Assembly (NCBI GenBank): GCA_015493635.1
Contig: WGCU01000027.1
Location: 1 to 64,000 of the forward strand
DNA length: 64,000 nucleotides
DNA from: Spirochaetaceae bacterium
Lineage (GTDB): Bacteria > Spirochaetota > Spirochaetia > B11-G9
Direction of reading: 5' to 3'
Positions 1-64,000 of this stretch are shown piece after piece. The number at the start of each line of letters is the position of its first letter. Position 1 is the first letter of the stretch. The position numbers and the translations under genes are program-made. Under the pieces are notes generated by a model. That model made no database searches, was not told the DNA's origin, and saw only the letters and a program-made list of their open reading frames with translations.

Positions 1-211
1 TCAGGAGCCTAAAATCACAAAAAAAGTACTGATTTTACCTTTGAGAAGAGGAAATTCAATAAAATAGAGGTCATCTTGATACAACGGACATTCTATTATA
101 AATATTGTCATGTATTATTTCGCTAAAATGGGGTACTTCGCAAAAAGCTCATCTATAATATAATTGGAAAATATCCAAAAATAAGATATATTGCAATATT
201 GAGGTGATATA

Positions 212-451
212 ATGAATCCCACAGTTTTCAGGCAAATGGGTTATCGATTTTTCTTTTTCTCCAGAGAGGAAAGTAGAATGCATATACATGTACATTCTGA
301 AAATGGAGAAGCAAAATTCTGGATGGATCCTCAAATTGAACTGGCAAAAAATCATAACCTGTCACAACATCAGCTAAATGAAATAAAACTAATCCTGGAG
401 GAACATTATGATGAAATTAAAAGCTCATGGCAGAAACACTTTAAATACTGA
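212..451 (+). CDS. DUF4160-like small protein
   Basis: ORF 79 aa; 'RFFFFSREESRMHIHVHSENGEAKFWMDP...' resembles DUF4160; overlaps the next ORF. Confidence 0.75.
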   Translation: MNPTVFRQMGYRFFFFSREESRMHIHVHSENGEAKFWMDPQIELAKNHNLSQHQLNEIKLILEEHYDEIKSSWQKHFKY

Positions 452-674
452 AGTCACTAATATTTCAAATCATGGTTTTTGGTTAATAAATGCAGAGACA
501 GAGTATTTCCTGGCTTATACTGACTTTCCATGGTTTAAAGATGCTCCTGTCAGTGGGATTCTTAATGTTGAAGAGTTAGGGGAAAATCATTTTTATTGGC
601 CTGACCTGGATGTAGATTTATCTTTAGAGATAATTAAACATCCTAAGGACTTCCCGTTACAATCAAAGATGTAA
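408..674 (+). CDS. DUF2442-like small protein
   Basis: ORF 88 aa; 'FLAYTDFPWFKDAPVSGILNVE...FYWPDLDVDLSLEII' resembles DUF2442; paired with the DUF4160-like ORF. Confidence 0.75.
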   Translation: MMKLKAHGRNTLNTEVTNISNHGFWLINAETEYFLAYTDFPWFKDAPVSGILNVEELGENHFYWPDLDVDLSLEIIKHPKDFPLQSKM

Positions 675-787
675 AAAGATAATCTCCTGTCCCGGAAAAG
701 GGCTCTCAGGTTCCTAAATCAACATCCTGTTGATTTGCGCTCCCTGTTCACTCGCGCCGTCACTCCGTAGGTTCTCGTCTGATAACT

Positions 788-826
788 AAAAAAGCTCCGG
801 AAGCCTTACAGCTGCCGGAGCTTTTT
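788..826 (-). terminator. Rho-independent terminator downstream of tRNA-Leu
   Basis: AAAAAGCTCCGG...CCGGAGCTTTTT inverted repeat with A/T tracts on both sides. Confidence 0.8.
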
Positions 827-827
827 A

Positions 828-911
828 TGCCCGGAAGAGGACTCGAACCTCCACGGGGTTGCCCCCACTAGTCCCTGAAACTAGCGTGTCTACCAATTTC
901 ACCATCCGGGC
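828..911 (-). tRNA. tRNA-Leu (CAG anticodon)
   Basis: Reverse complement GCCCGGATGGTGAAATTGGTAGACACGCTAGTTTCAGGGACTAG...GGTTCGAGTCCTCTTCCGGGC; 7-bp acceptor, long variable arm, loop TTCAGGG; CCA not encoded. Confidence 0.93.
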
Positions 912-1146
912 GACACTGGATAGCATATTACATAACTGCCATGGCGTTGTCAAGACAGTTATTTGGCAGTAAAATCAGTCCATACCGCCTGTTATTATGC
1001 TCTTCTTCCTTATAATGACCGTAGATCATGAAACTACCTATTGAAAATTCACCTCTAATATATTAATTTTAAGCAGGTAAGCATCAGTTCTTTACTTACT
1101 GTCGATCAATACATCTGCCTGTCAAAAATGAAATCAAAAGGATACT

Positions 1147-2622
1147 ATGAAAAATATAGCAACTATTTCAAGAATTTTCCTTGATTGGCTGGGAGACAAT
1201 GAATCATACCGAAGCAAACCTGTGCGGTGTTCTATCGACGGTGTTTCTCCCGGAGTGTATGTTATCAATATCATTAAACTTAACAGTTCAGTCCTTTACG
1301 TTCAGGAGATCGTCTCCTCTGAACTCAGGGGTCAGATTATATACCGTGCGTGGACCTTGGAAAAGGGAAAAACATGGAAAATTACCGAGCTTGAAAAATA
1401 TGAGACTCCTGTAGCCTACTACAAAATAGACAAAGAAGCGGATGATCTTCTTAATAGAATTGAAGTCATACTGGCAGCTCAAATCGACAAGGGAACCTAC
1501 TCAACAGAAACGCTGGAAAACGCGGACGATATACTCAGCATAAAACTTCCGCAGGACAGTGAACTTAACAGGAACGGTCCCTTCCATAAGCTTAATTTGT
1601 TATTTTACCGGTATTTTGCCGTTATTATAGCAGGAATTCTTGCTATAGGAATTCTGGGACTTGTCTTTGTCTATACAACCCACATCTATACCTTTAAACG
1701 CAAAGTTGAAATATCAATGGATACCTATTCTAAAAATGTTGATATCCGGACAAAGGAATTCTTTCATGATACTGAAAAACAGATTTCCTTACTTGTTGAT
1801 AAGCTGAAACAGAGTCAGGAGAGTTTTGACTTTGACCGGAAAAATGCCTATGTCAACATACTGAGAATGTCGGAAGAATTAACCAAGTACTTTCCCGCCA
1901 GAAAAAAAGCGTACCGTCTCATCGCCCGGAACATTCTTCAGGCAGCGAACTACAGCGAAATACTTTACGAAATATCCAGACTTCCCACAGAAGAGTATCA
2001 GGCCCGTATTTTTCTGGCAACTGACCGGAAAACAGTGACGCCCCTGGCAGACTGGTCTCCTGCATTTGCCTCCATGGTGTATCCGGTAAAGCTCAATACA
2101 GAAAAAAATGACGGAAGAGGATTTAGAATAACAGACGGTTACATGTCCATCCGTGAAAACCCGCTGGGATCAGGAGGCGCAAGCCCCCACTATGCAGTTG
2201 ATATTATAAATGTCAGCAATATTGCATACGTGGATAACGCGGGGCTTATTGTACGGGAGGGAAATCCCCCCGGCAATATTGTGGCAGCAGCTTCCGGAAT
2301 TGTAATGGATAAGGGGTGGGACAACCGGTACGGCAACTATATTCTGATCAAACACAAACTGACCAGGGAAGTGACACGAAAGTACCCCAAAGCAACAGCC
2401 TGGGGTACGTACTATGCCCACATGAAGTATCCTGCAAAGCTGAAACCCGGGGAACTTGTGCAGCAGAACGAAGTCATCGGACTTATCGGTAATACCGGTC
2501 ATTCAACAGGGCCTCACCTCCATTTCGAGGTGCACATTTATGAAAAAACCGGTATCTACACCGATGTCATCGGACGGTTTGACAAAATAAACCCATTCCC
2601 GGGGATCCACCCTAAAAATTAG
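1147..2622 (+). CDS. M23 family metallopeptidase (LytM-type)
   Basis: N-terminal region with TM segment; C-terminal 'YAHMKYP...VIGLIGNTGHSTGPHLHFEVHI'. Confidence 0.9.
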   Translation: MKNIATISRIFLDWLGDNESYRSKPVRCSIDGVSPGVYVINIIKLNSSVLYVQEIVSSELRGQIIYRAWTLEKGKTWKITELEKYETPVAYYKIDKEADDLLNRIEVILAAQIDKGTYSTETLENADDILSIKLPQDSELNRNGPFHKLNLLFYRYFAVIIAGILAIGILGLVFVYTTHIYTFKRKVEISMDTYSKNVDIRTKEFFHDTEKQISLLVDKLKQSQESFDFDRKNAYVNILRMSEELTKYFPARKKAYRLIARNILQAANYSEILYEISRLPTEEYQARIFLATDRKTVTPLADWSPAFASMVYPVKLNTEKNDGRGFRITDGYMSIRENPLGSGGASPHYAVDIINVSNIAYVDNAGLIVREGNPPGNIVAAASGIVMDKGWDNRYGNYILIKHKLTREVTRKYPKATAWGTYYAHMKYPAKLKPGELVQQNEVIGLIGNTGHSTGPHLHFEVHIYEKTGIYTDVIGRFDKINPFPGIHPKN

Positions 2623-4274
2623 GTAAAATTTAAAACACTCTTGTCGTAGTCCTTAGGGGGAACAAACCCCATAAGCTCGATACAGGTTGCGGCAAGGGAG
2701 CTTATCCCCAGACCTTCCTGAAGTTCTTTTGAATATTCTCCCTTACTTTCAGGATCATAAATAATACAGGGAACAGGGTTCAGGGAATGGGATGTTTTTG
2801 CTCTCGGCTTACCGTTTTCTTTTATAACGACGCTGCCGGTTTTTTTATCGTGTTCAAACATATCGTCGGAATTACCATGATCCGCCGTAATAATCATTAT
2901 TCCGCCGGCTTCTTTGACTGCCTCCTGAATTCTTCCAATGCTTAAATCCAGCCCCTCCAGAGAGCAGATAACCGCTTCCCAGTTTCCTGTATGGCCGACC
3001 ATGTCTCCGTTAGGGAAATTCATCTTTATAAACTCGTATTCTCCCTTCTTGATTTCATCAATAACCCTGTCCGCTATCTCCGCGCACTTCATCCATGGGC
3101 GCTGTTCAAAAGGGACATTGTCAGAAGGAATTTCAACGTACGTTTCAAGCTCCTCACTGAATTTTTCCGTTCTGTTGCCGTTAAAGAAATAGGTTATATG
3201 TCCGAATTTCTGCGTTTCACTTATGGAAAACTGTTTTACACCGGAAGCAACAAGGTATTCACTCATCGTTCTGTCTATCGCAGGCGGAGTAACAAGGTAC
3301 TGCTTAGGGATATGAAGATCACCGTCATACTCCATCATGCCGGCATACTGTACATCCGGACGCCTGATCCGGTCAAATTCCTTGAAATCATCACCGGCTT
3401 CAAACGCCTTTGTTATCTCCAGCGCTCTGTCGCCTCTGAAATTAAAGAGGATAAAACTGTCTCCGTCTTCAACAGTGCCGACAGGTTTGCCGTCTGCAGC
3501 AATAACAAAGGGGGGGAGATCCTGATCTATAGCTCCTGTCTCCTTACGTAATGTTTCAATAGCTTCATGGGAAGATAAAAACTGACGCCCTTTGCCGAGA
3601 ACATGTATTTCCCAGCCCTTTTTAACCATATCCCAGTTTGCATTGTAACGGTCCATGGTTATAACCATCCGCCCTCCTCCGGATGCAATTCTTGCGTCAA
3701 AAGAACCGTCACTCAAATTTTCAAGAAATTCTTCAAAAGGATCAAAGTAATCCAGTGCGGAGGTTTCTCCCACATCCCGTCCGTCAAGCAGGGCATGCAC
3801 CCGCACCTTGGCAACATGCTCCCGTTTTGCCTGTTCTATCATTGCACGCACATGAGCAACATTTGAATGCACATTGCCGTCTGACAGAAGTCCCAAAAAG
3901 TGCAGTGTTCCTCCCGACTGCTTCACCGTATCCACACATGTTCTCCAGGTCTCCCCTTTAAATAGCGAGCCGGTTTCTATCGACTTTTCCACAAGTTTAG
4001 CACCTTGATCAAAAACTCTGCCGCATCCAATAGCATTATGCCCCACTTCACTGTTACCCATATCCTTATCCGAAGGAAGACCTACCGCTGTTCCGTGAGC
4101 TTTCAATTTTACCCAGGGTTCACTCTTCATCAATGCGTCCAGGGTCTCTGTTTCAGCCGCTTTAAAACCATCCCCCTCTTTATACTTACCGAATCCTACT
4201 CCATCCATAATAATGAGGAGAACTGGCCCCCTCCGTTTGTTGAATTTACTGTTTTTCTGTAAAGCTTCTACCAT
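2619..4274 (-). CDS. gpmI: 2,3-bisphosphoglycerate-independent phosphoglycerate mutase
   Basis: 'LLIIMDGVGFG', 'DKDMGNSEVGHNAIGCGRV', 'MIITADHGNSDDM'. Confidence 0.93.
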   Translation of the reverse strand: MVEALQKNSKFNKRRGPVLLIIMDGVGFGKYKEGDGFKAAETETLDALMKSEPWVKLKAHGTAVGLPSDKDMGNSEVGHNAIGCGRVFDQGAKLVEKSIETGSLFKGETWRTCVDTVKQSGGTLHFLGLLSDGNVHSNVAHVRAMIEQAKREHVAKVRVHALLDGRDVGETSALDYFDPFEEFLENLSDGSFDARIASGGGRMVITMDRYNANWDMVKKGWEIHVLGKGRQFLSSHEAIETLRKETGAIDQDLPPFVIAADGKPVGTVEDGDSFILFNFRGDRALEITKAFEAGDDFKEFDRIRRPDVQYAGMMEYDGDLHIPKQYLVTPPAIDRTMSEYLVASGVKQFSISETQKFGHITYFFNGNRTEKFSEELETYVEIPSDNVPFEQRPWMKCAEIADRVIDEIKKGEYEFIKMNFPNGDMVGHTGNWEAVICSLEGLDLSIGRIQEAVKEAGGIMIITADHGNSDDMFEHDKKTGSVVIKENGKPRAKTSHSLNPVPCIIYDPESKGEYSKELQEGLGISSLAATCIELMGFVPPKDYDKSVLNFT

Positions 4275-4298
4275 ATCCTTTCTCCTTGAATACCTTGA

Positions 4299-5225
4299 TT
4301 ATTCATTAAAATTCTTCTTTGACAAACCATACGTCTCTGATGTTTCCTTGTTTCCAATCGGTTCAACATGAATGATAACATCGTATACATTGTCAATCTG
4401 ATTCTGAATGCATTTTTTTACTTCGGTGGCTTTTTCGTGTCCTTCCTTAACTGTCAGACTGCCGTCGACTTCTATTTCCATATCAACAACATACTTGGTA
4501 TTTATCTTCCGAATCCTTGTTTTATGGGGATTACGGACCCCTTTCACACTACACGCGGCATTAAAAACATCTCTATATATGGACGTGTCCTCAAGCCCGT
4601 CCATAAGCTCAACATTTGTTTCCATAAAAATCCCGAAGGCTGTTTTCATTATCCAGAGACTGATGAGAAAAGCGGTTATCGTGTCCAGTATCGGCATCTT
4701 TAAAATGAAGGTTACAATAAGCCCGGTTAAAACACTGACTGAGATAATAACATCATTTACCATATTCTTTGCATCCGCAATAAGCATGGAACTTTTGATC
4801 CTTTTCCCTACCCTGTACTTGTAAAAGGCAAGAAACAATTTCCCTCCTATGGAAAGAAGGACAAAATAGATAACAACAGGATCGGGAATACTGCGTTTTG
4901 TTCCCGACAAAAAATTACGAACCGCAGAAAATGCCAGCTGAGCACCTGCAAAAAAGATAACAAACGAAAGAACCTTGGTTGCAAGGGTTTCTGCACGGCC
5001 GTGGCCGTAAGGATGTTCCTCGTCCGGAGGACGGTCAATGATCCGGGAAGCAAACAGCGTTACCAGCGAAGTAATAATATCAGTTGCGGAATCTATTCCG
5101 TCACTTATAAGAGCATACGATCCCCCTATAATTCCAGCCCCTATTTTTGTTATTGAAAGAATACCGTTCCCTATAATTCCAACAATTGAAGCTGTTTGAA
5201 TTTCCTTTTGTCTGCTCTTTTTCAT
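4299..5225 (-). CDS. cation diffusion facilitator family transporter
   Basis: CDF signature 'SYALISDGIDSATDIITSLVTL', 'HPYGHGRAETLATKV'. Confidence 0.92.
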   Translation of the reverse strand: MKKSRQKEIQTASIVGIIGNGILSITKIGAGIIGGSYALISDGIDSATDIITSLVTLFASRIIDRPPDEEHPYGHGRAETLATKVLSFVIFFAGAQLAFSAVRNFLSGTKRSIPDPVVIYFVLLSIGGKLFLAFYKYRVGKRIKSSMLIADAKNMVNDVIISVSVLTGLIVTFILKMPILDTITAFLISLWIMKTAFGIFMETNVELMDGLEDTSIYRDVFNAACSVKGVRNPHKTRIRKINTKYVVDMEIEVDGSLTVKEGHEKATEVKKCIQNQIDNVYDVIIHVEPIGNKETSETYGLSKKNFNE

Positions 5226-7012
5226 TTCAAAGCTTCAGTTTTACTTTTCAACCATTCCCTTTCATCTTTCGTAAGAAGGGGAGAGAGGAGCACATACACT
5301 TTTTCATGATACTCATTTACCCATTTCAGCTGAGCTTCGGTAAGCAGACTGGTATCAATAAGACTTCTTTCATAGGGAGCGAGGGTAAGCGTTTCAAAGG
5401 AATAAAACTGCCCGAATTCAGTTCTCTCAGCTTCTACAACCGTAAAAAGATTTTCAATTCTGATCCCGTACTTCCCTTCCCGGTACAGTCCCGGTTCATC
5501 AGATATAATCATACCCGGTTTCAGGGGCGTGGAAGGCTGGCGGGTACTTATACTTTCGGGACCTTCATGGACCGTAAGAAAATGCCCCACCCCATGGCCG
5601 GTCCCGTGGAGGTAATTCTTCCCTTCCATCCATAAACTGCGGCGTGCCACTGCATCGAGCTGAATACCTGTTGTCCCTTCAGGAAACTGTATCCGGGCAA
5701 GATCAATATGCCCTTTCAGAACAAGGGTGTAGTCTCTCTTGACATTACTGTCCCGCTTTCCTCCGACAGGAATAACACGGGTAATATCGGTGGTACCGTC
5801 CAGATACTGCCCTCCCGAATCAAGGAGCAGGAATCCGGGTCTGTCAAGCACATACGCGCTTTCAGGTTTTGCCGCATAGTGTACAATGGCACCATGATCA
5901 TTAAACCCGGCTATTGTCTCAAAACTGGGACCCATAAAACCATCCTGCATACTCCGCATCTTTGTCAGCTTTTCTGCAGCAAGGATCTCATCCAGACCGG
6001 GAACCGGCCATTGTTCTTCAAGCCATTTCATAAATTTGACTAATGCGGCTCCGTCTTTTTTCATTGCATTACGTACACCGGCAAGCTCCACCTGATTTTT
6101 AACAGCTTTCATCTCTACGGTACAGTCCGGTTTCTTCACCACCTGCCATTTGCCATGAAAGAGGGAAGCCATACCAACTGAAGTTGACTGGGGAGAAAAC
6201 AGAACACGGTCTGCATCGCACTCCTCAATATATTTCTGCACAGACTGATACGGCTGCACCTGAATACCATCTTCAAAAAGGATATCTTTCAATTCAGCGG
6301 AAACCTTTTCAATTCCGGTAAATAACACTGCATTTTCTTTTCCAATAAGAAGATAGGCAAGAAAAAGGGGATTATACGGGACATCACTCCCCCGGAGGTT
6401 CAGTACCCATGCAATGTCTGAAAGGGAGGAAACAAGGAATAATCCAGCCTTTTCGCCCTCCATAACGGCACGGATCTCATTCAGTTTTGTCTTCCGGTCT
6501 TTGCCGCAGTATTTAGTATCCAGCTGGAAAATCTCTTCCTGCGGGAGAGAAGGTCTGTCATCCCAGATACTGTCCAGTAGATCTTCACCGGGAACATACC
6601 GTATCCCTTTCCCGGAAAGTTCTCTTTCAAGTTTTTCATGTTCTTCGAGGGTTGTTGTAAAGGCATCGCTGCTGACTATCTGGGTATCATAAAGGGACTG
6701 CTTAAGCCATTCACCGTAGGGTGGAACCCCGGAGAGCCCCATCCTGAACAGTGTAATACCGGAACCCTGAAGCTCTTCTTCAGCCTGCAGAAAATACCGT
6801 GAATCCGTCCACAAGCCGGCTTTATCCCGAGTAACAACAACAGTACCTGCAGAGCCGGTAAAACCGGTCACCCAGCTCCTTGTTTTCCACCGCAGGGGGG
6901 GATATTCGCTGTTATGCGGATCACTGCCGTTAACAATATAGGCATCAACACCCTTCTCTTTCATTACACTGCGAAGTTTCTCCAATCGTTTCTTTATCAT
7001 ACATACCACCAT
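5222..7012 (-). CDS. M24B aminopeptidase P family protein
   Basis: 'LLLDSGGQYLDGTTDITRV', 'HGTGHGVGHFLTVHEGP', 'ISDEPGLYREGKYGIRIEN'. Confidence 0.93.
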   Translation of the reverse strand: MVVCMIKKRLEKLRSVMKEKGVDAYIVNGSDPHNSEYPPLRWKTRSWVTGFTGSAGTVVVTRDKAGLWTDSRYFLQAEEELQGSGITLFRMGLSGVPPYGEWLKQSLYDTQIVSSDAFTTTLEEHEKLERELSGKGIRYVPGEDLLDSIWDDRPSLPQEEIFQLDTKYCGKDRKTKLNEIRAVMEGEKAGLFLVSSLSDIAWVLNLRGSDVPYNPLFLAYLLIGKENAVLFTGIEKVSAELKDILFEDGIQVQPYQSVQKYIEECDADRVLFSPQSTSVGMASLFHGKWQVVKKPDCTVEMKAVKNQVELAGVRNAMKKDGAALVKFMKWLEEQWPVPGLDEILAAEKLTKMRSMQDGFMGPSFETIAGFNDHGAIVHYAAKPESAYVLDRPGFLLLDSGGQYLDGTTDITRVIPVGGKRDSNVKRDYTLVLKGHIDLARIQFPEGTTGIQLDAVARRSLWMEGKNYLHGTGHGVGHFLTVHEGPESISTRQPSTPLKPGMIISDEPGLYREGKYGIRIENLFTVVEAERTEFGQFYSFETLTLAPYERSLIDTSLLTEAQLKWVNEYHEKVYVLLSPLLTKDEREWLKSKTEALK

Positions 7013-7072
7013 ACAAAAAAACCATCCCGATTACAATTCCAGGATGGCTCAAAGTTCGTTTATAGTTGTACT

Positions 7073-7435
7073 TCACCATATTTTTTTTATGCAGCTAAGA
7101 AGTTTTTCATTGCTGAAAGGTACCGAGAGCCACTGAGTAACGCCAGCAGAACTTGCAAGCGTACTGTCCCTTTCCCCCTCCGGTGTTGTCAGGCCAAGGA
7201 CAGGAGGAGCAGAAGAGTCCTTTCTATTCTGTAAAAAATTCAGAATTTTCGAACCGTAGGAAGCAACATCCTTCAGATTAACAATAATAAGGTCGTATCC
7301 GTCAGAGGCAAGACTATGGAGAGCATTATCCTCATCCTTCACAGCATCAACGTGATAACCGTTTTGTGTAAGAACAAAAGATACACTCCTGCTGAGAGGT
7401 ACCGAATGATCAATAAGAAGTATCTGCCCTGTCAT
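7073..7435 (-). CDS. response regulator receiver-like protein
   Basis: 120 aa, 'ILLIDHSVPLSRSVSFVLTQNGYHVDAVKDEDNAL..YDLIIVNLKD' CheY-like. Confidence 0.75.
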   Translation of the reverse strand: MTGQILLIDHSVPLSRSVSFVLTQNGYHVDAVKDEDNALHSLASDGYDLIIVNLKDVASYGSKILNFLQNRKDSSAPPVLGLTTPEGERDSTLASSAGVTQWLSVPFSNEKLLSCIKKIW

Positions 7436-7442
7436 ACTGATA

Positions 7443-8381
7443 TTATACTACTCCTCTCAAGTCCATAATCATTGAAACGCTTTTAAGCTTTTCTATTGAC
7501 TTATTCTGAATTTGCCGTACTCTTTCCCGGGTTACCCCGATAAGATTTCCTATTTCCTCGAGGGTAAGCGGCCCTTCTCCTCCAATACCGAATCTCAGTT
7601 TAATAATTGTTTTCTCACGTTTGCTGAGAATATCCATGGATTCATCAAGGATCTTCTGCAGCGATCGGAAAAAGGCATTTTCAAAGGGAGCTGTATAGTT
7701 CTTACCCGCGATAAGTTCTGATAAACTTGTAGAATTCTCTTCATCGACGGTTATGTCCAGAGAAGCAACATCTCCTGAATAGGTCATGACTTTTTCAACT
7801 TTCCGCCCCGGGATGTTAAGAAGACTGCCGATTTCTTCTCCTGTCGGTTCCCGCCCGAGGTTCTGTTCCAGATAGGTACTGATTGAGTAGCACTTTTTCA
7901 TGGTGTTCACAACATGTATGGGAATCCTTATCGTTTTCCCCTTATCCGAAATGGCTTTTACAATTGCCTGCTGTATCCACCAGATTCCATAGGTTGAGAA
8001 TTTACATTTCCGTGTGGCATCATACCGCTCTACAGCTTCAATGAGACCGATATTCCCTTCGTTTATTAAATCAAGAAGACTCAGCCCCCGGTACTGAAAC
8101 TTTTTAGCTACCGAGACTACAAGGCGCAAGTTTCCATTTATCATTTTATCTCTGTAAAAATGATACTCGCCAAGAATCTTTTTTCTTTTTTTGATAAATA
8201 CTTCACGCGTTAGTTCATGATCGGCGTGCGCTTTATCCAGATATTCCAGTTCACCCTTGAGAGCTGCAATTTTATTTCCCAGCATTATCTCTTCTTTCTT
8301 GTTCAAGAGAGGATAAACCGAGATCTGCTTCAGATAGACAGTGAGAGGATCATTCTCTTTCTTTACCTTTTGTTTTATCAT
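7443..8381 (-). CDS. RNA polymerase sigma-70 family factor (RpoD/RpoS-like)
   Basis: Region 1.2 'DPLTVYLKQISVYPLL', region 2 'NLRLVVSVAKKFQYRGLSLLDLINEGNIGLIEAVERYD', region 4 'GPLTLEEIGNLIGVTRERVRQIQ'. Confidence 0.93.
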   Translation of the reverse strand: MIKQKVKKENDPLTVYLKQISVYPLLNKKEEIMLGNKIAALKGELEYLDKAHADHELTREVFIKKRKKILGEYHFYRDKMINGNLRLVVSVAKKFQYRGLSLLDLINEGNIGLIEAVERYDATRKCKFSTYGIWWIQQAIVKAISDKGKTIRIPIHVVNTMKKCYSISTYLEQNLGREPTGEEIGSLLNIPGRKVEKVMTYSGDVASLDITVDEENSTSLSELIAGKNYTAPFENAFFRSLQKILDESMDILSKREKTIIKLRFGIGGEGPLTLEEIGNLIGVTRERVRQIQNKSIEKLKSVSMIMDLRGVV

Positions 8382-8466
8382 AGTTTCCCTTACCCTGGAA
8401 TTATTTTCACAGGAATGGGAATATTGAACAATAAGGATGTTTTGAGTCTTTTTATAGGGGAATCCC

Positions 8467-9417
8467 CTATAGAGAAACCTTTTTTACCCGGTTTTTTAAT
8501 ACTGCATACAGAACCGCTCCGGTAATAATCATGAGAACACAGAGAATCTGTCCTGTTGTAAAATTAAAGGGAGAAAGAAAAAGTGCCGTGGGATATATTT
8601 TTGCTCCAAAATGGATGGGAAATCCGATATCGATATCCGGCTCCCGGAAATATTCAAGAAAAAACCGGATAATTCCGTATCCGATAAGATACATGCACAG
8701 CAGGTATCCATCAAACTTTTTCCGTTTACGAAAGAAAAACCAGATGACAGACCAGAGAAAAAACCCCTCAAAAAATGACTCGTACAGCTGCGAAGGATGA
8801 CGGGGAAGATTTATCATATCTCCCGGATTGTAAGAGAGATGAACAGTATCCGCAATCTTCCTGACCCAGCTGTAATTGGTTGAAAAAAGCGGAGCATGAG
8901 GAAATATAATCCCCCATTTCATTGTTGTAACTCTTCCCCAGAGTTCACCGTTTATGAAATTTCCAAGTCTTCCAAAAGAATATCCCAGAGGGATCCCCGC
9001 AACAGTAAGATCAACAAGTTGAAAAAAATTCAGTTTTTTCTTAAGCGCGTAGAGTACGGCCCCTGTTACTGCTCCGATAAGACCTCCATGATAGCTCATC
9101 CCCTGCAGTCCCACAAGTCTCATATTGGCATCAAAAGGCCAGAAGATAAGCCAGGGTTTTCTCCAGTACACCCCGCTTGTATCGTACACAAGAGAAGAGA
9201 AAATTCGGGCACCTATAACCAATCCCAAAATGGTCCAGAAGAAAAAATTGGTTATCTCATCTTCATTCAGCTTGATTTTCTCTTTCTTTACCTGGTATTT
9301 GAATAAAAGATACGTTATTCCAAAAGCAATAAGATACATAAGGCCGTACCAGTGCAACGGCAGCCCCGGTATGATAACCGGTTTGATCCATGCAGGGAAA
9401 TTTATATAAAGCAGCAT
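8467..9417 (-). CDS. lgt: prolipoprotein diacylglyceryl transferase
   Basis: 'LHWYGLMYLIAF', 'MSYHGGLIGAVTG', 'GRLGNFINGELWGR', 'RHPSQLYE'. Confidence 0.95.
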   Translation of the reverse strand: MLLYINFPAWIKPVIIPGLPLHWYGLMYLIAFGITYLLFKYQVKKEKIKLNEDEITNFFFWTILGLVIGARIFSSLVYDTSGVYWRKPWLIFWPFDANMRLVGLQGMSYHGGLIGAVTGAVLYALKKKLNFFQLVDLTVAGIPLGYSFGRLGNFINGELWGRVTTMKWGIIFPHAPLFSTNYSWVRKIADTVHLSYNPGDMINLPRHPSQLYESFFEGFFLWSVIWFFFRKRKKFDGYLLCMYLIGYGIIRFFLEYFREPDIDIGFPIHFGAKIYPTALFLSPFNFTTGQILCVLMIITGAVLYAVLKNRVKKVSL

Positions 9418-9418
9418 T

Positions 9419-12337
9419 TTATGTACCTTCCTGTTTCAGCGGTTCGATATCTATGGAACCTCTGTCTTGGTTAAAGAATATCCGTATACTTTTTTTCTCT
9501 TGCTTAACCTCTAAAAACCTGCCATGACTTTCAAAAACAACACCCGGATACAACGTTCCCCGGATACGAATCTCAGAGGGAAAATGTTCTTCAAACTTTT
9601 CTTTTAAGGTAAAAAGCCGCACTCCCTTTCTCTCTATGGATTTCATAAGCAGCACCTTCTGTTTTCGTGCTTTCATGACATGGGATTGCTTCTCTTCTTT
9701 TTCAAAGCGGTTCATTAGAAAATCAAGTTTGGCTATCTGCGCTTTCAATTTTTCGAGGTCTTTTTCTTCCTTTTCAATTTGATCCTGAACAAGATAATTC
9801 TGGCCGAACGAAATCTCTGTCTTTATAATTTTTTTATTTCCGACATTATGTGCATTGAGGCCCCCTGTTGTTTTTATCTGTCCTCCAACAAGGTCTCCTT
9901 TGTCACTTATCAATGACAGGGCACCATTACACTTTACTCTGCATCTGAGACAGGAATTTTTTATTCTGATATTTCCAACCGCAAGAATAATAGCCTGTTC
10001 CGCAAAAGCCATATCGATATCTTTCTTTGACCGCAAAACAGCTTTCCCGCCGCCTATAACACCCTGCCCGATAATAATGGAATCACCGGATGAGATTAAT
10101 GAAGCATTGACACTTCCCGCTATCTGAACTTCACCCCCTGCCATAACAAAAAAGCCGGAGGTAACACTGCCGCCCACTTTTACAGAACCCGGGAACTTTA
10201 CATTTCCCTCCTTAAGACCTACATCGCCCTTGATAACATGAAAATTCCGTATCGAAATTTTCTTTGTATCGTAAAATAATTCGCCTCCTGTTTCAGCAAC
10301 AAGCGTTATATTCCCTTCATCATCTTTTTCCTGTGCTATATTTTCTCCTATCTCCAAATCAAGAGGGGGTGCTTTCTCTGCTTTTATTACCTTACCCGTA
10401 ATATCCCACCCGTCTTCAGCTGAAATATCAGGAGACAGGATGGTTCCAAGTTTCATACCCTTCGTTATAACGGTAATGTTGTCCTGATTTTTATAATCAG
10501 CACTCCCGTCAGCACTTATGGAGACGTTTGAATTCTCTTTGATATCTATGAGCAGCTTAAACCGGCTCTTCCCTTCCTGAACCGGCTCCTTACCGGCAGC
10601 AACAGGGACATTTTCACAATCAGTTCCCGCGTTTATCCCTTCCAGGATCAGTGAAATACTTTCTTCATCAATTCCTTTTACAATACCACGTTCTTTAAGG
10701 GCTTTCCGGATAGCTTCACCGTTTATGCCTGCTTCTTTCCCGCCATGCACCGTAACATAGGCATGCATGTGGTCATCCGCAACATCAACCGTCAACGCAC
10801 TTTGACTGTTGTACACAACTTTCAAAGAAATAATGCCCGCTTCGTCCTCACTGTAAAGCAGAACCCCGTCTATTTCAGAAGTAATGGTTCCAGCTTCCTG
10901 CCTGAGATGTTCAAGAACATGAATCTCCGGAGGGTCTCCTTCTATTCCCGGGAGTACTTTCCCGTACACATCCCTGCCCGGAGGTCCTGCTTTCATGCCG
11001 GTAACTGATGCAACAATTGAATCTTTGTCCACCGAAGCACACTTCTGGACATTGGAAAGGGGGAAATCTTCATCGTTGTCATTTATTTGTTTAAGGAATG
11101 CTTTACATTCTCCGGGCTCCATAAAAGAACACTCAAACGCCAGCGATCCGGGTTCGCCTTTACCGGGAGCCTTTCCTTCCGAAAGAACATAGTCTTTCAA
11201 AACTTTCTCGGTACTCCGGTAAAAAGCAACAAGATCCTCTTTTATCTTTTTATAATTGAGCCCGATAAATCCGCTTTTCTTAATTGCCTCACCTATATTA
11301 CTCAATTTCAGCGGTTTTCCCTTCCCGCTGCCCTTTTCAATAGTAAGCAGTCCTTTCAGCCCATCTTCCGATACAAAAATAGTGTAGGAAGCATCCTTAT
11401 CCACAGAAAGCGGATAATTTTCCAGATATGCACCGGTATTGATCGTTTCATTAATTACTTTTGTAATTCTATCAGGAGATATAAGATCTGATTCTGAAAA
11501 TCCAAACTCAAGGGTTTTTTTTATGATACTCTGCGCGGGAGGGGGAGAGGCCAGTTCATCACCCGTTTTAAGATTCAAATAAGGTGTCGCATTATCTTTT
11601 GAGAGAACTACTTCCCAGAAATGATTTTTAAAAGGTATAATCTCGACCCAGTTCTCACCCCGCCGCACAAACCCCGAGACTTCGGCTGTCAGACGGTTCT
11701 TTTCCGCTTTAATTCCGTTGCCGCAGAATATTGTCTCATGAACCGGCTCACCGGGATCCAGGGTTTCCCCCGTAACAGAGAGACCTTCTTTCCCTTCCGT
11801 GGGATTTCCTTTTTCCGCAAGGATCATCCCTGCATCCGCCCACCCGGTTGCTATAACCGCGGGGTTTACCACCACCGGTACCTTTTTGATTCTTTTTTCC
11901 ACAACGGTAACAAGTTTTACTGATTCTTTTTTAAAGGGAAACTTTGCTTTCTCCCTTACTTTTTTCTTGACCTTAACCTTTTCGACCTTCTCTTCGAACA
12001 ACTCCGGGTCCAGCGCTGTTTTAAAGAGTCTTTCCGCGTCAGGGATCAGTTCATCCGGAATGGGCATTTCTTTCCAGGTATAGATACCGTCAGAAGGGGA
12101 AACAGGCGGCGTTCCCTCTGCTATAAGAAAAGAAACCTCTCCCGTATTCTGTTCAATCTGCGTTAAGAATGTTTCTATCTTTTTACTTCCCTCTTCCAAT
12201 GAAATCCCGGATTTTTTAAGCAGCAAATCAATACCCTGACGAGTGCAGATCTCTCCGCTGTCATCTGGAGAGAAAACGAGATGAGCCTGCAGTGCCGAGT
12301 CATCAACTTGTAAAGAAACAGTACCTTTTTTACCCAT
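9419..12337 (-). CDS. FapA family protein (DUF342), large
   Basis: 'GDVGLKEGNVKFPGSVKVGGSVTSGFFVMAGGEVQIAGSVNASLISSGDSIIIGQGVIGGG' beta-helix-like FapA core. Confidence 0.87.
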   Translation of the reverse strand: MGKKGTVSLQVDDSALQAHLVFSPDDSGEICTRQGIDLLLKKSGISLEEGSKKIETFLTQIEQNTGEVSFLIAEGTPPVSPSDGIYTWKEMPIPDELIPDAERLFKTALDPELFEEKVEKVKVKKKVREKAKFPFKKESVKLVTVVEKRIKKVPVVVNPAVIATGWADAGMILAEKGNPTEGKEGLSVTGETLDPGEPVHETIFCGNGIKAEKNRLTAEVSGFVRRGENWVEIIPFKNHFWEVVLSKDNATPYLNLKTGDELASPPPAQSIIKKTLEFGFSESDLISPDRITKVINETINTGAYLENYPLSVDKDASYTIFVSEDGLKGLLTIEKGSGKGKPLKLSNIGEAIKKSGFIGLNYKKIKEDLVAFYRSTEKVLKDYVLSEGKAPGKGEPGSLAFECSFMEPGECKAFLKQINDNDEDFPLSNVQKCASVDKDSIVASVTGMKAGPPGRDVYGKVLPGIEGDPPEIHVLEHLRQEAGTITSEIDGVLLYSEDEAGIISLKVVYNSQSALTVDVADDHMHAYVTVHGGKEAGINGEAIRKALKERGIVKGIDEESISLILEGINAGTDCENVPVAAGKEPVQEGKSRFKLLIDIKENSNVSISADGSADYKNQDNITVITKGMKLGTILSPDISAEDGWDITGKVIKAEKAPPLDLEIGENIAQEKDDEGNITLVAETGGELFYDTKKISIRNFHVIKGDVGLKEGNVKFPGSVKVGGSVTSGFFVMAGGEVQIAGSVNASLISSGDSIIIGQGVIGGGKAVLRSKKDIDMAFAEQAIILAVGNIRIKNSCLRCRVKCNGALSLISDKGDLVGGQIKTTGGLNAHNVGNKKIIKTEISFGQNYLVQDQIEKEEKDLEKLKAQIAKLDFLMNRFEKEEKQSHVMKARKQKVLLMKSIERKGVRLFTLKEKFEEHFPSEIRIRGTLYPGVVFESHGRFLEVKQEKKSIRIFFNQDRGSIDIEPLKQEGT

Positions 12338-12340
12338 AAG

Positions 12341-13489
12341 CTACATTGTAAATCCTTCTTCGATTGCCTTTGATAATTGGGTTTTAATAAAGTGATTCTC
12401 CTTTTTTAAAGCCGTAATCTCATATTGCTGAGCTTTAATGGTATCAATAAGATCTCCCTCAGCAAGAGCGCCGCTGTGAAGCATCTCTTCCATCGTTTCA
12501 GCTTTAACGTTGAAATCTATCTCGGCTTCCATGTTTGCTGTTATATAGCTGTTCTTCAACCCTTCGATATCGGGAGTAAAGAATCTGTCATCATCCTTCT
12601 GAATCAATTTATCAGCTATCCGGTACAGCGCCTGGCTGAGCACACACTCCGGTTTGTATTTTATAACCGGAAGCCTTGAATTCAGGGCTATTTCCTGGTA
12701 GTGATCAAAATAAATAACACCAAGATGTTCCATATCAACACCGAGATATTCTTTGGTAGATCTCCGTATTTTATCAGCTTTGGCAGCATCCTTGGGGTTT
12801 TCCAGCATGTTAAGAATAAGCATGGGATGAAAGTTCTTCATCCGTTCCTGATACTTGAGATAACTTTCCGGATCATCATGCTTAATCCTTTCCAGAAGCT
12901 TTGGAATATACACTTTCTGCAGTGATGTCCCCTCTTTTCGAAGTTTCTCAAGATACATCCCGGCAGGAGATTTTTTACTGAAAATGCTGGTCATGAGTCT
13001 GAAAACAGTATTTTTCAGAAAAAGATAGGCATTCAAGGTAGACGTTAACGTAGGAGCAGTAACAATAACACCCATTGAAGAACTCAGGAAAAAATCTATG
13101 GTATTAAAACTTGTACCGGCTCCCAGATCAAGAATAAGAAAATCAGCATCAAGCGTAAATAATTTACGGATCAGTTTTGTTTTCTGTCCGGTTTTAAGAT
13201 TTGCCATTCCCGGTATCTCCGCGTCTCCCGGGATAAACCGCAGGTTTTTATAATCTGTATCAATAATAATATCTTCAAAACTCAGATTACTGCTTGTAAG
13301 AAACGTACCTATGCCCTGTTTTACCGCTCCAATACCCAATATAAGATGAAGATTAGATGCTCCAAGGTCCAGATCAGCAAGGATTACTTTTTTACCTGCT
13401 TCAGCCAGAGCAATTGCAATATTAGAAGCAAATAAAGATTTCCCAACACCGCCTTTACCGCTCGCTACCGGTAATACATGCATCAACAC
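12341..13489 (-). CDS. MinD/ParA-family P-loop ATPase (FlhG-like)
   Basis: Deviant Walker A 'VASGKGGVGKSLFASNIAIALAEAGKKVILADLDLGASNLH'. Confidence 0.9.
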   Translation of the reverse strand: MLMHVLPVASGKGGVGKSLFASNIAIALAEAGKKVILADLDLGASNLHLILGIGAVKQGIGTFLTSSNLSFEDIIIDTDYKNLRFIPGDAEIPGMANLKTGQKTKLIRKLFTLDADFLILDLGAGTSFNTIDFFLSSSMGVIVTAPTLTSTLNAYLFLKNTVFRLMTSIFSKKSPAGMYLEKLRKEGTSLQKVYIPKLLERIKHDDPESYLKYQERMKNFHPMLILNMLENPKDAAKADKIRRSTKEYLGVDMEHLGVIYFDHYQEIALNSRLPVIKYKPECVLSQALYRIADKLIQKDDDRFFTPDIEGLKNSYITANMEAEIDFNVKAETMEEMLHSGALAEGDLIDTIKAQQYEITALKKENHFIKTQLSKAIEEGFTM

Positions 13490-13594
13490 ACTCCCTGTCT
13501 TTTCTGATACGGCTAGTTTATGCTATGGTTATTCAGACGTCAATACTTGACAAACAGCATAAAAAAAAGAATAACAAAGAATACGGAGTTTACT

Positions 13595-15010
13595 ATGAAA
13601 AATAAAGAGCGCTTTTTATGGATTGCTGTTACGGTATTTCTTGCCGCAAGTTCAGTTTTTCTGCTTGTTGCGCCAAAAGCAATTGCTTCCCCGTCATCGA
13701 ATGAAACAAAAGAATATCTTGGCCGGTTTGAATATCTGTTTCAGTTTCTTCTACAGAATTATGTGGATAAAGTACCACCGAAACAGCTGTATGAAGGAGC
13801 TCTCAAAGGGATGTTTGACAGCTTGAATGATCCCTATTCCTACTATCTGACTGCCAATGATATGCAGAAAATGAATGATACTACCGTGGGAGAATTCGGA
13901 GGAGTGGGGTTATATATATCAAAACCCGCAAAAAACGATACCGAAGATGACCCGTACGCAAAGTACGTCCGGGTTGTTGCCCCGATTGAAGGTACTCCCG
14001 CCTACAAAGCAGGACTCCATGCAGGAGACTACATTACAAAAATAGAAAAAGAACCGGTAGATAAACTTTCTATCGATGATGTCGTACATAAACTCCGCGG
14101 AACTCCCGGAACTGAGGTTGAAGTTACTATTTTACGAAGTAAAGATATCGTTTTCAAGAAAAAGATCAGACGGGCAATTATAGAAATTCCAACTGTCAAA
14201 GAAGCAATGATTCCCGGAGGTATTGCGTATCTTCGGATAATCCAGTTTACACCCTATACCGATGACCGGGTAAAAGAAGCCATCCGGTACTTTGAAAAAA
14301 ACAACTATACATCCCTTATAATTGATGTAAGGGGAAATCCGGGCGGTCTTCTTGATACGGTGGCAAAGGTTGCTGACTTTTTTCTTTCCAGCGGTACCAT
14401 TGTCAGCACTAAATCCCGTATCAAAAGTGAAAATGAAGTATTTACCGCTCACAGATCCATTTTGGTTCCTAAAAATATCCCCATAGCTGTTCTTATTGAC
14501 AAAGGTTCTGCTTCCGCGGCTGAAATTCTGGCAGGAGCTCTCAAGGATACCAAAAGAGCAGTTCTGGTAGGAGAAACTTCATTTGGGAAGGGATCGGTTC
14601 AAAAAATAATGCCCTTCCATGACGGCGGTGTTAAACTGACTATTGCGAAGTACTATACACCTTCAGGAGTAAATATTGATAAAATCGGAATCAAACCTGA
14701 TGTGGAAGTAAAAGAGAAAAAACTTACTGATGCTGAAACGAAAGCTCTTGGTACCATTCTTAAAGAAAACCTTATTACTCAGTTTGTGGATAACAATCCT
14801 GAAATTACTCCTGCAATGGAAGCATCCTTCATCAAGGGCCTCCATAAAAAAGGCATAAAACTAGATGACAGAATCCTTAAAAAGCTTATCCGGAACGAAA
14901 TTGATCTCCATATGGATGTTCCTCCTGTCTATGACCTTGAATTTGATTTGACACTTCAGGAAGCTGTCAGACTTATTAAAACAGGCCAGATAAAGGGAAT
15001 GGAGAAATGA
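13595..15010 (+). CDS. S41 family C-terminal processing peptidase
   Basis: PDZ plus S41 'IDKGSASAAEILAGALKDTKRAVLVGETSFGKGSVQ'; start chosen at MKNKERF before a signal/TM segment. Confidence 0.93.
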   Translation: MKNKERFLWIAVTVFLAASSVFLLVAPKAIASPSSNETKEYLGRFEYLFQFLLQNYVDKVPPKQLYEGALKGMFDSLNDPYSYYLTANDMQKMNDTTVGEFGGVGLYISKPAKNDTEDDPYAKYVRVVAPIEGTPAYKAGLHAGDYITKIEKEPVDKLSIDDVVHKLRGTPGTEVEVTILRSKDIVFKKKIRRAIIEIPTVKEAMIPGGIAYLRIIQFTPYTDDRVKEAIRYFEKNNYTSLIIDVRGNPGGLLDTVAKVADFFLSSGTIVSTKSRIKSENEVFTAHRSILVPKNIPIAVLIDKGSASAAEILAGALKDTKRAVLVGETSFGKGSVQKIMPFHDGGVKLTIAKYYTPSGVNIDKIGIKPDVEVKEKKLTDAETKALGTILKENLITQFVDNNPEITPAMEASFIKGLHKKGIKLDDRILKKLIRNEIDLHMDVPPVYDLEFDLTLQEAVRLIKTGQIKGMEK

Positions 15011-15408
15011 TTTCCCGGCACTTTTCGGTTCATACCGCCAGGAGCAGTGAGTTTGTAAATATTACTGCTTCTCTGCAGGATTTTCTTCAAAAGAACAATT
15101 CTGCAGACGGTATGTGTCTTGTATTTGTTCCGCACACAACCTGTGGAATTACCATAAATGAGAATGCGGACCCTGATGTACAAAGAGACATCCTGATGGA
15201 ACTTGGTAAAATTGTCCCTTTACGTGACGGATACAGGCATAGTGAAGGTAATTCGGCCGCTCATATCAAAGCCAGTGCCATGGGGTCCAGTGTTACCATT
15301 CCCGTAGTACAGGGGAAACTTGTTCTCGGTATATGGCAGGGAGTATACCTCTGTGAGTTTGACGGTCCGAGAACCAGAAATGTACATGTAAGTTTTATAT
15401 CAGGATAG
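15007..15408 (+). CDS. YjbQ/UPF0047 family protein
   Basis: 'VFVPHTTCGITINENADPDVQRDI', 'HIKASAMGSSVTIPV..GKLVLGIWQGVYLCEFDGPR'. Confidence 0.92.
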   Translation: MISRHFSVHTARSSEFVNITASLQDFLQKNNSADGMCLVFVPHTTCGITINENADPDVQRDILMELGKIVPLRDGYRHSEGNSAAHIKASAMGSSVTIPVVQGKLVLGIWQGVYLCEFDGPRTRNVHVSFISG

Positions 15409-15409
15409 T

Positions 15410-16168
15410 ATGCGCTCTTTACTGCTCCCGGACTTTTTTTCAGGTGAAAAAACACTCTCCCTCACGGGAAAAGAATACCATTATCTTGTACACGTCCTGC
15501 GCCTGAAAGAAGATGATACCTTCCCCGGGCAGGACAAGGGTGGTAATCTTTTTTCTCTGCGCGTTCTTTCCATTACCAACCATTCCCTGGAATTGGAAGC
15601 TGTTCCCCTTACCGGACATTATATGGATAGTTTCTCTGAGATTACTCTGTATCAGTGTATCTGCAAGGGTAAAAAGATGGACAGGATTATCCGGCAGGCC
15701 ACAGAAGCAGGGGTAAAAACAATAGTACCTCTTCTCTCTGAATATACTGTTCCCCGCATTGATGGAAAAGAAGGGAAGCATAAAATTGACCGGTGGAACA
15801 GAATTATAAAAGAAGCTCTCCAGCAAAGCGGATCCCGGGTAATTACTGAAATAAAGAAACCCTGCTCTCTATTGAATCTTCCGGAAAAATCAAAAAAAAA
15901 GGAAATAAAGCTCTTTTTTCACCAGAGCCCCCTTGAAAACCATTCTTTACATGAGTATCTTTGCGAATATCCGGAAGCAGTTTCCCTCCTTGTAGGACCT
16001 GAAGGGGGGCTGTCACAAAATGAGACCGGATTTTTACTGAAAACCGGTTTTAAACCGGTTATGTTGAAAACAAATATTTTACGGGCGGAGACAGCAGCCC
16101 TCTATGCTATTGGTGCAGTTCAAAGTATCCTAACGGAGAGAGAAGATTGGCAGTTAATAACACACTAA
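15410..16168 (+). CDS. rsmE: 16S rRNA (uracil(1498)-N(3))-methyltransferase
   Basis: SPOUT motif 'LLVGPEGGLSQNE', 'LKTNILRAETAALYAIGAVQ'. Confidence 0.92.
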   Translation: MRSLLLPDFFSGEKTLSLTGKEYHYLVHVLRLKEDDTFPGQDKGGNLFSLRVLSITNHSLELEAVPLTGHYMDSFSEITLYQCICKGKKMDRIIRQATEAGVKTIVPLLSEYTVPRIDGKEGKHKIDRWNRIIKEALQQSGSRVITEIKKPCSLLNLPEKSKKKEIKLFFHQSPLENHSLHEYLCEYPEAVSLLVGPEGGLSQNETGFLLKTGFKPVMLKTNILRAETAALYAIGAVQSILTEREDWQLITH

Positions 16169-16893
16169 AAAGAATCCACATTTTTAATATTCCGATAGAT
16201 ATTCTTCCTGATGAAGCGTTTGATGATACCATACGGGACCTTCTTGCTGACAAGGGACAGCATCAGATTGTTTTTCTCTCTTTCGACGGTTTATTAAAGG
16301 CCCGGAGGAATAATGATTTTGCAAGGGCAGTTGCCCAGGCGAGCCTTGTTATTCCCACTTCCAAAAGGATCCTGAGCGCTGCACGGTTTCTGAAACTTCC
16401 GGTACCGGTACGGTATATGCCGTTTACCTTTGTTATAAAACTTCTTGGTACCTTGGAGAAATATAAAAAGACACTCTATCTTGCAGGCATGAAACCCGCT
16501 CCCATCCAGGTTGTTTCAGGAAATCTCAGAGCATCTTTTCCCGGACTCAGCATAGTGGGGAGATGTGCCGGATACTTCAAAAAAGACAGTGAAAAAGACA
16601 TCACTCTAGCCATAAAAAAAGCTGCTCCTTCGCTGCTTCTCTGTGGAAACGGAATACCGGGGAAAAACGTATGGCTCTATAAAAATATGAAAAACTTTAA
16701 CGCGGGACTGTTTCTGTGGTGCGGGGAATGTTTTGAAATTTTTGCCGGGAAAAAAGAGCGTATATCCACAGAACACTGGGACGGTAGAATGTACTGGTTT
16801 TTTAAAGCCTTAAAAAAACCGTGGAGGATATGGAAACTATTCCCCTTCCTGGAATATCTTGTTCTCTTACTTATTGAAAAAATCAAACATTAA
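16147..16893 (+). CDS. WecG/TagA/CpsF family glycosyltransferase-like protein
   Basis: 'QHQIVFLSFDGLLKARRNNDFARAVAQASLVIPTSK'; TTG start; 22-bp overlap with rsmE. Confidence 0.7.
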   Translation: MAVNNTLKRIHIFNIPIDILPDEAFDDTIRDLLADKGQHQIVFLSFDGLLKARRNNDFARAVAQASLVIPTSKRILSAARFLKLPVPVRYMPFTFVIKLLGTLEKYKKTLYLAGMKPAPIQVVSGNLRASFPGLSIVGRCAGYFKKDSEKDITLAIKKAAPSLLLCGNGIPGKNVWLYKNMKNFNAGLFLWCGECFEIFAGKKERISTEHWDGRMYWFFKALKKPWRIWKLFPFLEYLVLLLIEKIKH

Positions 16894-17384
16894 AAGTCGT
16901 ACAATTTCAGGTATTCATAAAGAGCTTTGGTTTTGTTATCGGTGTTGTTGAATAAAATACCAATTCTTCGAGTAACTCCAGGTAACAGCATGACAACACC
17001 CAGTAAAAAGCTGATAAATCCCGGAAAAATCAGAAAGATACTTGCTGTAAAATTGCCTGCAAGCTGCATAAGAGACTTTTCAGGATAGATATCATTTTTA
17101 ATGTCCCGTTTAATCTTTTTTAAAACAAGAGCAACACGCCAGTACGCCAGTAAAAATCCCAAAAAACTGACAGCCATGACAGACCCCATCAGAACATATA
17201 TATTTACGTAACTGTCCGCATACATAAGAAAAAACATCTCGCCTACAGGTATCAATGACAGGAGAAGAAAGAGTATAAAAAGCTTCAGTACAAATCCTGT
17301 ATCAAAAAAACGTATAAGATCCCGAATTTCCAGCATAGAGGGAGGATACCATAACGACGTTTTAGGCGCAAGTAGAGCAAACAA
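16890..17384 (-). CDS. FxsA family membrane protein
   Basis: TM-rich; 'FLLLSLIPVGEMFFLM..','FPGFISFLLGVVMLLPGVTRRI'; start may be internal at 17336. Confidence 0.75.
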   Translation of the reverse strand: MFALLAPKTSLWYPPSMLEIRDLIRFFDTGFVLKLFILFLLLSLIPVGEMFFLMYADSYVNIYVLMGSVMAVSFLGFLLAYWRVALVLKKIKRDIKNDIYPEKSLMQLAGNFTASIFLIFPGFISFLLGVVMLLPGVTRRIGILFNNTDNKTKALYEYLKLYDF

Positions 17385-17422
17385 AAACAGAAGAACGCTT
17401 TTAGGTTTCGACTCTGGACTTT

Positions 17423-19261
17423 CTAAGGATTTATACCAAGCAGAGAAAGGATCTTACGTGTGGGAACTCCGTTTTTATCATATTTCTTAATGCGGTAGTA
17501 ATCCTTCAGCATGGGCTCAAGGGGTACTGCTTGAAACTGCTCCGGCAGGGTATCATCTTTTCTCCCTATTCCCATTTTTGTATTCATATACCGTTCCAGA
17601 ATATGAATCCTTCTTCCCGCGGTGATAAAGTCCTTCTGCGACAGTTTTATCCCGGTTATTGATTCGTAAGTCCCGTTCAAAATACCGAAGTTTAGAAAAA
17701 AAACAGCAAGAGCAGGAAAATGCTGCATGGCAATTTTAAGTATGAGAAAAGGGAAAATATTCACCGGAAAAGGTTCCAGTATGTAGGCAAAGGAGGTAAA
17801 CTGACAGGTTTGCAGTGAATTGAGTGCGGCATTGAAGTTTTCAAAAAAATCAACCCAGAACGCTTTGCTCCGGGTGGTATAAGGTTCCAGAAACCCGAAT
17901 AACACCTCCAGCGCCAGGGGGTATGCACTTAAGTGGCAGGCGCCCCGGTTAGCTGTTGCGTAACTGAGCCCCTGCCCCCAGGCACCCCGAGGATCATAGG
18001 CAGCCATCTCCAGCCCCTTTACCTGTATGGCAAAATCTTTTCCCCCGTACTTTTTACTTAAGTTTCTCGATCCCAGAGAGAGCTCTTTCCCCTCACCCCG
18101 GCGGTAAGCAATATCCTCGATAATTTTCGCAATATTGTTAATCTTTCCAAAACGCAGTTCCGTCTCCCGTAGCCCCTTCTCTCCCGCTTCCATGGCCCAG
18201 CTTACCGTACCGCCGGCGGATATGGTATCCATGCCAAGATCGTTCATGAGAAGGTTCCACTCCCCGATTTTATCAGAGTCGTAGTTGTCTATATTGGGTC
18301 CCCAAAGGCCCACTGTTTCATACTCGGGGATCTGTTTTACGATTCCATCCGGAAAGGTCCCCTTATGACCGCACTGAATAGAACAGGGGATACAGGAACT
18401 ATTTGTGGTACTGTACTTTTCAGCCATGGCTTCCCCGGATAAAACCCTGAAACGCTCGTCAGTCCGGTACGTGAAGTTTGTTACCGGAACATACCCGGCT
18501 GCAATCCCCGGAATCACGTTGGAAGCTGTTCCGAATCTGTTATATTTTTGTGAGAAGTCATTCTTTGTGATATAGAGGGAAGCCTTCTTTCGAATCTTTT
18601 TGAACATCGCTTCCTTCACCGGCCGTACCCGGTAGGCTCTTCCCCTGACTGCTACCGCCTTGAGGTTCTTCCCTCCCATAACGGCACCCATGCCGCCGCG
18701 CCCTAAAAACCGGTGACCCGACAGTATGTTCGCGTAAAGGACCCCGTTTTCTCCGGCAGGACCTATAACAAGATCACCGTCTTTTCCCGAAAGGTTCAGC
18801 ATTCCCTGAGCATCCCGGGTTGTCGTTCCCCAGAGGGAAGATGCATCATGGAACAGTACAGTCTCATCAGTTATTTCCAGCCAGGTCTGTGCTTTGGATT
18901 TCCCCAAAATTATCAAACCGTCGTATCCGGCTGTTTTCAGGGCTCCTCCAAAAGGGCCGCCGCAGGAAGAGGTTACCATTATTCCCGTCAGGGGAGATTT
19001 CGTTATCCCTGCAAACCGCGCTGAACAGACTGCTCCTGTTCCGGTAAGTACCCCTGCCATAAAAACAAGGGGATTCTCCTCTCCCAGAGGTTCAATATCG
19101 TCCAGACGGTTCGAAAACATATCGTAGTAAATTTTAAGCCCCAGCCCCTTTCCTCCAAGGTACATTTTACGGTCGTTACGATCGATTTTTACTATTTTCC
19201 AGCTCTTTTGCGAAAGATCAATTGTAAGAAGCTTGTTGGTAACTCCGATAATTTCTTTCAT
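17423..19261 (-). CDS. aldehyde ferredoxin oxidoreductase (AOR) family protein
   Basis: 'MYLGGKGLGLKIYYD', 'GRGGMGAVMGGKNLKAVAVRG', 'CIPCSIQCGHKG', 'LGMDTISAGGTVSWAME'. Confidence 0.92.
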   Translation of the reverse strand: MKEIIGVTNKLLTIDLSQKSWKIVKIDRNDRKMYLGGKGLGLKIYYDMFSNRLDDIEPLGEENPLVFMAGVLTGTGAVCSARFAGITKSPLTGIMVTSSCGGPFGGALKTAGYDGLIILGKSKAQTWLEITDETVLFHDASSLWGTTTRDAQGMLNLSGKDGDLVIGPAGENGVLYANILSGHRFLGRGGMGAVMGGKNLKAVAVRGRAYRVRPVKEAMFKKIRKKASLYITKNDFSQKYNRFGTASNVIPGIAAGYVPVTNFTYRTDERFRVLSGEAMAEKYSTTNSSCIPCSIQCGHKGTFPDGIVKQIPEYETVGLWGPNIDNYDSDKIGEWNLLMNDLGMDTISAGGTVSWAMEAGEKGLRETELRFGKINNIAKIIEDIAYRRGEGKELSLGSRNLSKKYGGKDFAIQVKGLEMAAYDPRGAWGQGLSYATANRGACHLSAYPLALEVLFGFLEPYTTRSKAFWVDFFENFNAALNSLQTCQFTSFAYILEPFPVNIFPFLILKIAMQHFPALAVFFLNFGILNGTYESITGIKLSQKDFITAGRRIHILERYMNTKMGIGRKDDTLPEQFQAVPLEPMLKDYYRIKKYDKNGVPTRKILSLLGINP

Positions 19262-20334
19262 TATTTCAACTCCCTGGTCAGCTTCTCAAAGAAAGGAAGA
19301 GCATACTGATAGAATGCTTTGTATCCCTCACAGAGAACCGTTTTACGGCCGCCGATTCTTTCTTTCTGGCATCCCCCGTAACAGAAATCAAGGTACGGAC
19401 AGGTATGACATTCCACATCAAAATTCATCTTCTCTTCGCCGAAGGTATGGTATTTTTTACTCTCCAGAAGCGAATCCATTGAATCTTTATGGACAGAACC
19501 GAGTTTTAAAGAATCCCGCACAAAGAAATCGCAGGGATACACATCTCCATTATACTCAACAACAAAGTACTGGATGCAGCTTTTATCCATGGAGCACACC
19601 GTTGGGTTACCATGAACAAGCTTATGCAGTATGGAATCGAAAAAGCGGATGGAGACTCTTCGAACATCCTTCCTCTTCCATTGATTAAAGATACCGATAA
19701 GGAAGTCCCCCCACTCTTCTGCAGTTATGGTCCAGGGGAGCGGTTCTTCTCCCTTATACTCAACGCAGGGAATGTACTGATGATAATAAAAAGATTTACT
19801 TTTCAGGTATTTATACACAGCGGCAGGTTTACCCACATTACCACTGTGCACAAGCGTAAGAATATTAAACTCGGTATTATTCCGCCGTAAGGTATCTATA
19901 CCTTTCATTACCCATCGGTGGGACCCCTGCCCTGCAGAATTTCTCCGGTACATATCATGCACGGTTTCAGGACCGTCCAGGCTGATACCGGCAAGAAAGT
20001 TATGTTCCGTAAAAAAGCGGGCCATTTCTCCGGTGATAAGGGTTCCGTTCGTCTGTATACTGTTGGAGAATGAGCTTCCCCGGGGAAGGTACTTCCTTTG
20101 CAGGGCAACAGCCTCTTTAAAGAAATCCAGCCCCATAAGTGTCGGCTCGCCTCCCTGCCATGCAAAAGCATAATGATTAAGCGGGACACTCATATACGCC
20201 TGGACCATCGCTTCCAGCGTTGCGGCCGACATCCGGGTTTTTTCAGGCGAAAGATGATCAATATAAAAACAATAATCACACCGGAGATTACAGTCGGCAG
20301 AGGCTGGTTTTATCAGCAGGGAAAAGTTGTACAT
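19261..20334 (-). CDS. radical SAM/SPASM anaerobic sulfatase-maturase-like protein
   Basis: 'CNLRCDYCFYID', 'FAWQGGEPTLMGLDFF', SPASM-like 'CIQYFVVEYNGDVYPCDFF', 'CHTCPYLDFCYGGCQKER'; start set at MYNFSLLIKP (ORF extends to 20364). Confidence 0.88.
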   Translation of the reverse strand: MYNFSLLIKPASADCNLRCDYCFYIDHLSPEKTRMSAATLEAMVQAYMSVPLNHYAFAWQGGEPTLMGLDFFKEAVALQRKYLPRGSSFSNSIQTNGTLITGEMARFFTEHNFLAGISLDGPETVHDMYRRNSAGQGSHRWVMKGIDTLRRNNTEFNILTLVHSGNVGKPAAVYKYLKSKSFYYHQYIPCVEYKGEEPLPWTITAEEWGDFLIGIFNQWKRKDVRRVSIRFFDSILHKLVHGNPTVCSMDKSCIQYFVVEYNGDVYPCDFFVRDSLKLGSVHKDSMDSLLESKKYHTFGEEKMNFDVECHTCPYLDFCYGGCQKERIGGRKTVLCEGYKAFYQYALPFFEKLTRELK

Positions 20335-20358
20335 AGGTACAAGTATAGCTGAAACCTG

Positions 20359-21245
20359 CTCCAAGTGGAAGGATGGGTACTGCTTTAGTTCAAGACTGAG
20401 AGATATCTTGGAAACAAAGATTTAATTCCCATGTCAGTGGCGGATATGGATTTCAAATCTCCTTCAGTTGTAATGAAGCAGTTGGAAAAAAGGGTTTCTC
20501 ATAGTATTTTCGGTTATGAGTACAAGCCCGGAAGCTTAACCGATGCACTTGTTCTCTGGCATCAGAACAGATATGGCTGGAAGATCAACCGGAAATATAT
20601 AAAGACAAGCCCGTCAGTTTTGAGCGCTATCTCAATTCTGATCAGTCAGCATTCGAATGAAGGAGACGGGATCATTATCCAACCTCCTGTCTTTTTTGAA
20701 TTCCGGATAGTTATAAAACGTACTTAGAGAAAAATCATCAAGAACCCTCTTAAACTTATAGAGGGGCGGTATCACATTGATTTTGAGGATCTGGAAAGAA
20801 AAGCATCTGATCAAAACAACAAGGTGTTGATACTGTGTTCCCCCCATAATCCAGTAGGCCGGGTTTGGACAAAAGCCGAATTGAAGCAGATAGCAGAGAT
20901 ATGCAGCCGTCATGATGTTTTTGTCATTGCAGACGAGATTCACGCCGATTTTGCCCTTCCTCCTCACAAATTCATTCCTTATCTGAGTATTTCAGAGGAT
21001 GCTTTACAGGATGGAGCTGCCTGTATCTCTCCGGCTAAAACATTTAATATTTCCGGGATCTTGGATTGGATATAAAAACATTGAAAAATTTTATAACAAA
21101 AGAAGATGGAATTGCCTTTGCGACTGGTTACTGGTTTGGACGGGAAGGAGCGGGATTTGCGCGCATGACAATAGGCTGTCCGAGAGAGACTGTTCAAAAG
21201 CCTCTCAGCAATCTGACCGCAGCGGTATTTGATATAAAGCGGTAA
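20359..21245 (+). pseudogene. MalY/PatB-family PLP aminotransferase remnant
   Basis: Fragments in different frames: 'SKWKDG..', 'LIPMSVADMDFKSPSVVMKQLEKRVSHSIFGYEYKP', 'VLILCSPHNPVGRVWTKAELKQIAEICSRHDVFVIADEIHADF', 'PAKTFNISGI', then 'GIAFATGYWFGREGAGFARMTIGCPRETV'; stop codons and a missing internal segment. Confidence 0.88.
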
Positions 21246-21440
21246 ACAACACGCAGGAAACTATTTTAGAATTGACCAAACAGAAGGGGGAGCGGAAAAC
21301 CCGGCTCCCGCGCCGGTGGAGGGTTACCGGAACCGGATTGAGCGGGAGCATACCCGGCGGATGTCTGGCCCGCCTTTACTACTTACCGCCGGGCGGGGTT
21401 GAAGCGGGGGGAAGGCTTTCCCCCCTGTACCATCTCCTTT

Positions 21441-23123
21441 CTAATCACGGGTCAGCTTACGGTACTTTATCCGGTGAGGCTGAACAGCTGCATCGCCCAG
21501 ACGGCGCCTGCGGTCATCCTCGTACTCACTCCAGCTGCCTTCAAACCAGAAGGCTTCACTCTCCCCTTCAAAGGAGAGAATGTGGGTTGCGACGCGGTCG
21601 AGAAACCAGCGGTCATGGGATATTACAACAGCGCAGCCGGCAAAACTCTCCAGCCCCTCCTCCAGAGCCCGGATTGTATTAACGTCAAGATCGTTGGTCG
21701 GCTCATCAAGGAGAAGTACGTTCGCCTCCTCTTTCAGCATCATGGCAAGGTTCACCCGGTTACGCTCGCCTCCGGAGAGAACACCCACCTTCTTCTGCTG
21801 AGCGGTGCCGTTAAAGTTGAACTGGGAAACAAAGGCCCTGCTGTTCATCTCTTTCCTGCCGAGTTTTATGATGTCGTGTCCCCCGGAGATCATCTCCCAG
21901 ACGGTTTTGTCAGGATCCAGTTTTCCCCGTATCTGGTCCACGTAGGTAAGTTTGACCGTTTCGCCTACGGTAATCTTTCCGCTGTCGGGCTGTTCCTCTC
22001 CGGTAATCATTTTGAACAGTGTTGTTTTCCCTGCACCGTTGGGACCGGTAATACCGACTATCGCTCCCGGGGGAATATCAAACTCAAGATTTTCGTAGAG
22101 AACCTTGTCATCGAAACTCTTTTTTACCTTTTCTGCCCGTATGACAATATCGCCAAGCCGGGGACCCGAGGGGATGTACAGCTGAAGGTTCTTTGCTGTC
22201 TCCGCGGTATCACTGCTTAAAAGGCTTTCGTAGGATTTTACCCTGGCCCGGCTTTTCGCGTGCCGTCCTTTGGGGCTCATGTGGATCCACTCAAGCTCCC
22301 GCTGCAGGGTTTTCTGCCGTGCACTTTCCTGCTTCTCTTCGTTGGCAAGACGTTTTTGTTTCTGCTCAAGCCAGGAGGAGTAGTTGCCTTTCCAGGGGAT
22401 TCCCTCTCCTCTGTCCAGCTCCAGTATCCATCCTGCCACGTTGTCAAGAAAATATCTGTCATGAGTAACGGCTATAACCGTGCCCTCGTACTGATTAAGG
22501 TGATGCTCAAGCCAGGCAACAGATTCCGCGTCCAGATGGTTTGTCGGTTCATCCAGCAGAAGAATGTCCGGTTTCTGCAGCAGCAGACGGGAAAGAGCAA
22601 CCCGGCGCACCTCCCCGCCGGACAGGTATTTAATTTTCATATCCTCCGGCGGACAGCGCAGGGCATCCATGGCAAGTTCCAGGCGGGAATCAAGTTCCCA
22701 GCCGTCAAGGGCTTCCAGCCTGTCCTGGACAACCCCCTGCCTTTCCAGCAGCGCGTTCATCTCATCATCACTCATAGGTTCGGCGAACTTTTCGTTTATC
22801 TCATCGTACTCTTTCATGAGGGATACGATCTCTGCTACTCCCTCTTCCACGATCTGCCGTACCGTCTTTTCCGGATCAAGCTGCGGCTCCTGTTCGAGAT
22901 ATCCGATTGTGTAGCCTTCTGAAAGAACCGTCTCGCCTATGAAATCCTTGTCGGCACCGGCCAGGATCTTGAGCAGGGTACTCTTTCCGGCACCGTTCAG
23001 ACCCAGGACGCCTATCTTGGCTCCGTAAAAATAGGAGAGGTATATCTCTTTTAAAATTACTTTACTACCGTGTTTTTTGCTTACTCCTACCATGGAGTAG
23101 ATAATCTTGTTGTCTTCCGCCAT
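21441..23123 (-). CDS. ettA: ABC-F family ATPase, EttA-like
   Basis: Two ABC domains; 'GLNGAGKSTLLKILAG', 'YLSGGEVRRVALSRLLLQKPDILLLDEPTNHLDAESVAWLE', 'GPNGAGKTTLFKMITGEEQPDSG'; start at MAEDNKIIYSM. Confidence 0.93.
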   Translation of the reverse strand: MAEDNKIIYSMVGVSKKHGSKVILKEIYLSYFYGAKIGVLGLNGAGKSTLLKILAGADKDFIGETVLSEGYTIGYLEQEPQLDPEKTVRQIVEEGVAEIVSLMKEYDEINEKFAEPMSDDEMNALLERQGVVQDRLEALDGWELDSRLELAMDALRCPPEDMKIKYLSGGEVRRVALSRLLLQKPDILLLDEPTNHLDAESVAWLEHHLNQYEGTVIAVTHDRYFLDNVAGWILELDRGEGIPWKGNYSSWLEQKQKRLANEEKQESARQKTLQRELEWIHMSPKGRHAKSRARVKSYESLLSSDTAETAKNLQLYIPSGPRLGDIVIRAEKVKKSFDDKVLYENLEFDIPPGAIVGITGPNGAGKTTLFKMITGEEQPDSGKITVGETVKLTYVDQIRGKLDPDKTVWEMISGGHDIIKLGRKEMNSRAFVSQFNFNGTAQQKKVGVLSGGERNRVNLAMMLKEEANVLLLDEPTNDLDVNTIRALEEGLESFAGCAVVISHDRWFLDRVATHILSFEGESEAFWFEGSWSEYEDDRRRRLGDAAVQPHRIKYRKLTRD

Positions 23124-23953
23124 TAATACCGCCTTGCCAGTTTTTCGTATCGGGCTCCCTCTTCGTATCTGCCCCGTTTTCTGCATCCCGCAGCGTAAAT
23201 TCTGCTTTTCCGTGCAAGCTCCTGCCGTGCCTGTTTCAAGTGGGGGCCGGTGAAGTATTTTGCTTCCACCAGATCATAAAGTGCCCGTATTCTGAATATC
23301 TCGATCTGCCCGTATTTCTCGGAAAGCTGCTCTCCATGCCCCGCCCGTTTGGTTATAAGCGGCTCATCAATGTAGCCGGCTTCATTCTGGTCGGTAACTT
23401 TAAGCCAGAGCTCATAGTCTTCCGCAATTTCAAGATCCTCTCTGAATCCGCCTGTTTCCAGAAAAAGCTTTTTTTCAATAAGAACGGTGGAAGGGCCAAT
23501 AATACATTTTACAAGAGCGTCTGAAAAAATCATTCCGGACCGTTGATAATTTTGCCCCTTCTGGCTGATCTCTTTTCCATTGCGGATCCACCGTTCCCGG
23601 GTATGGACAAGCCGTATCCCCGGATTACTTTTGAGAAACTCTACCTGTTTTTCAAGCTTATTTTTCATCCACAGATCATCTGAATCAAGAAAGGCAAGAT
23701 AGGTGCCCTTTGCCTCTTTTACCCCGGCATTCCGTACAAATCCGGGCATACCGTTATGTTCAATCTTTTTATATATAAACCGGGGATCTTTTTTATAGTA
23801 GAGCTGAATAGTTGAGGTCATATCCATCGAACCGTCGTCCACAACGATAACTTCAAAATCTGTAAAACTCTGTCCCATAACCGTTGAGACAGCTTCTTTC
23901 AAAAGCTCAAAGCGGTTATAGACGGGTATAATAACTGAAATAAAAGGATCCAT
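23123..23953 (-). CDS. glycosyltransferase family 2 protein
   Basis: 'SVIIPVYNRFELLKEAVSTVMGQSFTDFEVIVVDDGSMD', 'LAFLDSDDLW'; stop overlaps ettA start. Confidence 0.92.
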   Translation of the reverse strand: MDPFISVIIPVYNRFELLKEAVSTVMGQSFTDFEVIVVDDGSMDMTSTIQLYYKKDPRFIYKKIEHNGMPGFVRNAGVKEAKGTYLAFLDSDDLWMKNKLEKQVEFLKSNPGIRLVHTRERWIRNGKEISQKGQNYQRSGMIFSDALVKCIIGPSTVLIEKKLFLETGGFREDLEIAEDYELWLKVTDQNEAGYIDEPLITKRAGHGEQLSEKYGQIEIFRIRALYDLVEAKYFTGPHLKQARQELARKSRIYAAGCRKRGRYEEGARYEKLARRY

Positions 23954-24019
23954 ACGCGCAGTATATCACACATTTCAGCAGGAAGTAATATACTGCATAC
24001 GCATGATGCCCCCCTCAAT

Positions 24020-24799
24020 TTACAAAAATACTTTTACAACCATCCACACTGCTGCTATAACAAGTATCCATACAAATATCTTCTTTAGATGTTCAACCTT
24101 TACTCTGGAAGAAAAATGTGCGCCGATCAATGCCCCTGCCGCGATAAATCCCGCCAGTATCAGCGTAAACTTCCAGTCAATACTCGTATTGAGCCCATGC
24201 CCGAGAAACCCCAGAGCCGAGGAGAAAAGGACCATAAGGGAGTTTGTGGCAAAAGCGATTCGGAGGGGAAGTCCGCCGAGAATAATCAGAAGCGGGACAA
24301 TGAGTCCTCCGCCGGAGATGCCAACCATACCGGCAAGAAATCCAATAAAAAATATTACGGGCAGTACAATAAAAATAGGGAACGAATATTCTTCACCGCA
24401 GCACTTCCGTTTCCAGATGTACCCCTTCTGCAGAGCTAAATCTTTTTTTTCTTTTTTTGACATAAAATATGCTGAAACAAGAAGAAGCAGAGCAAAAACA
24501 ATTTTCAAATAGGCTGGATTCACACTGATGGAGAGATACCCTCCAATAAAAGACCCTGTGGCAGAGGCTGCAATAACGGCAAATCCCAGCTTCCAGTCAA
24601 CGAGAGCTTTCCGGTGATAGACAAGCATCATAATAGTCCCTGAAACCATAAGGATAAACAATGATGTTGTTGCCGCCTGATTAAAAGCTATTCCAACGGT
24701 GAGAAATATGGGGACATAAAACTCCCCGCCTCCCTTGCCGAACATTGAAAGAATGACAGCAATAAAAAACAGTATCCCGCCAAGAACATATGTGTTCAT
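24020..24799 (-). CDS. TauE/SafE family sulfite exporter-like membrane protein
   Basis: Multi-TM; 'GKGGGEFYVPIFLTVGIAFNQAATTSLF', 'GFLAGMVGISGGGLIVPLLIILGGLPLRIAFATNSLMVLFSSALG'. Confidence 0.9.
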   Translation of the reverse strand: MNTYVLGGILFFIAVILSMFGKGGGEFYVPIFLTVGIAFNQAATTSLFILMVSGTIMMLVYHRKALVDWKLGFAVIAASATGSFIGGYLSISVNPAYLKIVFALLLLVSAYFMSKKEKKDLALQKGYIWKRKCCGEEYSFPIFIVLPVIFFIGFLAGMVGISGGGLIVPLLIILGGLPLRIAFATNSLMVLFSSALGFLGHGLNTSIDWKFTLILAGFIAAGALIGAHFSSRVKVEHLKKIFVWILVIAAVWMVVKVFL

Positions 24800-25332
24800 T
24801 TAACAGCGCTCCGTATCTGATCAATAAGAGAACGGTCTATGTCTTTATAGTATAAAACGGGAGCTCTAAAGAGAGGAACTTTTCCATACGCGTTCATGGG
24901 AATAAGAAGCTCAAAATCATCCCGGTAATCTTTCCAGTCAATAAGGACAGGAGCCTCAAAACCATCTGTGATACATTCATCAAGGGAGCCCAAATATTCA
25001 ACAGAACCAAACAGCGGAATAAAATCAGAAATAAGATCTGCATCAAGGTATGTTTTTATGGTAATACCTTTTAACTGTTCTTCAGAAATTCCGCTTTTTA
25101 CTTTGTACACAAGAGTGTACCCTTCCCGGAATATTTCACGTTCCGTTCCGGCAGAAAGCTCCTGCGCTTTAGCATATCTTCCGATAAGAACTCCATCAAC
25201 AGTTCCGCTCCTCAAAGCACCGAGAACCTGCGCGGCACTCCCCATTTCAATCATTTTCACTTCTTTAACCGATTTACTGATATTGTCAGCAAAGGGTGTC
25301 ATGGTAGGACAAAAAGCAATTTTTTTACTCAT
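24796..25332 (-). CDS. substrate-binding-protein-like protein without apparent signal peptide
   Basis: 178 aa; 'VLGALRSGTVDGVLIGRYAKAQEL' PBP-like fold suggestion; 4-bp overlap with the TauE/SafE gene. Confidence 0.55.
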   Translation of the reverse strand: MSKKIAFCPTMTPFADNISKSVKEVKMIEMGSAAQVLGALRSGTVDGVLIGRYAKAQELSAGTEREIFREGYTLVYKVKSGISEEQLKGITIKTYLDADLISDFIPLFGSVEYLGSLDECITDGFEAPVLIDWKDYRDDFELLIPMNAYGKVPLFRAPVLYYKDIDRSLIDQIRSAVK

Positions 25333-25440
25333 AGTTTCCTCTTTTGTCGTAAAGAATCATTTTTGATGAATATACGCATGTTTACATATATAATCAATAT
25401 GTCATGGCGTCTTTTTTCAATGCATGATACACTCGTGTTC

Positions 25441-26220
25441 ATGAATACAGTATTAAAAACACTCTTGAGCCGAAGATCACTACGGCTCTTTTCAGATAAG
25501 GATATATCCCCTGAAGACAGGGAAATACTCTTGAAAGCGGCATTGGCCGCCCCTACTGCCGGGAATCTGATGAGTTATACCATTATCAACGTAACCGGCC
25601 AGCAGATAAAAAACCGTCTGGTCAAAACATGCGACAACCAGCCCATGATTGCAAAAGCTCCGATGGTTCTTGTTTTCCTGGCGGATATGCAGCGTTTGTA
25701 TGATTACTTTGATTATTCTGACGTTCCCGGGCTCTGTAAAAAAATGGACACAGCCTATGCTGTTCCAAAAGGAGGAGACCTTCTTCTTGCAGCAAATGAC
25801 GCAATTATCGCCGCTCAGAATGTGGTCATTGCCGCAGAGTCCCTGGGTCTCGGTTCCTGCTACATAGGTGACATTATAGAAAACATTGAGGAGCACAGAA
25901 AGATCTTTTCACTTCCTCCCTGGACATTCCCCGTTTCCATGCTGATCCTGGGATACCCGAAACACAAAAAACCGGAAAAAGCGGTATCCAGATTTCCCAA
26001 AGATTTTATTGTCCATGAAAACTCCTATCACCGTTTCTCACACAGCGATTTTCAGCGGATGTTCAGGGAAACTGAAGAACAGTTCAGGGACAGACCCTAT
26101 AGAGAACCTGCAGAAAATCTTGGCCAGCATATCTATCTCCGCAAGTTTTCCTCTGATTTCATGAAAGAAATGAGAAGATCCTTCAGAAAAGGTCTTGAGA
26201 CCTGGAACAACGGCCGTTAA
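25441..26220 (+). CDS. nitroreductase family protein
   Basis: 'LLSRRSLRLFSDKDISPEDREILLKAALAAPTAGNLMSY', 'AAESLGLGSCYIGDI', 'LILGYPKHK'; start chosen at MNTVLKTLL. Confidence 0.92.
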   Translation: MNTVLKTLLSRRSLRLFSDKDISPEDREILLKAALAAPTAGNLMSYTIINVTGQQIKNRLVKTCDNQPMIAKAPMVLVFLADMQRLYDYFDYSDVPGLCKKMDTAYAVPKGGDLLLAANDAIIAAQNVVIAAESLGLGSCYIGDIIENIEEHRKIFSLPPWTFPVSMLILGYPKHKKPEKAVSRFPKDFIVHENSYHRFSHSDFQRMFRETEEQFRDRPYREPAENLGQHIYLRKFSSDFMKEMRRSFRKGLETWNNGR

Positions 26221-26238
26221 GGTGATTCCAGAGGTACT

Positions 26239-27597
26239 ATGAAACAAAATTCAAAAAGGGCAATCCTTACAGAGGGAAATATCCGTAAACAGATAATCAA
26301 TCTCTCCATCCCCATGATGTTTGGTATGCTGGGTATTTCCATCTTCAACATTGTTGACACAATCTATGTAGGGAGGCTGGGAACCGGCCCTCTGGCAGCT
26401 CTCTCCTTTACCTATCCCGTTGTTCTCGTTCTGAACAGCATTGCGCTGGGAATGGGAGTCGGGGCTTCTTCGGTTATATCCCGGGCGCTTGGCCGGGGAG
26501 ATCACCATAGAGTAATCCGCTACACCACAGATAGCTTGAGCCTTTCATTTATGTTTATAGTTTTTTTTGTTATTCTGGGAGAAATAACCATAGATCCTCT
26601 TTTCAGACTTCTTGGCGCCCGGGGAGACATCCTCCTGATGATAAAACAGTACATGCAGATATGGTACGCCGGCCTGCTTTTTGTCGTTTTTCCCATGGTC
26701 GGGAACAGCGCTATCCGCGCACTCGGCGATACTAAAACACCGGGAACAATAATGATGATTGCAGCTGTCGTTAACATGATTGTTGATCCGCTTCTTATTT
26801 TCGGGATCGGTCCTTTTCCCCGCTGGGGTATACAGGGAGCTGCCGTGGCAACGGTATTTTCCAGAAGCATAACCTTTCTTGTTGCTCTGTATGTTCTCGG
26901 CATACGGGAAAAAATACTTACCTTTAAACGACCCCGCTTCAGGGAGGTTACTGCATCATGGAAAAATATCCTCTTTGTAGGCGGCCCTGCAGCAGTAACA
27001 CGATTAATTATACCGGTTGCTGCAGGTGTTATAACGGCGCTTCTTGCTTCCATAGGGACTCAGGCTGTAGCAGGTTTCGGAATTGCAGTAAAGTTTGAGC
27101 GTTTTGCACTTCTCTTTACCATGGCTATGTCCGCTGTCATGGCGCCTTTTACCGGGCAGAACTTCGGGGCAAAAAAATACGAAAGGATTTATCATGGGAT
27201 CAGATTTTCGTCATTGCTGTCCATGGGTATCGGCGTTATCCTCCTTGTCATTTTGTTTCTTTTTGCAAAGCCCATAGCCTCCCTCTTCACAAAAGATCCG
27301 GCTGTTATTGCGGTTGCGGTACTGTACTTTCGTATTGTACCTTTTGTATACGGGCTCCAGGGAATCTTTAACATTTCATCCATGATCCTTAACGCCCTTA
27401 ACAAACCCCTCCACGCTGCATCCCTCACCATTTTCCAGATGTTTATCCTGTACATTCCCCTTGCGTATGCGGGGAAAGCACTTTTGGGAATAACGGGAAT
27501 CTTTCTATCTCTTGTTATTTCTTATACGGTATCCGGAACCCTTTCATGGTTCCTCGTACACAGGGTAGTACGAAAATCCTCACAGGATATCGTTTGA
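26239..27597 (+). CDS. MATE family efflux transporter
   Basis: 12-TM-like; 'LSIPMMFGMLGISIFNIVDTIYVGRLGTGPLAALSFTYP', 'GMGVGASSVISRALGRGD'. Confidence 0.94.
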   Translation: MKQNSKRAILTEGNIRKQIINLSIPMMFGMLGISIFNIVDTIYVGRLGTGPLAALSFTYPVVLVLNSIALGMGVGASSVISRALGRGDHHRVIRYTTDSLSLSFMFIVFFVILGEITIDPLFRLLGARGDILLMIKQYMQIWYAGLLFVVFPMVGNSAIRALGDTKTPGTIMMIAAVVNMIVDPLLIFGIGPFPRWGIQGAAVATVFSRSITFLVALYVLGIREKILTFKRPRFREVTASWKNILFVGGPAAVTRLIIPVAAGVITALLASIGTQAVAGFGIAVKFERFALLFTMAMSAVMAPFTGQNFGAKKYERIYHGIRFSSLLSMGIGVILLVILFLFAKPIASLFTKDPAVIAVAVLYFRIVPFVYGLQGIFNISSMILNALNKPLHAASLTIFQMFILYIPLAYAGKALLGITGIFLSLVISYTVSGTLSWFLVHRVVRKSSQDIV

Positions 27598-27630
27598 CAC
27601 ACCCGGACCATGACCGTACAATAAAGCACT

Positions 27631-28908
27631 ATGAAACGGACAATAACTGCAGATCATGTACTGCCGTCACGGGTAACCATTCCCGCGTCAAAATCCCATA
27701 CAGTCAGAGCACTTTTAATTGCGGCAATGGCAGACGGGTCAAGCACCATTGGAAATCCTCTTGAATCAGAAGATACCATTTCCTGTATAAGAACGGTAGA
27801 ATTGTTTGGAGCACAGGTTACAAGAGAAGAAAACTGCTGGATCGTCAGGGGTACTGGAGGAAAACTCTTCAGCAAAAATCCGCATGAAGGGATCACCATA
27901 GATGCCGGAAACTCAGGAACAACCCTGTACCTGGCCGCGGGGCTGGCTGCTCTTTCATCAATACCGGTAACCTTTACCGGAGATGATCAGATAAAATCCA
28001 GACCTGCTGAAAACTTGTTAACAAGTCTCCGGGATCTTGGTGCCGTTGTATCCTGCAAAGAGAAAGAAGGATACCCCCCTTTTTCTATCCAGGGACCGCT
28101 GAAGGGAGGGAAAACAACCATTGAATGCCCAACCAGTCAGTATCTTTCAAGTCTCCTGCTCTGTACACCCCTGGCAAACGGTAATACCGAAATTGAAGTC
28201 CCCCTTCTCAGGGAGCAGCCCTATGTCGAAATGACCCTCCGGTGGCTTGATGAACAGTTTGTCATATATGAAAATAACAATTTCAGCCGGTTCTTCATTC
28301 CCGGAGGTCAAAAGTTTCAGCCCTTTGACAAACAGGTTCCGGGAGATTTTTCATCCGCTGCATTCTTTTTGTGTGCCGCCGCCCTCACAGGACAGACAAT
28401 AACGCTTGACGGTCTTGATATGACAGACTCCCAGGGGGATAAGGCAGTTGTATCTATGCTTAAAGAGATGGGATGTGAAATTGAAACAGAGAAAACGTTT
28501 GTGCGTATTCACGGCCGTCCGTTATCCGGCGGTACGTTTGACCTTAATAATACCCCCGATGCCCTCCCCGCTCTGGCAGTAACCGCATGTTTCGCGGAAG
28601 GGGAAACACGGTTGATAAACGTTCCCCAGGCTCGGCTTAAAGAAACAGACCGTATTACTGTTATGAAAACAGAACTTTCAAAAATGGGTGCTGATATAGA
28701 AGAACTTTATGACGGGCTGGTTATCCGCGGCAGAAGGGATAACAGCGGTGCGGTTTTGAAAGGAGCTTCCGTTTCCGGACACGGTGACCACCGGGTAATT
28801 ATGGCCCTGGCTGTTGCTGCTCTCGGAGCTGAGGGAGAAACAGTTATTGATGATGACAGTGCTGTCAGCATTACCTTTCCGAACTTTTTTGAACTCCTGG
28901 GGTATTGA
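27631..28908 (+). CDS. aroA: 3-phosphoshikimate 1-carboxyvinyltransferase
   Basis: 'PASKSHTVRALLIAAMADG', 'DAGNSGTTLYLAAGLA', 'RLKETDRI', 'GHGDHRVIMALAVAALGAEG'. Confidence 0.94.
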   Translation: MKRTITADHVLPSRVTIPASKSHTVRALLIAAMADGSSTIGNPLESEDTISCIRTVELFGAQVTREENCWIVRGTGGKLFSKNPHEGITIDAGNSGTTLYLAAGLAALSSIPVTFTGDDQIKSRPAENLLTSLRDLGAVVSCKEKEGYPPFSIQGPLKGGKTTIECPTSQYLSSLLLCTPLANGNTEIEVPLLREQPYVEMTLRWLDEQFVIYENNNFSRFFIPGGQKFQPFDKQVPGDFSSAAFFLCAAALTGQTITLDGLDMTDSQGDKAVVSMLKEMGCEIETEKTFVRIHGRPLSGGTFDLNNTPDALPALAVTACFAEGETRLINVPQARLKETDRITVMKTELSKMGADIEELYDGLVIRGRRDNSGAVLKGASVSGHGDHRVIMALAVAALGAEGETVIDDDSAVSITFPNFFELLGY

Positions 28909-28914
28909 TGCCTT

Positions 28915-30084
28915 TCATTCTAAATCAAATTTGAATTTCAGGATAAGAAGTATACAGATGATACCGGAAATAAAGAAAACAAGGAGAGGAAACGCTCCTG
29001 CTATTCCCAGGCGGTCAGCGGTAAATCCGATAACCCAGGGGCCCACAAGTCCGCCAAGACCGGCAAAAAAGAAAAGAAGGCTGAGCACTTTATGCTTTAT
29101 ACCGGGAAAGAATTTTGCAGCCAGTGCGGTAATTGTCGGGAATATCATTGCAAAAAATAATCCCGTTAAGGGGAGAAGAAAGGCAAAAAAGGGAACGGGA
29201 AGCAGACCAAGGCTAAAAACAAGGAGGGATAAAAAAGCAGCTATGCTCAAGCTTTTCAGATATCCGGCCTTTTCTACAATAAAACTTGCTATAAAACGGC
29301 CGCTCATCATAAAAGCCCAGAAAAGCGTCAGCATAAGTGACCCGGATTCAAGGGTAAACCCCCGTACCTTTAAAAGATAGTCCACAAGCCAGGATGAAAA
29401 ACCTATCTCGCTGGCAACATACAGAAAAATGAGCACTGCCAGCAGTATGAGATGTGCCTGGAAGAGAGAACCCTTATCATCATCCTTTATCTGATCTGTG
29501 TGTATCGTTAATTTTTGAGAACCCCATAAAGCTACGATAAAAACTACCGGGAAGAAGAGAATAATAAAGAACGATCCTTTGTAAAGAGACTGCCAGGGTA
29601 TATTCTTTCCAAGAACAATGCCTGCAACCGCCGGTGCTGCCATGGATCCTGCTCCGTGAAAAACTGCCAGATTATTCAGATATTTACCGCTTTTTTGGGG
29701 ATAAATATCCGTTATTATACCGTTTGCACCAACCTCAATGCTCCCCATGGCAATACCAATTAATAAAAAGAGGGGATACAATACTCCCTGTGTTTCTGCT
29801 TTACTCATCCCCGCTGCTGCAACAGCCATGATTATTCCTGCGTCCAGCAGTACCTTCACATTACCGTACTTACCGGCAAAAAAGCCTGAACCGAGTATGG
29901 AAAACATAAAACCAAGATAGAGCATAAGGAGAATCGTACTCCCTTTGGTATAGGAAAGGTTAAAATTGGAAAGAAGAACCGGTAAAACAGGTCCTTTTAA
30001 ATTATCCATAAACCCAAATACTGCAAAAGCAAAAAACGCTCCTGCAGTAATAAGGTACTTCTCCTGTTTCTGTTGAAAAACCAT
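28915..30084 (-). CDS. MFS transporter
   Basis: 12-TM-like; 'DNLKGPVLPVLLSNFNLSYTKGSTILLMLYLGFMFSILGSGFFAGKYGN'. Confidence 0.88.
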   Translation of the reverse strand: MVFQQKQEKYLITAGAFFAFAVFGFMDNLKGPVLPVLLSNFNLSYTKGSTILLMLYLGFMFSILGSGFFAGKYGNVKVLLDAGIIMAVAAAGMSKAETQGVLYPLFLLIGIAMGSIEVGANGIITDIYPQKSGKYLNNLAVFHGAGSMAAPAVAGIVLGKNIPWQSLYKGSFFIILFFPVVFIVALWGSQKLTIHTDQIKDDDKGSLFQAHLILLAVLIFLYVASEIGFSSWLVDYLLKVRGFTLESGSLMLTLFWAFMMSGRFIASFIVEKAGYLKSLSIAAFLSLLVFSLGLLPVPFFAFLLPLTGLFFAMIFPTITALAAKFFPGIKHKVLSLLFFFAGLGGLVGPWVIGFTADRLGIAGAFPLLVFFISGIICILLILKFKFDLE

Positions 30085-30106
30085 TTACCAAGTATAATCA
30101 ATAGAC

Positions 30107-30138
30107 AAAAAAAAGCCACTCAATAACGAGCAGCTTTT
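30107..30138 (-). terminator. Rho-independent terminator after the 1-Cys peroxiredoxin gene
   Basis: Minus strand AAAAGCTGCTC-GTTATT-GAGTGGCTTTTTTTT: 11-bp stem with two G-U pairs, then U tract. Confidence 0.8.
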
Positions 30139-30144
30139 GTCAGT

Positions 30145-30795
30145 TTAATTCAAAGGCTTATAACAGAACCACCAATCATACCCCTCATACTTGTTCAGCC
30201 GTTCTGCTGCATCTTTCTGGTTGCTCGCCGGCGGAATAATGACTCTATCTTTAATCAGTTCATTCTCCGGCCAGTTAGCGGGAGTTGCTACGCCGTTCTC
30301 ATCGGAAACTTTCAAAGCCTTTACGGCTCTTACCACCTCATCCATATTCCTTCCGATTTCCTGGGGGTAGTAAAGAACAAGCCGGACTTTACCGTTCGGA
30401 TCAACAATAAATACCGCGCGTACTGTATTTGTTCCTTTCCCCGGATGGAGCATGCCGAGTTTATTGGCAATGGTATCGTTTGCTGCCACAACCGGAAATG
30501 TTATTTCAACATCCAGTTTCTCCTTTATCCATTCTATCCATTTGATATGACTGAAAACCTGATCTACAGACATACCGATCAGTTTTACTCCCAGAGCTTC
30601 AAACTCTTTCATTTTTCGCTGAAACCCTACAAACTCTGTTGTACATACCGGTGTAAAGTCCGCCGGATGGCTAAACAGAACAAACCAGCTCCCTTTCAGG
30701 TCTCCCGGAAGGCTCATAGGCCCCTGGGTTGTTACCACATCCATCTGAGGGAATTCATCACCAAGCAGCGGCATATTAATGTTTTTTTCGTCCAT
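30145..30795 (-). CDS. peroxiredoxin (Prx6/1-Cys-like)
   Basis: '[51 protein letters not shown]'; RBS TAAGGAGATA. Confidence 0.93.
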
Positions 30796-30831
30796 GTTTA
30801 TATCTCCTTATAAAATATCTATATAGTACTA

Positions 30832-30847
30832 AGCATATTTTGTGCCA
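30832..30847 (-). promoter_or_regulatory. sigma-54 (-24/-12) promoter for the peroxiredoxin gene
   Basis: Minus strand TGGCACAAAATATGCT versus consensus TGGCACNNNNNTTGCW; GG and GC correctly spaced. Confidence 0.82.
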
Positions 30848-30893
30848 ACTTTTTAGAACGATTATAAAGCACTGTAAACGTGCAGCTCTTTAC

Positions 30894-30925
30894 ATAACAC
30901 CGAAATAAAGGTAGTATAACACCGA
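30894..30925. promoter_or_regulatory. putative upstream activator sequence (two ATAACACCGA direct repeats)
   Basis: ATAACACCGA at 30894-30903 and 30916-30925, 22 bp apart, between the sigma-54 promoter and the divergent EBP gene. Confidence 0.6.
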
Positions 30926-30963
30926 TATTTAGATGATACCGCCATTTCGGTAGGGGAGTATAG

Positions 30964-32445
30964 ATGCAAAACAGCAGCCTTACCATAGGCCCTGATAATA
31001 CGATGGATCTCATACTTAATGTACTAAAAAATATGGTGGACTATGAACTTGCTGTTGTTTTAAGTATTGAAGATGATGAAATACTCAAGGTACGGAAGGC
31101 AAAAGGCCCCCTGTACACCAGCAAACTTGACGATTTTGAAATATCTCTCCATTACCGAAAAGATCTGAAACGGATCATTGACAACAGGAAAACATACCTT
31201 TTTAAAGAGGATGAGAAACATATCGATACCTATAACGAAATTCTTGATCTTCCGGACGGTCATTCGTGTCTTGTTTCTCCCCTCTATCTTCAGGATACTC
31301 CTATCGGTATCCTGACGCTGGACCACCAGTCCTGCAACATGTTCAGCAGCGAAGTTGTTTCCTCTATCAGCACGTTATCCGGGCTGCTTTCAGTGAACCT
31401 CGCTCAATATCATACCAACAAGCTCCTGTTTGAACAGAATCAGCATCTTATCAACGAACGGAACAATCTCCTCAGCGATGTAACAACCACCCTGAAAGGG
31501 GTCATCGGGCATTCCCCCCGATGGCTGGAAGTTGTTGACAACATGAAACTTGTTGCGGGATCGAATATGCCTGTCCTGCTGGAGGGGGAAACGGGTACCG
31601 GCAAGGAGGTTGCGGCCCGGGCAATTCATCAGCTGTCATTACGTGCCAAAGGTCCCTTTATAGCTATCAACTGTTCTACACTGACCGATACCCTAACGGA
31701 AAGCGAGCTTTTCGGTCATGAAAAAGGTGCCTTCACCGGAGCAGTACAGAAAAAACCCGGCCGATTCGAACTTGCAAATTCCGGTACATTGTTCCTGGAT
31801 GAAATAGGAGAACTCCCACTGCATCTTCAGCCTAAATTACTCCGGGTTATTCAGGAAGGAGAATTTGAACGTGTCGGCGGGATAAAAACAATAAAAACCG
31901 ATGTCCGTATTATTGCAGCAACAAACAGGAATCTAACAAAAGCAGTTTCGGAGAGAACGTTCAGAGAAGATCTTTATTACCGGTTAAATGTATTCCCCAT
32001 CCATCTTCCGCCATTACGGGAACGTTCTGATGACGTTATTCTTCTTGCCCGCTATTTTCTAAGCACTGTTAAACAGCGGTACGGAATAGAGAACCTGGAT
32101 TTTTCCAGGGAAAGTATAGAATTTTTAATGAACCACCCATGGCCCGGAAATGTCAGGGAACTTCAAAATACTATCGAACGTGCTGTTATAATCTGTAAAG
32201 GCAGATGGATTGAACGTTCTCATTTTATTTCTTCAGAAAGGTATACAGACAGCAGGGAACAAAAATCCAGTTCTCCTGATCAGTTTGAATTTCTCCCGCT
32301 GGATTCAGTCATAAAGAATCATATTATCATGACCCTTACAGCGGTAAACGGAAAAATATACGGACAGAACGGTGCCGCGGAAATGCTGGGGTTAAAACCG
32401 TCAACACTTCAAAGTAAAATGAAAAAGCTTGGAATATCCCGGTGA
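30964..32445 (+). CDS. sigma-54-dependent transcriptional activator with N-terminal GAF domain (NorR-like architecture)
   Basis: '[15 protein letters not shown]', '[15 protein letters not shown]', '[24 protein letters not shown]', C-terminal Fis-like HTH '[23 protein letters not shown]'. Confidence 0.94.
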
Positions 32446-32505
32446 TGGATGGATTTTAAACGTTCAGCATGATACACTGTAAGAAAATATTTACGGATGT
32501 GAAAT

Positions 32506-33537
32506 ATGAAAAAATATGATTTACGAAGTGATACCTTAACGCTTCCTTCAAAAGAGATGAGGAAGGCGATGTATACGGCAGATGTCGGCGATGACGTCTA
32601 TGCCGAAGATCCCACCATAAATAAGCTCCAGGATCTAGCCGCAAAGTTAACCGGGAAAAGAGCTGCACTCTTTGTCTCTTCCGGTTCCATGGGAAACCTT
32701 ATCCCGTTATATATAAATGCTGGTAAGGGCGGAGAAATACTTACGCACAAAAACAGTCACATTATTCATTATGAACTCTCTTCCCTGAGCGCCCTTGCCG
32801 GAGCAATGCCGGTTGCAGTCGAAGGGAAGCGGGGAATCCTGATCCCGGAAGAACTGCAGAAACATCTTCGCCCGGATATCTACTACATGCCGCAGGTAAA
32901 AGTGATAGAAATAGAAAACTCCCACAACAAGGAAGGCGGAACCTGTTATAAGCTTGAAGAATTAAAAGCAGTAAACGATTTTGCAAGAAAGAATAACCTT
33001 AAAGTTCATATGGATGGAGCGCGTCTCTTTAATGCCGCCGAGGCAACAGGTATACCAGTCAAAAAAATCTGTTCCCATGCTGACACGGTCACATTCTGTC
33101 TTTCCAAAGGACTCGGGGCTCCTGTGGGCAGTATGCTCTGCGGAACGGAAAAGTTTATAGCCGAAGCCCGTAGGATACGTAAAATGCTTGGCGGAGGGAT
33201 GCGTCAGGCAGGAGTCCTTGCAGCTGCCGGTATTTATGCCCTTGAACACAACATTACACGCCTAAAAACAGATCATGAAAATGCACAGCTGCTTGCCCAT
33301 GTACTGGCAGAGGTTCCCTGGGCAGAAATAGAGCTTTCAACAGTAGAAACAAATATCCTCTATTTTTCAACAGGGAAGAGGAAAGCCGAAAATGTTGTAT
33401 CAGCTCTTGCAAAAAAAGGAATCCTTGCCGGAGCAGCCGGTCCCCATACAATCCGGTTTGTAACCCACATGGGGATCAGTTCAGAAGATACTAAAGAAAT
33501 ATGTAACCTTTTAAAACAAATTTCCATTACAAAATGA
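32506..33537 (+). CDS. ltaE: low-specificity L-threonine aldolase
   Basis: 'DLRSDTLTLPSKEMRKAMYTADVGDDVYAEDPTINKLQ', 'HMDGARLFNAA', 'CLSKGLGAPVGSMLCG'. Confidence 0.93.
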   Translation: MKKYDLRSDTLTLPSKEMRKAMYTADVGDDVYAEDPTINKLQDLAAKLTGKRAALFVSSGSMGNLIPLYINAGKGGEILTHKNSHIIHYELSSLSALAGAMPVAVEGKRGILIPEELQKHLRPDIYYMPQVKVIEIENSHNKEGGTCYKLEELKAVNDFARKNNLKVHMDGARLFNAAEATGIPVKKICSHADTVTFCLSKGLGAPVGSMLCGTEKFIAEARRIRKMLGGGMRQAGVLAAAGIYALEHNITRLKTDHENAQLLAHVLAEVPWAEIELSTVETNILYFSTGKRKAENVVSALAKKGILAGAAGPHTIRFVTHMGISSEDTKEICNLLKQISITK

Positions 33538-33552
33538 AAGTATTCTGGAATA

Positions 33553-34958
33553 TTACAGGAGAGCGGTATCTTTAAATTTCAGCTTACAGGAGACACCACC
33601 TTCCCCGTTCATCTCGATCGAACCATGAAGCTGGTGTTCTCCCAGGGCAAATATTGTTTCCAAACCCATAGAATCCTGTTTTCTAAAATCAAAGTTTTTT
33701 TCAACACCGACACCGTCATCAGAGAAGAAGAGTAGTATGTTTTCATCCGCAGTAAATGAAAGCCGTACCGTAATTGTTCCTTTTCCTGTTTCCCGGAAAG
33801 CATGTTTCAGAGAATTTATTATAAGCTCACTTATAATGAGACCGCAGGGTATGGCACTGTCAATCGAAATAAAAACATCTTCAAGTTTAAGGTCAAGGGA
33901 TACCATGGAGGAACTCGTATAGCTCTCAATCATTAAAGGAATCAAATTCTCCAGGTAATGCTTAAAATTAATCTTTGACAAATCTCCCGACTCATACAAA
34001 CCTTCATGAACCATCGCCATGGATTGTATTTTCAATTCGCTATTCTTAAATATTCTTTTTGCATCAGGATTATCCGTTTTTGAAGTTTCAAGAGATATCA
34101 ATGATGCTATTATCTGCATATTATTTTTTGTTCTGTGATACACTTCTTTCAGAAGGGTATCTTTTTCCTTCAGCAAACCTGAAAGTTTCTTTTGTGCTGC
34201 TTTTCTTGTATTTATTTCATTTCTCAACTGTGCTGTTCTCTCAAGAACCTTCTCTTCCAGCACATCATTTGCGTTCATAACCTTCTCTTTCTCTTTGTTA
34301 AGCAGATAGTTGAGAAAAAAGTTCCGTCTATCTGAACGTTCAATCCCGTAACTTGCTATCATTCCAATAATATTTGCTCCAATAAAAAAGAAATTATTAT
34401 TGATAAGAACAGTAAGCGGAGTACCCGTCGTTACTGCGGCTATCTCATAAAAAAGAACGATAATAATACCACCGAGGGAAACCATGATAAATCTCATTCG
34501 TGTAACAGTATAGGCCATCATAAAAACAAGAATCAGGCCAGCGTAGTATGAATAGTTTACCGGCGGCGGTGCAGAAATAATCATGACAATTATTATGGAA
34601 CCGGCCAAAACCTCCAGGACCATGAAAAGAATCTGTTGTATCTTTCGATACCATGAAGTAAAAGATAAAGCCAGTAAAAAGAGAGCAAGTGTATCATATA
34701 CAGCAAAGCGGAGAATCCAGAAAAACACTTCAGCCGGGGGACAAGAAAAGCATCAAGAATTCCAAACAAACTGTATGCGGCAATACTGGCGACAAGAGCC
34801 GCCCTGTTCGCTTTAAGAACCTGCTGAGCAGAAAAATTCCAGTACATTCTTTCAAAATGTGCTTGTTCACCGGTAAAACCAAGGGTCAGAGGATTCAAAA
34901 CCATAGATTCATGAGGATCACGAAACTGTTTATTTTCTAATTTTTTTTCAGGAAACAT
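33553..34958 (-). pseudogene. membrane sensor histidine kinase (HisKA_2-type), split by an apparent frameshift at 34736-34740
   Basis: C-terminal ORF 33553-34728 'LLKEVYHRTKNNMQIIASLISLE' plus HATPase; N-terminal part 'MFPEKKLENKQ..FERMYWNFSAQQVLKANRAALVASIAAYSLFGILDAFLVP' in another frame; a sixth C in the CCCCC tract gives LVPPAEVFFWILRFAVYD. Confidence 0.75.
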
Positions 34959-35001
34959 CCACACCTTCTCCTGACCATCAAATTCTATGTATATTGTAGT
35001 A

Positions 35002-36327
35002 CTATAGAGCTGCCCCTTCAAGTATTCCTTCACCAAGTGTCGGGTGGATAAAGAGATTACGCAGAATATCATCTTTGGTAACCGCTTTACCAATAAGGAG
35101 ACCGGAAAAAGAAAGGATTTCCGAAGCATTTTCACCGCTCATCCATATTCCTGCAAGTGTATTACCAGGATAGAAAACAAGTCTTATAATTCCCGATTGA
35201 ACGTCCTTTGAGAATCCACGCCATGTATCCGCAAGCTGAAACGATACCGTTTTATAGGGGATATCTTCCTGCAGCAGTTCCCATTCCTGTTTTCCTGCAC
35301 CGGCAACTTCCGGAAGCGTAAACATTGCCCGGGGGAGATTTTCATAGTTCAGGGGGATTGTCCGCCCTTTTATACTTTCAACAATAAACATACCCTGCTG
35401 AATAGCAGTATGCGCCATGCCGTGGATCCCGTTCACATCACCCACAGCAAATATACCCGGTACATTTGTTTCGAGTTTTGCGTTTACAGGGATTGCTGTT
35501 TTGGTAAAAATGACTCCTGTATTATTCAACCCCTCTGGTAGATTGGGTTTCCTGCATCCCGTGATAAGGACTATGGAAGCGTAAAGCTTTTCTCCGTTTA
35601 CAAGTTCTACAAAGGCTCTTTCTCCAGTTGAACCGGCAGAGAGAACCCGTGTTTCTGACCGGAGTGTAACACCGTTTCGTTTCAGCGTATCAAATACCGG
35701 CTTTAGCAGATCTCTGTCATTTCCGGGAAGAATTTCATAACCCTGCTCCAGAACAGTTACCTTTACACCTAAAGCAGAGAAAAGTGAAGCAAACTCGATG
35801 CCTTCTACATTACCTCCAATTATTATCATTTCATTCGGAATTGTATTCAACCTGAGTACTTCTCTGTGGGTTATAATGGTGTCGGAATCCAGGATAATCC
35901 CTTCCGGAGCTGAAGGTTGTGTGCCCGTTGCTATGATAACTGTTTCAGTAGTAAGTATCTTTCCCGCAGTTTCATATACTTTTGCAGAGTGAAAAAATCC
36001 ATCTCCATGAAAGAGCTGTACCCCTGCCTCACGCAGCCGTTCTTTTAGTAAACCTTCAACCTTCTTCATCTTTTTTTCATTGTTTACGAAAAAATCCGAA
36101 AAAGAAAGACTGCGGAATTTTTCATCACTATGAAATAGGGTCTTACTTTTCTCATACAGCCTCATCCGGTCAAGAGCCGTCTTTACAGGAAGACATCCAT
36201 CCCTGAACCCAGTACCACCCCACGTACTTTTCTCAACAAGGGCAACTGAATATCCTTCTTTCGTACAGCTTAAAGCAGCGTAGAAACCGGCCGGGCCGCT
36301 GCCAAGGACAAGACAGTCAAAATGCAT
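35002..36327 (-). CDS. dihydrolipoyl dehydrogenase-like FAD/NAD-dependent oxidoreductase
   Basis: 'VLGSGPAGFYAALSCTKEGYSVALVEK', 'FAVGDVNG', 'IHPTLGEGILEGA'; redox motif altered (GTGFRDGC). Confidence 0.88.
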   Translation of the reverse strand: MHFDCLVLGSGPAGFYAALSCTKEGYSVALVEKSTWGGTGFRDGCLPVKTALDRMRLYEKSKTLFHSDEKFRSLSFSDFFVNNEKKMKKVEGLLKERLREAGVQLFHGDGFFHSAKVYETAGKILTTETVIIATGTQPSAPEGIILDSDTIITHREVLRLNTIPNEMIIIGGNVEGIEFASLFSALGVKVTVLEQGYEILPGNDRDLLKPVFDTLKRNGVTLRSETRVLSAGSTGERAFVELVNGEKLYASIVLITGCRKPNLPEGLNNTGVIFTKTAIPVNAKLETNVPGIFAVGDVNGIHGMAHTAIQQGMFIVESIKGRTIPLNYENLPRAMFTLPEVAGAGKQEWELLQEDIPYKTVSFQLADTWRGFSKDVQSGIIRLVFYPGNTLAGIWMSGENASEILSFSGLLIGKAVTKDDILRNLFIHPTLGEGILEGAAL

Positions 36328-36329
36328 CG

Positions 36330-37295
36330 CTAACGTATCTTTCTAAAGTCAATTAAATACCTGTTTTTATAAAAAACCTTCAAAACTTCAGGTTTGATCT
36401 GGAGAACCTTTGTGATGCCCGTAACCGAACGAAAGAGTGTCTTGCGGCGGGTTTTGGAATAGATAAAAGAAGAAATAATTATTATAAAAAGAATAATCCA
36501 GATACTGGACACTACTATTACAAATTGCATCCAACCGGCAAAAGAAAGAGAAGGATACGTTTTTGCAAAATACACCCCGGCAACAATCGAAAATATACCA
36601 AGCAAAATCAGGATAAAGACTTTTATAATAAAGCCTGTTAAACTTGAAGTTGCTAATAAACGTCTCATATCTTTGGATGTCCTGATTTTATTTAGCACTA
36701 ATATTTCGGTTAAAATATCCAGCTTTTGGAAATTATTCATCTGTGCATTAACGTCCCGAGAGCTCTCCTTATCTTTGTCCAACTCACCTATAGTTTCTTT
36801 AAAAATTTCAAGAATTTTATCAGGATCAACATTGTTTAATGGCTTCTCCAGTGATGATATATACTCCCAGAGGTATTTTATAATGATTTTTCTTCCTACC
36901 CCATTTCTTTCAACTGTTTTATCAATAAGTCCCAAAAAAAGCCGTCTTTGAATTCTTGCCGGAATAAGATCTGAAATTGACTTCTCCGGTATCAAGGTAT
37001 CAACTAAAAGTTTGTAGTATCCATCCTGAGGAAAACCGCTGTAAATCTTTTTCTCTGTAAAATATCTATCAAACCTGTTGATATACGTTTTAATGTTAAA
37101 CTTTACAACGACAGATTCATTCCCGCTCATGGATCCTGATAAATCATGTTCATACGTAAGATGCTTTCTTATTTCCTGAGCTTGCTGCCGATAAAAACTT
37201 TCATAACTCTCTATGGTATCTTCGTTTATAATAAAAGATTCCTGCTCTGAAAATTTATGAAAAAAATCTATTACTTTGTTAATTCCCTGTCCCAT
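36330..37295 (-). CDS. hypothetical membrane protein
   Basis: Two C-terminal TM segments; start at MGQGINK preceded by GAGG RBS (ORF extends to 37460). Confidence 0.6.
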   Translation of the reverse strand: MGQGINKVIDFFHKFSEQESFIINEDTIESYESFYRQQAQEIRKHLTYEHDLSGSMSGNESVVVKFNIKTYINRFDRYFTEKKIYSGFPQDGYYKLLVDTLIPEKSISDLIPARIQRRLFLGLIDKTVERNGVGRKIIIKYLWEYISSLEKPLNNVDPDKILEIFKETIGELDKDKESSRDVNAQMNNFQKLDILTEILVLNKIRTSKDMRRLLATSSLTGFIIKVFILILLGIFSIVAGVYFAKTYPSLSFAGWMQFVIVVSSIWIILFIIIISSFIYSKTRRKTLFRSVTGITKVLQIKPEVLKVFYKNRYLIDFRKIR

Positions 37296-37397
37296 CCGGT
37301 CCTCTTTTCTCGATATGTACTCCCAGTATAGCATGATTATTACAAATAATTCCACTTTTCCTCTGATTATACAGGGAAAAATGAGTATATTATATGC

Positions 37398-38651
37398 ATG
37401 AAAGACAGGAAAGGATCCGCTCTCGTTCTGGCAGGCGGGGGTGCAAAGGGAGTATATCAAATCGGCGCATGGAAGGCTCTCCGTGAAATGGATATTGATA
37501 TTGAAGCGGCAGCCGGTGCTTCTGTCGGTGCACTGAATGCCGCTTTAATTGCACAGGGAGATTTCAAAAAAGCTGAAACTCTCTGGGACAATATTTCTCT
37601 TGATAAAATTGTCTGTATACCTTCTGAATTAGTCTACAAAGGGCAGCTCTACCTTGCAAAAGGAACCATAAAATATCTCAAGGATCTTAATAGATCCATT
37701 TTGAAACTCGGAGGCCTCGATTCAACACCGCTCCTTAATCTGATTAAAGATGCCCTTAATGAAACTGATATACGCAAAAAGGACTTTGATCTTGGCCTTG
37801 TTACGTTTAATGTGGATAAACTTAAACCGGTAGAACTCTTTCTGGAAGATATCCCCGACGGTGAACTGGCTGAATTCCTGCTGGCAAGTGCTTCTTTTCC
37901 AGCTTTCAAGCGCACAACAATAGATGGAAACAAATATACTGATGGTGGAATCTATGACAATATCCCCTTTCAAATGATAAAAAACAGGGGCTATAAAAAG
38001 ATTATAGTTATTGATATTTCCGGTGCAGGAAGAAACAGAAGGCCGGATATAACGGGAACAAATACCGTATATATTAAAAATTCCATTGATTTAGGCGGTA
38101 TTCTCAATTTCAACACAGATATATTGAAACAGCTCAAACTTCTTGGGTACCTTGATACCTTGAAAATATTCGGGAAAATAGAAGGCATCCGCTACTTCTA
38201 CCATGCTGAACCAAAAACCCAAAAAATACTGACAGATATGCTTGCACCTGAAAAGGAAGTCCTCCTGCCACTGCTTCCAGCAGAATTACGTACATACAAG
38301 GATAGTATTACTCCTCTTATAGAATGCGCGGCAATTGTACTTGGTATTCCTGTTATAAAAGAATACACTCTCCACGAGCTCATAACACTTATACTTTCTT
38401 CATATAAACAGATTCAGAATACCGTTTACAGTAAGACTGAAAAGTCATTTCTTACCTTTTATAAGGCCCTGTTAACCGGCAGAGTAAAGAAAGAAAATCT
38501 CCGTACACCTTTTGAATATTACCACGCAGTACATGATTTTGTTTCCGGAACACGATCACGTCTTGTATACAAAGCATTAAACAGCTTTTTCCCCGAACTG
38601 CCGGCAGCTATTCCCTTTCTTGATCTGCTTTCAAAGAATATACAGCTATAG
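37398..38651 (+). CDS. patatin-like phospholipase family protein
   Basis: 'ALVLAGGGAKGVYQIGAWKAL', 'GASVGALNAALIAQG', 'YTDGGIYDNIP' catalytic dyad. Confidence 0.93.
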   Translation: MKDRKGSALVLAGGGAKGVYQIGAWKALREMDIDIEAAAGASVGALNAALIAQGDFKKAETLWDNISLDKIVCIPSELVYKGQLYLAKGTIKYLKDLNRSILKLGGLDSTPLLNLIKDALNETDIRKKDFDLGLVTFNVDKLKPVELFLEDIPDGELAEFLLASASFPAFKRTTIDGNKYTDGGIYDNIPFQMIKNRGYKKIIVIDISGAGRNRRPDITGTNTVYIKNSIDLGGILNFNTDILKQLKLLGYLDTLKIFGKIEGIRYFYHAEPKTQKILTDMLAPEKEVLLPLLPAELRTYKDSITPLIECAAIVLGIPVIKEYTLHELITLILSSYKQIQNTVYSKTEKSFLTFYKALLTGRVKKENLRTPFEYYHAVHDFVSGTRSRLVYKALNSFFPELPAAIPFLDLLSKNIQL

Positions 38652-39842
38652 GTTTAGTTTTTTAATACTCATACTGAGCAGTAAAGGCGTTGATACGGCC
38701 GTTATAATAGCCATAAAAACTATTGATGAATAGATCTCCCTTGAAATAATTCCTTCCATAAGGGCTATATTTGCTATAACAAGTTCAACAGCCGCCCGTC
38801 CGTTCATCCCTATTCCTACAATAAGAGTATGTTTCGGTCTTATTCCCCCCAGCAGGGCCCCGAAGGATCCTCCTATAATTTTCCCCATAAACGCGGCAAG
38901 AACAATATACAACAGAGACAATCCGAGGGACGATCCCGAAAGGGTAACAGAAAACCCTGTCCATGCAAAAAATAGCGGAGCGAAAAATCCCCAAATCCAA
39001 CGCTCAAGATTCTCTACTTCCGCACTATGAAGATACTCCCTGACTGTTAATCCCCCGAGAAACGCTCCAATCATCAGGTGTAAATTAACAAGGTGAGCAA
39101 TCATCGAAAAAACAAAAACCCATATAAGAACAAGAGACAACCTCTCATTGGAAGAAAGAGTACCCGTGTGTTTAAATATTTTCCGCCCGATAAAAGGTCC
39201 AAGGGTTATGGATAGCCCAATAAAGAAAAGAGCTTTTATAAATTTAATAATGATCAGGTTCAGCTGAAGATCACCGCCATTTTTTACACTTGTCAAAACA
39301 GAAAGAATTAAAATGCCGAGGATATCATCCACAACAGCTGCCCCGATTATGGTAATACCAGGCTTGGTATTTAACTTTCCAACTTGAAGCAGGGTTGCTA
39401 CAGAAAGAGCTACTGCGGTAATTGACAATGCCGTCGCTATATAGAGGGATGCCAGCAGCGAGAGTTCAAGCAGGATTCTTCCTACGTATAATCCAAGCGA
39501 AAAAGGAACAATAACCCCGAATACTGCGGTTAAAACTGAAGCTTTCCCCGCTTTAAGAAGGTCCTTACGATCAATTTCAAGACCCGCCCCAAGCATAATA
39601 AAGACAGCTGAGAAGTCAATAAGAGACTGAAGCAGAGAACTTGCTTCCTCATGGGAAAAATATCTGATCAGCTCAGGTTTTTCATGTACAAAAACAATTG
39701 AGAGGATAAAGAGAGCAACAGGGCCGACAAGAATTCCGCCAAGGATTTCTCCCAGAATTTCAGGCTGTTTCAATTTTACCATGAGATGTCCCATGTAAGT
39801 CGCAGCACCAAGCAGAAGGAATGTATAAACAAAAACGTCCAT
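38646..39842 (-). CDS. cation:proton antiporter (CPA2/Kef-type)
   Basis: Multi-TM; 'LIDFSAVFIMLGAGLEID', 'TALSITAVALSVATLLQVGKLNTKPG', 'GAAVVDDILGILILSV'. Confidence 0.92.
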   Translation of the reverse strand: MDVFVYTFLLLGAATYMGHLMVKLKQPEILGEILGGILVGPVALFILSIVFVHEKPELIRYFSHEEASSLLQSLIDFSAVFIMLGAGLEIDRKDLLKAGKASVLTAVFGVIVPFSLGLYVGRILLELSLLASLYIATALSITAVALSVATLLQVGKLNTKPGITIIGAAVVDDILGILILSVLTSVKNGGDLQLNLIIIKFIKALFFIGLSITLGPFIGRKIFKHTGTLSSNERLSLVLIWVFVFSMIAHLVNLHLMIGAFLGGLTVREYLHSAEVENLERWIWGFFAPLFFAWTGFSVTLSGSSLGLSLLYIVLAAFMGKIIGGSFGALLGGIRPKHTLIVGIGMNGRAAVELVIANIALMEGIISREIYSSIVFMAIITAVSTPLLLSMSIKKLNL

Positions 39843-39845
39843 CTG

Positions 39846-40286
39846 TTAAAGCTGCCAGACTCTTTTTAAGACTTCAAGGCAATTCAAGTCTCCAATAACC
39901 TTTCCCTCCCCGTCAACAACAGGCAGTTCCTGAATATTTTCACGTGAAATCATCTCCAGAACATCCAGGATCTTTGTTTCTTCATACACAAACACAGGGG
40001 GGTGCATGATATCACCTACTTTTTCCGCTTTGGCACTTTTAATCGCATTAAAGACATCATCCTTCATTACGGACTTCTTACCATGCAGGTAATGAGAAAC
40101 TTTGAGAAATAGTAACGTTGAAACAATCCCTATAAGTTTGCCGGTATCATCAACAACATAAACACTTTTAAATCTGGGGTCCTTTAGTAAAATATGAACC
40201 ACAGCCTTCAACGGGTCATCAGCTTTGAGAACCGGCGGCTCTTTTGTAAGTGTTTTATAGACATCTTTAACCCGGACATTTTCCAT
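39846..40286 (-). CDS. CBS domain-containing protein
   Basis: Two CBS motifs 'VYVVDDTGKLIGIVSTLLFLK', 'IQELPVVDGEGKVIGDLNCLEVLKRV'. Confidence 0.88.
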   Translation of the reverse strand: MENVRVKDVYKTLTKEPPVLKADDPLKAVVHILLKDPRFKSVYVVDDTGKLIGIVSTLLFLKVSHYLHGKKSVMKDDVFNAIKSAKAEKVGDIMHPPVFVYEETKILDVLEMISRENIQELPVVDGEGKVIGDLNCLEVLKRVWQL

Positions 40287-40287
40287 T

Positions 40288-40755
40288 TTATCTGTCTTCC
40301 AGTATTTTCATGGCATAAGGTACCGTATTTTTAGGACTTACCTTGTACCAGCGTTCTTCAATAACAGATTCTTCATTGACGAGAAATGATGACCTGATAA
40401 TTCCCTTGTACTTTTTCCCATACATCTTTTTTTCTCCCCATACTCCGTAAGCCTCTGCTACAGCATGGTCTTCATCACTGAGAAGAGGGAAATCAAGATT
40501 ATATTTATCCGCAAACTTTTTTTGTCTTTCTACTGAATCTGGACTTATTCCTATAACTGCTGTATGGAATCCTTTAAAATCCATCCTCGCTTTCTCTACC
40601 GCGCATGACTGTGTTGTGCACCCGGGGGTGTTGGCTTTTGGATAAAAATATATAAGAATTTTTTCCCCTTTATAACTGTCTAGAGATACTGTTTCACCAT
40701 TCTGATCATTAAGAGAAAAATAGGGGGCTTTATCACCCTTTTTAAGCTGCTTCAT
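40288..40755 (-). CDS. bcp: thioredoxin-dependent peroxiredoxin, Bcp/PrxQ-like
   Basis: 'KGDKAPYFSLNDQNGETVSLDSYKGEKILIYFYPKANTPGCTTQSCAVEKA'. Confidence 0.93.
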   Translation of the reverse strand: MKQLKKGDKAPYFSLNDQNGETVSLDSYKGEKILIYFYPKANTPGCTTQSCAVEKARMDFKGFHTAVIGISPDSVERQKKFADKYNLDFPLLSDEDHAVAEAYGVWGEKKMYGKKYKGIIRSSFLVNEESVIEERWYKVSPKNTVPYAMKILEDR

Positions 40756-40830
40756 AGAAATCCTCCCTCTTTTGTCTTTTATAATTATACTATATATTTA
40801 AACAAAAGACACTAAGAGGAAAAAATTACA

Positions 40831-41202
40831 GTGGAAAAATCATCAACGCTGGAAGTTTTATTTGAAAACCATATAATATTTTCAAGTACAGGGAAGTGGC
40901 TCTATCCGCTTTTTGACCTGGAAGAATTTCTTAAAAAGGAAAATTATCCCGCAGAATCTCTCGTTATAGAAGATAAGATTGTCGGAAAAGCCTCGGCACT
41001 TTTAATACACTACCTTGGCTGTAAAAAGGTTAAAGCCGGAATATTGAGTGACCCTGCAAAGGAGGTATTTGAACAGAATTCAATTGAATACTCATTTATC
41101 AAACGTGTTCCTCTTATTTCATGTAAAACTGAAGTACTTCTAAAAGATATTGATGATAAAGATACTGCTTATGCGATACTAAAAGAAAGGGCGGGACGAT
41201 GA
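40831..41202 (+). CDS. DUF1893 family protein
   Basis: 'IEDKIVGKASALLIHYLGCKKVKAGILSDPAKEVFEQNSIEYSFIKRVPLI'. Confidence 0.8.
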   Translation: MEKSSTLEVLFENHIIFSSTGKWLYPLFDLEEFLKKENYPAESLVIEDKIVGKASALLIHYLGCKKVKAGILSDPAKEVFEQNSIEYSFIKRVPLISCKTEVLLKDIDDKDTAYAILKERAGR

Positions 41203-42311
41203 AAGATACGAACTATTACCTTGCACTTGATCTGGGAACAGGGCTCGGAACAAAACTTGCACTGTTTGAAGGGACTCAGAAACAGATCGCGGAAGATATT
41301 CTGAAAGTTGATAAGTATGGAGAGGGGTTTCATTCCTATGCGGCGGCACTTGAACGTGCAATTCGTATATTCATAAAAAAATCTGATGTTACTCTTAAAA
41401 AAATACGTGCAGTGGGTATTGCAAGTGCAGGAATCCTGAAAGATGATGGGACGTTTCAACTTATTCAGAATTCACCTGAGTTTAACGGATATAATCTGAA
41501 AAAAACCCTGGAAGATATCTTTAACCTTCCAACAGCAATTGATAATGATGCAAATGCGGGGGGGCTTGCAGAATGGAGCATTCTCCGTATGGAAATACTC
41601 TACTGGGTATTTGGAGGAGGCTGGGGGGGAGTATGGATTTCCAGAGAGGGGGATGTACGTTTTCCTGCTACCAACTGGGACGGCAGGGATGAATCGCTGC
41701 ACCCGACCAACGAACCGGGATACATTATTCCCCTGAACAAGCTTGATTTAAAAAATTTGTTCTATGAGGTACATGCTTCCTATGAACGTTTTGAAAGGAT
41801 CCTGGCTGAAGAAAAAGGGGAAAATGCTCTTACCGGACCCTGCGGCAGTACAGACACCCTGCGGGCGGAAGTTATCCTTTCCGGTCCGGGACGCTGCCGT
41901 CTTTTCAGAGCCATTGTCGGTGATGATACTTTCTATGAGCGTTTTCTTGATATTAGAGAAACAGAGAAAATGACTGATCCTTCTGTTGCCGGAGAATACA
42001 TAAGCAAGCTTTCCAGCATGAGGGTGGAATCAGCAATAAATACCGACAGATTGTACGGCAAGGTCCTTGCGTATGCTACCCGGGAACTTCTTCGAAGAGC
42101 AAGAAAAGACGGTATGCCTGAAAATATTCCCATATGTCTGGGAGGAAAGCCCAGCTACGCGCTGCCCTATTTCGGACCGTCCACGCAGCGGGTTCTCGGA
42201 AAGATGGGCTTTATGAATTATTTAAGACCTTCTGTCATTGATGAAAGAGGAATCAATGCAAACCTGATGGGAGCAGCAGTGCTGGCATCCAAGACTATCG
42301 GGATGCTGTAG
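41199..42311 (+). CDS. ROK family sugar kinase-like protein
   Basis: 'LALDLGTGLGTKLALFEG', 'AVGIASAGIL', 'AIDNDANAGGLAEW'. Confidence 0.8.
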   Translation: MKDTNYYLALDLGTGLGTKLALFEGTQKQIAEDILKVDKYGEGFHSYAAALERAIRIFIKKSDVTLKKIRAVGIASAGILKDDGTFQLIQNSPEFNGYNLKKTLEDIFNLPTAIDNDANAGGLAEWSILRMEILYWVFGGGWGGVWISREGDVRFPATNWDGRDESLHPTNEPGYIIPLNKLDLKNLFYEVHASYERFERILAEEKGENALTGPCGSTDTLRAEVILSGPGRCRLFRAIVGDDTFYERFLDIRETEKMTDPSVAGEYISKLSSMRVESAINTDRLYGKVLAYATRELLRRARKDGMPENIPICLGGKPSYALPYFGPSTQRVLGKMGFMNYLRPSVIDERGINANLMGAAVLASKTIGML

Positions 42312-43671
42312 ATTTCTCCGGTGCATCAAAAACTATCGTTGCACCTTCCACATTGATTACATCTCCCGGTTTTAATTCCCGCTTTTTTGTCAGATTGTTA
42401 TTGACGCTGATACTCTCATCCGAAAGTATTGTATATGTCCCTTTCTTTTCATCTCTCACTATTTCCGCATGGTTCTCTTTCATTTCTGAAATCCCCGCTA
42501 CGGTAAAATCTGCCTGAGGAGAACGGCCTATCACCGTCCGGTGCGAATCGATAACAATTGTCCGTTGCAGAGGTTTTCCTGTCCCTGTGGGAATCATGAA
42601 AATCTCAGCTGCTGATGCTGCCTTTTCAAAACGTATAAGCATTAAAAGAGCCCATAGTATCAGTGTCAGACCAAAAACAATGAGAGAAAACAAAACGGGT
42701 TTATCTGCTGGACTTCCCATCAGCGACCGGGCAGAATAGGTCCGGGTATCGGACACTCCCGCATAGCGGATGGTAACCGCCGGCGCTTCCAGAAATACAA
42801 GAGGAGCTGCCACGGTAAGCCTGTATTCTTTTTCTATCCGTTTTTTTATTTCACCATAAACACCGGAGAGTTCTCCGGCAGTTGAGGCACTGTACACTGT
42901 TCCCCCTGAGCCGGTACTTATGGAGGAAAGAGCCTTGTCCGTTCTCAGAGAAAAATTAATTCCATAAAGCGTAACACCGTCCTTCTGAAGAGGAATAAGG
43001 GCATCTTCCGGCTGATAAAGTTTTTCTCCGAAATCAGGATGAATCTTTCCCGATTTAGTAAAATAGGGATAGTTTTCTCCATCAGAAAGAAGAACAACAG
43101 CCTTTCTTCCAGAATACTTTGATAAATCTTCTGCTGCACGTCCAATAGAATAGTATAATTCAGTATACGCATCTTTATTATCCGGTTTTTTTATTTCGGA
43201 CAAAGCCGCTTCAACCGTATCCATATTATTTTCCGGTTCAGCCAGCAGATGATAGCGGGTATTAAACACTGCAAGACCAACCCTTACGTCATCATTATGA
43301 ATACTACCTAAAAAATCTTTCACAGCCCTGACAGCATGATCCATTCTGTGGGAGGTGTACATACTTCCGGAATTATCCAGGACCAGCAGAAAGGTAATCT
43401 TTGTATTCGATGATTCGTTTTTATCTATGCTTACAATTTCTGCCGGTGTCATTCCGTGTGCCGTTTCATGTTCCGCACGGAGAAGAGAAGAATTTACAGA
43501 GGAAAGAGGAACACCAGCCCTATCCGTTATACTCACATAGCAGTCTACCGTTGATGAAGTAAGCAGCTTTGCTGAATCTATCTGTGTAATTGTCAGGTTC
43601 TGTGCCGGAATGATTCCCGGCAGGAACAACACGCCTGCACATAAAAATATAATAATTCTATTTCTTTTCAT
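42295..43671 (-). CDS. VWA domain plus C-terminal FHA domain membrane protein
   Basis: MIDAS 'LVLDNSGSMYTSHRMD', 'VLLSDGENYP'; TM; FHA-like 'TVIGRSPQADFTVAGISEMKENHAEIVRD'. Confidence 0.88.
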   Translation of the reverse strand: MKRNRIIIFLCAGVLFLPGIIPAQNLTITQIDSAKLLTSSTVDCYVSITDRAGVPLSSVNSSLLRAEHETAHGMTPAEIVSIDKNESSNTKITFLLVLDNSGSMYTSHRMDHAVRAVKDFLGSIHNDDVRVGLAVFNTRYHLLAEPENNMDTVEAALSEIKKPDNKDAYTELYYSIGRAAEDLSKYSGRKAVVLLSDGENYPYFTKSGKIHPDFGEKLYQPEDALIPLQKDGVTLYGINFSLRTDKALSSISTGSGGTVYSASTAGELSGVYGEIKKRIEKEYRLTVAAPLVFLEAPAVTIRYAGVSDTRTYSARSLMGSPADKPVLFSLIVFGLTLILWALLMLIRFEKAASAAEIFMIPTGTGKPLQRTIVIDSHRTVIGRSPQADFTVAGISEMKENHAEIVRDEKKGTYTILSDESISVNNNLTKKRELKPGDVINVEGATIVFDAPEKSTASR

Positions 43672-43690
43672 CGTTCTCCTCCAGGGAAGA

Positions 43691-44575
43691 TTATTTCGGC
43701 AGGTACAAAAGTTTTGCATCTCCAAGCTGAATAACATCTTCATATTTCAGTTCATACTCCGCTGTTTTTTTGTCATTAACAATAACGGTTCCGTTTAACG
43801 GCTGAATGGATACTCCTCCCCGTCCTGCGGATAATACAGCATGATATTTTTCAACACCGCCATAGTTGCCAAGAGGAATATGAGCCCGCGGTGACGCTCC
43901 TATCCTTGTTTTCCGCATAACAAGTACATACTCTTTACCCCGGTACATACCGGTAAGAATTTTTATACGCCCGTACGAACGAAAATATTCAAAAAGAGAA
44001 AGGGCAAGTCCTGTACAGGCACCGAGGATCATTATCCCGGCGCCCCGTGCCGCAAGACTGTTTGCCCATTGTTTTACCAGGAATTCAAGTACCATCCCTC
44101 CTGTAATTCCTCCAATAAAACCACCAAGACTACCGATAGCGGTCCGCCTGAACGACATACTTCTTATTCCATCAATGGAACCGATAACAAGTCCAAGAAG
44201 AGCCCATCCAAACGTACGTGAAACAGGGACTATAACTGAATTTGTTGCGGAAGAAGAAAATATTTCAGTATTTCCAATCTGATACAGCAACCACTGAACG
44301 AGAAGAAGCGCCCCGGCTCCGCCGGCAAAACCCAGCAATGCTCCTGCAAATCCCCCCTTTACTGAACGGGAAGTGTCTGAAAACAGGATCCCTTCGGCAC
44401 TTCCGAAAAAAAATCCAAAAAGCAGCCCTATCGATCCGCCGGAAAGTATATTCCACACAAAATAGTTTCCAATCAGTTCACCGTAACTGAGAAGAATCTC
44501 AATGACTGCCCACGAGGCCGCGCCGGCAGTAAGACCAATGGCAACCATGAAAATTTTTTTAAAAAATGCTGTCAT
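43691..44575 (-). CDS. glycine-rich multi-TM protein with C-terminal FHA domain
   Basis: TM segments with GG motifs, then 'TRIGASPRAHIPLGNYGGVEKYHAVLS..GTVIVNDKKTAEYELKYEDVIQLGDAKLLYL'. Confidence 0.83.
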   Translation of the reverse strand: MTAFFKKIFMVAIGLTAGAASWAVIEILLSYGELIGNYFVWNILSGGSIGLLFGFFFGSAEGILFSDTSRSVKGGFAGALLGFAGGAGALLLVQWLLYQIGNTEIFSSSATNSVIVPVSRTFGWALLGLVIGSIDGIRSMSFRRTAIGSLGGFIGGITGGMVLEFLVKQWANSLAARGAGIMILGACTGLALSLFEYFRSYGRIKILTGMYRGKEYVLVMRKTRIGASPRAHIPLGNYGGVEKYHAVLSAGRGGVSIQPLNGTVIVNDKKTAEYELKYEDVIQLGDAKLLYLPK

Positions 44576-44584
44576 ACAAACTCC

Positions 44585-46447
44585 TTACTTTATCTCATAC
44601 CCAAGTTTACCCGTATTCGGATCCACGGTAGCCAGAATGGTAACCCCTTCTCCTTTTCTGATGGCCAGAGGAAAAGAGACATGATCTTTCATATACCGAA
44701 GGTCAAGGGTGTAGTGGGCAGGAGATATGTTCCCTTTAAAATGGAGACTCTTATTAAAATAAAGCACTGCAGGAACCTTATCCGCTGACAGGATATGATC
44801 TAAACCATTAAGCGTACATTTAATACCCTTCCTGTTTCTGCTTAGCACAAGTGTTCCGGGAAGCGGTACAAGTCCGGCATTTATATTCAGTACATTCTGA
44901 CCGGTTTCAATCTTAAGAGAAAATATTTTTGGATAATATCCTTCATGTTTTATCATGAATTTATAGATATTCCCCCCTGTTAAAGATTCAGTATCCGTCA
45001 AAGGAACCCATCTTCTGTTTTGAGAAAGAAAAACAGTAACGCCACTGGAAATTTTTTGATTATTCTCTGTATCAATAGCTATAACATGCACTGAAGTAGC
45101 ATAATGTGCTGCCGGTACCCTGTTTACCAGAATCACAGTACCTGATTTTTTTCCGGAAGTTCCTTTCGGCTGCACAAGAAAGGAGTACCAGGTAACCGAA
45201 TCTTCTATCTTTAACTTGGCCCTGTATGCTCCTGCGGGAAGAAATACCGGTACTGATGAAAACCGGTATCGGTCTGATCTCTTAAATTTTGTGTACAGAA
45301 AAATAACTCTCCGGTCTGGCACAGAAGGGATCTGTTTGTTATCGTCTTTATAGAGCCCGGCATTGAGATAAATCTTGTCAGGAGGCTGTGTCCCTTGGGG
45401 TATAAAAACAGAAAAAGTAACTGAATTATACTCCGAAGGATGAAGCAACGTATTATGAAAGCCGGTAAAATAACTGAATAATCCGGCAATGGTAAGAGTA
45501 CAGATTACAAAGGCAGCACTAATTCCTTTAAGAAGCAGACGCTTCTTTTTCCTCTGATGCGGCTTTTCCGGATCATCCCCTTTAGCCAAGCCTGCAACTG
45601 CTTCAGTGAGCTCTCCCTTGTCCCAGTGCTTAAGGTATCGTTCCAGTTCCTTGATAGCAGGTTCTAAATTCATGTATCTCTTCCCCGGATCTGTTCTCAT
45701 TGCTTTCCGGATAAAGGTCTTAAGCACCGGCGCAATATGAGGATTATACTTACGCGGCGGTGGATACTTTCCCTTTTGAATGGTAAGGACGAGATCAGGA
45801 CTGAAAAATCCCGGGAAGGGTTTTTTACCTGTACATAATTCATAGGCAAGCACTCCCAGCGCATATATATCTGCCCTTAAATCGACATTCTTTGTATTTT
45901 GAAACTGTTCAGGTGCCATATAACCGGGCGTACCAAGGCTCATGCCCTCCCGGGTGAGATCTTTTTCCAGGTCTTCATCAGAAACAGCAATACCAAAATC
46001 AACAAGCTTTACTTCTCCTGTTTTTGACAGAATTATATTTGCCGGTTTTATATCCCGGTGGATTACCTTTTTCTCATGAGCGTAACTCAGCGCTAAAGCA
46101 GCCTTGTACAGGATATATGCGGCAGTTCCGTTATCAAGATAGCGTTGTTTCTTTATAACGCTGTCCAGTGCACAGCCGTCTATAAACTCAAGGACTATGT
46201 AGTACGATGTCCCCAGCTTAAAGTGGTCATACATATTAACCACCCCGTCATGGCGGAAATCCATAAGAATTCTCGCTTCCCGTTTAAACCGCTCGGTAAT
46301 GTCCTTACGCCCTCTCAGAGTCAGCTTTTTAATGATAACGGGCCGGCCGAGAGTTGGATGAATAGCTTTATATACAGCTCCCATCCCGCCTTTGGCAATA
46401 AGTGATTCAACCTTGTACTTTCCTATACTTTCAGGGATTCGCGCCAT
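44585..46447 (-). CDS. Hanks-type serine/threonine protein kinase, membrane-anchored
   Basis: 'KVESLIAKGGMGAVYKA', 'VIHRDIKPANIILSKTGEVKLVDFGIA', 'GTPGYMAPEQF', TM near residue 320. Confidence 0.95.
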   Translation of the reverse strand: MARIPESIGKYKVESLIAKGGMGAVYKAIHPTLGRPVIIKKLTLRGRKDITERFKREARILMDFRHDGVVNMYDHFKLGTSYYIVLEFIDGCALDSVIKKQRYLDNGTAAYILYKAALALSYAHEKKVIHRDIKPANIILSKTGEVKLVDFGIAVSDEDLEKDLTREGMSLGTPGYMAPEQFQNTKNVDLRADIYALGVLAYELCTGKKPFPGFFSPDLVLTIQKGKYPPPRKYNPHIAPVLKTFIRKAMRTDPGKRYMNLEPAIKELERYLKHWDKGELTEAVAGLAKGDDPEKPHQRKKKRLLLKGISAAFVICTLTIAGLFSYFTGFHNTLLHPSEYNSVTFSVFIPQGTQPPDKIYLNAGLYKDDNKQIPSVPDRRVIFLYTKFKRSDRYRFSSVPVFLPAGAYRAKLKIEDSVTWYSFLVQPKGTSGKKSGTVILVNRVPAAHYATSVHVIAIDTENNQKISSGVTVFLSQNRRWVPLTDTESLTGGNIYKFMIKHEGYYPKIFSLKIETGQNVLNINAGLVPLPGTLVLSRNRKGIKCTLNGLDHILSADKVPAVLYFNKSLHFKGNISPAHYTLDLRYMKDHVSFPLAIRKGEGVTILATVDPNTGKLGYEIK

Positions 46448-47453
46448 AGAGCTCCACTCCTTTACGAGGCAGAATAATAATATTTTTATCAGAAGAAAAC
46501 TTTGCCATATCAGTGATAAATACTACATTATATGTATCAGGATTATGGATCTGAATAAACTTTCCCTCAGCCCGGGTACGGTATCTGCCGGGTACGGCCC
46601 GGTGTCCGCCGAACATCCGGGCAGCAGGATTCCGGGGGAAATATTCTTCAAGATAAGCTGCAACACTTCCCTCTTCCGCTCCTCCGTTTGGAGTCCAGGT
46701 AAGGTCAAAAAGAATCTCCCTCTTAATGAGAGCATCTATCAGTTCCTTCCGGGAATGATATCTCCGTGGTTCGGCGTGTGTGACACAAAACCCGTTTCCT
46801 ACAGCAAATCCCGGTAATCTTTTTTCAAATTCATAGTACTTCCAGAATATATCCTCCGGTATGAACCGGTGAAACCATGAGGCAACCATGGCACCTTCAT
46901 ACACAAACTTACCAAAAGACCTGTTATCTTCAGAATTCTCATTGGCAATATTTTCATGGTTCCCCTTTAAGAAATGGAAACTGTCCGGAAAAGATGCTTT
47001 AAGTTCCATCACCATCATCATGACACCAAGGCTTTCCCTCATTTCATCATCCATCGCTTTGTGCTTTCTAAAGCCGCCTCTATATTCTTCAAAAGCTGTA
47101 CGCCACCGCTTAACAGCCCTTGTTTCAGCATGGAAGCCATCTCCAACACAAACAATCTGAATCTGGTTTTTCTCCAACGCCTCAAATACCGGCAGGGTAC
47201 TGAACGGAGGTTTCCAAGAAAGAAGTGATCCCAGAAATCCAGTCCGTGCATGAAGATCCGGAACAATAATTGTCGGAAGGGCTTTAAGTAGAATAAGCCC
47301 TCCTGGTTCACCGCTGCTCCCGGGAGGACGGATAGACGGAGATTCGTTTTTTAATGCATACAATACCTTCTCCAGAGAAATTCCGATCTCCCGTGGATCA
47401 GGAAAAGTCTTTCCCGCCATTCCGCGTATTCCTTCCAGTATCCTATTCATCAT
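46431..47453 (-). CDS. metallophosphoesterase (PPP-like)
   Basis: 'IIVPDLHARTGF', 'CVGDGFHAETRAVKRW', 'FLKGNHENI', 'FCVTHAEP', 'FGGHRAV'. Confidence 0.83.
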   Translation of the reverse strand: MMNRILEGIRGMAGKTFPDPREIGISLEKVLYALKNESPSIRPPGSSGEPGGLILLKALPTIIVPDLHARTGFLGSLLSWKPPFSTLPVFEALEKNQIQIVCVGDGFHAETRAVKRWRTAFEEYRGGFRKHKAMDDEMRESLGVMMMVMELKASFPDSFHFLKGNHENIANENSEDNRSFGKFVYEGAMVASWFHRFIPEDIFWKYYEFEKRLPGFAVGNGFCVTHAEPRRYHSRKELIDALIKREILFDLTWTPNGGAEEGSVAAYLEEYFPRNPAARMFGGHRAVPGRYRTRAEGKFIQIHNPDTYNVVFITDMAKFSSDKNIIILPRKGVELYGANP

Positions 47454-47963
47454 TTATTCAAATATGAGGGTTTTGTTAACTTCAATAAAATCGTCTGCAA
47501 GCACCTGCGTAACATCCATGAGCAGATTTTCATCCTTAATAATAACAATCTTGTATACAGGAGAACTCTTGAGTATGGGACCAATCAAAAATTCTGCCGA
47601 TTCTCCGGGAACCACATCTCCTTTCAATGTTGATCCGCTCTTTTCGGCCCGTTCAGGAACATCGGTACGTAAACCGATACTTGCGTATTCCACCCTTCGC
47701 CCATCTTCTTCCAGCGGTCCAATGGTCAGCAACGATCCTGACTGTGTCATTATTAATCCGCCTCTTGTTTCATCGGCAGCATAAACATCCGATTCCTCAA
47801 GGTTCCTTTCGGATACCTGATTATTGAAGTGCTCTTCCTTTTCAAGCCATCCCCTGGCAAGAACTTCCAGCGCATCTGCACCTTCCGGTAAATTTATCGA
47901 ACCGGCAAGCTGCTTTAAATGATTTTGTACCTCTTCCGGTACTTTTGCAAAAAAATCACTCAT
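47454..47963 (-). CDS. conserved protein of unknown function, paralog of the N-terminal half of 48081-48956
   Basis: 'ETRGGLIMTQSGSLLTIGPLEEDGRRVEYASIGLRTDVPE'. Confidence 0.7.
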   Translation of the reverse strand: MSDFFAKVPEEVQNHLKQLAGSINLPEGADALEVLARGWLEKEEHFNNQVSERNLEESDVYAADETRGGLIMTQSGSLLTIGPLEEDGRRVEYASIGLRTDVPERAEKSGSTLKGDVVPGESAEFLIGPILKSSPVYKIVIIKDENLLMDVTQVLADDFIEVNKTLIFE

Positions 47964-48039
47964 CTTTTACCTCCACATGGTTTATCTACATCCATATATA
48001 CTACTATTTTCCATAAAAAACCATTTTTTTCGTAAATAT

Positions 48040-48068
48040 TTGAAAATAATTACTTTCCGTGCTATACT
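48040..48068 (+). promoter_or_regulatory. sigma-70 type promoter
   Basis: TTGAAA-17 bp-TATACT just upstream of the ORF starting at 48081. Confidence 0.7.
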
Positions 48069-48080
48069 TCCACCATATAC

Positions 48081-48956
48081 ATGAAGGAGCGAATAGTGTC
48101 ATTTAATTCATTGCCAGCAAACATCAGAATGCATCTTGAATCTCTGATAAAGATATCAGAACTACCGGATACCAATGATTTCCGGGAAATCCTTGCGGAT
48201 ACATGGAACAAAAAATGTCTTTTATTTGAGCAGCAGACAGGAATGCTTGACTTGGAGATGATTGAAACCTTTCCGGAGACTGATCCCCGCGGTATTATTG
48301 TATTAACCTATTCAGGATCCATCCTCAGTATTGGACCTCTGGAAGAAGAAAAGACAAGGGAGGTAGAATACGCAAGTATCAGCCTCCGGAGTGATGTACC
48401 CAAAACAGTTTCCATAGTTAATACCGCATTAGGCGCACCTGTTAAAACCGGTTCATCAATTGTATTTTCCAGAGGAAAATTAAAAAAAACATCGGCAGTT
48501 TATAAAATAGCTGTATGTAATACTTCCATTCCCACAGAGACGCAGAAAGAGCGGATACATGAGGGTATGATTTTTCTTACCAACGGTTTCATGAAAATCA
48601 ACCGTAGTATCTACATAGACAAAACAAATATTCCGGATCAGTTTACCGCAAAATCCATGGCAAGATATATAGCAAAAAAATATAATATAACTGGTACTCT
48701 GGCCAAAAAGATTATTGATGACTACATCCTTCTTATTGAGACAGGAATGATGCTTGGAGAAAGTGTGCCATTAGGACGGATTGGACGATTTTCCCTAAAA
48801 CAAAAAGGCCCCCAGAAAGCAAGAATACTGCGGCATCCCGAAACAGGGGAAGAAATAACCGTTAAAGCAAAGCCTCCGGTATCCGTACCCAAAATATCCT
48901 TCAGCACCTATATAAAAGAGAAAGCGGCATCATTGAAGGACGATACTATCGTTTAA
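48081..48956 (+). CDS. unknown N-terminal domain fused to HU/IHF-like DNA-binding domain
   Basis: N-terminal 'DPRGIIVLTYSGSILSIGPLEEEKTREVEYASISLRSDVPK'; C-terminal 'AKKIIDDYILLIETGMMLGESVPLGRIGRFSLKQKGPQKARILRHPETGEEITVKAKPPVSVPKIS' HU-like. Confidence 0.8.
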   Translation: MKERIVSFNSLPANIRMHLESLIKISELPDTNDFREILADTWNKKCLLFEQQTGMLDLEMIETFPETDPRGIIVLTYSGSILSIGPLEEEKTREVEYASISLRSDVPKTVSIVNTALGAPVKTGSSIVFSRGKLKKTSAVYKIAVCNTSIPTETQKERIHEGMIFLTNGFMKINRSIYIDKTNIPDQFTAKSMARYIAKKYNITGTLAKKIIDDYILLIETGMMLGESVPLGRIGRFSLKQKGPQKARILRHPETGEEITVKAKPPVSVPKISFSTYIKEKAASLKDDTIV

Positions 48957-48960
48957 AAAC

Positions 48961-48995
48961 ACACCGGCCGGAAAGCAAATCTTTCCGGCCGGTGT
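48961..48995. terminator. strong hairpin, probable (bidirectional) terminator between convergent genes
   Basis: ACACCGGCCGGAAAG-caaat-CTTTCCGGCCGGTGT, perfect 15-bp stem; T tract mainly for the minus strand. Confidence 0.8.
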
Positions 48996-49019
48996 AAAAT
49001 CTTTGAACTTTGACTAATG

Positions 49020-50366
49020 CTATTTTAAGCAGATATTCCGGGCAACACTTTCTGCAGCAATAATAATAGGGTACATGGTCGGTGCAGCTGTCAGAAGAGG
49101 ATGAGTTCCAACCTGAAGGGTGGCCAGTTCAACAGCGGTCATCCCTTTCTGTATTGCAAGGCCGAGGATATTGATAAGTTCTCCTGTCGATTTACCTGTT
49201 ACAACCTGAGCACCAAGAAGAATACCGTTATGTTTGGAAAAAACCAGTTTTACAATCTGCTGAGATTTGTCTTCGATTGCACCGGGGTGGCGGTCAATAG
49301 CAGTAAATTTACCTACTTCAACTTCAAATCCTTCAACACGGGCTGTAGCTTCTGTTACCCCTGCTGCTCCCATGGCAAGTCCGTTGATTGCCGATGAAAA
49401 AATGGAAATATTCCCTTTATTCTCCCGGATTACTTTTAATCCGAATAGATTGCAGCCAGCTACCCGTGCATCAAAGGTCGCCGTAGAAGCAAGCATCAGC
49501 TTTGTTGCTTTCCGGGTAAAGAAATCCTTGTGCTCCGCACAGTCTCCCGCGGCAAAGATATCCTTTTCCGAAGTCCGGAGGTACTCATCTGTCCAGATAC
49601 TGCCGTTTTTCCCGATAAACAACCCTGCTTCTTTGGCAATTTTTGTATTGGGCCGGTACCCTATGGATACAATAACCGTATCGGCTTCAATTTTCTCACC
49701 ATCCTCCAGCTCCACTGCATTGACATGCCCGCCGGCAGCACTGAAACGTTTCACCCGGCTGTTTGTTTTTATCGTTACCCCGTTGGAACTCAGTTTATCA
49801 GCAACAACCGAAGCAATATCTTCATCAAACGCAAGAGGAAGTACCCTGTCCATGGCTTCCACAAGAGTCACATCCTTTCCCGATTTTCTTATTTCATCAC
49901 TGACTTCAACACCGATAAAACCGGCTCCAATAACGACCACCTTTCTGGCTTCCCTTATACTTTCAAGAACATTCTGCAGGTAGTTATAATCTTTGGAAAT
50001 AGTGAAGATCCCATCATTTTTTATTCCTTCAATGGGAGGAACAAACGGTGTCGATCCTAATGCAAAGACAAGCTTTTCATATTCCACAGATTCTTTCAGG
50101 GTAAAAACCTTCTTCGATGTGATATCTACCCGTATTACTTCATCAATAAGAAATTCGACCCCAAGCTTTTTTAATGGATCAATGCCCATAATATCATCAT
50201 CGATAGATTTTAACCGGGAAAAAATATAAGGGATCCCGCATGGAATAAGAGATATTTCCTCTTTTCTTATGATAAGGACCTTCTTACCCGGGAAAGAAAG
50301 CTTTGCACTCTTTGCCGCTATCAATCCTGCCGCTGACCCGCCTAAAACAACTACATCATATTTCAT
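49020..50366 (-). CDS. FAD-dependent NAD(P)H oxidase / CoA-disulfide reductase family protein
   Basis: 'VVLGGSAAGLIAAKSAK', 'LIPCGIPYIF', 'VVIGAGFIGVEVSDEI', 'IFAAGDCAE'. Confidence 0.9.
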   Translation of the reverse strand: MKYDVVVLGGSAAGLIAAKSAKLSFPGKKVLIIRKEEISLIPCGIPYIFSRLKSIDDDIMGIDPLKKLGVEFLIDEVIRVDITSKKVFTLKESVEYEKLVFALGSTPFVPPIEGIKNDGIFTISKDYNYLQNVLESIREARKVVVIGAGFIGVEVSDEIRKSGKDVTLVEAMDRVLPLAFDEDIASVVADKLSSNGVTIKTNSRVKRFSAAGGHVNAVELEDGEKIEADTVIVSIGYRPNTKIAKEAGLFIGKNGSIWTDEYLRTSEKDIFAAGDCAEHKDFFTRKATKLMLASTATFDARVAGCNLFGLKVIRENKGNISIFSSAINGLAMGAAGVTEATARVEGFEVEVGKFTAIDRHPGAIEDKSQQIVKLVFSKHNGILLGAQVVTGKSTGELINILGLAIQKGMTAVELATLQVGTHPLLTAAPTMYPIIIAAESVARNICLK

Positions 50367-50571
50367 TACAGACCTCCAGTTACTACATAATATATTTTAT
50401 ATCTTGTATTATTAATATACAACTATATTAAATCATTGTAAACTAATATTTCATATTATTTCACAAAAAATATATTAAAATGGGCTCACGTAACCACAGA
50501 TAGATTATTCTCAAACGAGTGAGTGGAGCGGGGCAACTTGTTGGTTCCTGCCCTAAGCGAGTGCAGAGAAC

Positions 50572-50661
50572 GAAAGGTGTCTATACCCCGCGGCTCTGCC
50601 GCGGAATAGGCCGCGATAGCGGACTGGGTCCAGGGTTTACCCTGGGGTATCGATACCTTTC
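50572..50661. repeat. structured intergenic multi-hairpin element
   Basis: Outer inverted arms GAAAGGTGTCTATACCCC / GGGGTATCGATACCTTTC (16/18 pairing) enclosing CCGCGGC-TCT-GCCGCGG, CCGC-GATA-GCGG and CCAGGG-TTTA-CCCTGG. Confidence 0.7.
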
Positions 50662-50677
50662 ATTAAAATAATAATAT

Positions 50678-51415
50678 TTAGAGGATGCTGTGGGTATACC
50701 CGCCGTTAATGGTAATTGCTTGGCCGGTTATATATCCCGCCGAAGCTGAGGCAAGGAAAGCAGCAAGGGCCCCAAGTTCTGAAGGGCTGCCGATTCTTTG
50801 AGCCGGAATTGATTTCCCGACGGCATCAAGATCAATACCAAGATTTTCCAACCGCTCAGTTTTCATAAATCCCGGGAGTATCATATTAACGGTTATACCG
50901 AAGGGAGCATTCTCTGTACTGAGCGTCTTGGAAAGGCCAAGCAGCCCGGATCGTATTCCGTTGGAAAGGACAAGATCTTTTACCGGCTCTTTTGCCGCCA
51001 TGGAAGCAAGCATAATAATTCTTCCCCACTGTTTTTGCTTCATTTCCGGCAGAACATATTGTACAGAAGCTACAACACTCAGGTATAGATTTCGAAAAGC
51101 AGCTTCCCACATTTTTTCATCTGTTTCAGAAAAAGCAGCTTTCGGAGGGCCCCCTGTATTGGTAACAAGAATATCAATATCTCCCAGTTTATGTGAAACC
51201 GTATCAAGCATCTGCTGTACACTTTTTATATCCGAGATATCTCCCTGCACACCGAAGGCACCTGTTTCCCGGCATGCGGCCGCAAGTTTATCACTGTTTC
51301 TTCCGCAGATTGCCGTTTGGACTCCATTTTTCATAAGCTCCTCTGCAACAGCTCGTCCCAAACCGGAAGAAGCCCCCATAACAAAAGCAACTTTCTTTTC
51401 TATTCCAAGATCCAT
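50678..51415 (-). CDS. SDR family oxidoreductase (FabG-like)
   Basis: 'VAFVMGASSGLGRAVAEEL', 'DILVTNTGGPP', 'GYITGQAITINGGYT'. Confidence 0.92.
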   Translation of the reverse strand: MDLGIEKKVAFVMGASSGLGRAVAEELMKNGVQTAICGRNSDKLAAACRETGAFGVQGDISDIKSVQQMLDTVSHKLGDIDILVTNTGGPPKAAFSETDEKMWEAAFRNLYLSVVASVQYVLPEMKQKQWGRIIMLASMAAKEPVKDLVLSNGIRSGLLGLSKTLSTENAPFGITVNMILPGFMKTERLENLGIDLDAVGKSIPAQRIGSPSELGALAAFLASASAGYITGQAITINGGYTHSIL

Positions 51416-51434
51416 ACAATACCCCCGTGAATAA

Positions 51435-52820
51435 CTACAGACAAACCTTATTTCTTCCTGTTTCCTTTGCCCTGTAGAGAAATGTGTCGGCTATCTTCAA
51501 TAACTCTGCGGAACAATTCAGTCTTTCAGGAGGAATACTGGCCACACCGATGCTTATTGTCACATTAAAAGATTTTCCTCCATACTCAAAATCTCTATGA
51601 GCAATTTCATTCCGTATCCGTTCCGCTACAATGACCGCGTTTTCTTTCTCTGTGGCCGGCATTAAAACAGCGAACTCTTCACCTCCAAGTCTTCCTGCAA
51701 TATCCACATCACGAATACTTTTCTCACATAATTCTGCAAAGAGTTTAAGAACAAGGTCACCGGCGTCATGTCCGTATGTATCATTTACTCTTTTAAAATG
51801 GTCTAGATCCATCATTAATAATGAAATAGAGTGACTGTACCGCTTGCTCAGCTGAAACTCCCTTTCAAGATGTTCCATAAACTTTCTACGGTTAAACAGA
51901 CTGGTAAGAGAATCATGCTCGGCAAGACTTGTAAGCCGCTGATAGATACGGTTGTTCTCTATAATAACAATATTAAGATAAGCACCAAGGTCCTGCAGTT
52001 CCTGATAGGTCAGCGCGTTCGTATCAATCTGGTTCCCCTCGACTGCAGCTTTTTTAAAAAATTCACTGACCTGACCAAGATCCCTCATAAACCGCTGTTT
52101 GACAATGTAGAGGAAAAAACCGAATACTCCCAGTCCTCCCAGCATTGCACCGAGAATGGCCATCGTATTCCAGAATATTGTCCGTTTAAGCTGCTGCTTA
52201 TATCCCTGAATTTCATCATTTATATCATTTAAATAGACCCCGGATGCAAGAATCCAGTCAAATTCCGGAACATAACGGGCGTATCCTATTTTTGGAACAA
52301 TCTTTCCTGTTGACGGTTGTAGCCAGGAATATCTAAAAAAAGCCATCCCTGTTGAAGCAATTGACTGATACATTTCCCTGCCGATATCTACTCCATCAGC
52401 ATCGCGAATATTCCTTACATCTCTTCCTACTGTATCCGGGCTGACAGGATGCATAATAACCTGTCCGGTACTTTTCCTTATTACATAGATATATCCATTC
52501 CCATTCTTTCCAAACCGTATTCCCGAAATAAAACGAAGAAGATTTTTCTGTGAAAACCAGGGGAGAGTCGATTGTTCTTTCTGGAAAAGGGCAAGATCTT
52601 CAATATCATCAATCTTCTGCTCTATAAGATTCTTTTGCTCGTTAAGCCGTACTTTGTAGGTGTTTTTAATTTTTATGCTATATTCATTATACCTGAGTAT
52701 TACAATAAGACTGCCAAGAACAAGAAAAATCGCTAAACTTAAAATAAGAAAAAAAGTAAAGATAGAATCAAGAAGTTTATGTGTTCTCCTTTCAGTTTTC
52801 AAACATGTTCCCTCTCCCAT
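51435..52820 (-). CDS. diguanylate cyclase with N-terminal Cache sensor
   Basis: Cache-like 'GFGKNGNGYIYVIRKSTGQVIMHP'-type region; 'HDSLTSLFNRRKF', 'RLGGEEFAVLMP'. Confidence 0.93.
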   Translation of the reverse strand: MGEGTCLKTERRTHKLLDSIFTFFLILSLAIFLVLGSLIVILRYNEYSIKIKNTYKVRLNEQKNLIEQKIDDIEDLALFQKEQSTLPWFSQKNLLRFISGIRFGKNGNGYIYVIRKSTGQVIMHPVSPDTVGRDVRNIRDADGVDIGREMYQSIASTGMAFFRYSWLQPSTGKIVPKIGYARYVPEFDWILASGVYLNDINDEIQGYKQQLKRTIFWNTMAILGAMLGGLGVFGFFLYIVKQRFMRDLGQVSEFFKKAAVEGNQIDTNALTYQELQDLGAYLNIVIIENNRIYQRLTSLAEHDSLTSLFNRRKFMEHLEREFQLSKRYSHSISLLMMDLDHFKRVNDTYGHDAGDLVLKLFAELCEKSIRDVDIAGRLGGEEFAVLMPATEKENAVIVAERIRNEIAHRDFEYGGKSFNVTISIGVASIPPERLNCSAELLKIADTFLYRAKETGRNKVCL

Positions 52821-52827
52821 ACATAGT

Positions 52828-53280
52828 CTAGTCTTTCAAAACCTTTTTCATTTTTTCCGGATCAAGACGAAAAGAAGAACCTGTCCCCTCAAGGAAATGG
52901 TGCGTTTCCATAAGATGAATTGCAAGGTCAGTAACGATAATTTTGATGTTCTTTGATTTATTTTCTATTTCAGCAGTTATTTTCCTAAAAATACCGTCTT
53001 CAAAAGGACAGGCAAGATGTCCCCTCGCCTCCCAGGTTTGAACAAGCCATTTCCCGTCAACCGTTACCGGTTCTCCAAGACCCTTCCGCCCTTCTTCTAC
53101 AAGATGTTTCAGCAATACGGCTGTTTCATCAAATTCCAGTCCCAGTCTCTGCATCTCTCCCTCATCCCGGACTATTATGTCCCGAAGGCTATGCTCTTCA
53201 CTCCCTAGAAATCCTTCTGCTGTTATAACTCCCGGCTGCATATTTTCCTGAGCCTTCCTCATGGCTGGTGACATTTTCAT
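52828..53280 (-). CDS. conserved hypothetical protein
   Basis: 150 aa ORF with no overlapping better ORF; 'GVITAEGFLGSEEHSLRDIIVRDEGEMQRLGL'. Confidence 0.6.
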   Translation of the reverse strand: MKMSPAMRKAQENMQPGVITAEGFLGSEEHSLRDIIVRDEGEMQRLGLEFDETAVLLKHLVEEGRKGLGEPVTVDGKWLVQTWEARGHLACPFEDGIFRKITAEIENKSKNIKIIVTDLAIHLMETHHFLEGTGSSFRLDPEKMKKVLKD

Positions 53281-53296
53281 ATATGAACCTCCCTAC

Positions 53297-54406
53297 CTAC
53301 GCAAACTTATCATAGTAAATCTTTTCCAGCGGAATCCCATTACCTGTCATAACATTATTACAGGCAGCTATCATACCAGGACTTCCGCAGAGATACCCCT
53401 CTTTATCCTTATCAGCCCGCATTTTCGTTTTTATATACCTGTCCAGCACATCGGTAATAAGTCCGGTTTCACCGTTCCATCCACCATCCGGATCCGGTTC
53501 TGAAAGAGCGGGAACAAAATGGAAGTTCTCCCATTTGTTATCAAGAGTTTTAAGCTCTTCAAGATAAAAAAGATCCTTTACGGTACGTGCTCCAAAAAAG
53601 TACCATACCTCCCGATCAAAATCCCCTTTCTCATACATATCATACAGAATGGATTTAAAAGGAGCCATCCCGGAACCTCCAGCTACACAAACCATCGTCG
53701 CGTCTGTTTCCCTCTTTTCAAAATCACCAAAGGGACCGATAAGCTCAACTTCATCATTCTCCTTGAGAAAATTATGTACCCATGTGGTAGCAATACCTCC
53801 AGGAACGAGCCTGATAAGCAGTTCAACGACACCGTTATCAGATGGTTTTGATGACATCGAATAGGCACGTTGTGTACTAGTTTTCATTTTACCATACGGG
53901 GGAACAACAAGCTGAACATAACGTCCTGCCTTGAAATCAATTGTTTCTCCCTGAAGGTCAAAAACAACTTCTTTTATGTCATGGGTAACATTTCGTATAC
54001 TTTTTACTCTGGATTTTATTTTCTTTACATTGAAAAGTTCATCAGGTATTTCTATATCAATATCCGCTTTCAGCTTTATCTGACAGGCTAACCGGATATT
54101 TTTCTGAATCTCTTCTTTTGACATATAGGGAATCTCAGTCGGTAGATGAGGGCCGACATCACTTACAACCCTGCACTTACAAGCACCGCAGCTCCCCCTT
54201 CCTCCACATGCCGAAGGAATAAATATCTCCTGAGATGCCAGGGATGACAAAAGTTTGTCTCCCCCCTTTACCGTAAGAGATTTTTTACCGTTTATGTTTA
54301 TGGTAACATCTCCGTAATTATTAACAATTTTATCAACTACTGCAATAACAGCTCCGAGAACTGCAGCCAAAGCAGCAACAACGAGAGGCGCAACAATATA
54401 ACTCAT
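53297..54406 (-). CDS. nqrF: Na+-translocating NADH:quinone reductase subunit F-like
   Basis: N-terminal TM, 2Fe-2S 'PSACGGRGSCGACKCRV', FAD 'RAYSMSSKP', NAD 'CVAGGSGMAPFKSIL'. Confidence 0.92.
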   Translation of the reverse strand: MSYIVAPLVVAALAAVLGAVIAVVDKIVNNYGDVTININGKKSLTVKGGDKLLSSLASQEIFIPSACGGRGSCGACKCRVVSDVGPHLPTEIPYMSKEEIQKNIRLACQIKLKADIDIEIPDELFNVKKIKSRVKSIRNVTHDIKEVVFDLQGETIDFKAGRYVQLVVPPYGKMKTSTQRAYSMSSKPSDNGVVELLIRLVPGGIATTWVHNFLKENDEVELIGPFGDFEKRETDATMVCVAGGSGMAPFKSILYDMYEKGDFDREVWYFFGARTVKDLFYLEELKTLDNKWENFHFVPALSEPDPDGGWNGETGLITDVLDRYIKTKMRADKDKEGYLCGSPGMIAACNNVMTGNGIPLEKIYYDKFA

Positions 54407-54418
54407 ATCAGCATCCTC

Positions 54419-55015
54419 CTACTGTACACTCAGCATACCGGAAAACCCGATAAATGCCATAGCCATAAAACCAATTGTTATAAGGGTAATTCCAGGCCCT
54501 TTTAAACCGGCAGGGACAGGAGCCTTCAGCAGCTTCTTCTGTATAGCAGCGAGAGCAAGAATTGCAAGCCACCACCCGAGACCGGATCCTGTAGCAAAGA
54601 GAACGGTCTGTATAAAATTGTAGTTCCTGATCTGCATAAAAAGAGCCACACCAAGAATAGCACAGTTAACCGTAATAAGCGGAAGAAATATCCCTAAAGC
54701 CATATAGAGCGCAGGAGAAACCCTGTCTATAACCATCTCAAGTACCTGAACCGTCGCAGCAATAACAATAATAAAGATAATATAACGCAGGTAAAGAAGA
54801 TTCAGGGGAACAAGGACATACTTCAACACAACCCAGTTCAGCATCGAAGTCAATGCAAGGACAACAGTTACAGCAAGGCCAAGACCATTGGCCGATTTCA
54901 TATCCTTGGAAATAGAAATAAAGGAACACATGCCGAGAAAATTTGCCAGAAGGATATTACTGGTAAAAATCGAGGCGAAAAATAAAACAAACGGGTTTAT
55001 ATCAGGAACCATCAC
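54419..55015 (-). CDS. nqrE: NqrE/RnfA-family subunit
   Basis: 'FFASIFTSNILLANFLGMCSFISISKDMKSANGLGLAVT', C-terminal 'IGFMAMAFIGFSGM'. Confidence 0.9.
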   Translation of the reverse strand: MMVPDINPFVLFFASIFTSNILLANFLGMCSFISISKDMKSANGLGLAVTVVLALTSMLNWVVLKYVLVPLNLLYLRYIIFIIVIAATVQVLEMVIDRVSPALYMALGIFLPLITVNCAILGVALFMQIRNYNFIQTVLFATGSGLGWWLAILALAAIQKKLLKAPVPAGLKGPGITLITIGFMAMAFIGFSGMLSVQ

Positions 55016-55620
55016 TTACCTCCTTCAGCTTTCAGCATGATTGATTTTGCAACCCAGATAAAAGTACCGAGAAGGAAAAAAGCACTGGGAGCCATAACCA
55101 TAATTGTCCAATGTGTCATCCCGGCAGGAAGTACAGGAAAACCAAAAAGAGTTCCAAACCCCAGTAATTCCCGGATAAAAGCAATAATCATAAGCACCCA
55201 CATGTAACCGAGTCCGGATGTTATACCATCCCAGAAAGAAAGAAGCGGCCCGTTTGACTGGGCAAAGGCTTCTGCTCTTCCCATAATAATACAGTTCGTT
55301 ATTATTAACCCTACGTAGGGGCCTAAAGCCTTACTTACATCCGGCAGGTACGCACGAAGCAGAATATCAACAATAATAACGTAGAAAGCTATAATAAGGG
55401 TCTGAACAATCATCCGCACTTTCCGGGGTATCAGAGTTTTCAGGAGAGAAACGGTAACATTGGTGAACCCGGTAACAAACATGAGGCCGACTGTCATAAT
55501 AACCGTATTCATAAGATTATTAGTTACAGCCAATGTAGAGCATATCCCGAGAATTTGGATAAAGACAGGATTACTGTACCACACGTTTTCTTTAAGTATC
55601 TTTGCAGGAGTATCAACCAT
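55012..55620 (-). CDS. nqrD: NqrD/RnfE-family subunit
   Basis: 'NPVFIQILGICSTLAVTNNLMNTVIMT', 'GLIITNCIIMGRAEAFA'. Confidence 0.9.
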   Translation of the reverse strand: MVDTPAKILKENVWYSNPVFIQILGICSTLAVTNNLMNTVIMTVGLMFVTGFTNVTVSLLKTLIPRKVRMIVQTLIIAFYVIIVDILLRAYLPDVSKALGPYVGLIITNCIIMGRAEAFAQSNGPLLSFWDGITSGLGYMWVLMIIAFIRELLGFGTLFGFPVLPAGMTHWTIMVMAPSAFFLLGTFIWVAKSIMLKAEGGK

Positions 55621-56225
55621 TAATTTCCACCTCCAAGTTCCTTTCTTAACATTTTAATCTTGTTATTCAGCATAACTTCCATAGCACTGCTCGTTCTTGA
55701 AGCGCCTGTTATGCCATCGACTTCTCCATTATCAGGGTCTGTATCTCCGGTACCGCCGCCATGACTGACTTCAATACCGTTTTTAATATTTTCACCCCTG
55801 AACTGATCCTGAAACCACTTTTCATCAATTCTTCCTCCAAGTCCCGGTGTTTCATTCTGGGAAACAATGGAAAGGCCAATCATGGTGTTTACATCTTTCG
55901 TAACACCAATAACTCCCGTTATTGTTCCCCATAATCCGTTGCCCTGGAAAGGACTTACGATAATATCCCTGCCATTCACCATTGCTTCGTTGTACGGAGC
56001 GGATGCATTAAAATCAGGAAAAACTTTCTTAAAAATCTCTTCTGCTTTTGCAGGATCAGGAACAGGGATATCCGCCGCTGACAGATATGCGTTGGCCATG
56101 ATCAGGCGTTTATTTTCCGCAACTTTCCCCTTTGTTGCACCATAGGCAAGAGATAGAAAAAACACAAAAATAAACGCAACAAGAAAAGAAAATAAAACAG
56201 TATACACAACTCCATCTTTTTTCAT
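55620..56225 (-). CDS. nqrC: NqrC/RnfG-family flavoprotein subunit
   Basis: Single TM, FMN-attachment-type motif 'DGITGASRTSSAM'; start at MKKDGVVYTV. Confidence 0.88.
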   Translation of the reverse strand: MKKDGVVYTVLFSFLVAFIFVFFLSLAYGATKGKVAENKRLIMANAYLSAADIPVPDPAKAEEIFKKVFPDFNASAPYNEAMVNGRDIIVSPFQGNGLWGTITGVIGVTKDVNTMIGLSIVSQNETPGLGGRIDEKWFQDQFRGENIKNGIEVSHGGGTGDTDPDNGEVDGITGASRTSSAMEVMLNNKIKMLRKELGGGN

Positions 56226-57145
56226 GCGTTCAATCCTCCTACCCTGGAAGGTTTTTTCTTTTTCAGCTTTACTGCCCATTCATCAAGAAGGGGTGCAAAG
56301 GTATTTCCCATAAGAACGGCAAAACTTGCTCCTTCGGGGAAGAGTGAAAAATTACGGATAAGGGAGAAAACAGTACCAATCAGAATTCCGTAAAAAATCT
56401 GACCCGTTTTTTTCTTCGCCGAAGATACGGGATCGGTAGCCATAAAGACTGTTACGAACAGGAGACTGCCCGAAAGCAGGCTTTCCAGAGGCGGAGCTGC
56501 TGAAAGTCCAGTGAAATAAAACGTAGATTGAAGAACCAGAAATGCAACGAGAATGGAAACCATTATCCTCCAGCTGGCAGTTTTTGTATACACAAGATAT
56601 ACAGCTCCAAGGATAATAAGTATAACGGCACTTTCTCCAAAAGCACCGGGATGAATACCTGAAATAAGCTTCCCCAATGAAGGAAGTGTTCCCCCTTCAT
56701 GAATAAGGGCAAGAGGTGTTGCCGAACTTACCGCATCAGATCCAAGGGTACCAAATCTGCCCGGAGCCATCCATCCCCCGGTCATAACAGTAGGAAAGGT
56801 TATATAGATAAAGATCCTCCCTGTAATTGCCGGGTTAAAGATATTTCTACCGAAACCTCCATAGATGCTTTTCCCGAAAAGGACACCGAACACAATACCA
56901 ACCGCTGCAATCCAGAGCGGAACAAGAGGAGGCATTGAGAGGGTAAAAAGCATACTTGTAACAAGGACTGCTTCTGATACCTTCTGTTTTCGCTGCTTCA
57001 TAAAGAGAAACTCAGTGAGAATCCCGAAAAAGAAAACAACAGCCCCTACAGCAAGGGGACGCCAACCATACAGATAGATGGAAAAAAGATAAATGGGAAG
57101 GAGCGCGTAAAGGACTCTCCTCATCATAACCTGTTTCTGAAACAC
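56222..57145 (-). CDS. nqrB: NqrB/RnfD-family membrane subunit
   Basis: 'GKSIYGGFGRNIFNPAITGRIFIYITFP', flavinylation-type 'SDAVSSATPLAL', 'FVTVFMATDPVSS'. Confidence 0.88.
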   Translation of the reverse strand: MFQKQVMMRRVLYALLPIYLFSIYLYGWRPLAVGAVVFFFGILTEFLFMKQRKQKVSEAVLVTSMLFTLSMPPLVPLWIAAVGIVFGVLFGKSIYGGFGRNIFNPAITGRIFIYITFPTVMTGGWMAPGRFGTLGSDAVSSATPLALIHEGGTLPSLGKLISGIHPGAFGESAVILIILGAVYLVYTKTASWRIMVSILVAFLVLQSTFYFTGLSAAPPLESLLSGSLLFVTVFMATDPVSSAKKKTGQIFYGILIGTVFSLIRNFSLFPEGASFAVLMGNTFAPLLDEWAVKLKKKKPSRVGGLNA

Positions 57146-57187
57146 AAAATACCTCCAAAATACTCTAATACGCTTTCATTTCCTACA

Positions 57188-57203
57188 AATAATAATTATT
57201 ATT
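57188..57203. promoter_or_regulatory. 16-bp perfect AT palindrome in the divergent nqrB / rseC-like promoter region
   Basis: AATAATAATTATTATT, followed by TATTG repeats. Confidence 0.45.
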
Positions 57204-57254
57204 GTATTGTATTGTAGATTTATTAAAAAAGCAATTTATTTTGGAGTATAAGCA

Positions 57255-57671
57255 ATGGAAACAACAGGTATTATAAAAACTGTCAATGATGACATAATAG
57301 AAATAGAGGTTTATGGGGATGGATCAGGGTGTGCTTCATGCAGTTCAGGCAACTGTGCCTCCTGCGCCTCAGCTCAGAACAGCCGTACCTACCGTGCAGT
57401 AAACAGGAATCATCTTGCCCTTGAAAAAGGGAAGTTAGTAAAAGTTGATCTTCCCGCAGGTCAGGCTGTAAGCGCACTGTTACGGGTAATTGTATTTCCC
57501 ATCGTACTTTTCTTCACTTTCTATTCGATAACTGACATGTTGTGGAACACATCCGAAGGTTTAAGAATAGCAGGTGGATTTCTGGGACTCATCATGGGAT
57601 TCGGTTTGAATTTTCTTATTTCAGGGAAAATGAAAAAAAAAGAGATGCCGATAATAACAAAGATTCTATAA
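57255..57671 (+). CDS. RseC/MucC-like membrane protein
   Basis: Cys-rich N-terminus 'GSGCASCSSGNCASCASA', 'GKLVKVDLPAGQAVSALLRVIVFPIVLFF' two TMs. Confidence 0.85.
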   Translation: METTGIIKTVNDDIIEIEVYGDGSGCASCSSGNCASCASAQNSRTYRAVNRNHLALEKGKLVKVDLPAGQAVSALLRVIVFPIVLFFTFYSITDMLWNTSEGLRIAGGFLGLIMGFGLNFLISGKMKKKEMPIITKIL

Positions 57672-57740
57672 GAAGGGAGGCTCGCCGTCTTTTCACTTTC
57701 TGCTCTCATTATTTCCATTTCAGGCAGTGTACTTTCCGCG

Positions 57741-58919
57741 TTGGTTTTTTATCTGAAGTACCTGCATACGAATATTGGTGCACTGTTCAGTGAATATTTC
57801 TATATACTTCTTATGCTCTCAACCGTTATCTCTGTGGCTCTTTTCTTTATGAAAACCTCTATCTCTCTCTCGATTTTTCTGATATTGCGTTTCTTCCTCC
57901 TCTTTCTTCTCTGTTATCCCTTAGGGAGTTATCTTGCAATAAACCTGATCCTTATGATCGTGCTTATCATCGAAGTATCTTTCTACCTTGATCCTCCGGG
58001 CAGTAGTATCCTGCAGGTTATATTTATAACCGGTTTTCTCCTGACACAGAAGCAGGGCCAGGCCTGGTGGATCGAAATTATCCCAGCTCCTTTTACGACG
58101 CTTCTTACTTCCGCGTTTATTCTTCTTGTCATGGGAGGATTCAGCCAGTTTATTAAAATACAGAACAGAAAAAAAGAGTTTTACGTACAGAAAATACAAC
58201 ATCTTGATTCAGCAATCAGCCAATTAAGCACTGCAAATATCGGTTTCCAGAGTTACGTAAAAACCCTCGAGTTTCAGGTTCTCATGAACGAACGGAAACG
58301 GGTATCGAGAGAAATCCATGATACTGTCGGGTACGCGCTGACTAATATTATCATGATGATGGAAGCAGCAATGCGGCTTCCTGATAAGGACAATGAAAAG
58401 AAAAAAGAGCTTTTCGCCCTTACCCGCTCCCAGGCACAAAAAGGTCTTTCTGAAACGAGAGCTGCATTGCGGCAGCTCAGAAGTGAAAAGATAGTACAAG
58501 TTGAAGGGATCGGTATGATTGAAGAATTGATAGCGTCCTTTCGTAAAGCAACGGGAATAGAGATCCAGGTTGAATATGGTAATTTCACCGGTTTTACAAA
58601 TGACAGAATCTATGCTATCATTTTCAGGATAATTCAGGAAGGAATGACAAACGCATTCAGACACGGAATGGCAACAAAAATACGGATATCTTTCTGGAAT
58701 ACAGCCTCTTTACTTCATATTACCATTCATGATAACGGTATCGGAGCGGAAAAGGTTGTCGAAGGAATAGGTATCGCGGGTATGAAAGAACGGCTGGAAG
58801 GGATTGGAGGAACGTTGGCTGTTCAGAGCGCCGCAGATGGTTTTAAAATATTAGCTTCAATCCCTCATAAGGAACCCCATAAGGAGAATGATGCCGAACA
58901 TCAAAGTACTGCTCGTTGA
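57741..58919 (+). CDS. NarL-family sensor histidine kinase (HisKA_3)
   Basis: Multi-TM N-terminus; 'RVSREIHDTVGYALTNIIMMMEAA', 'IIQEGMTNAFRHG', 'HDNGIGAEKVVEGIGIAGMKERLEGIGG'; start codon uncertain. Confidence 0.92.
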   Translation: MVFYLKYLHTNIGALFSEYFYILLMLSTVISVALFFMKTSISLSIFLILRFFLLFLLCYPLGSYLAINLILMIVLIIEVSFYLDPPGSSILQVIFITGFLLTQKQGQAWWIEIIPAPFTTLLTSAFILLVMGGFSQFIKIQNRKKEFYVQKIQHLDSAISQLSTANIGFQSYVKTLEFQVLMNERKRVSREIHDTVGYALTNIIMMMEAAMRLPDKDNEKKKELFALTRSQAQKGLSETRAALRQLRSEKIVQVEGIGMIEELIASFRKATGIEIQVEYGNFTGFTNDRIYAIIFRIIQEGMTNAFRHGMATKIRISFWNTASLLHITIHDNGIGAEKVVEGIGIAGMKERLEGIGGTLAVQSAADGFKILASIPHKEPHKENDAEHQSTAR

Positions 58920-59568
58920 TGATCAAATACTCTTTATAGAAAGCTTAAAAAGTGTTCTCGAAACAATAGCAGCAGATATTACCATAACAGAGATTGCCCA
59001 CAACGGAAAAGAGGCTCTTGAAAGTATCCGGAGAGAACCGCCGGAAATAGTTTTGCTTGATGTCAGGATGCCTGTTATGGATGGTGTTGAAACCGTAAAA
59101 GTGATTCATAAACAGTATCCTGATATTAAAGTAATGATGCTTACAACCTTTGATGATGATGAGTATGTCCATGAAGCATTAAAATATGGTGCAGCCGGGT
59201 ATATGCTGAAGGATGTCCCTCCTGAAAACCTGGTCGATTCAATCAGAGCCATAAAGACAGGTACCGTCCAGATATCTCCCCGGATCATGGTGAAACTTAT
59301 GGAATTCTCGGACGGGGAATCATTTCCCTCCATTGCAAAAGACAGCATAAGAAGTATTGAAACACTCAGCAAAAGAGAGCAGGAAATACTGTATCTCCTC
59401 TCAAAAGGTCTGGATAATATTCAGATAGGTGAAAAACTGTATATTGCCGAACAGACTGTTAAAAATCATGTTCACAGTATCTATGCCAAATTGTCAGTAC
59501 ACGACCGGTCTGCCGCCATAAAAGTGGCCAAATCCGCACATCTTGCATCCTTCTTTGAAGAATCTTAG
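58888..59568 (+). CDS. NarL/FixJ-family response regulator
   Basis: 'VLLVDDQILFIESLKSVLE', 'PEIVLLDVRMPVMDGVE', HTH 'LSKREQEILYLLSKGLDNIQIGEKLYIAEQTVKNHVHSIYAKL'. Confidence 0.94.
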   Translation: MMPNIKVLLVDDQILFIESLKSVLETIAADITITEIAHNGKEALESIRREPPEIVLLDVRMPVMDGVETVKVIHKQYPDIKVMMLTTFDDDEYVHEALKYGAAGYMLKDVPPENLVDSIRAIKTGTVQISPRIMVKLMEFSDGESFPSIAKDSIRSIETLSKREQEILYLLSKGLDNIQIGEKLYIAEQTVKNHVHSIYAKLSVHDRSAAIKVAKSAHLASFFEES

Positions 59569-59573
59569 TACTA

Positions 59574-59623
59574 GTACCAACCTGGTACCAAAGCAGTACC
59601 ATAATAATGTTGAGAAAGTACCG
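59574..59623. promoter_or_regulatory. phased GTACC boxes upstream of sugar ABC operon
   Basis: GTACCA at 59574, 59585, 59596 and GTACCG at 59618: 11, 11 and 22 bp spacing. Confidence 0.65.
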
Positions 59624-59673
59624 GACCATCTGTAGAGTTATAGACGATCTAATATATTTTCAAAGGAGCTACC

Positions 59674-61056
59674 ATGAGAAAAATTGTATTTATTACATTC
59701 ATGTGTGTCCTGCTTTTACTTCCCTTAACAGGAGTATTTGCCAATGGACAGAAAGAAGCAGCTGCATCAGGTCCTGTTTCATTTGATTTCTGGACAACAG
59801 AAACACAATCAAACAGGATGGCTACCATTCAGGTTCTTATTGACACGTTTACCGCACTCAATCCTGATATCTCAATAAACCTTGTGGCTGTAGACGAGAA
59901 TGATATGGCTGCTAATGTTCAGACTGCAGCTGCAGCGGGAACATTACCAGGTATGTTTGAAGCGGGGGCTGAAACAGCAGTTGCTTTCGGCGCAGACAAT
60001 ATCCTTGATACTGATGCTGCTACAAAAATTATTAAGGGTATTGGTGTAGACAAATACTACGCGGGGACCTTGAAACTTCTTGAAACGAGCAGTAAGGGGA
60101 CATACTACGCGCTTCCTTACCACGGATGGATTCAGGGTATATGGTACCGCTCAGACTGGTTTAAAAAAGCGGGCTTAAAACCTCCTGCAACATGGGAAGA
60201 CACCTTAAAAGCAGCTAAATACTTTTATAAACCTGATGAGAATCAATATGGTATACTCGTTGGAACAAAAGCGGAAGGATATACTGAACAGTGTTTTACT
60301 CCTATTGCCATGTCCAACGACGCCGCACTTTTTAATAAAGACGGCAAGCTGATTTTTGATTCCCCGAATATGAAACAGGCAGTGGAATACTATGCAGAAC
60401 TTGCAAAATATACTCCTCCCGGACCACAGACATGGAGAGCACGTGACTACTACCTACAGGGTAAACTGGCCATGTTCTACTATTCCACCTATATAATGGA
60501 TGATCTTGCTCTGCAGGATGTAGCGGAAGGTTCTCTTACAGGAGAGAATTTTAAAAATCTTAAAGGAAGCAGTTTTGATCCCGATCTTGTCAAGAATACC
60601 GGTTTTGCTCCCATTATGACACATAAACAGCCTGCAGGATTCGGCGTTGTTGTTGCTCTTGGTTTGTTTAAACAGAAAAATCCTGCGGTAACCTCTGCGG
60701 TAGAAAAATTCATCAACTATCTGTATACACAGAACGCATACATTACATTCCTCCACATGGCTCCCGGCGGCATGAATCCGGTATTAAAATCCATTGCAAC
60801 CAATCCTCTCTTTCAGAATGATCCCAAAGGCATTTTTAAACATTACGGTCCACAGAAAATGGCTGAAATTATCCAGGGACTTAACAATATTGAAACATTT
60901 AGTATTGTAGACGGAAAAAGGATGGTAGCAGCAAGTCAGATAAGTGCTAAACAGATTATTCCTCAGATGATCTACAAAATTACACAGGAAGGAATGAATG
61001 TTGACAAGGCAATGACATGGGCTAATTCAGAAATGGAGAAAATAGCAAAACAATAG
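59674..61056 (+). CDS. extracellular sugar-binding protein (ABC transporter, family 1)
   Basis: Signal peptide 'MRKIVFITFMCVLLLLPLTGVFANGQKEAAAS'; 'GIWYRSDWFKKAGLKPPATWEDTLKAAKYF'. Confidence 0.93.
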   Translation: MRKIVFITFMCVLLLLPLTGVFANGQKEAAASGPVSFDFWTTETQSNRMATIQVLIDTFTALNPDISINLVAVDENDMAANVQTAAAAGTLPGMFEAGAETAVAFGADNILDTDAATKIIKGIGVDKYYAGTLKLLETSSKGTYYALPYHGWIQGIWYRSDWFKKAGLKPPATWEDTLKAAKYFYKPDENQYGILVGTKAEGYTEQCFTPIAMSNDAALFNKDGKLIFDSPNMKQAVEYYAELAKYTPPGPQTWRARDYYLQGKLAMFYYSTYIMDDLALQDVAEGSLTGENFKNLKGSSFDPDLVKNTGFAPIMTHKQPAGFGVVVALGLFKQKNPAVTSAVEKFINYLYTQNAYITFLHMAPGGMNPVLKSIATNPLFQNDPKGIFKHYGPQKMAEIIQGLNNIETFSIVDGKRMVAASQISAKQIIPQMIYKITQEGMNVDKAMTWANSEMEKIAKQ

Positions 61057-61106
61057 TAATTCGGGGATGGAGTTAACCTCCATCCCCCTTTATTTCGGAG
61101 ATATAC

Positions 61107-62000
61107 ATGGAAACAGTAAGGAGATTATACCCCGCCAGTCTTGACAGAAAGGCAAGAGAAGAAATATTCGGATGGATACTTATTCTTCCCGCTTTACTCA
61201 TTATTCTGTCCCTCATTTTATATCCGATTTTTTACAACATCTATCTCAGTTTCTTTAACGTAAATCTTGACGGCGGGAATACCTACATCGGGCTGGATAA
61301 TTACAAAGATGTTGTTCTGGATCCTTTTTTCTGGAATTCTGTTATAACAACGATCCTTTATGTTATCTTTACAACTATCGGGACAACATTTATGGGACTC
61401 ATTGTTGCTATGGCAATGAACAAAACGTTCCCCTTACGATGGCTTGTCCGAAGCCTTATTCTCCTGCCCTACGTTGCTCCGGTTATTTCGGTCGTTTTTG
61501 CCTGGCAGTTTATCTTTGATCCGGTAAACGGAATATTTATGGATGTTACCGTAAACAAACTTCATCTCTTTGCAGACCGTTTCAATCTTATTGGTTCGCC
61601 GAAAGCAGCGGTGTGGGTTGCTATCCTCTTCAGTATATGGAAGAATTTTCCCTTCTCTTATCTCATGATCCTTTCCCGGCTGCAGGCAATTGACAAGAAT
61701 CTTTTTGAAGCTGCTGAGATTGACGGCGCAGATTCATGGCAGAAGTTTAAAGCCATAACATTCCCTGAAATTTATTTTGTTATGGGAGCCATTGTCCTGC
61801 TTAGAATTATCTGGAACTTCAATAAATTTGAAGAAGTGTTCCTTTTAACACGGAATGTCAAGGTCCTGTCGATTTATACCTACTTCAAGGCATTTACCGG
61901 CACCATGGAAATGGGACAAGGTGCTGCTATTGCGGTTATTCAGTTCTCCCTCCTTATTAGTTTCATTTTTATCTACGTCAAGAAGGTGCTTAAATGGTAA
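61107..62000 (+). CDS. carbohydrate ABC transporter permease (MalF-type)
   Basis: TM pattern; EAA loop 'EAAEIDGADSWQKFKAITFPEI'. Confidence 0.93.
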   Translation: METVRRLYPASLDRKAREEIFGWILILPALLIILSLILYPIFYNIYLSFFNVNLDGGNTYIGLDNYKDVVLDPFFWNSVITTILYVIFTTIGTTFMGLIVAMAMNKTFPLRWLVRSLILLPYVAPVISVVFAWQFIFDPVNGIFMDVTVNKLHLFADRFNLIGSPKAAVWVAILFSIWKNFPFSYLMILSRLQAIDKNLFEAAEIDGADSWQKFKAITFPEIYFVMGAIVLLRIIWNFNKFEEVFLLTRNVKVLSIYTYFKAFTGTMEMGQGAAIAVIQFSLLISFIFIYVKKVLKW

Positions 62001-62956
62001 AAAAGAAAAGCTTACTACGGTCAACGGGATTTGTACTATTCATTCTCTTTATTGTTTTTTTCGTGCTTTTCCCTTTTATACAGATGCTCTCCACGTCATT
62101 AAAATATCAGTGGGACTGGGGAAACCCCTCTCTCATTCCACGCAAAATTAATCTTGAAGCATACAAAGAACTGCTGAACATTGGGCAGGCAGAGAAAAGT
62201 CTTCCCGACTCTATTAAAAATCTTCTTAAAAATACACCGAACCTTACAAAGACCCAAAAAAACAGGATTATTGCCCGGTACAAAGATACCGGTAATGTTT
62301 TTCCTTTTTTTGAGTATTTTAAAAATTCGCTTATTCTTGCTTTTACGGCTGCCGCTCTTTCCGGTATCATCGCAATATTCGGTGCGTATTCTTTCAGCAG
62401 GATACAGTACCGCGGACGCTCAACCATACAGCGGTCAGTGCTGTTTGTGTATATGTTCGGCGGTATCGTTCTCCTCATTCCGCTGTACCGCATTTTCGTA
62501 AAATTAGGGTTTTTAAGTACTCCAACTGGTACATTTCTTACTCTCATCGTTATCTACATGGTTCAGACCCTTCCCGTTTCCCTGTACATGCTGGGAAACT
62601 ATTTCAGAACCATTCCCTATTCAATTGAAGAAGCAGCGATGATAGAAGGGTTGGGAAGATTTAACATAATTTTAAAAATAATTATTCCGCTGTCTTTATC
62701 TGCCATTATTACTGTTTTTATCTATTCATTCATGATCGCATGGAACGAATATCTTTTTGCATCAATTTTTCTAAAAGGTTTTAAAAATCTCTATACACTC
62801 CCCATGGGTCTTACGGCATTATTTACATCTAAAAACGCGATATGGGACCGTATCATGGCAGCATCCATGCTTACAGCAATTCCCGTTATTGCCCTCTTCA
62901 TGGTTGTACAAAAGAATCTGGCAGGAGGCCTTTCCGAAGGCGGTGTAAAAGAATAG
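61994..62956 (+). CDS. carbohydrate ABC transporter permease (MalG-type)
   Basis: 'EEAAMIEGLGRFNIILKIIIPLSLSAI', 'AGGLSEGGVKE' C-terminus. Confidence 0.93.
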   Translation: MVKKKSLLRSTGFVLFILFIVFFVLFPFIQMLSTSLKYQWDWGNPSLIPRKINLEAYKELLNIGQAEKSLPDSIKNLLKNTPNLTKTQKNRIIARYKDTGNVFPFFEYFKNSLILAFTAAALSGIIAIFGAYSFSRIQYRGRSTIQRSVLFVYMFGGIVLLIPLYRIFVKLGFLSTPTGTFLTLIVIYMVQTLPVSLYMLGNYFRTIPYSIEEAAMIEGLGRFNIILKIIIPLSLSAIITVFIYSFMIAWNEYLFASIFLKGFKNLYTLPMGLTALFTSKNAIWDRIMAASMLTAIPVIALFMVVQKNLAGGLSEGGVKE

Positions 62957-63001
62957 CCGATTCTTATTGATTTTTGACTATTTTTATCATATTTTAAAGA
63001 G

Positions 63002-63943
63002 ATGAAAATTACCACATATCCGGAGACAGTCCCCCTGTCTCTGGATTTACAAAACTTGCTCCAGAAAGATTTTCACCGTCTTTCAACCGGGATCTCCGAA
63101 TTCACTTTTGCAGGACTCTATCTGTTCAAAGGAAAATACCACTACCGTGTCTCTCTTTCCCGTGACCGGAAATTATTGATCTTCGGAGAAGAGTACGGAT
63201 CTCCTTTCTGCATGTTTCCCTTTGGATTTCCCGATGATGAAACATTCACCGATATTCTGAAGAATTACCATTATTTCAAGGCTGTCTCAGAACGGGATAT
63301 CAATGAGAAAAGGATCCGTCTTGAACAGAGAGGACTCCATATTCTTGAAGACAGAGATAACTTTGACTATCTTTACAAAAGGGAAAATCTTGTTTCCCTT
63401 GCCGGGAAAAAACTCCATAAAAAACGAAATCTTGTCAACGCGTTCATTAATAACTACAACTATGAAGAACACTATATTACAGAGGAAAACAAACATGATG
63501 CCCTTACTATTCTTGAAGCATGGAAAGAGCACCGGCTTACGGAAACGACGGATAAAGGAGACTACAACGCCGCAAAAGAAGCTCTTATGTTGATGGAACC
63601 TCTGCAACTATGCGGCTGTATAACGTATGTAGACGGAGCCCCTGTTGCTTATTCCATGGGAGAAACAATAAACAAAGGCAAGTATTTTACTGTACATTTT
63701 GAAAAAGCGGGCACAAGACACAAAGGGATCTACCAGTTTATCAACAAGTCTCTTGCTGCCATGATCGGATCACATTTTACATATCTGAACCGGGAACAGG
63801 ATCTTGGAGATCCGGGGCTTCGGCAGGCCAAGATGAGTTACCGTCCTGACAGATTCGTTAAAAAATATAAAATATTTATTGACAGGGAACAGTGCCGCTG
63901 CGACAGATGCTACGGGGATTCTACGGCTCCTGACTCCAGGTAA
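63002..63943 (+). CDS. DUF2156 / phosphatidylglycerol lysyltransferase C-terminal-like (GNAT) protein
   Basis: 'EFTFAGLYLFKGKYHYRVSLSRDRKLLIFGE', 'YLNREQDLGDPGLRQAKMSYRPDRFVKKYKIF'. Confidence 0.85.
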   Translation: MKITTYPETVPLSLDLQNLLQKDFHRLSTGISEFTFAGLYLFKGKYHYRVSLSRDRKLLIFGEEYGSPFCMFPFGFPDDETFTDILKNYHYFKAVSERDINEKRIRLEQRGLHILEDRDNFDYLYKRENLVSLAGKKLHKKRNLVNAFINNYNYEEHYITEENKHDALTILEAWKEHRLTETTDKGDYNAAKEALMLMEPLQLCGCITYVDGAPVAYSMGETINKGKYFTVHFEKAGTRHKGIYQFINKSLAAMIGSHFTYLNREQDLGDPGLRQAKMSYRPDRFVKKYKIFIDREQCRCDRCYGDSTAPDSR

Positions 63944-64000
63944 TATTAAAACCTACCGGATGTATGAGAGTAAGCGCATCAATGAGAGGTATTTTTATCT

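Follow-up and report, generated by a model that had tools for sequence, protein, structure and literature searches.

A co-conserved spirochaete gene block encodes a Ser/Thr kinase, a divergent PPP-type phosphoesterase and a new domain family with a candidate link to HU

Results

A stretch of 64,000 nucleotides from a Spirochaetaceae genome (the window) carries five minus-strand genes and one divergent gene that together look like an undescribed route from phosphorylation to the chromosome. The gene block itself is real and strongly co-conserved. The order U1-PPP-STPK-memFHA-VWA-FHA (Table 1) is kept across about 20 spirochaete families, together with a U-HU paralog that is usually encoded divergently. 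Because this order persists while the flanking genes vary, the arrangement lies far beyond chance; conservation of the window's own flanking genes beside the cluster elsewhere was looked for and not found. Among 59 relatives, full-length memFHA was present in 23 of the 25 genomes with U and in none of the 34 lacking it (Fisher 2e-14, not corrected for phylogeny). Co-conservation within Spirochaetota, on which the initial annotation had staked its proposal, was thereby borne out, and the gene set with its conserved order supports the coherent phospho-signalling operon proposed there. In SAR324 the same cluster recurs as U-STPK-memFHA-VWAFHA, with neither PPP nor the U-HU fusion, and PPP is absent from about 13 of 78 named loci, so that neither component is essential to the core. 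Within the literature collection that was searched, no description of a U1-PPP-STPK-memFHA-VWAFHA/U2-HU system turned up.

All six genes were found where they had been annotated, and the 17-bp overlap of the PPP and kinase genes (46431-46447) was verified. For VWA-FHA, a start at 43671 (MKRNRII..., with a signal peptide and matching the start of homologs) is likelier than one at 43743, and with this start the overlap with memFHA disappears.

Table 1. Genes and sequence elements of the block, in window coordinates
Feature	Position	Strand	Remarks
U1, operon gene 1; 169-aa stand-alone U domain	47454..47963	-	AF2 model pLDDT 89; no fold match
PPP-type metallophosphoesterase	46431..47453	-	Metal ligands invariant; AF2 model pLDDT 90
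STPK, Hanks Ser/Thr kinase	44585..46447	-	Cytosolic kinase domain (residues 11-258), one TM helix (309-327), extracytoplasmic domain of no known family
memFHA, glycine-rich multi-pass membrane protein with C-terminal degenerate YscD-like FHA	43691..44575	-	Tracks the presence of U
VWA-FHA: signal peptide, extracytoplasmic VWA with complete MIDAS, TM helix, degenerate cytosolic FHA	42295..43671	-	
U2-HU, U-domain paralog with C-terminal HU/IHF DNA-binding domain	48081..48956	+	HU part ~48645-48923
Conserved 41-bp A-tract element with imperfect dyad symmetry in the divergent promoter region	48007..48047	+	Candidate operator
Sigma-70-like U2-HU promoter, TTGAAA-17-TATACT	48040..48068	+	Consensus match only; -35 overlaps the element's right end
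Strong terminator-like hairpin	48960..48996	-	Bounds the unit after U2-HU

Pfam domain searches identified the protein kinase (166 bits), VWA and FHA in VWA-FHA, and an FHA/YscD-like domain in memFHA. The kinase is intact, as had been annotated, with all catalytic residues kept. It carries the VAIK Lys, helix C Glu, HRD, Asn and DFG of the Hanks type, and across 87 sequences K40, E57, HRD, N137, DFG and the activation-loop Thr were 93-100% conserved. The genome has no PF00069 match besides this one, which makes it the sole Hanks kinase. Its extracytoplasmic part showed no Pfam domain and no PASTA repeats, and assignment to the PASTA-type cell-wall kinases (PknB/StkP type) was rejected, since NF033483 reached 243 bits against a cut-off of 450. 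The phosphoesterase fell slightly below the Pfam Metallophos cut-off (20.6 versus 21.5), whereas its metal ligands (D,H / D / N,H / H / H) and fold are those of the PPP family. D66, H68, D105, N165, H166, H226 and H284 were each conserved at 100% in 76 sequences, and the best fold matches of the model were PP1/PP5 (E 1e-10). Its motifs read PDLHxR / GDxxHxE / KGNHEN / HxEP / GGHR, in which an invariant GDxxHxE replaces the missing canonical GDxxDRG second motif. Judged by sequence, it is a divergent PPP subfamily. The residues kept in both enzymes suggest that kinase and phosphoesterase are catalytically competent.

The two membrane FHA proteins had been taken for phosphothreonine readers, and this was not upheld. 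Using the phosphothreonine-binding residues GR, SxxH and NG as listed in PMC1262709, we found the GR Arg in 5/69 memFHA and 3/70 VWA-FHA sequences and the SxxH Ser in 7/69 and 5/70, respectively; the NG Asn is conserved in neither. With the phosphothreonine pocket lost in both, these domains are probably scaffolds. The MIDAS of the VWA domain is complete (D99, S101, S103 and D197 100%, T170 98%).

Intact FHA proteins adjoin the system in relatives, namely a GarA-like small FHA protein and an FHA-LuxR regulator. Both have the residues for phosphothreonine binding: R, S, H and N of the motifs are kept in 13/13 small FHA and 5/5 FHA-LuxR sequences, and the G of NG in 9/13 and 5/5. The small FHA protein carries an invariant N-terminal Thr4 ahead of its canonical FHA domain; Thr4 is a likely phospho-acceptor, and all 15 of its carriers are U-positive (15/15, Fisher 8e-8). 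No small FHA protein was found in the window's own genome; the PF00498 search used there overlooked the two degenerate FHA domains and shows only the absence of a strong canonical FHA.

U1 is paralogous to the N-terminal portion of the divergently encoded protein, as previously noted (39% identity, E 1.9e-22), and the view that U has no known family also held, with no match in searches of Pfam, NCBIfam, PHROGs and PDB sequences. Comparison of the confident U1 model with PDB and viral folds gave leading matches of TM<0.3 only; RanBP-like PH and cNMP beta-roll folds topped the PDB list without real superposition, and a known fold was rejected. Based on these searches and on the predicted structure, U is a new family. 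Its duplication is ancient, U1 and U2-HU forming separate groups that are retained together, and a third U paralog accompanies a divergently placed DNA-binding FHA-LuxR regulator in 6 loci. No obvious conserved, exposed phospho-acceptor Thr was seen in U1 and U2.

The HU-like domain annotated on the divergent protein was confirmed by a Bac_DNA_binding match (residues 189-281, 43.2 versus 22.4 bits). Its beta-arm RxxPxTGE is conserved across 83 sequences (R248 97%, P253 87%, T255 96%, G256 97%, P270 96%), and the fusion remains a plausible DNA-facing output. Linkage of U and HU was found in three lineages: as the spirochaete fusion, as an HU gene near U in six SAR324 loci (L155-L159 and L161), and in locus L163, where U is followed by two HU genes.

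When 2.2 Mb of related loci were searched, the 41-bp element was located only between the U1 and U2-HU genes. It is present in 18 of 44 divergent pairs, with diverged variants in some others, and also occurs in loci outside the set used for model building (L088 at 1.6e-9, L108, L089, L115, L095 and L133). The element is single-copy in 1.05 Mb (about one third) of its own genome, and a large regulon was rejected on the lack of a second copy there. Since its ends coincide with -35 boxes, part of the conservation may be promoter sequence. Judged by conservation and position, it is a candidate operator.

Discussion

We tentatively read the block as a Ser/Thr phospho-signalling module that spans the membrane and has the U1/U2-HU pair as its cytosolic, DNA-facing end, with U2-HU acting at the shared divergent promoter, and put the chances of this reading just short of even. 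The extracytoplasmic VWA domain and the extracytoplasmic kinase domain would sense the state of the envelope or of a ligand, while memFHA, together with the FHA tail of VWA-FHA, would hold the complex as phosphate-blind scaffolds. The cytosolic partner that the kinase would phosphorylate, and PPP dephosphorylate, is most likely the U1/U2-HU pair; in relatives, the GarA-like protein is perhaps a further partner of both enzymes. U1 and U2-HU may pair via their U domains, and this pairing would alter DNA binding of the HU domain at the 41-bp element. Binding there could tune expression of the system by autoregulation, and other sites are perhaps bound too. That the cell's only Hanks kinase directly controls an HU-type chromosome protein through a phosphorylated U domain of U1/U2-HU seems to us rather unlikely.

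It is possible, if somewhat doubtful, that the kinase substrates lie elsewhere (envelope, division or metabolism), with U1 as an accessory or adaptor and U2-HU as a mere local autoregulator that is not phosphorylated. A sole Hanks kinase may serve many substrates, a single copy of the element was found in the third of the genome that was sampled, SAR324 retains the core without U-HU, and the GarA-like protein, with its invariant Thr and co-occurrence with U, is the better-looking substrate. On the other hand, the joint retention of U1 and U2-HU since an ancient duplication argues against such a minor role, and the repeated independent linkage of U and HU genes suggests a role beyond the control of a promoter.

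A quite improbable alternative is that the membrane proteins form an envelope machine, such as a secretion or surface-assembly ring, that phosphorylation switches in the manner of the T6SS threonine-phosphorylation pathway, with U proteins as cytosolic regulators. Rings of this kind typically contain FHA domains that are blind to phosphate, the VWA with complete MIDAS is extracytoplasmic, and memFHA scores 35.7 against the Pfam Yop-YscD_cpl model, whose cut-off is 33.2. However, canonical FHA domains likewise match the YscD model, which makes this match weak evidence; linkage to DNA-binding proteins is constant, and in a non-systematic look no secretion genes were noticed recurring beside the cluster. 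An anti-phage defence system is very improbable and was rejected: the kinase matches PADLOC PD-T4-6 models with up to 257 bits, but these generic matches are limited to the kinase domain, the other genes have no PADLOC match, and from family to family the gene order stays the same in varying neighbourhoods, with none of the patchy composition that defence islands have.

Spirochaete Ser/Thr phosphorylation has received little attention, and in T. pallidum and B. burgdorferi the kinases had reportedly not been identified (PMC1262709); even so, a wide range of free-living members of the phylum retains this one kinase operon as an intact unit. With a kinase, a U family of apparently new fold and an HU fusion, the operon provides a short candidate path from the membrane to DNA that lends itself to testing. 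If the rather unlikely direct control of U2-HU by the kinase is true, phosphorylation of the U domain would set how U2-HU binds and bends DNA, and no classical response regulator would be needed to carry an envelope signal to the nucleoid. Also, FHA domains are here co-conserved with a kinase despite having lost phosphate binding.

Known systems share parts of this set. The actinobacterial PknB/PknG-GarA/OdhI system likewise encodes a membrane Hanks kinase, a phosphatase and FHA proteins together, and the small FHA protein of the relatives resembles GarA/OdhI in its conserved N-terminal Thr. Here, however, the phosphatase is PPP and not PP2C, the operon FHAs are phosphate-blind, the kinase lacks PASTA repeats, and a U domain and U-HU fusion are present. 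The T6SS PpkA-Fha-PppA pathway also places kinase, phosphatase, FHA and VWA components at the membrane, and memFHA resembles the cytoplasmic domain of YscD/SctD FHA proteins, whereas the present block combines PPP instead of PP2C with U and HU proteins and had no secretion genes noticed nearby. In the archaeal ArnA-ArnB-ArnC motility module, FHA and VWA partners under a Ser/Thr kinase act on gene expression; there, the FHA domain of ArnA, a protein separate from ArnB, recognises phosphorylated motifs (PMC6509490), whereas here a single membrane protein unites VWA and FHA, and the HU fusion is the part that would face the DNA. DNA binding by HU-family proteins is controlled through Ser/Thr phosphorylation in DrHU (Thr37) and mycobacterial HupB, as is proposed here for U2-HU, and phosphorylation of Deinococcus HU changes its DNA binding (PMC9900698). 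Those are ordinary HU proteins, whereas the HU domain of U2-HU is attached to the new U domain, and its candidate kinase and phosphatase are encoded in the same block.

Conservation of the phospho-signalling operon

All six genes of the cluster described in the initial annotation were found at the positions given there, with domains assigned by Pfam and NCBIfam (see table). U denotes a protein family without a known match, which occurs as a stand-alone copy (U1), fused to a C-terminal HU/IHF domain (U2-HU) and, in relatives, as a third paralog (U3). The divergent protein was confirmed to carry an N-terminal paralog of U1 (39% identity, E 1.9e-22), as proposed. The probable start of the VWA-FHA gene is 43671, the position at which homologs start and a signal peptide begins. 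A strong terminator-like hairpin marks the limit of the unit, and the genes flanking it in the window are not conserved next to the cluster in other genomes.

Features of the cluster and related FHA genes at numbered loci (L) of other genomes
Feature	Position	Strand	Placement	Assignment
VWA-FHA	42295..43671	minus	first gene	Pfam VWA and FHA
memFHA	43691..44575	minus	second gene	Pfam YscD-type/FHA domain
STPK	44585..46447	minus	third gene	Pfam protein kinase
PPP	46431..47453	minus	fourth gene	Pfam Metallophos, sub-threshold
U1	47454..47963	minus	fifth gene	no Pfam match
Element TTTTCCATAAAAAACCATTTTTTTCGTAAATATTTGAAAAT	48007–48047		between U1 and U2-HU	
U2-HU	48081..48956	plus	divergent gene	Pfam HU/IHF domain, C-terminal part
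Terminator-like hairpin	48960–48996			
Small FHA with DETI motif	L077:7558-7893; also L071, L083, L093, L099, L120, L135, L137, L186			
FHA-LuxR (GerE)	L055:9310-9855; also L064/L113, L131, L138, L140, L193		divergent from U3	intact phosphothreonine pocket

The expected co-conservation was observed: across the neighbourhoods retrieved, nearly every family bearing the cluster repeats the order U1–PPP–STPK–memFHA–VWA-FHA, with identities of roughly 30–50% beyond the own family. U1 is present in 25 of 59 relatives. The U+HU paralog lies divergent next to U1 in most neighbourhoods; in others it sits at another site of that genome. Scanning named genomes gave 78 loci, including ones from Breznakiella homolactica, Marispirochaeta associata, Alkalispirochaeta alkalica and Thalassospirochaeta. 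The complete five-gene order is present at 44, and at a few of these the membrane genes are apparently fused. Most of the remainder are interrupted by contig ends, and at about 13 of the 78 U1 is followed directly by the kinase, without PPP. A subgroup of MAGs of the Lambdaproteobacteria/SAR324-like phylum (U in 8/52 genomes) carries the core U–STPK–memFHA–VWA-FHA as well, as does one MAG labelled Neomarinimicrobiota, which may be misassigned because none of 119 others of that phylum has the cluster. Full-length memFHA was found in 23/25 genomes with U versus 0/34 without (Fisher 2e-14, without phylogenetic correction). The two U-bearing genomes lacking it are one whose contig stops within the cluster and one with only third-type U. 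The cluster is a real, deeply conserved phospho-signalling operon. No description of the system was found in the literature searched. It belongs to a known kind, the kinase/phosphatase/FHA operon; the U domain family is new, and a new output relative to such operons is a plausible candidate. At L136:8909-10858, a kinase is divergent from a U+HU gene and the rest of the operon is absent.

Kinase, phosphatase and FHA domains

Kinase and phosphatase are competent at the residue level. The catalytic Lys, Glu, HRD, Asn and DFG and the activation-loop Thr are conserved (87 kinases), and STPK is the sole Hanks kinase found in the own genome (98% complete). All seven metal ligands are invariant in 76 PPP proteins. 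The PPP structure model (pLDDT 90) best matches PP1 and PP5 (E about 1e-10, TM about 0.58); because its second motif is GDxxHxE, not GDxxDRG, the protein is a divergent PPP subfamily.

Phosphothreonine-binding FHA domains carry GR, SxxH and NG motifs (PMC1262709). The premise that both membrane proteins read phosphothreonine fails, since Arg (5/69 in memFHA, 3/70 in VWA-FHA) and Ser (7/69 and 5/70) are rare and Asn is not conserved; these domains are phosphate-blind. Intact pockets occur in two neighbour types of relatives. One, a small FHA protein of roughly 112 aa whose fourth residue is an invariant Thr, is reminiscent of both GarA/OdhI and the self-binding FHA carried by Bdellovibrio DgcB (PMC6733907). 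It is present in 15/59 relatives, all 15 with U, and was not found in the own genome. This GarA-like protein, its N-terminal Thr being part of a DETI motif, is encoded near U or U2-HU genes. The second type is an FHA–LuxR regulator whose gene is divergent from U3 at six loci. In one complete genome (G053), the VWA-FHA frame is in two pieces (L039:5118-6598), possibly by frameshift.

The U domain family

Common to 39 U sequences are W39, K42, F46, S75-G76-S77, Y93, S95, R99, P103, S134 and N163. The AlphaFold2 model (pLDDT 89, pTM 0.84) consists of N-terminal helices, seven strands and a long C-terminal helix, and Foldseek gave no convincing match among PDB and viral structures (leading TM-scores <0.3 on the query). 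The tree places U1, U2-HU, U3, SAR324 and distant copies in separate groups, as would fit ancient duplications. Links between U and DNA-binding proteins recur: HU is fused to U in spirochaetes, where U2-HU retains the DNA-binding arm; the FHA–LuxR gene lies beside U in U3 loci; an HU gene is near U in six SAR324 loci; and two HU genes follow U in L163.

At L163:8104-10023, from a distant relative, the second HU protein combines an HU domain at its N-terminus with a TM helix and a C-terminal region judged LysM-like by eye, with no Pfam match; it is possibly a chromosome-to-envelope tether. U is also fused to another C-terminal helical region (KNRDDLFNKWIILDWF...) without Pfam match (L061:8196-9092, L171:8442-9464, L172:5080-5970). 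Distant homologs (E about 1e-15) occur in families outside the class (L162, L164-L170), and no kinase of this type was found adjoining them.

Proposed output and the intergenic element

In the mechanism we propose, the VWA domain and the outer domain of the kinase would act as sensors, the membrane FHA domains as scaffolds and the U1/U2-HU pair as cytosolic output. U or HU may be phosphorylated; in Deinococcus, HU phosphorylation alters DNA binding (PMC9900698). U2-HU would bind at the conserved 41-bp element, an imperfect dyad (TTTTC…CCA…CG…GAAAA). The chief rival reading has the kinase acting elsewhere, with U2-HU confined to local autoregulation.

A profile of the element built from 11 loci matched further loci (E down to 1.6e-9), every one between the two U genes, and nothing below E 0.1 outside U–U intergenic regions in the 2.2 Mb searched. 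The own genome has a single copy in 1.05 Mb. Of 44 divergent U1/U2-HU pairs, 18 have the element and some of the rest a diverged variant of it. The -35 of a predicted U2-HU promoter falls on the right end of the element, so promoter sequence may account for part of the conservation.
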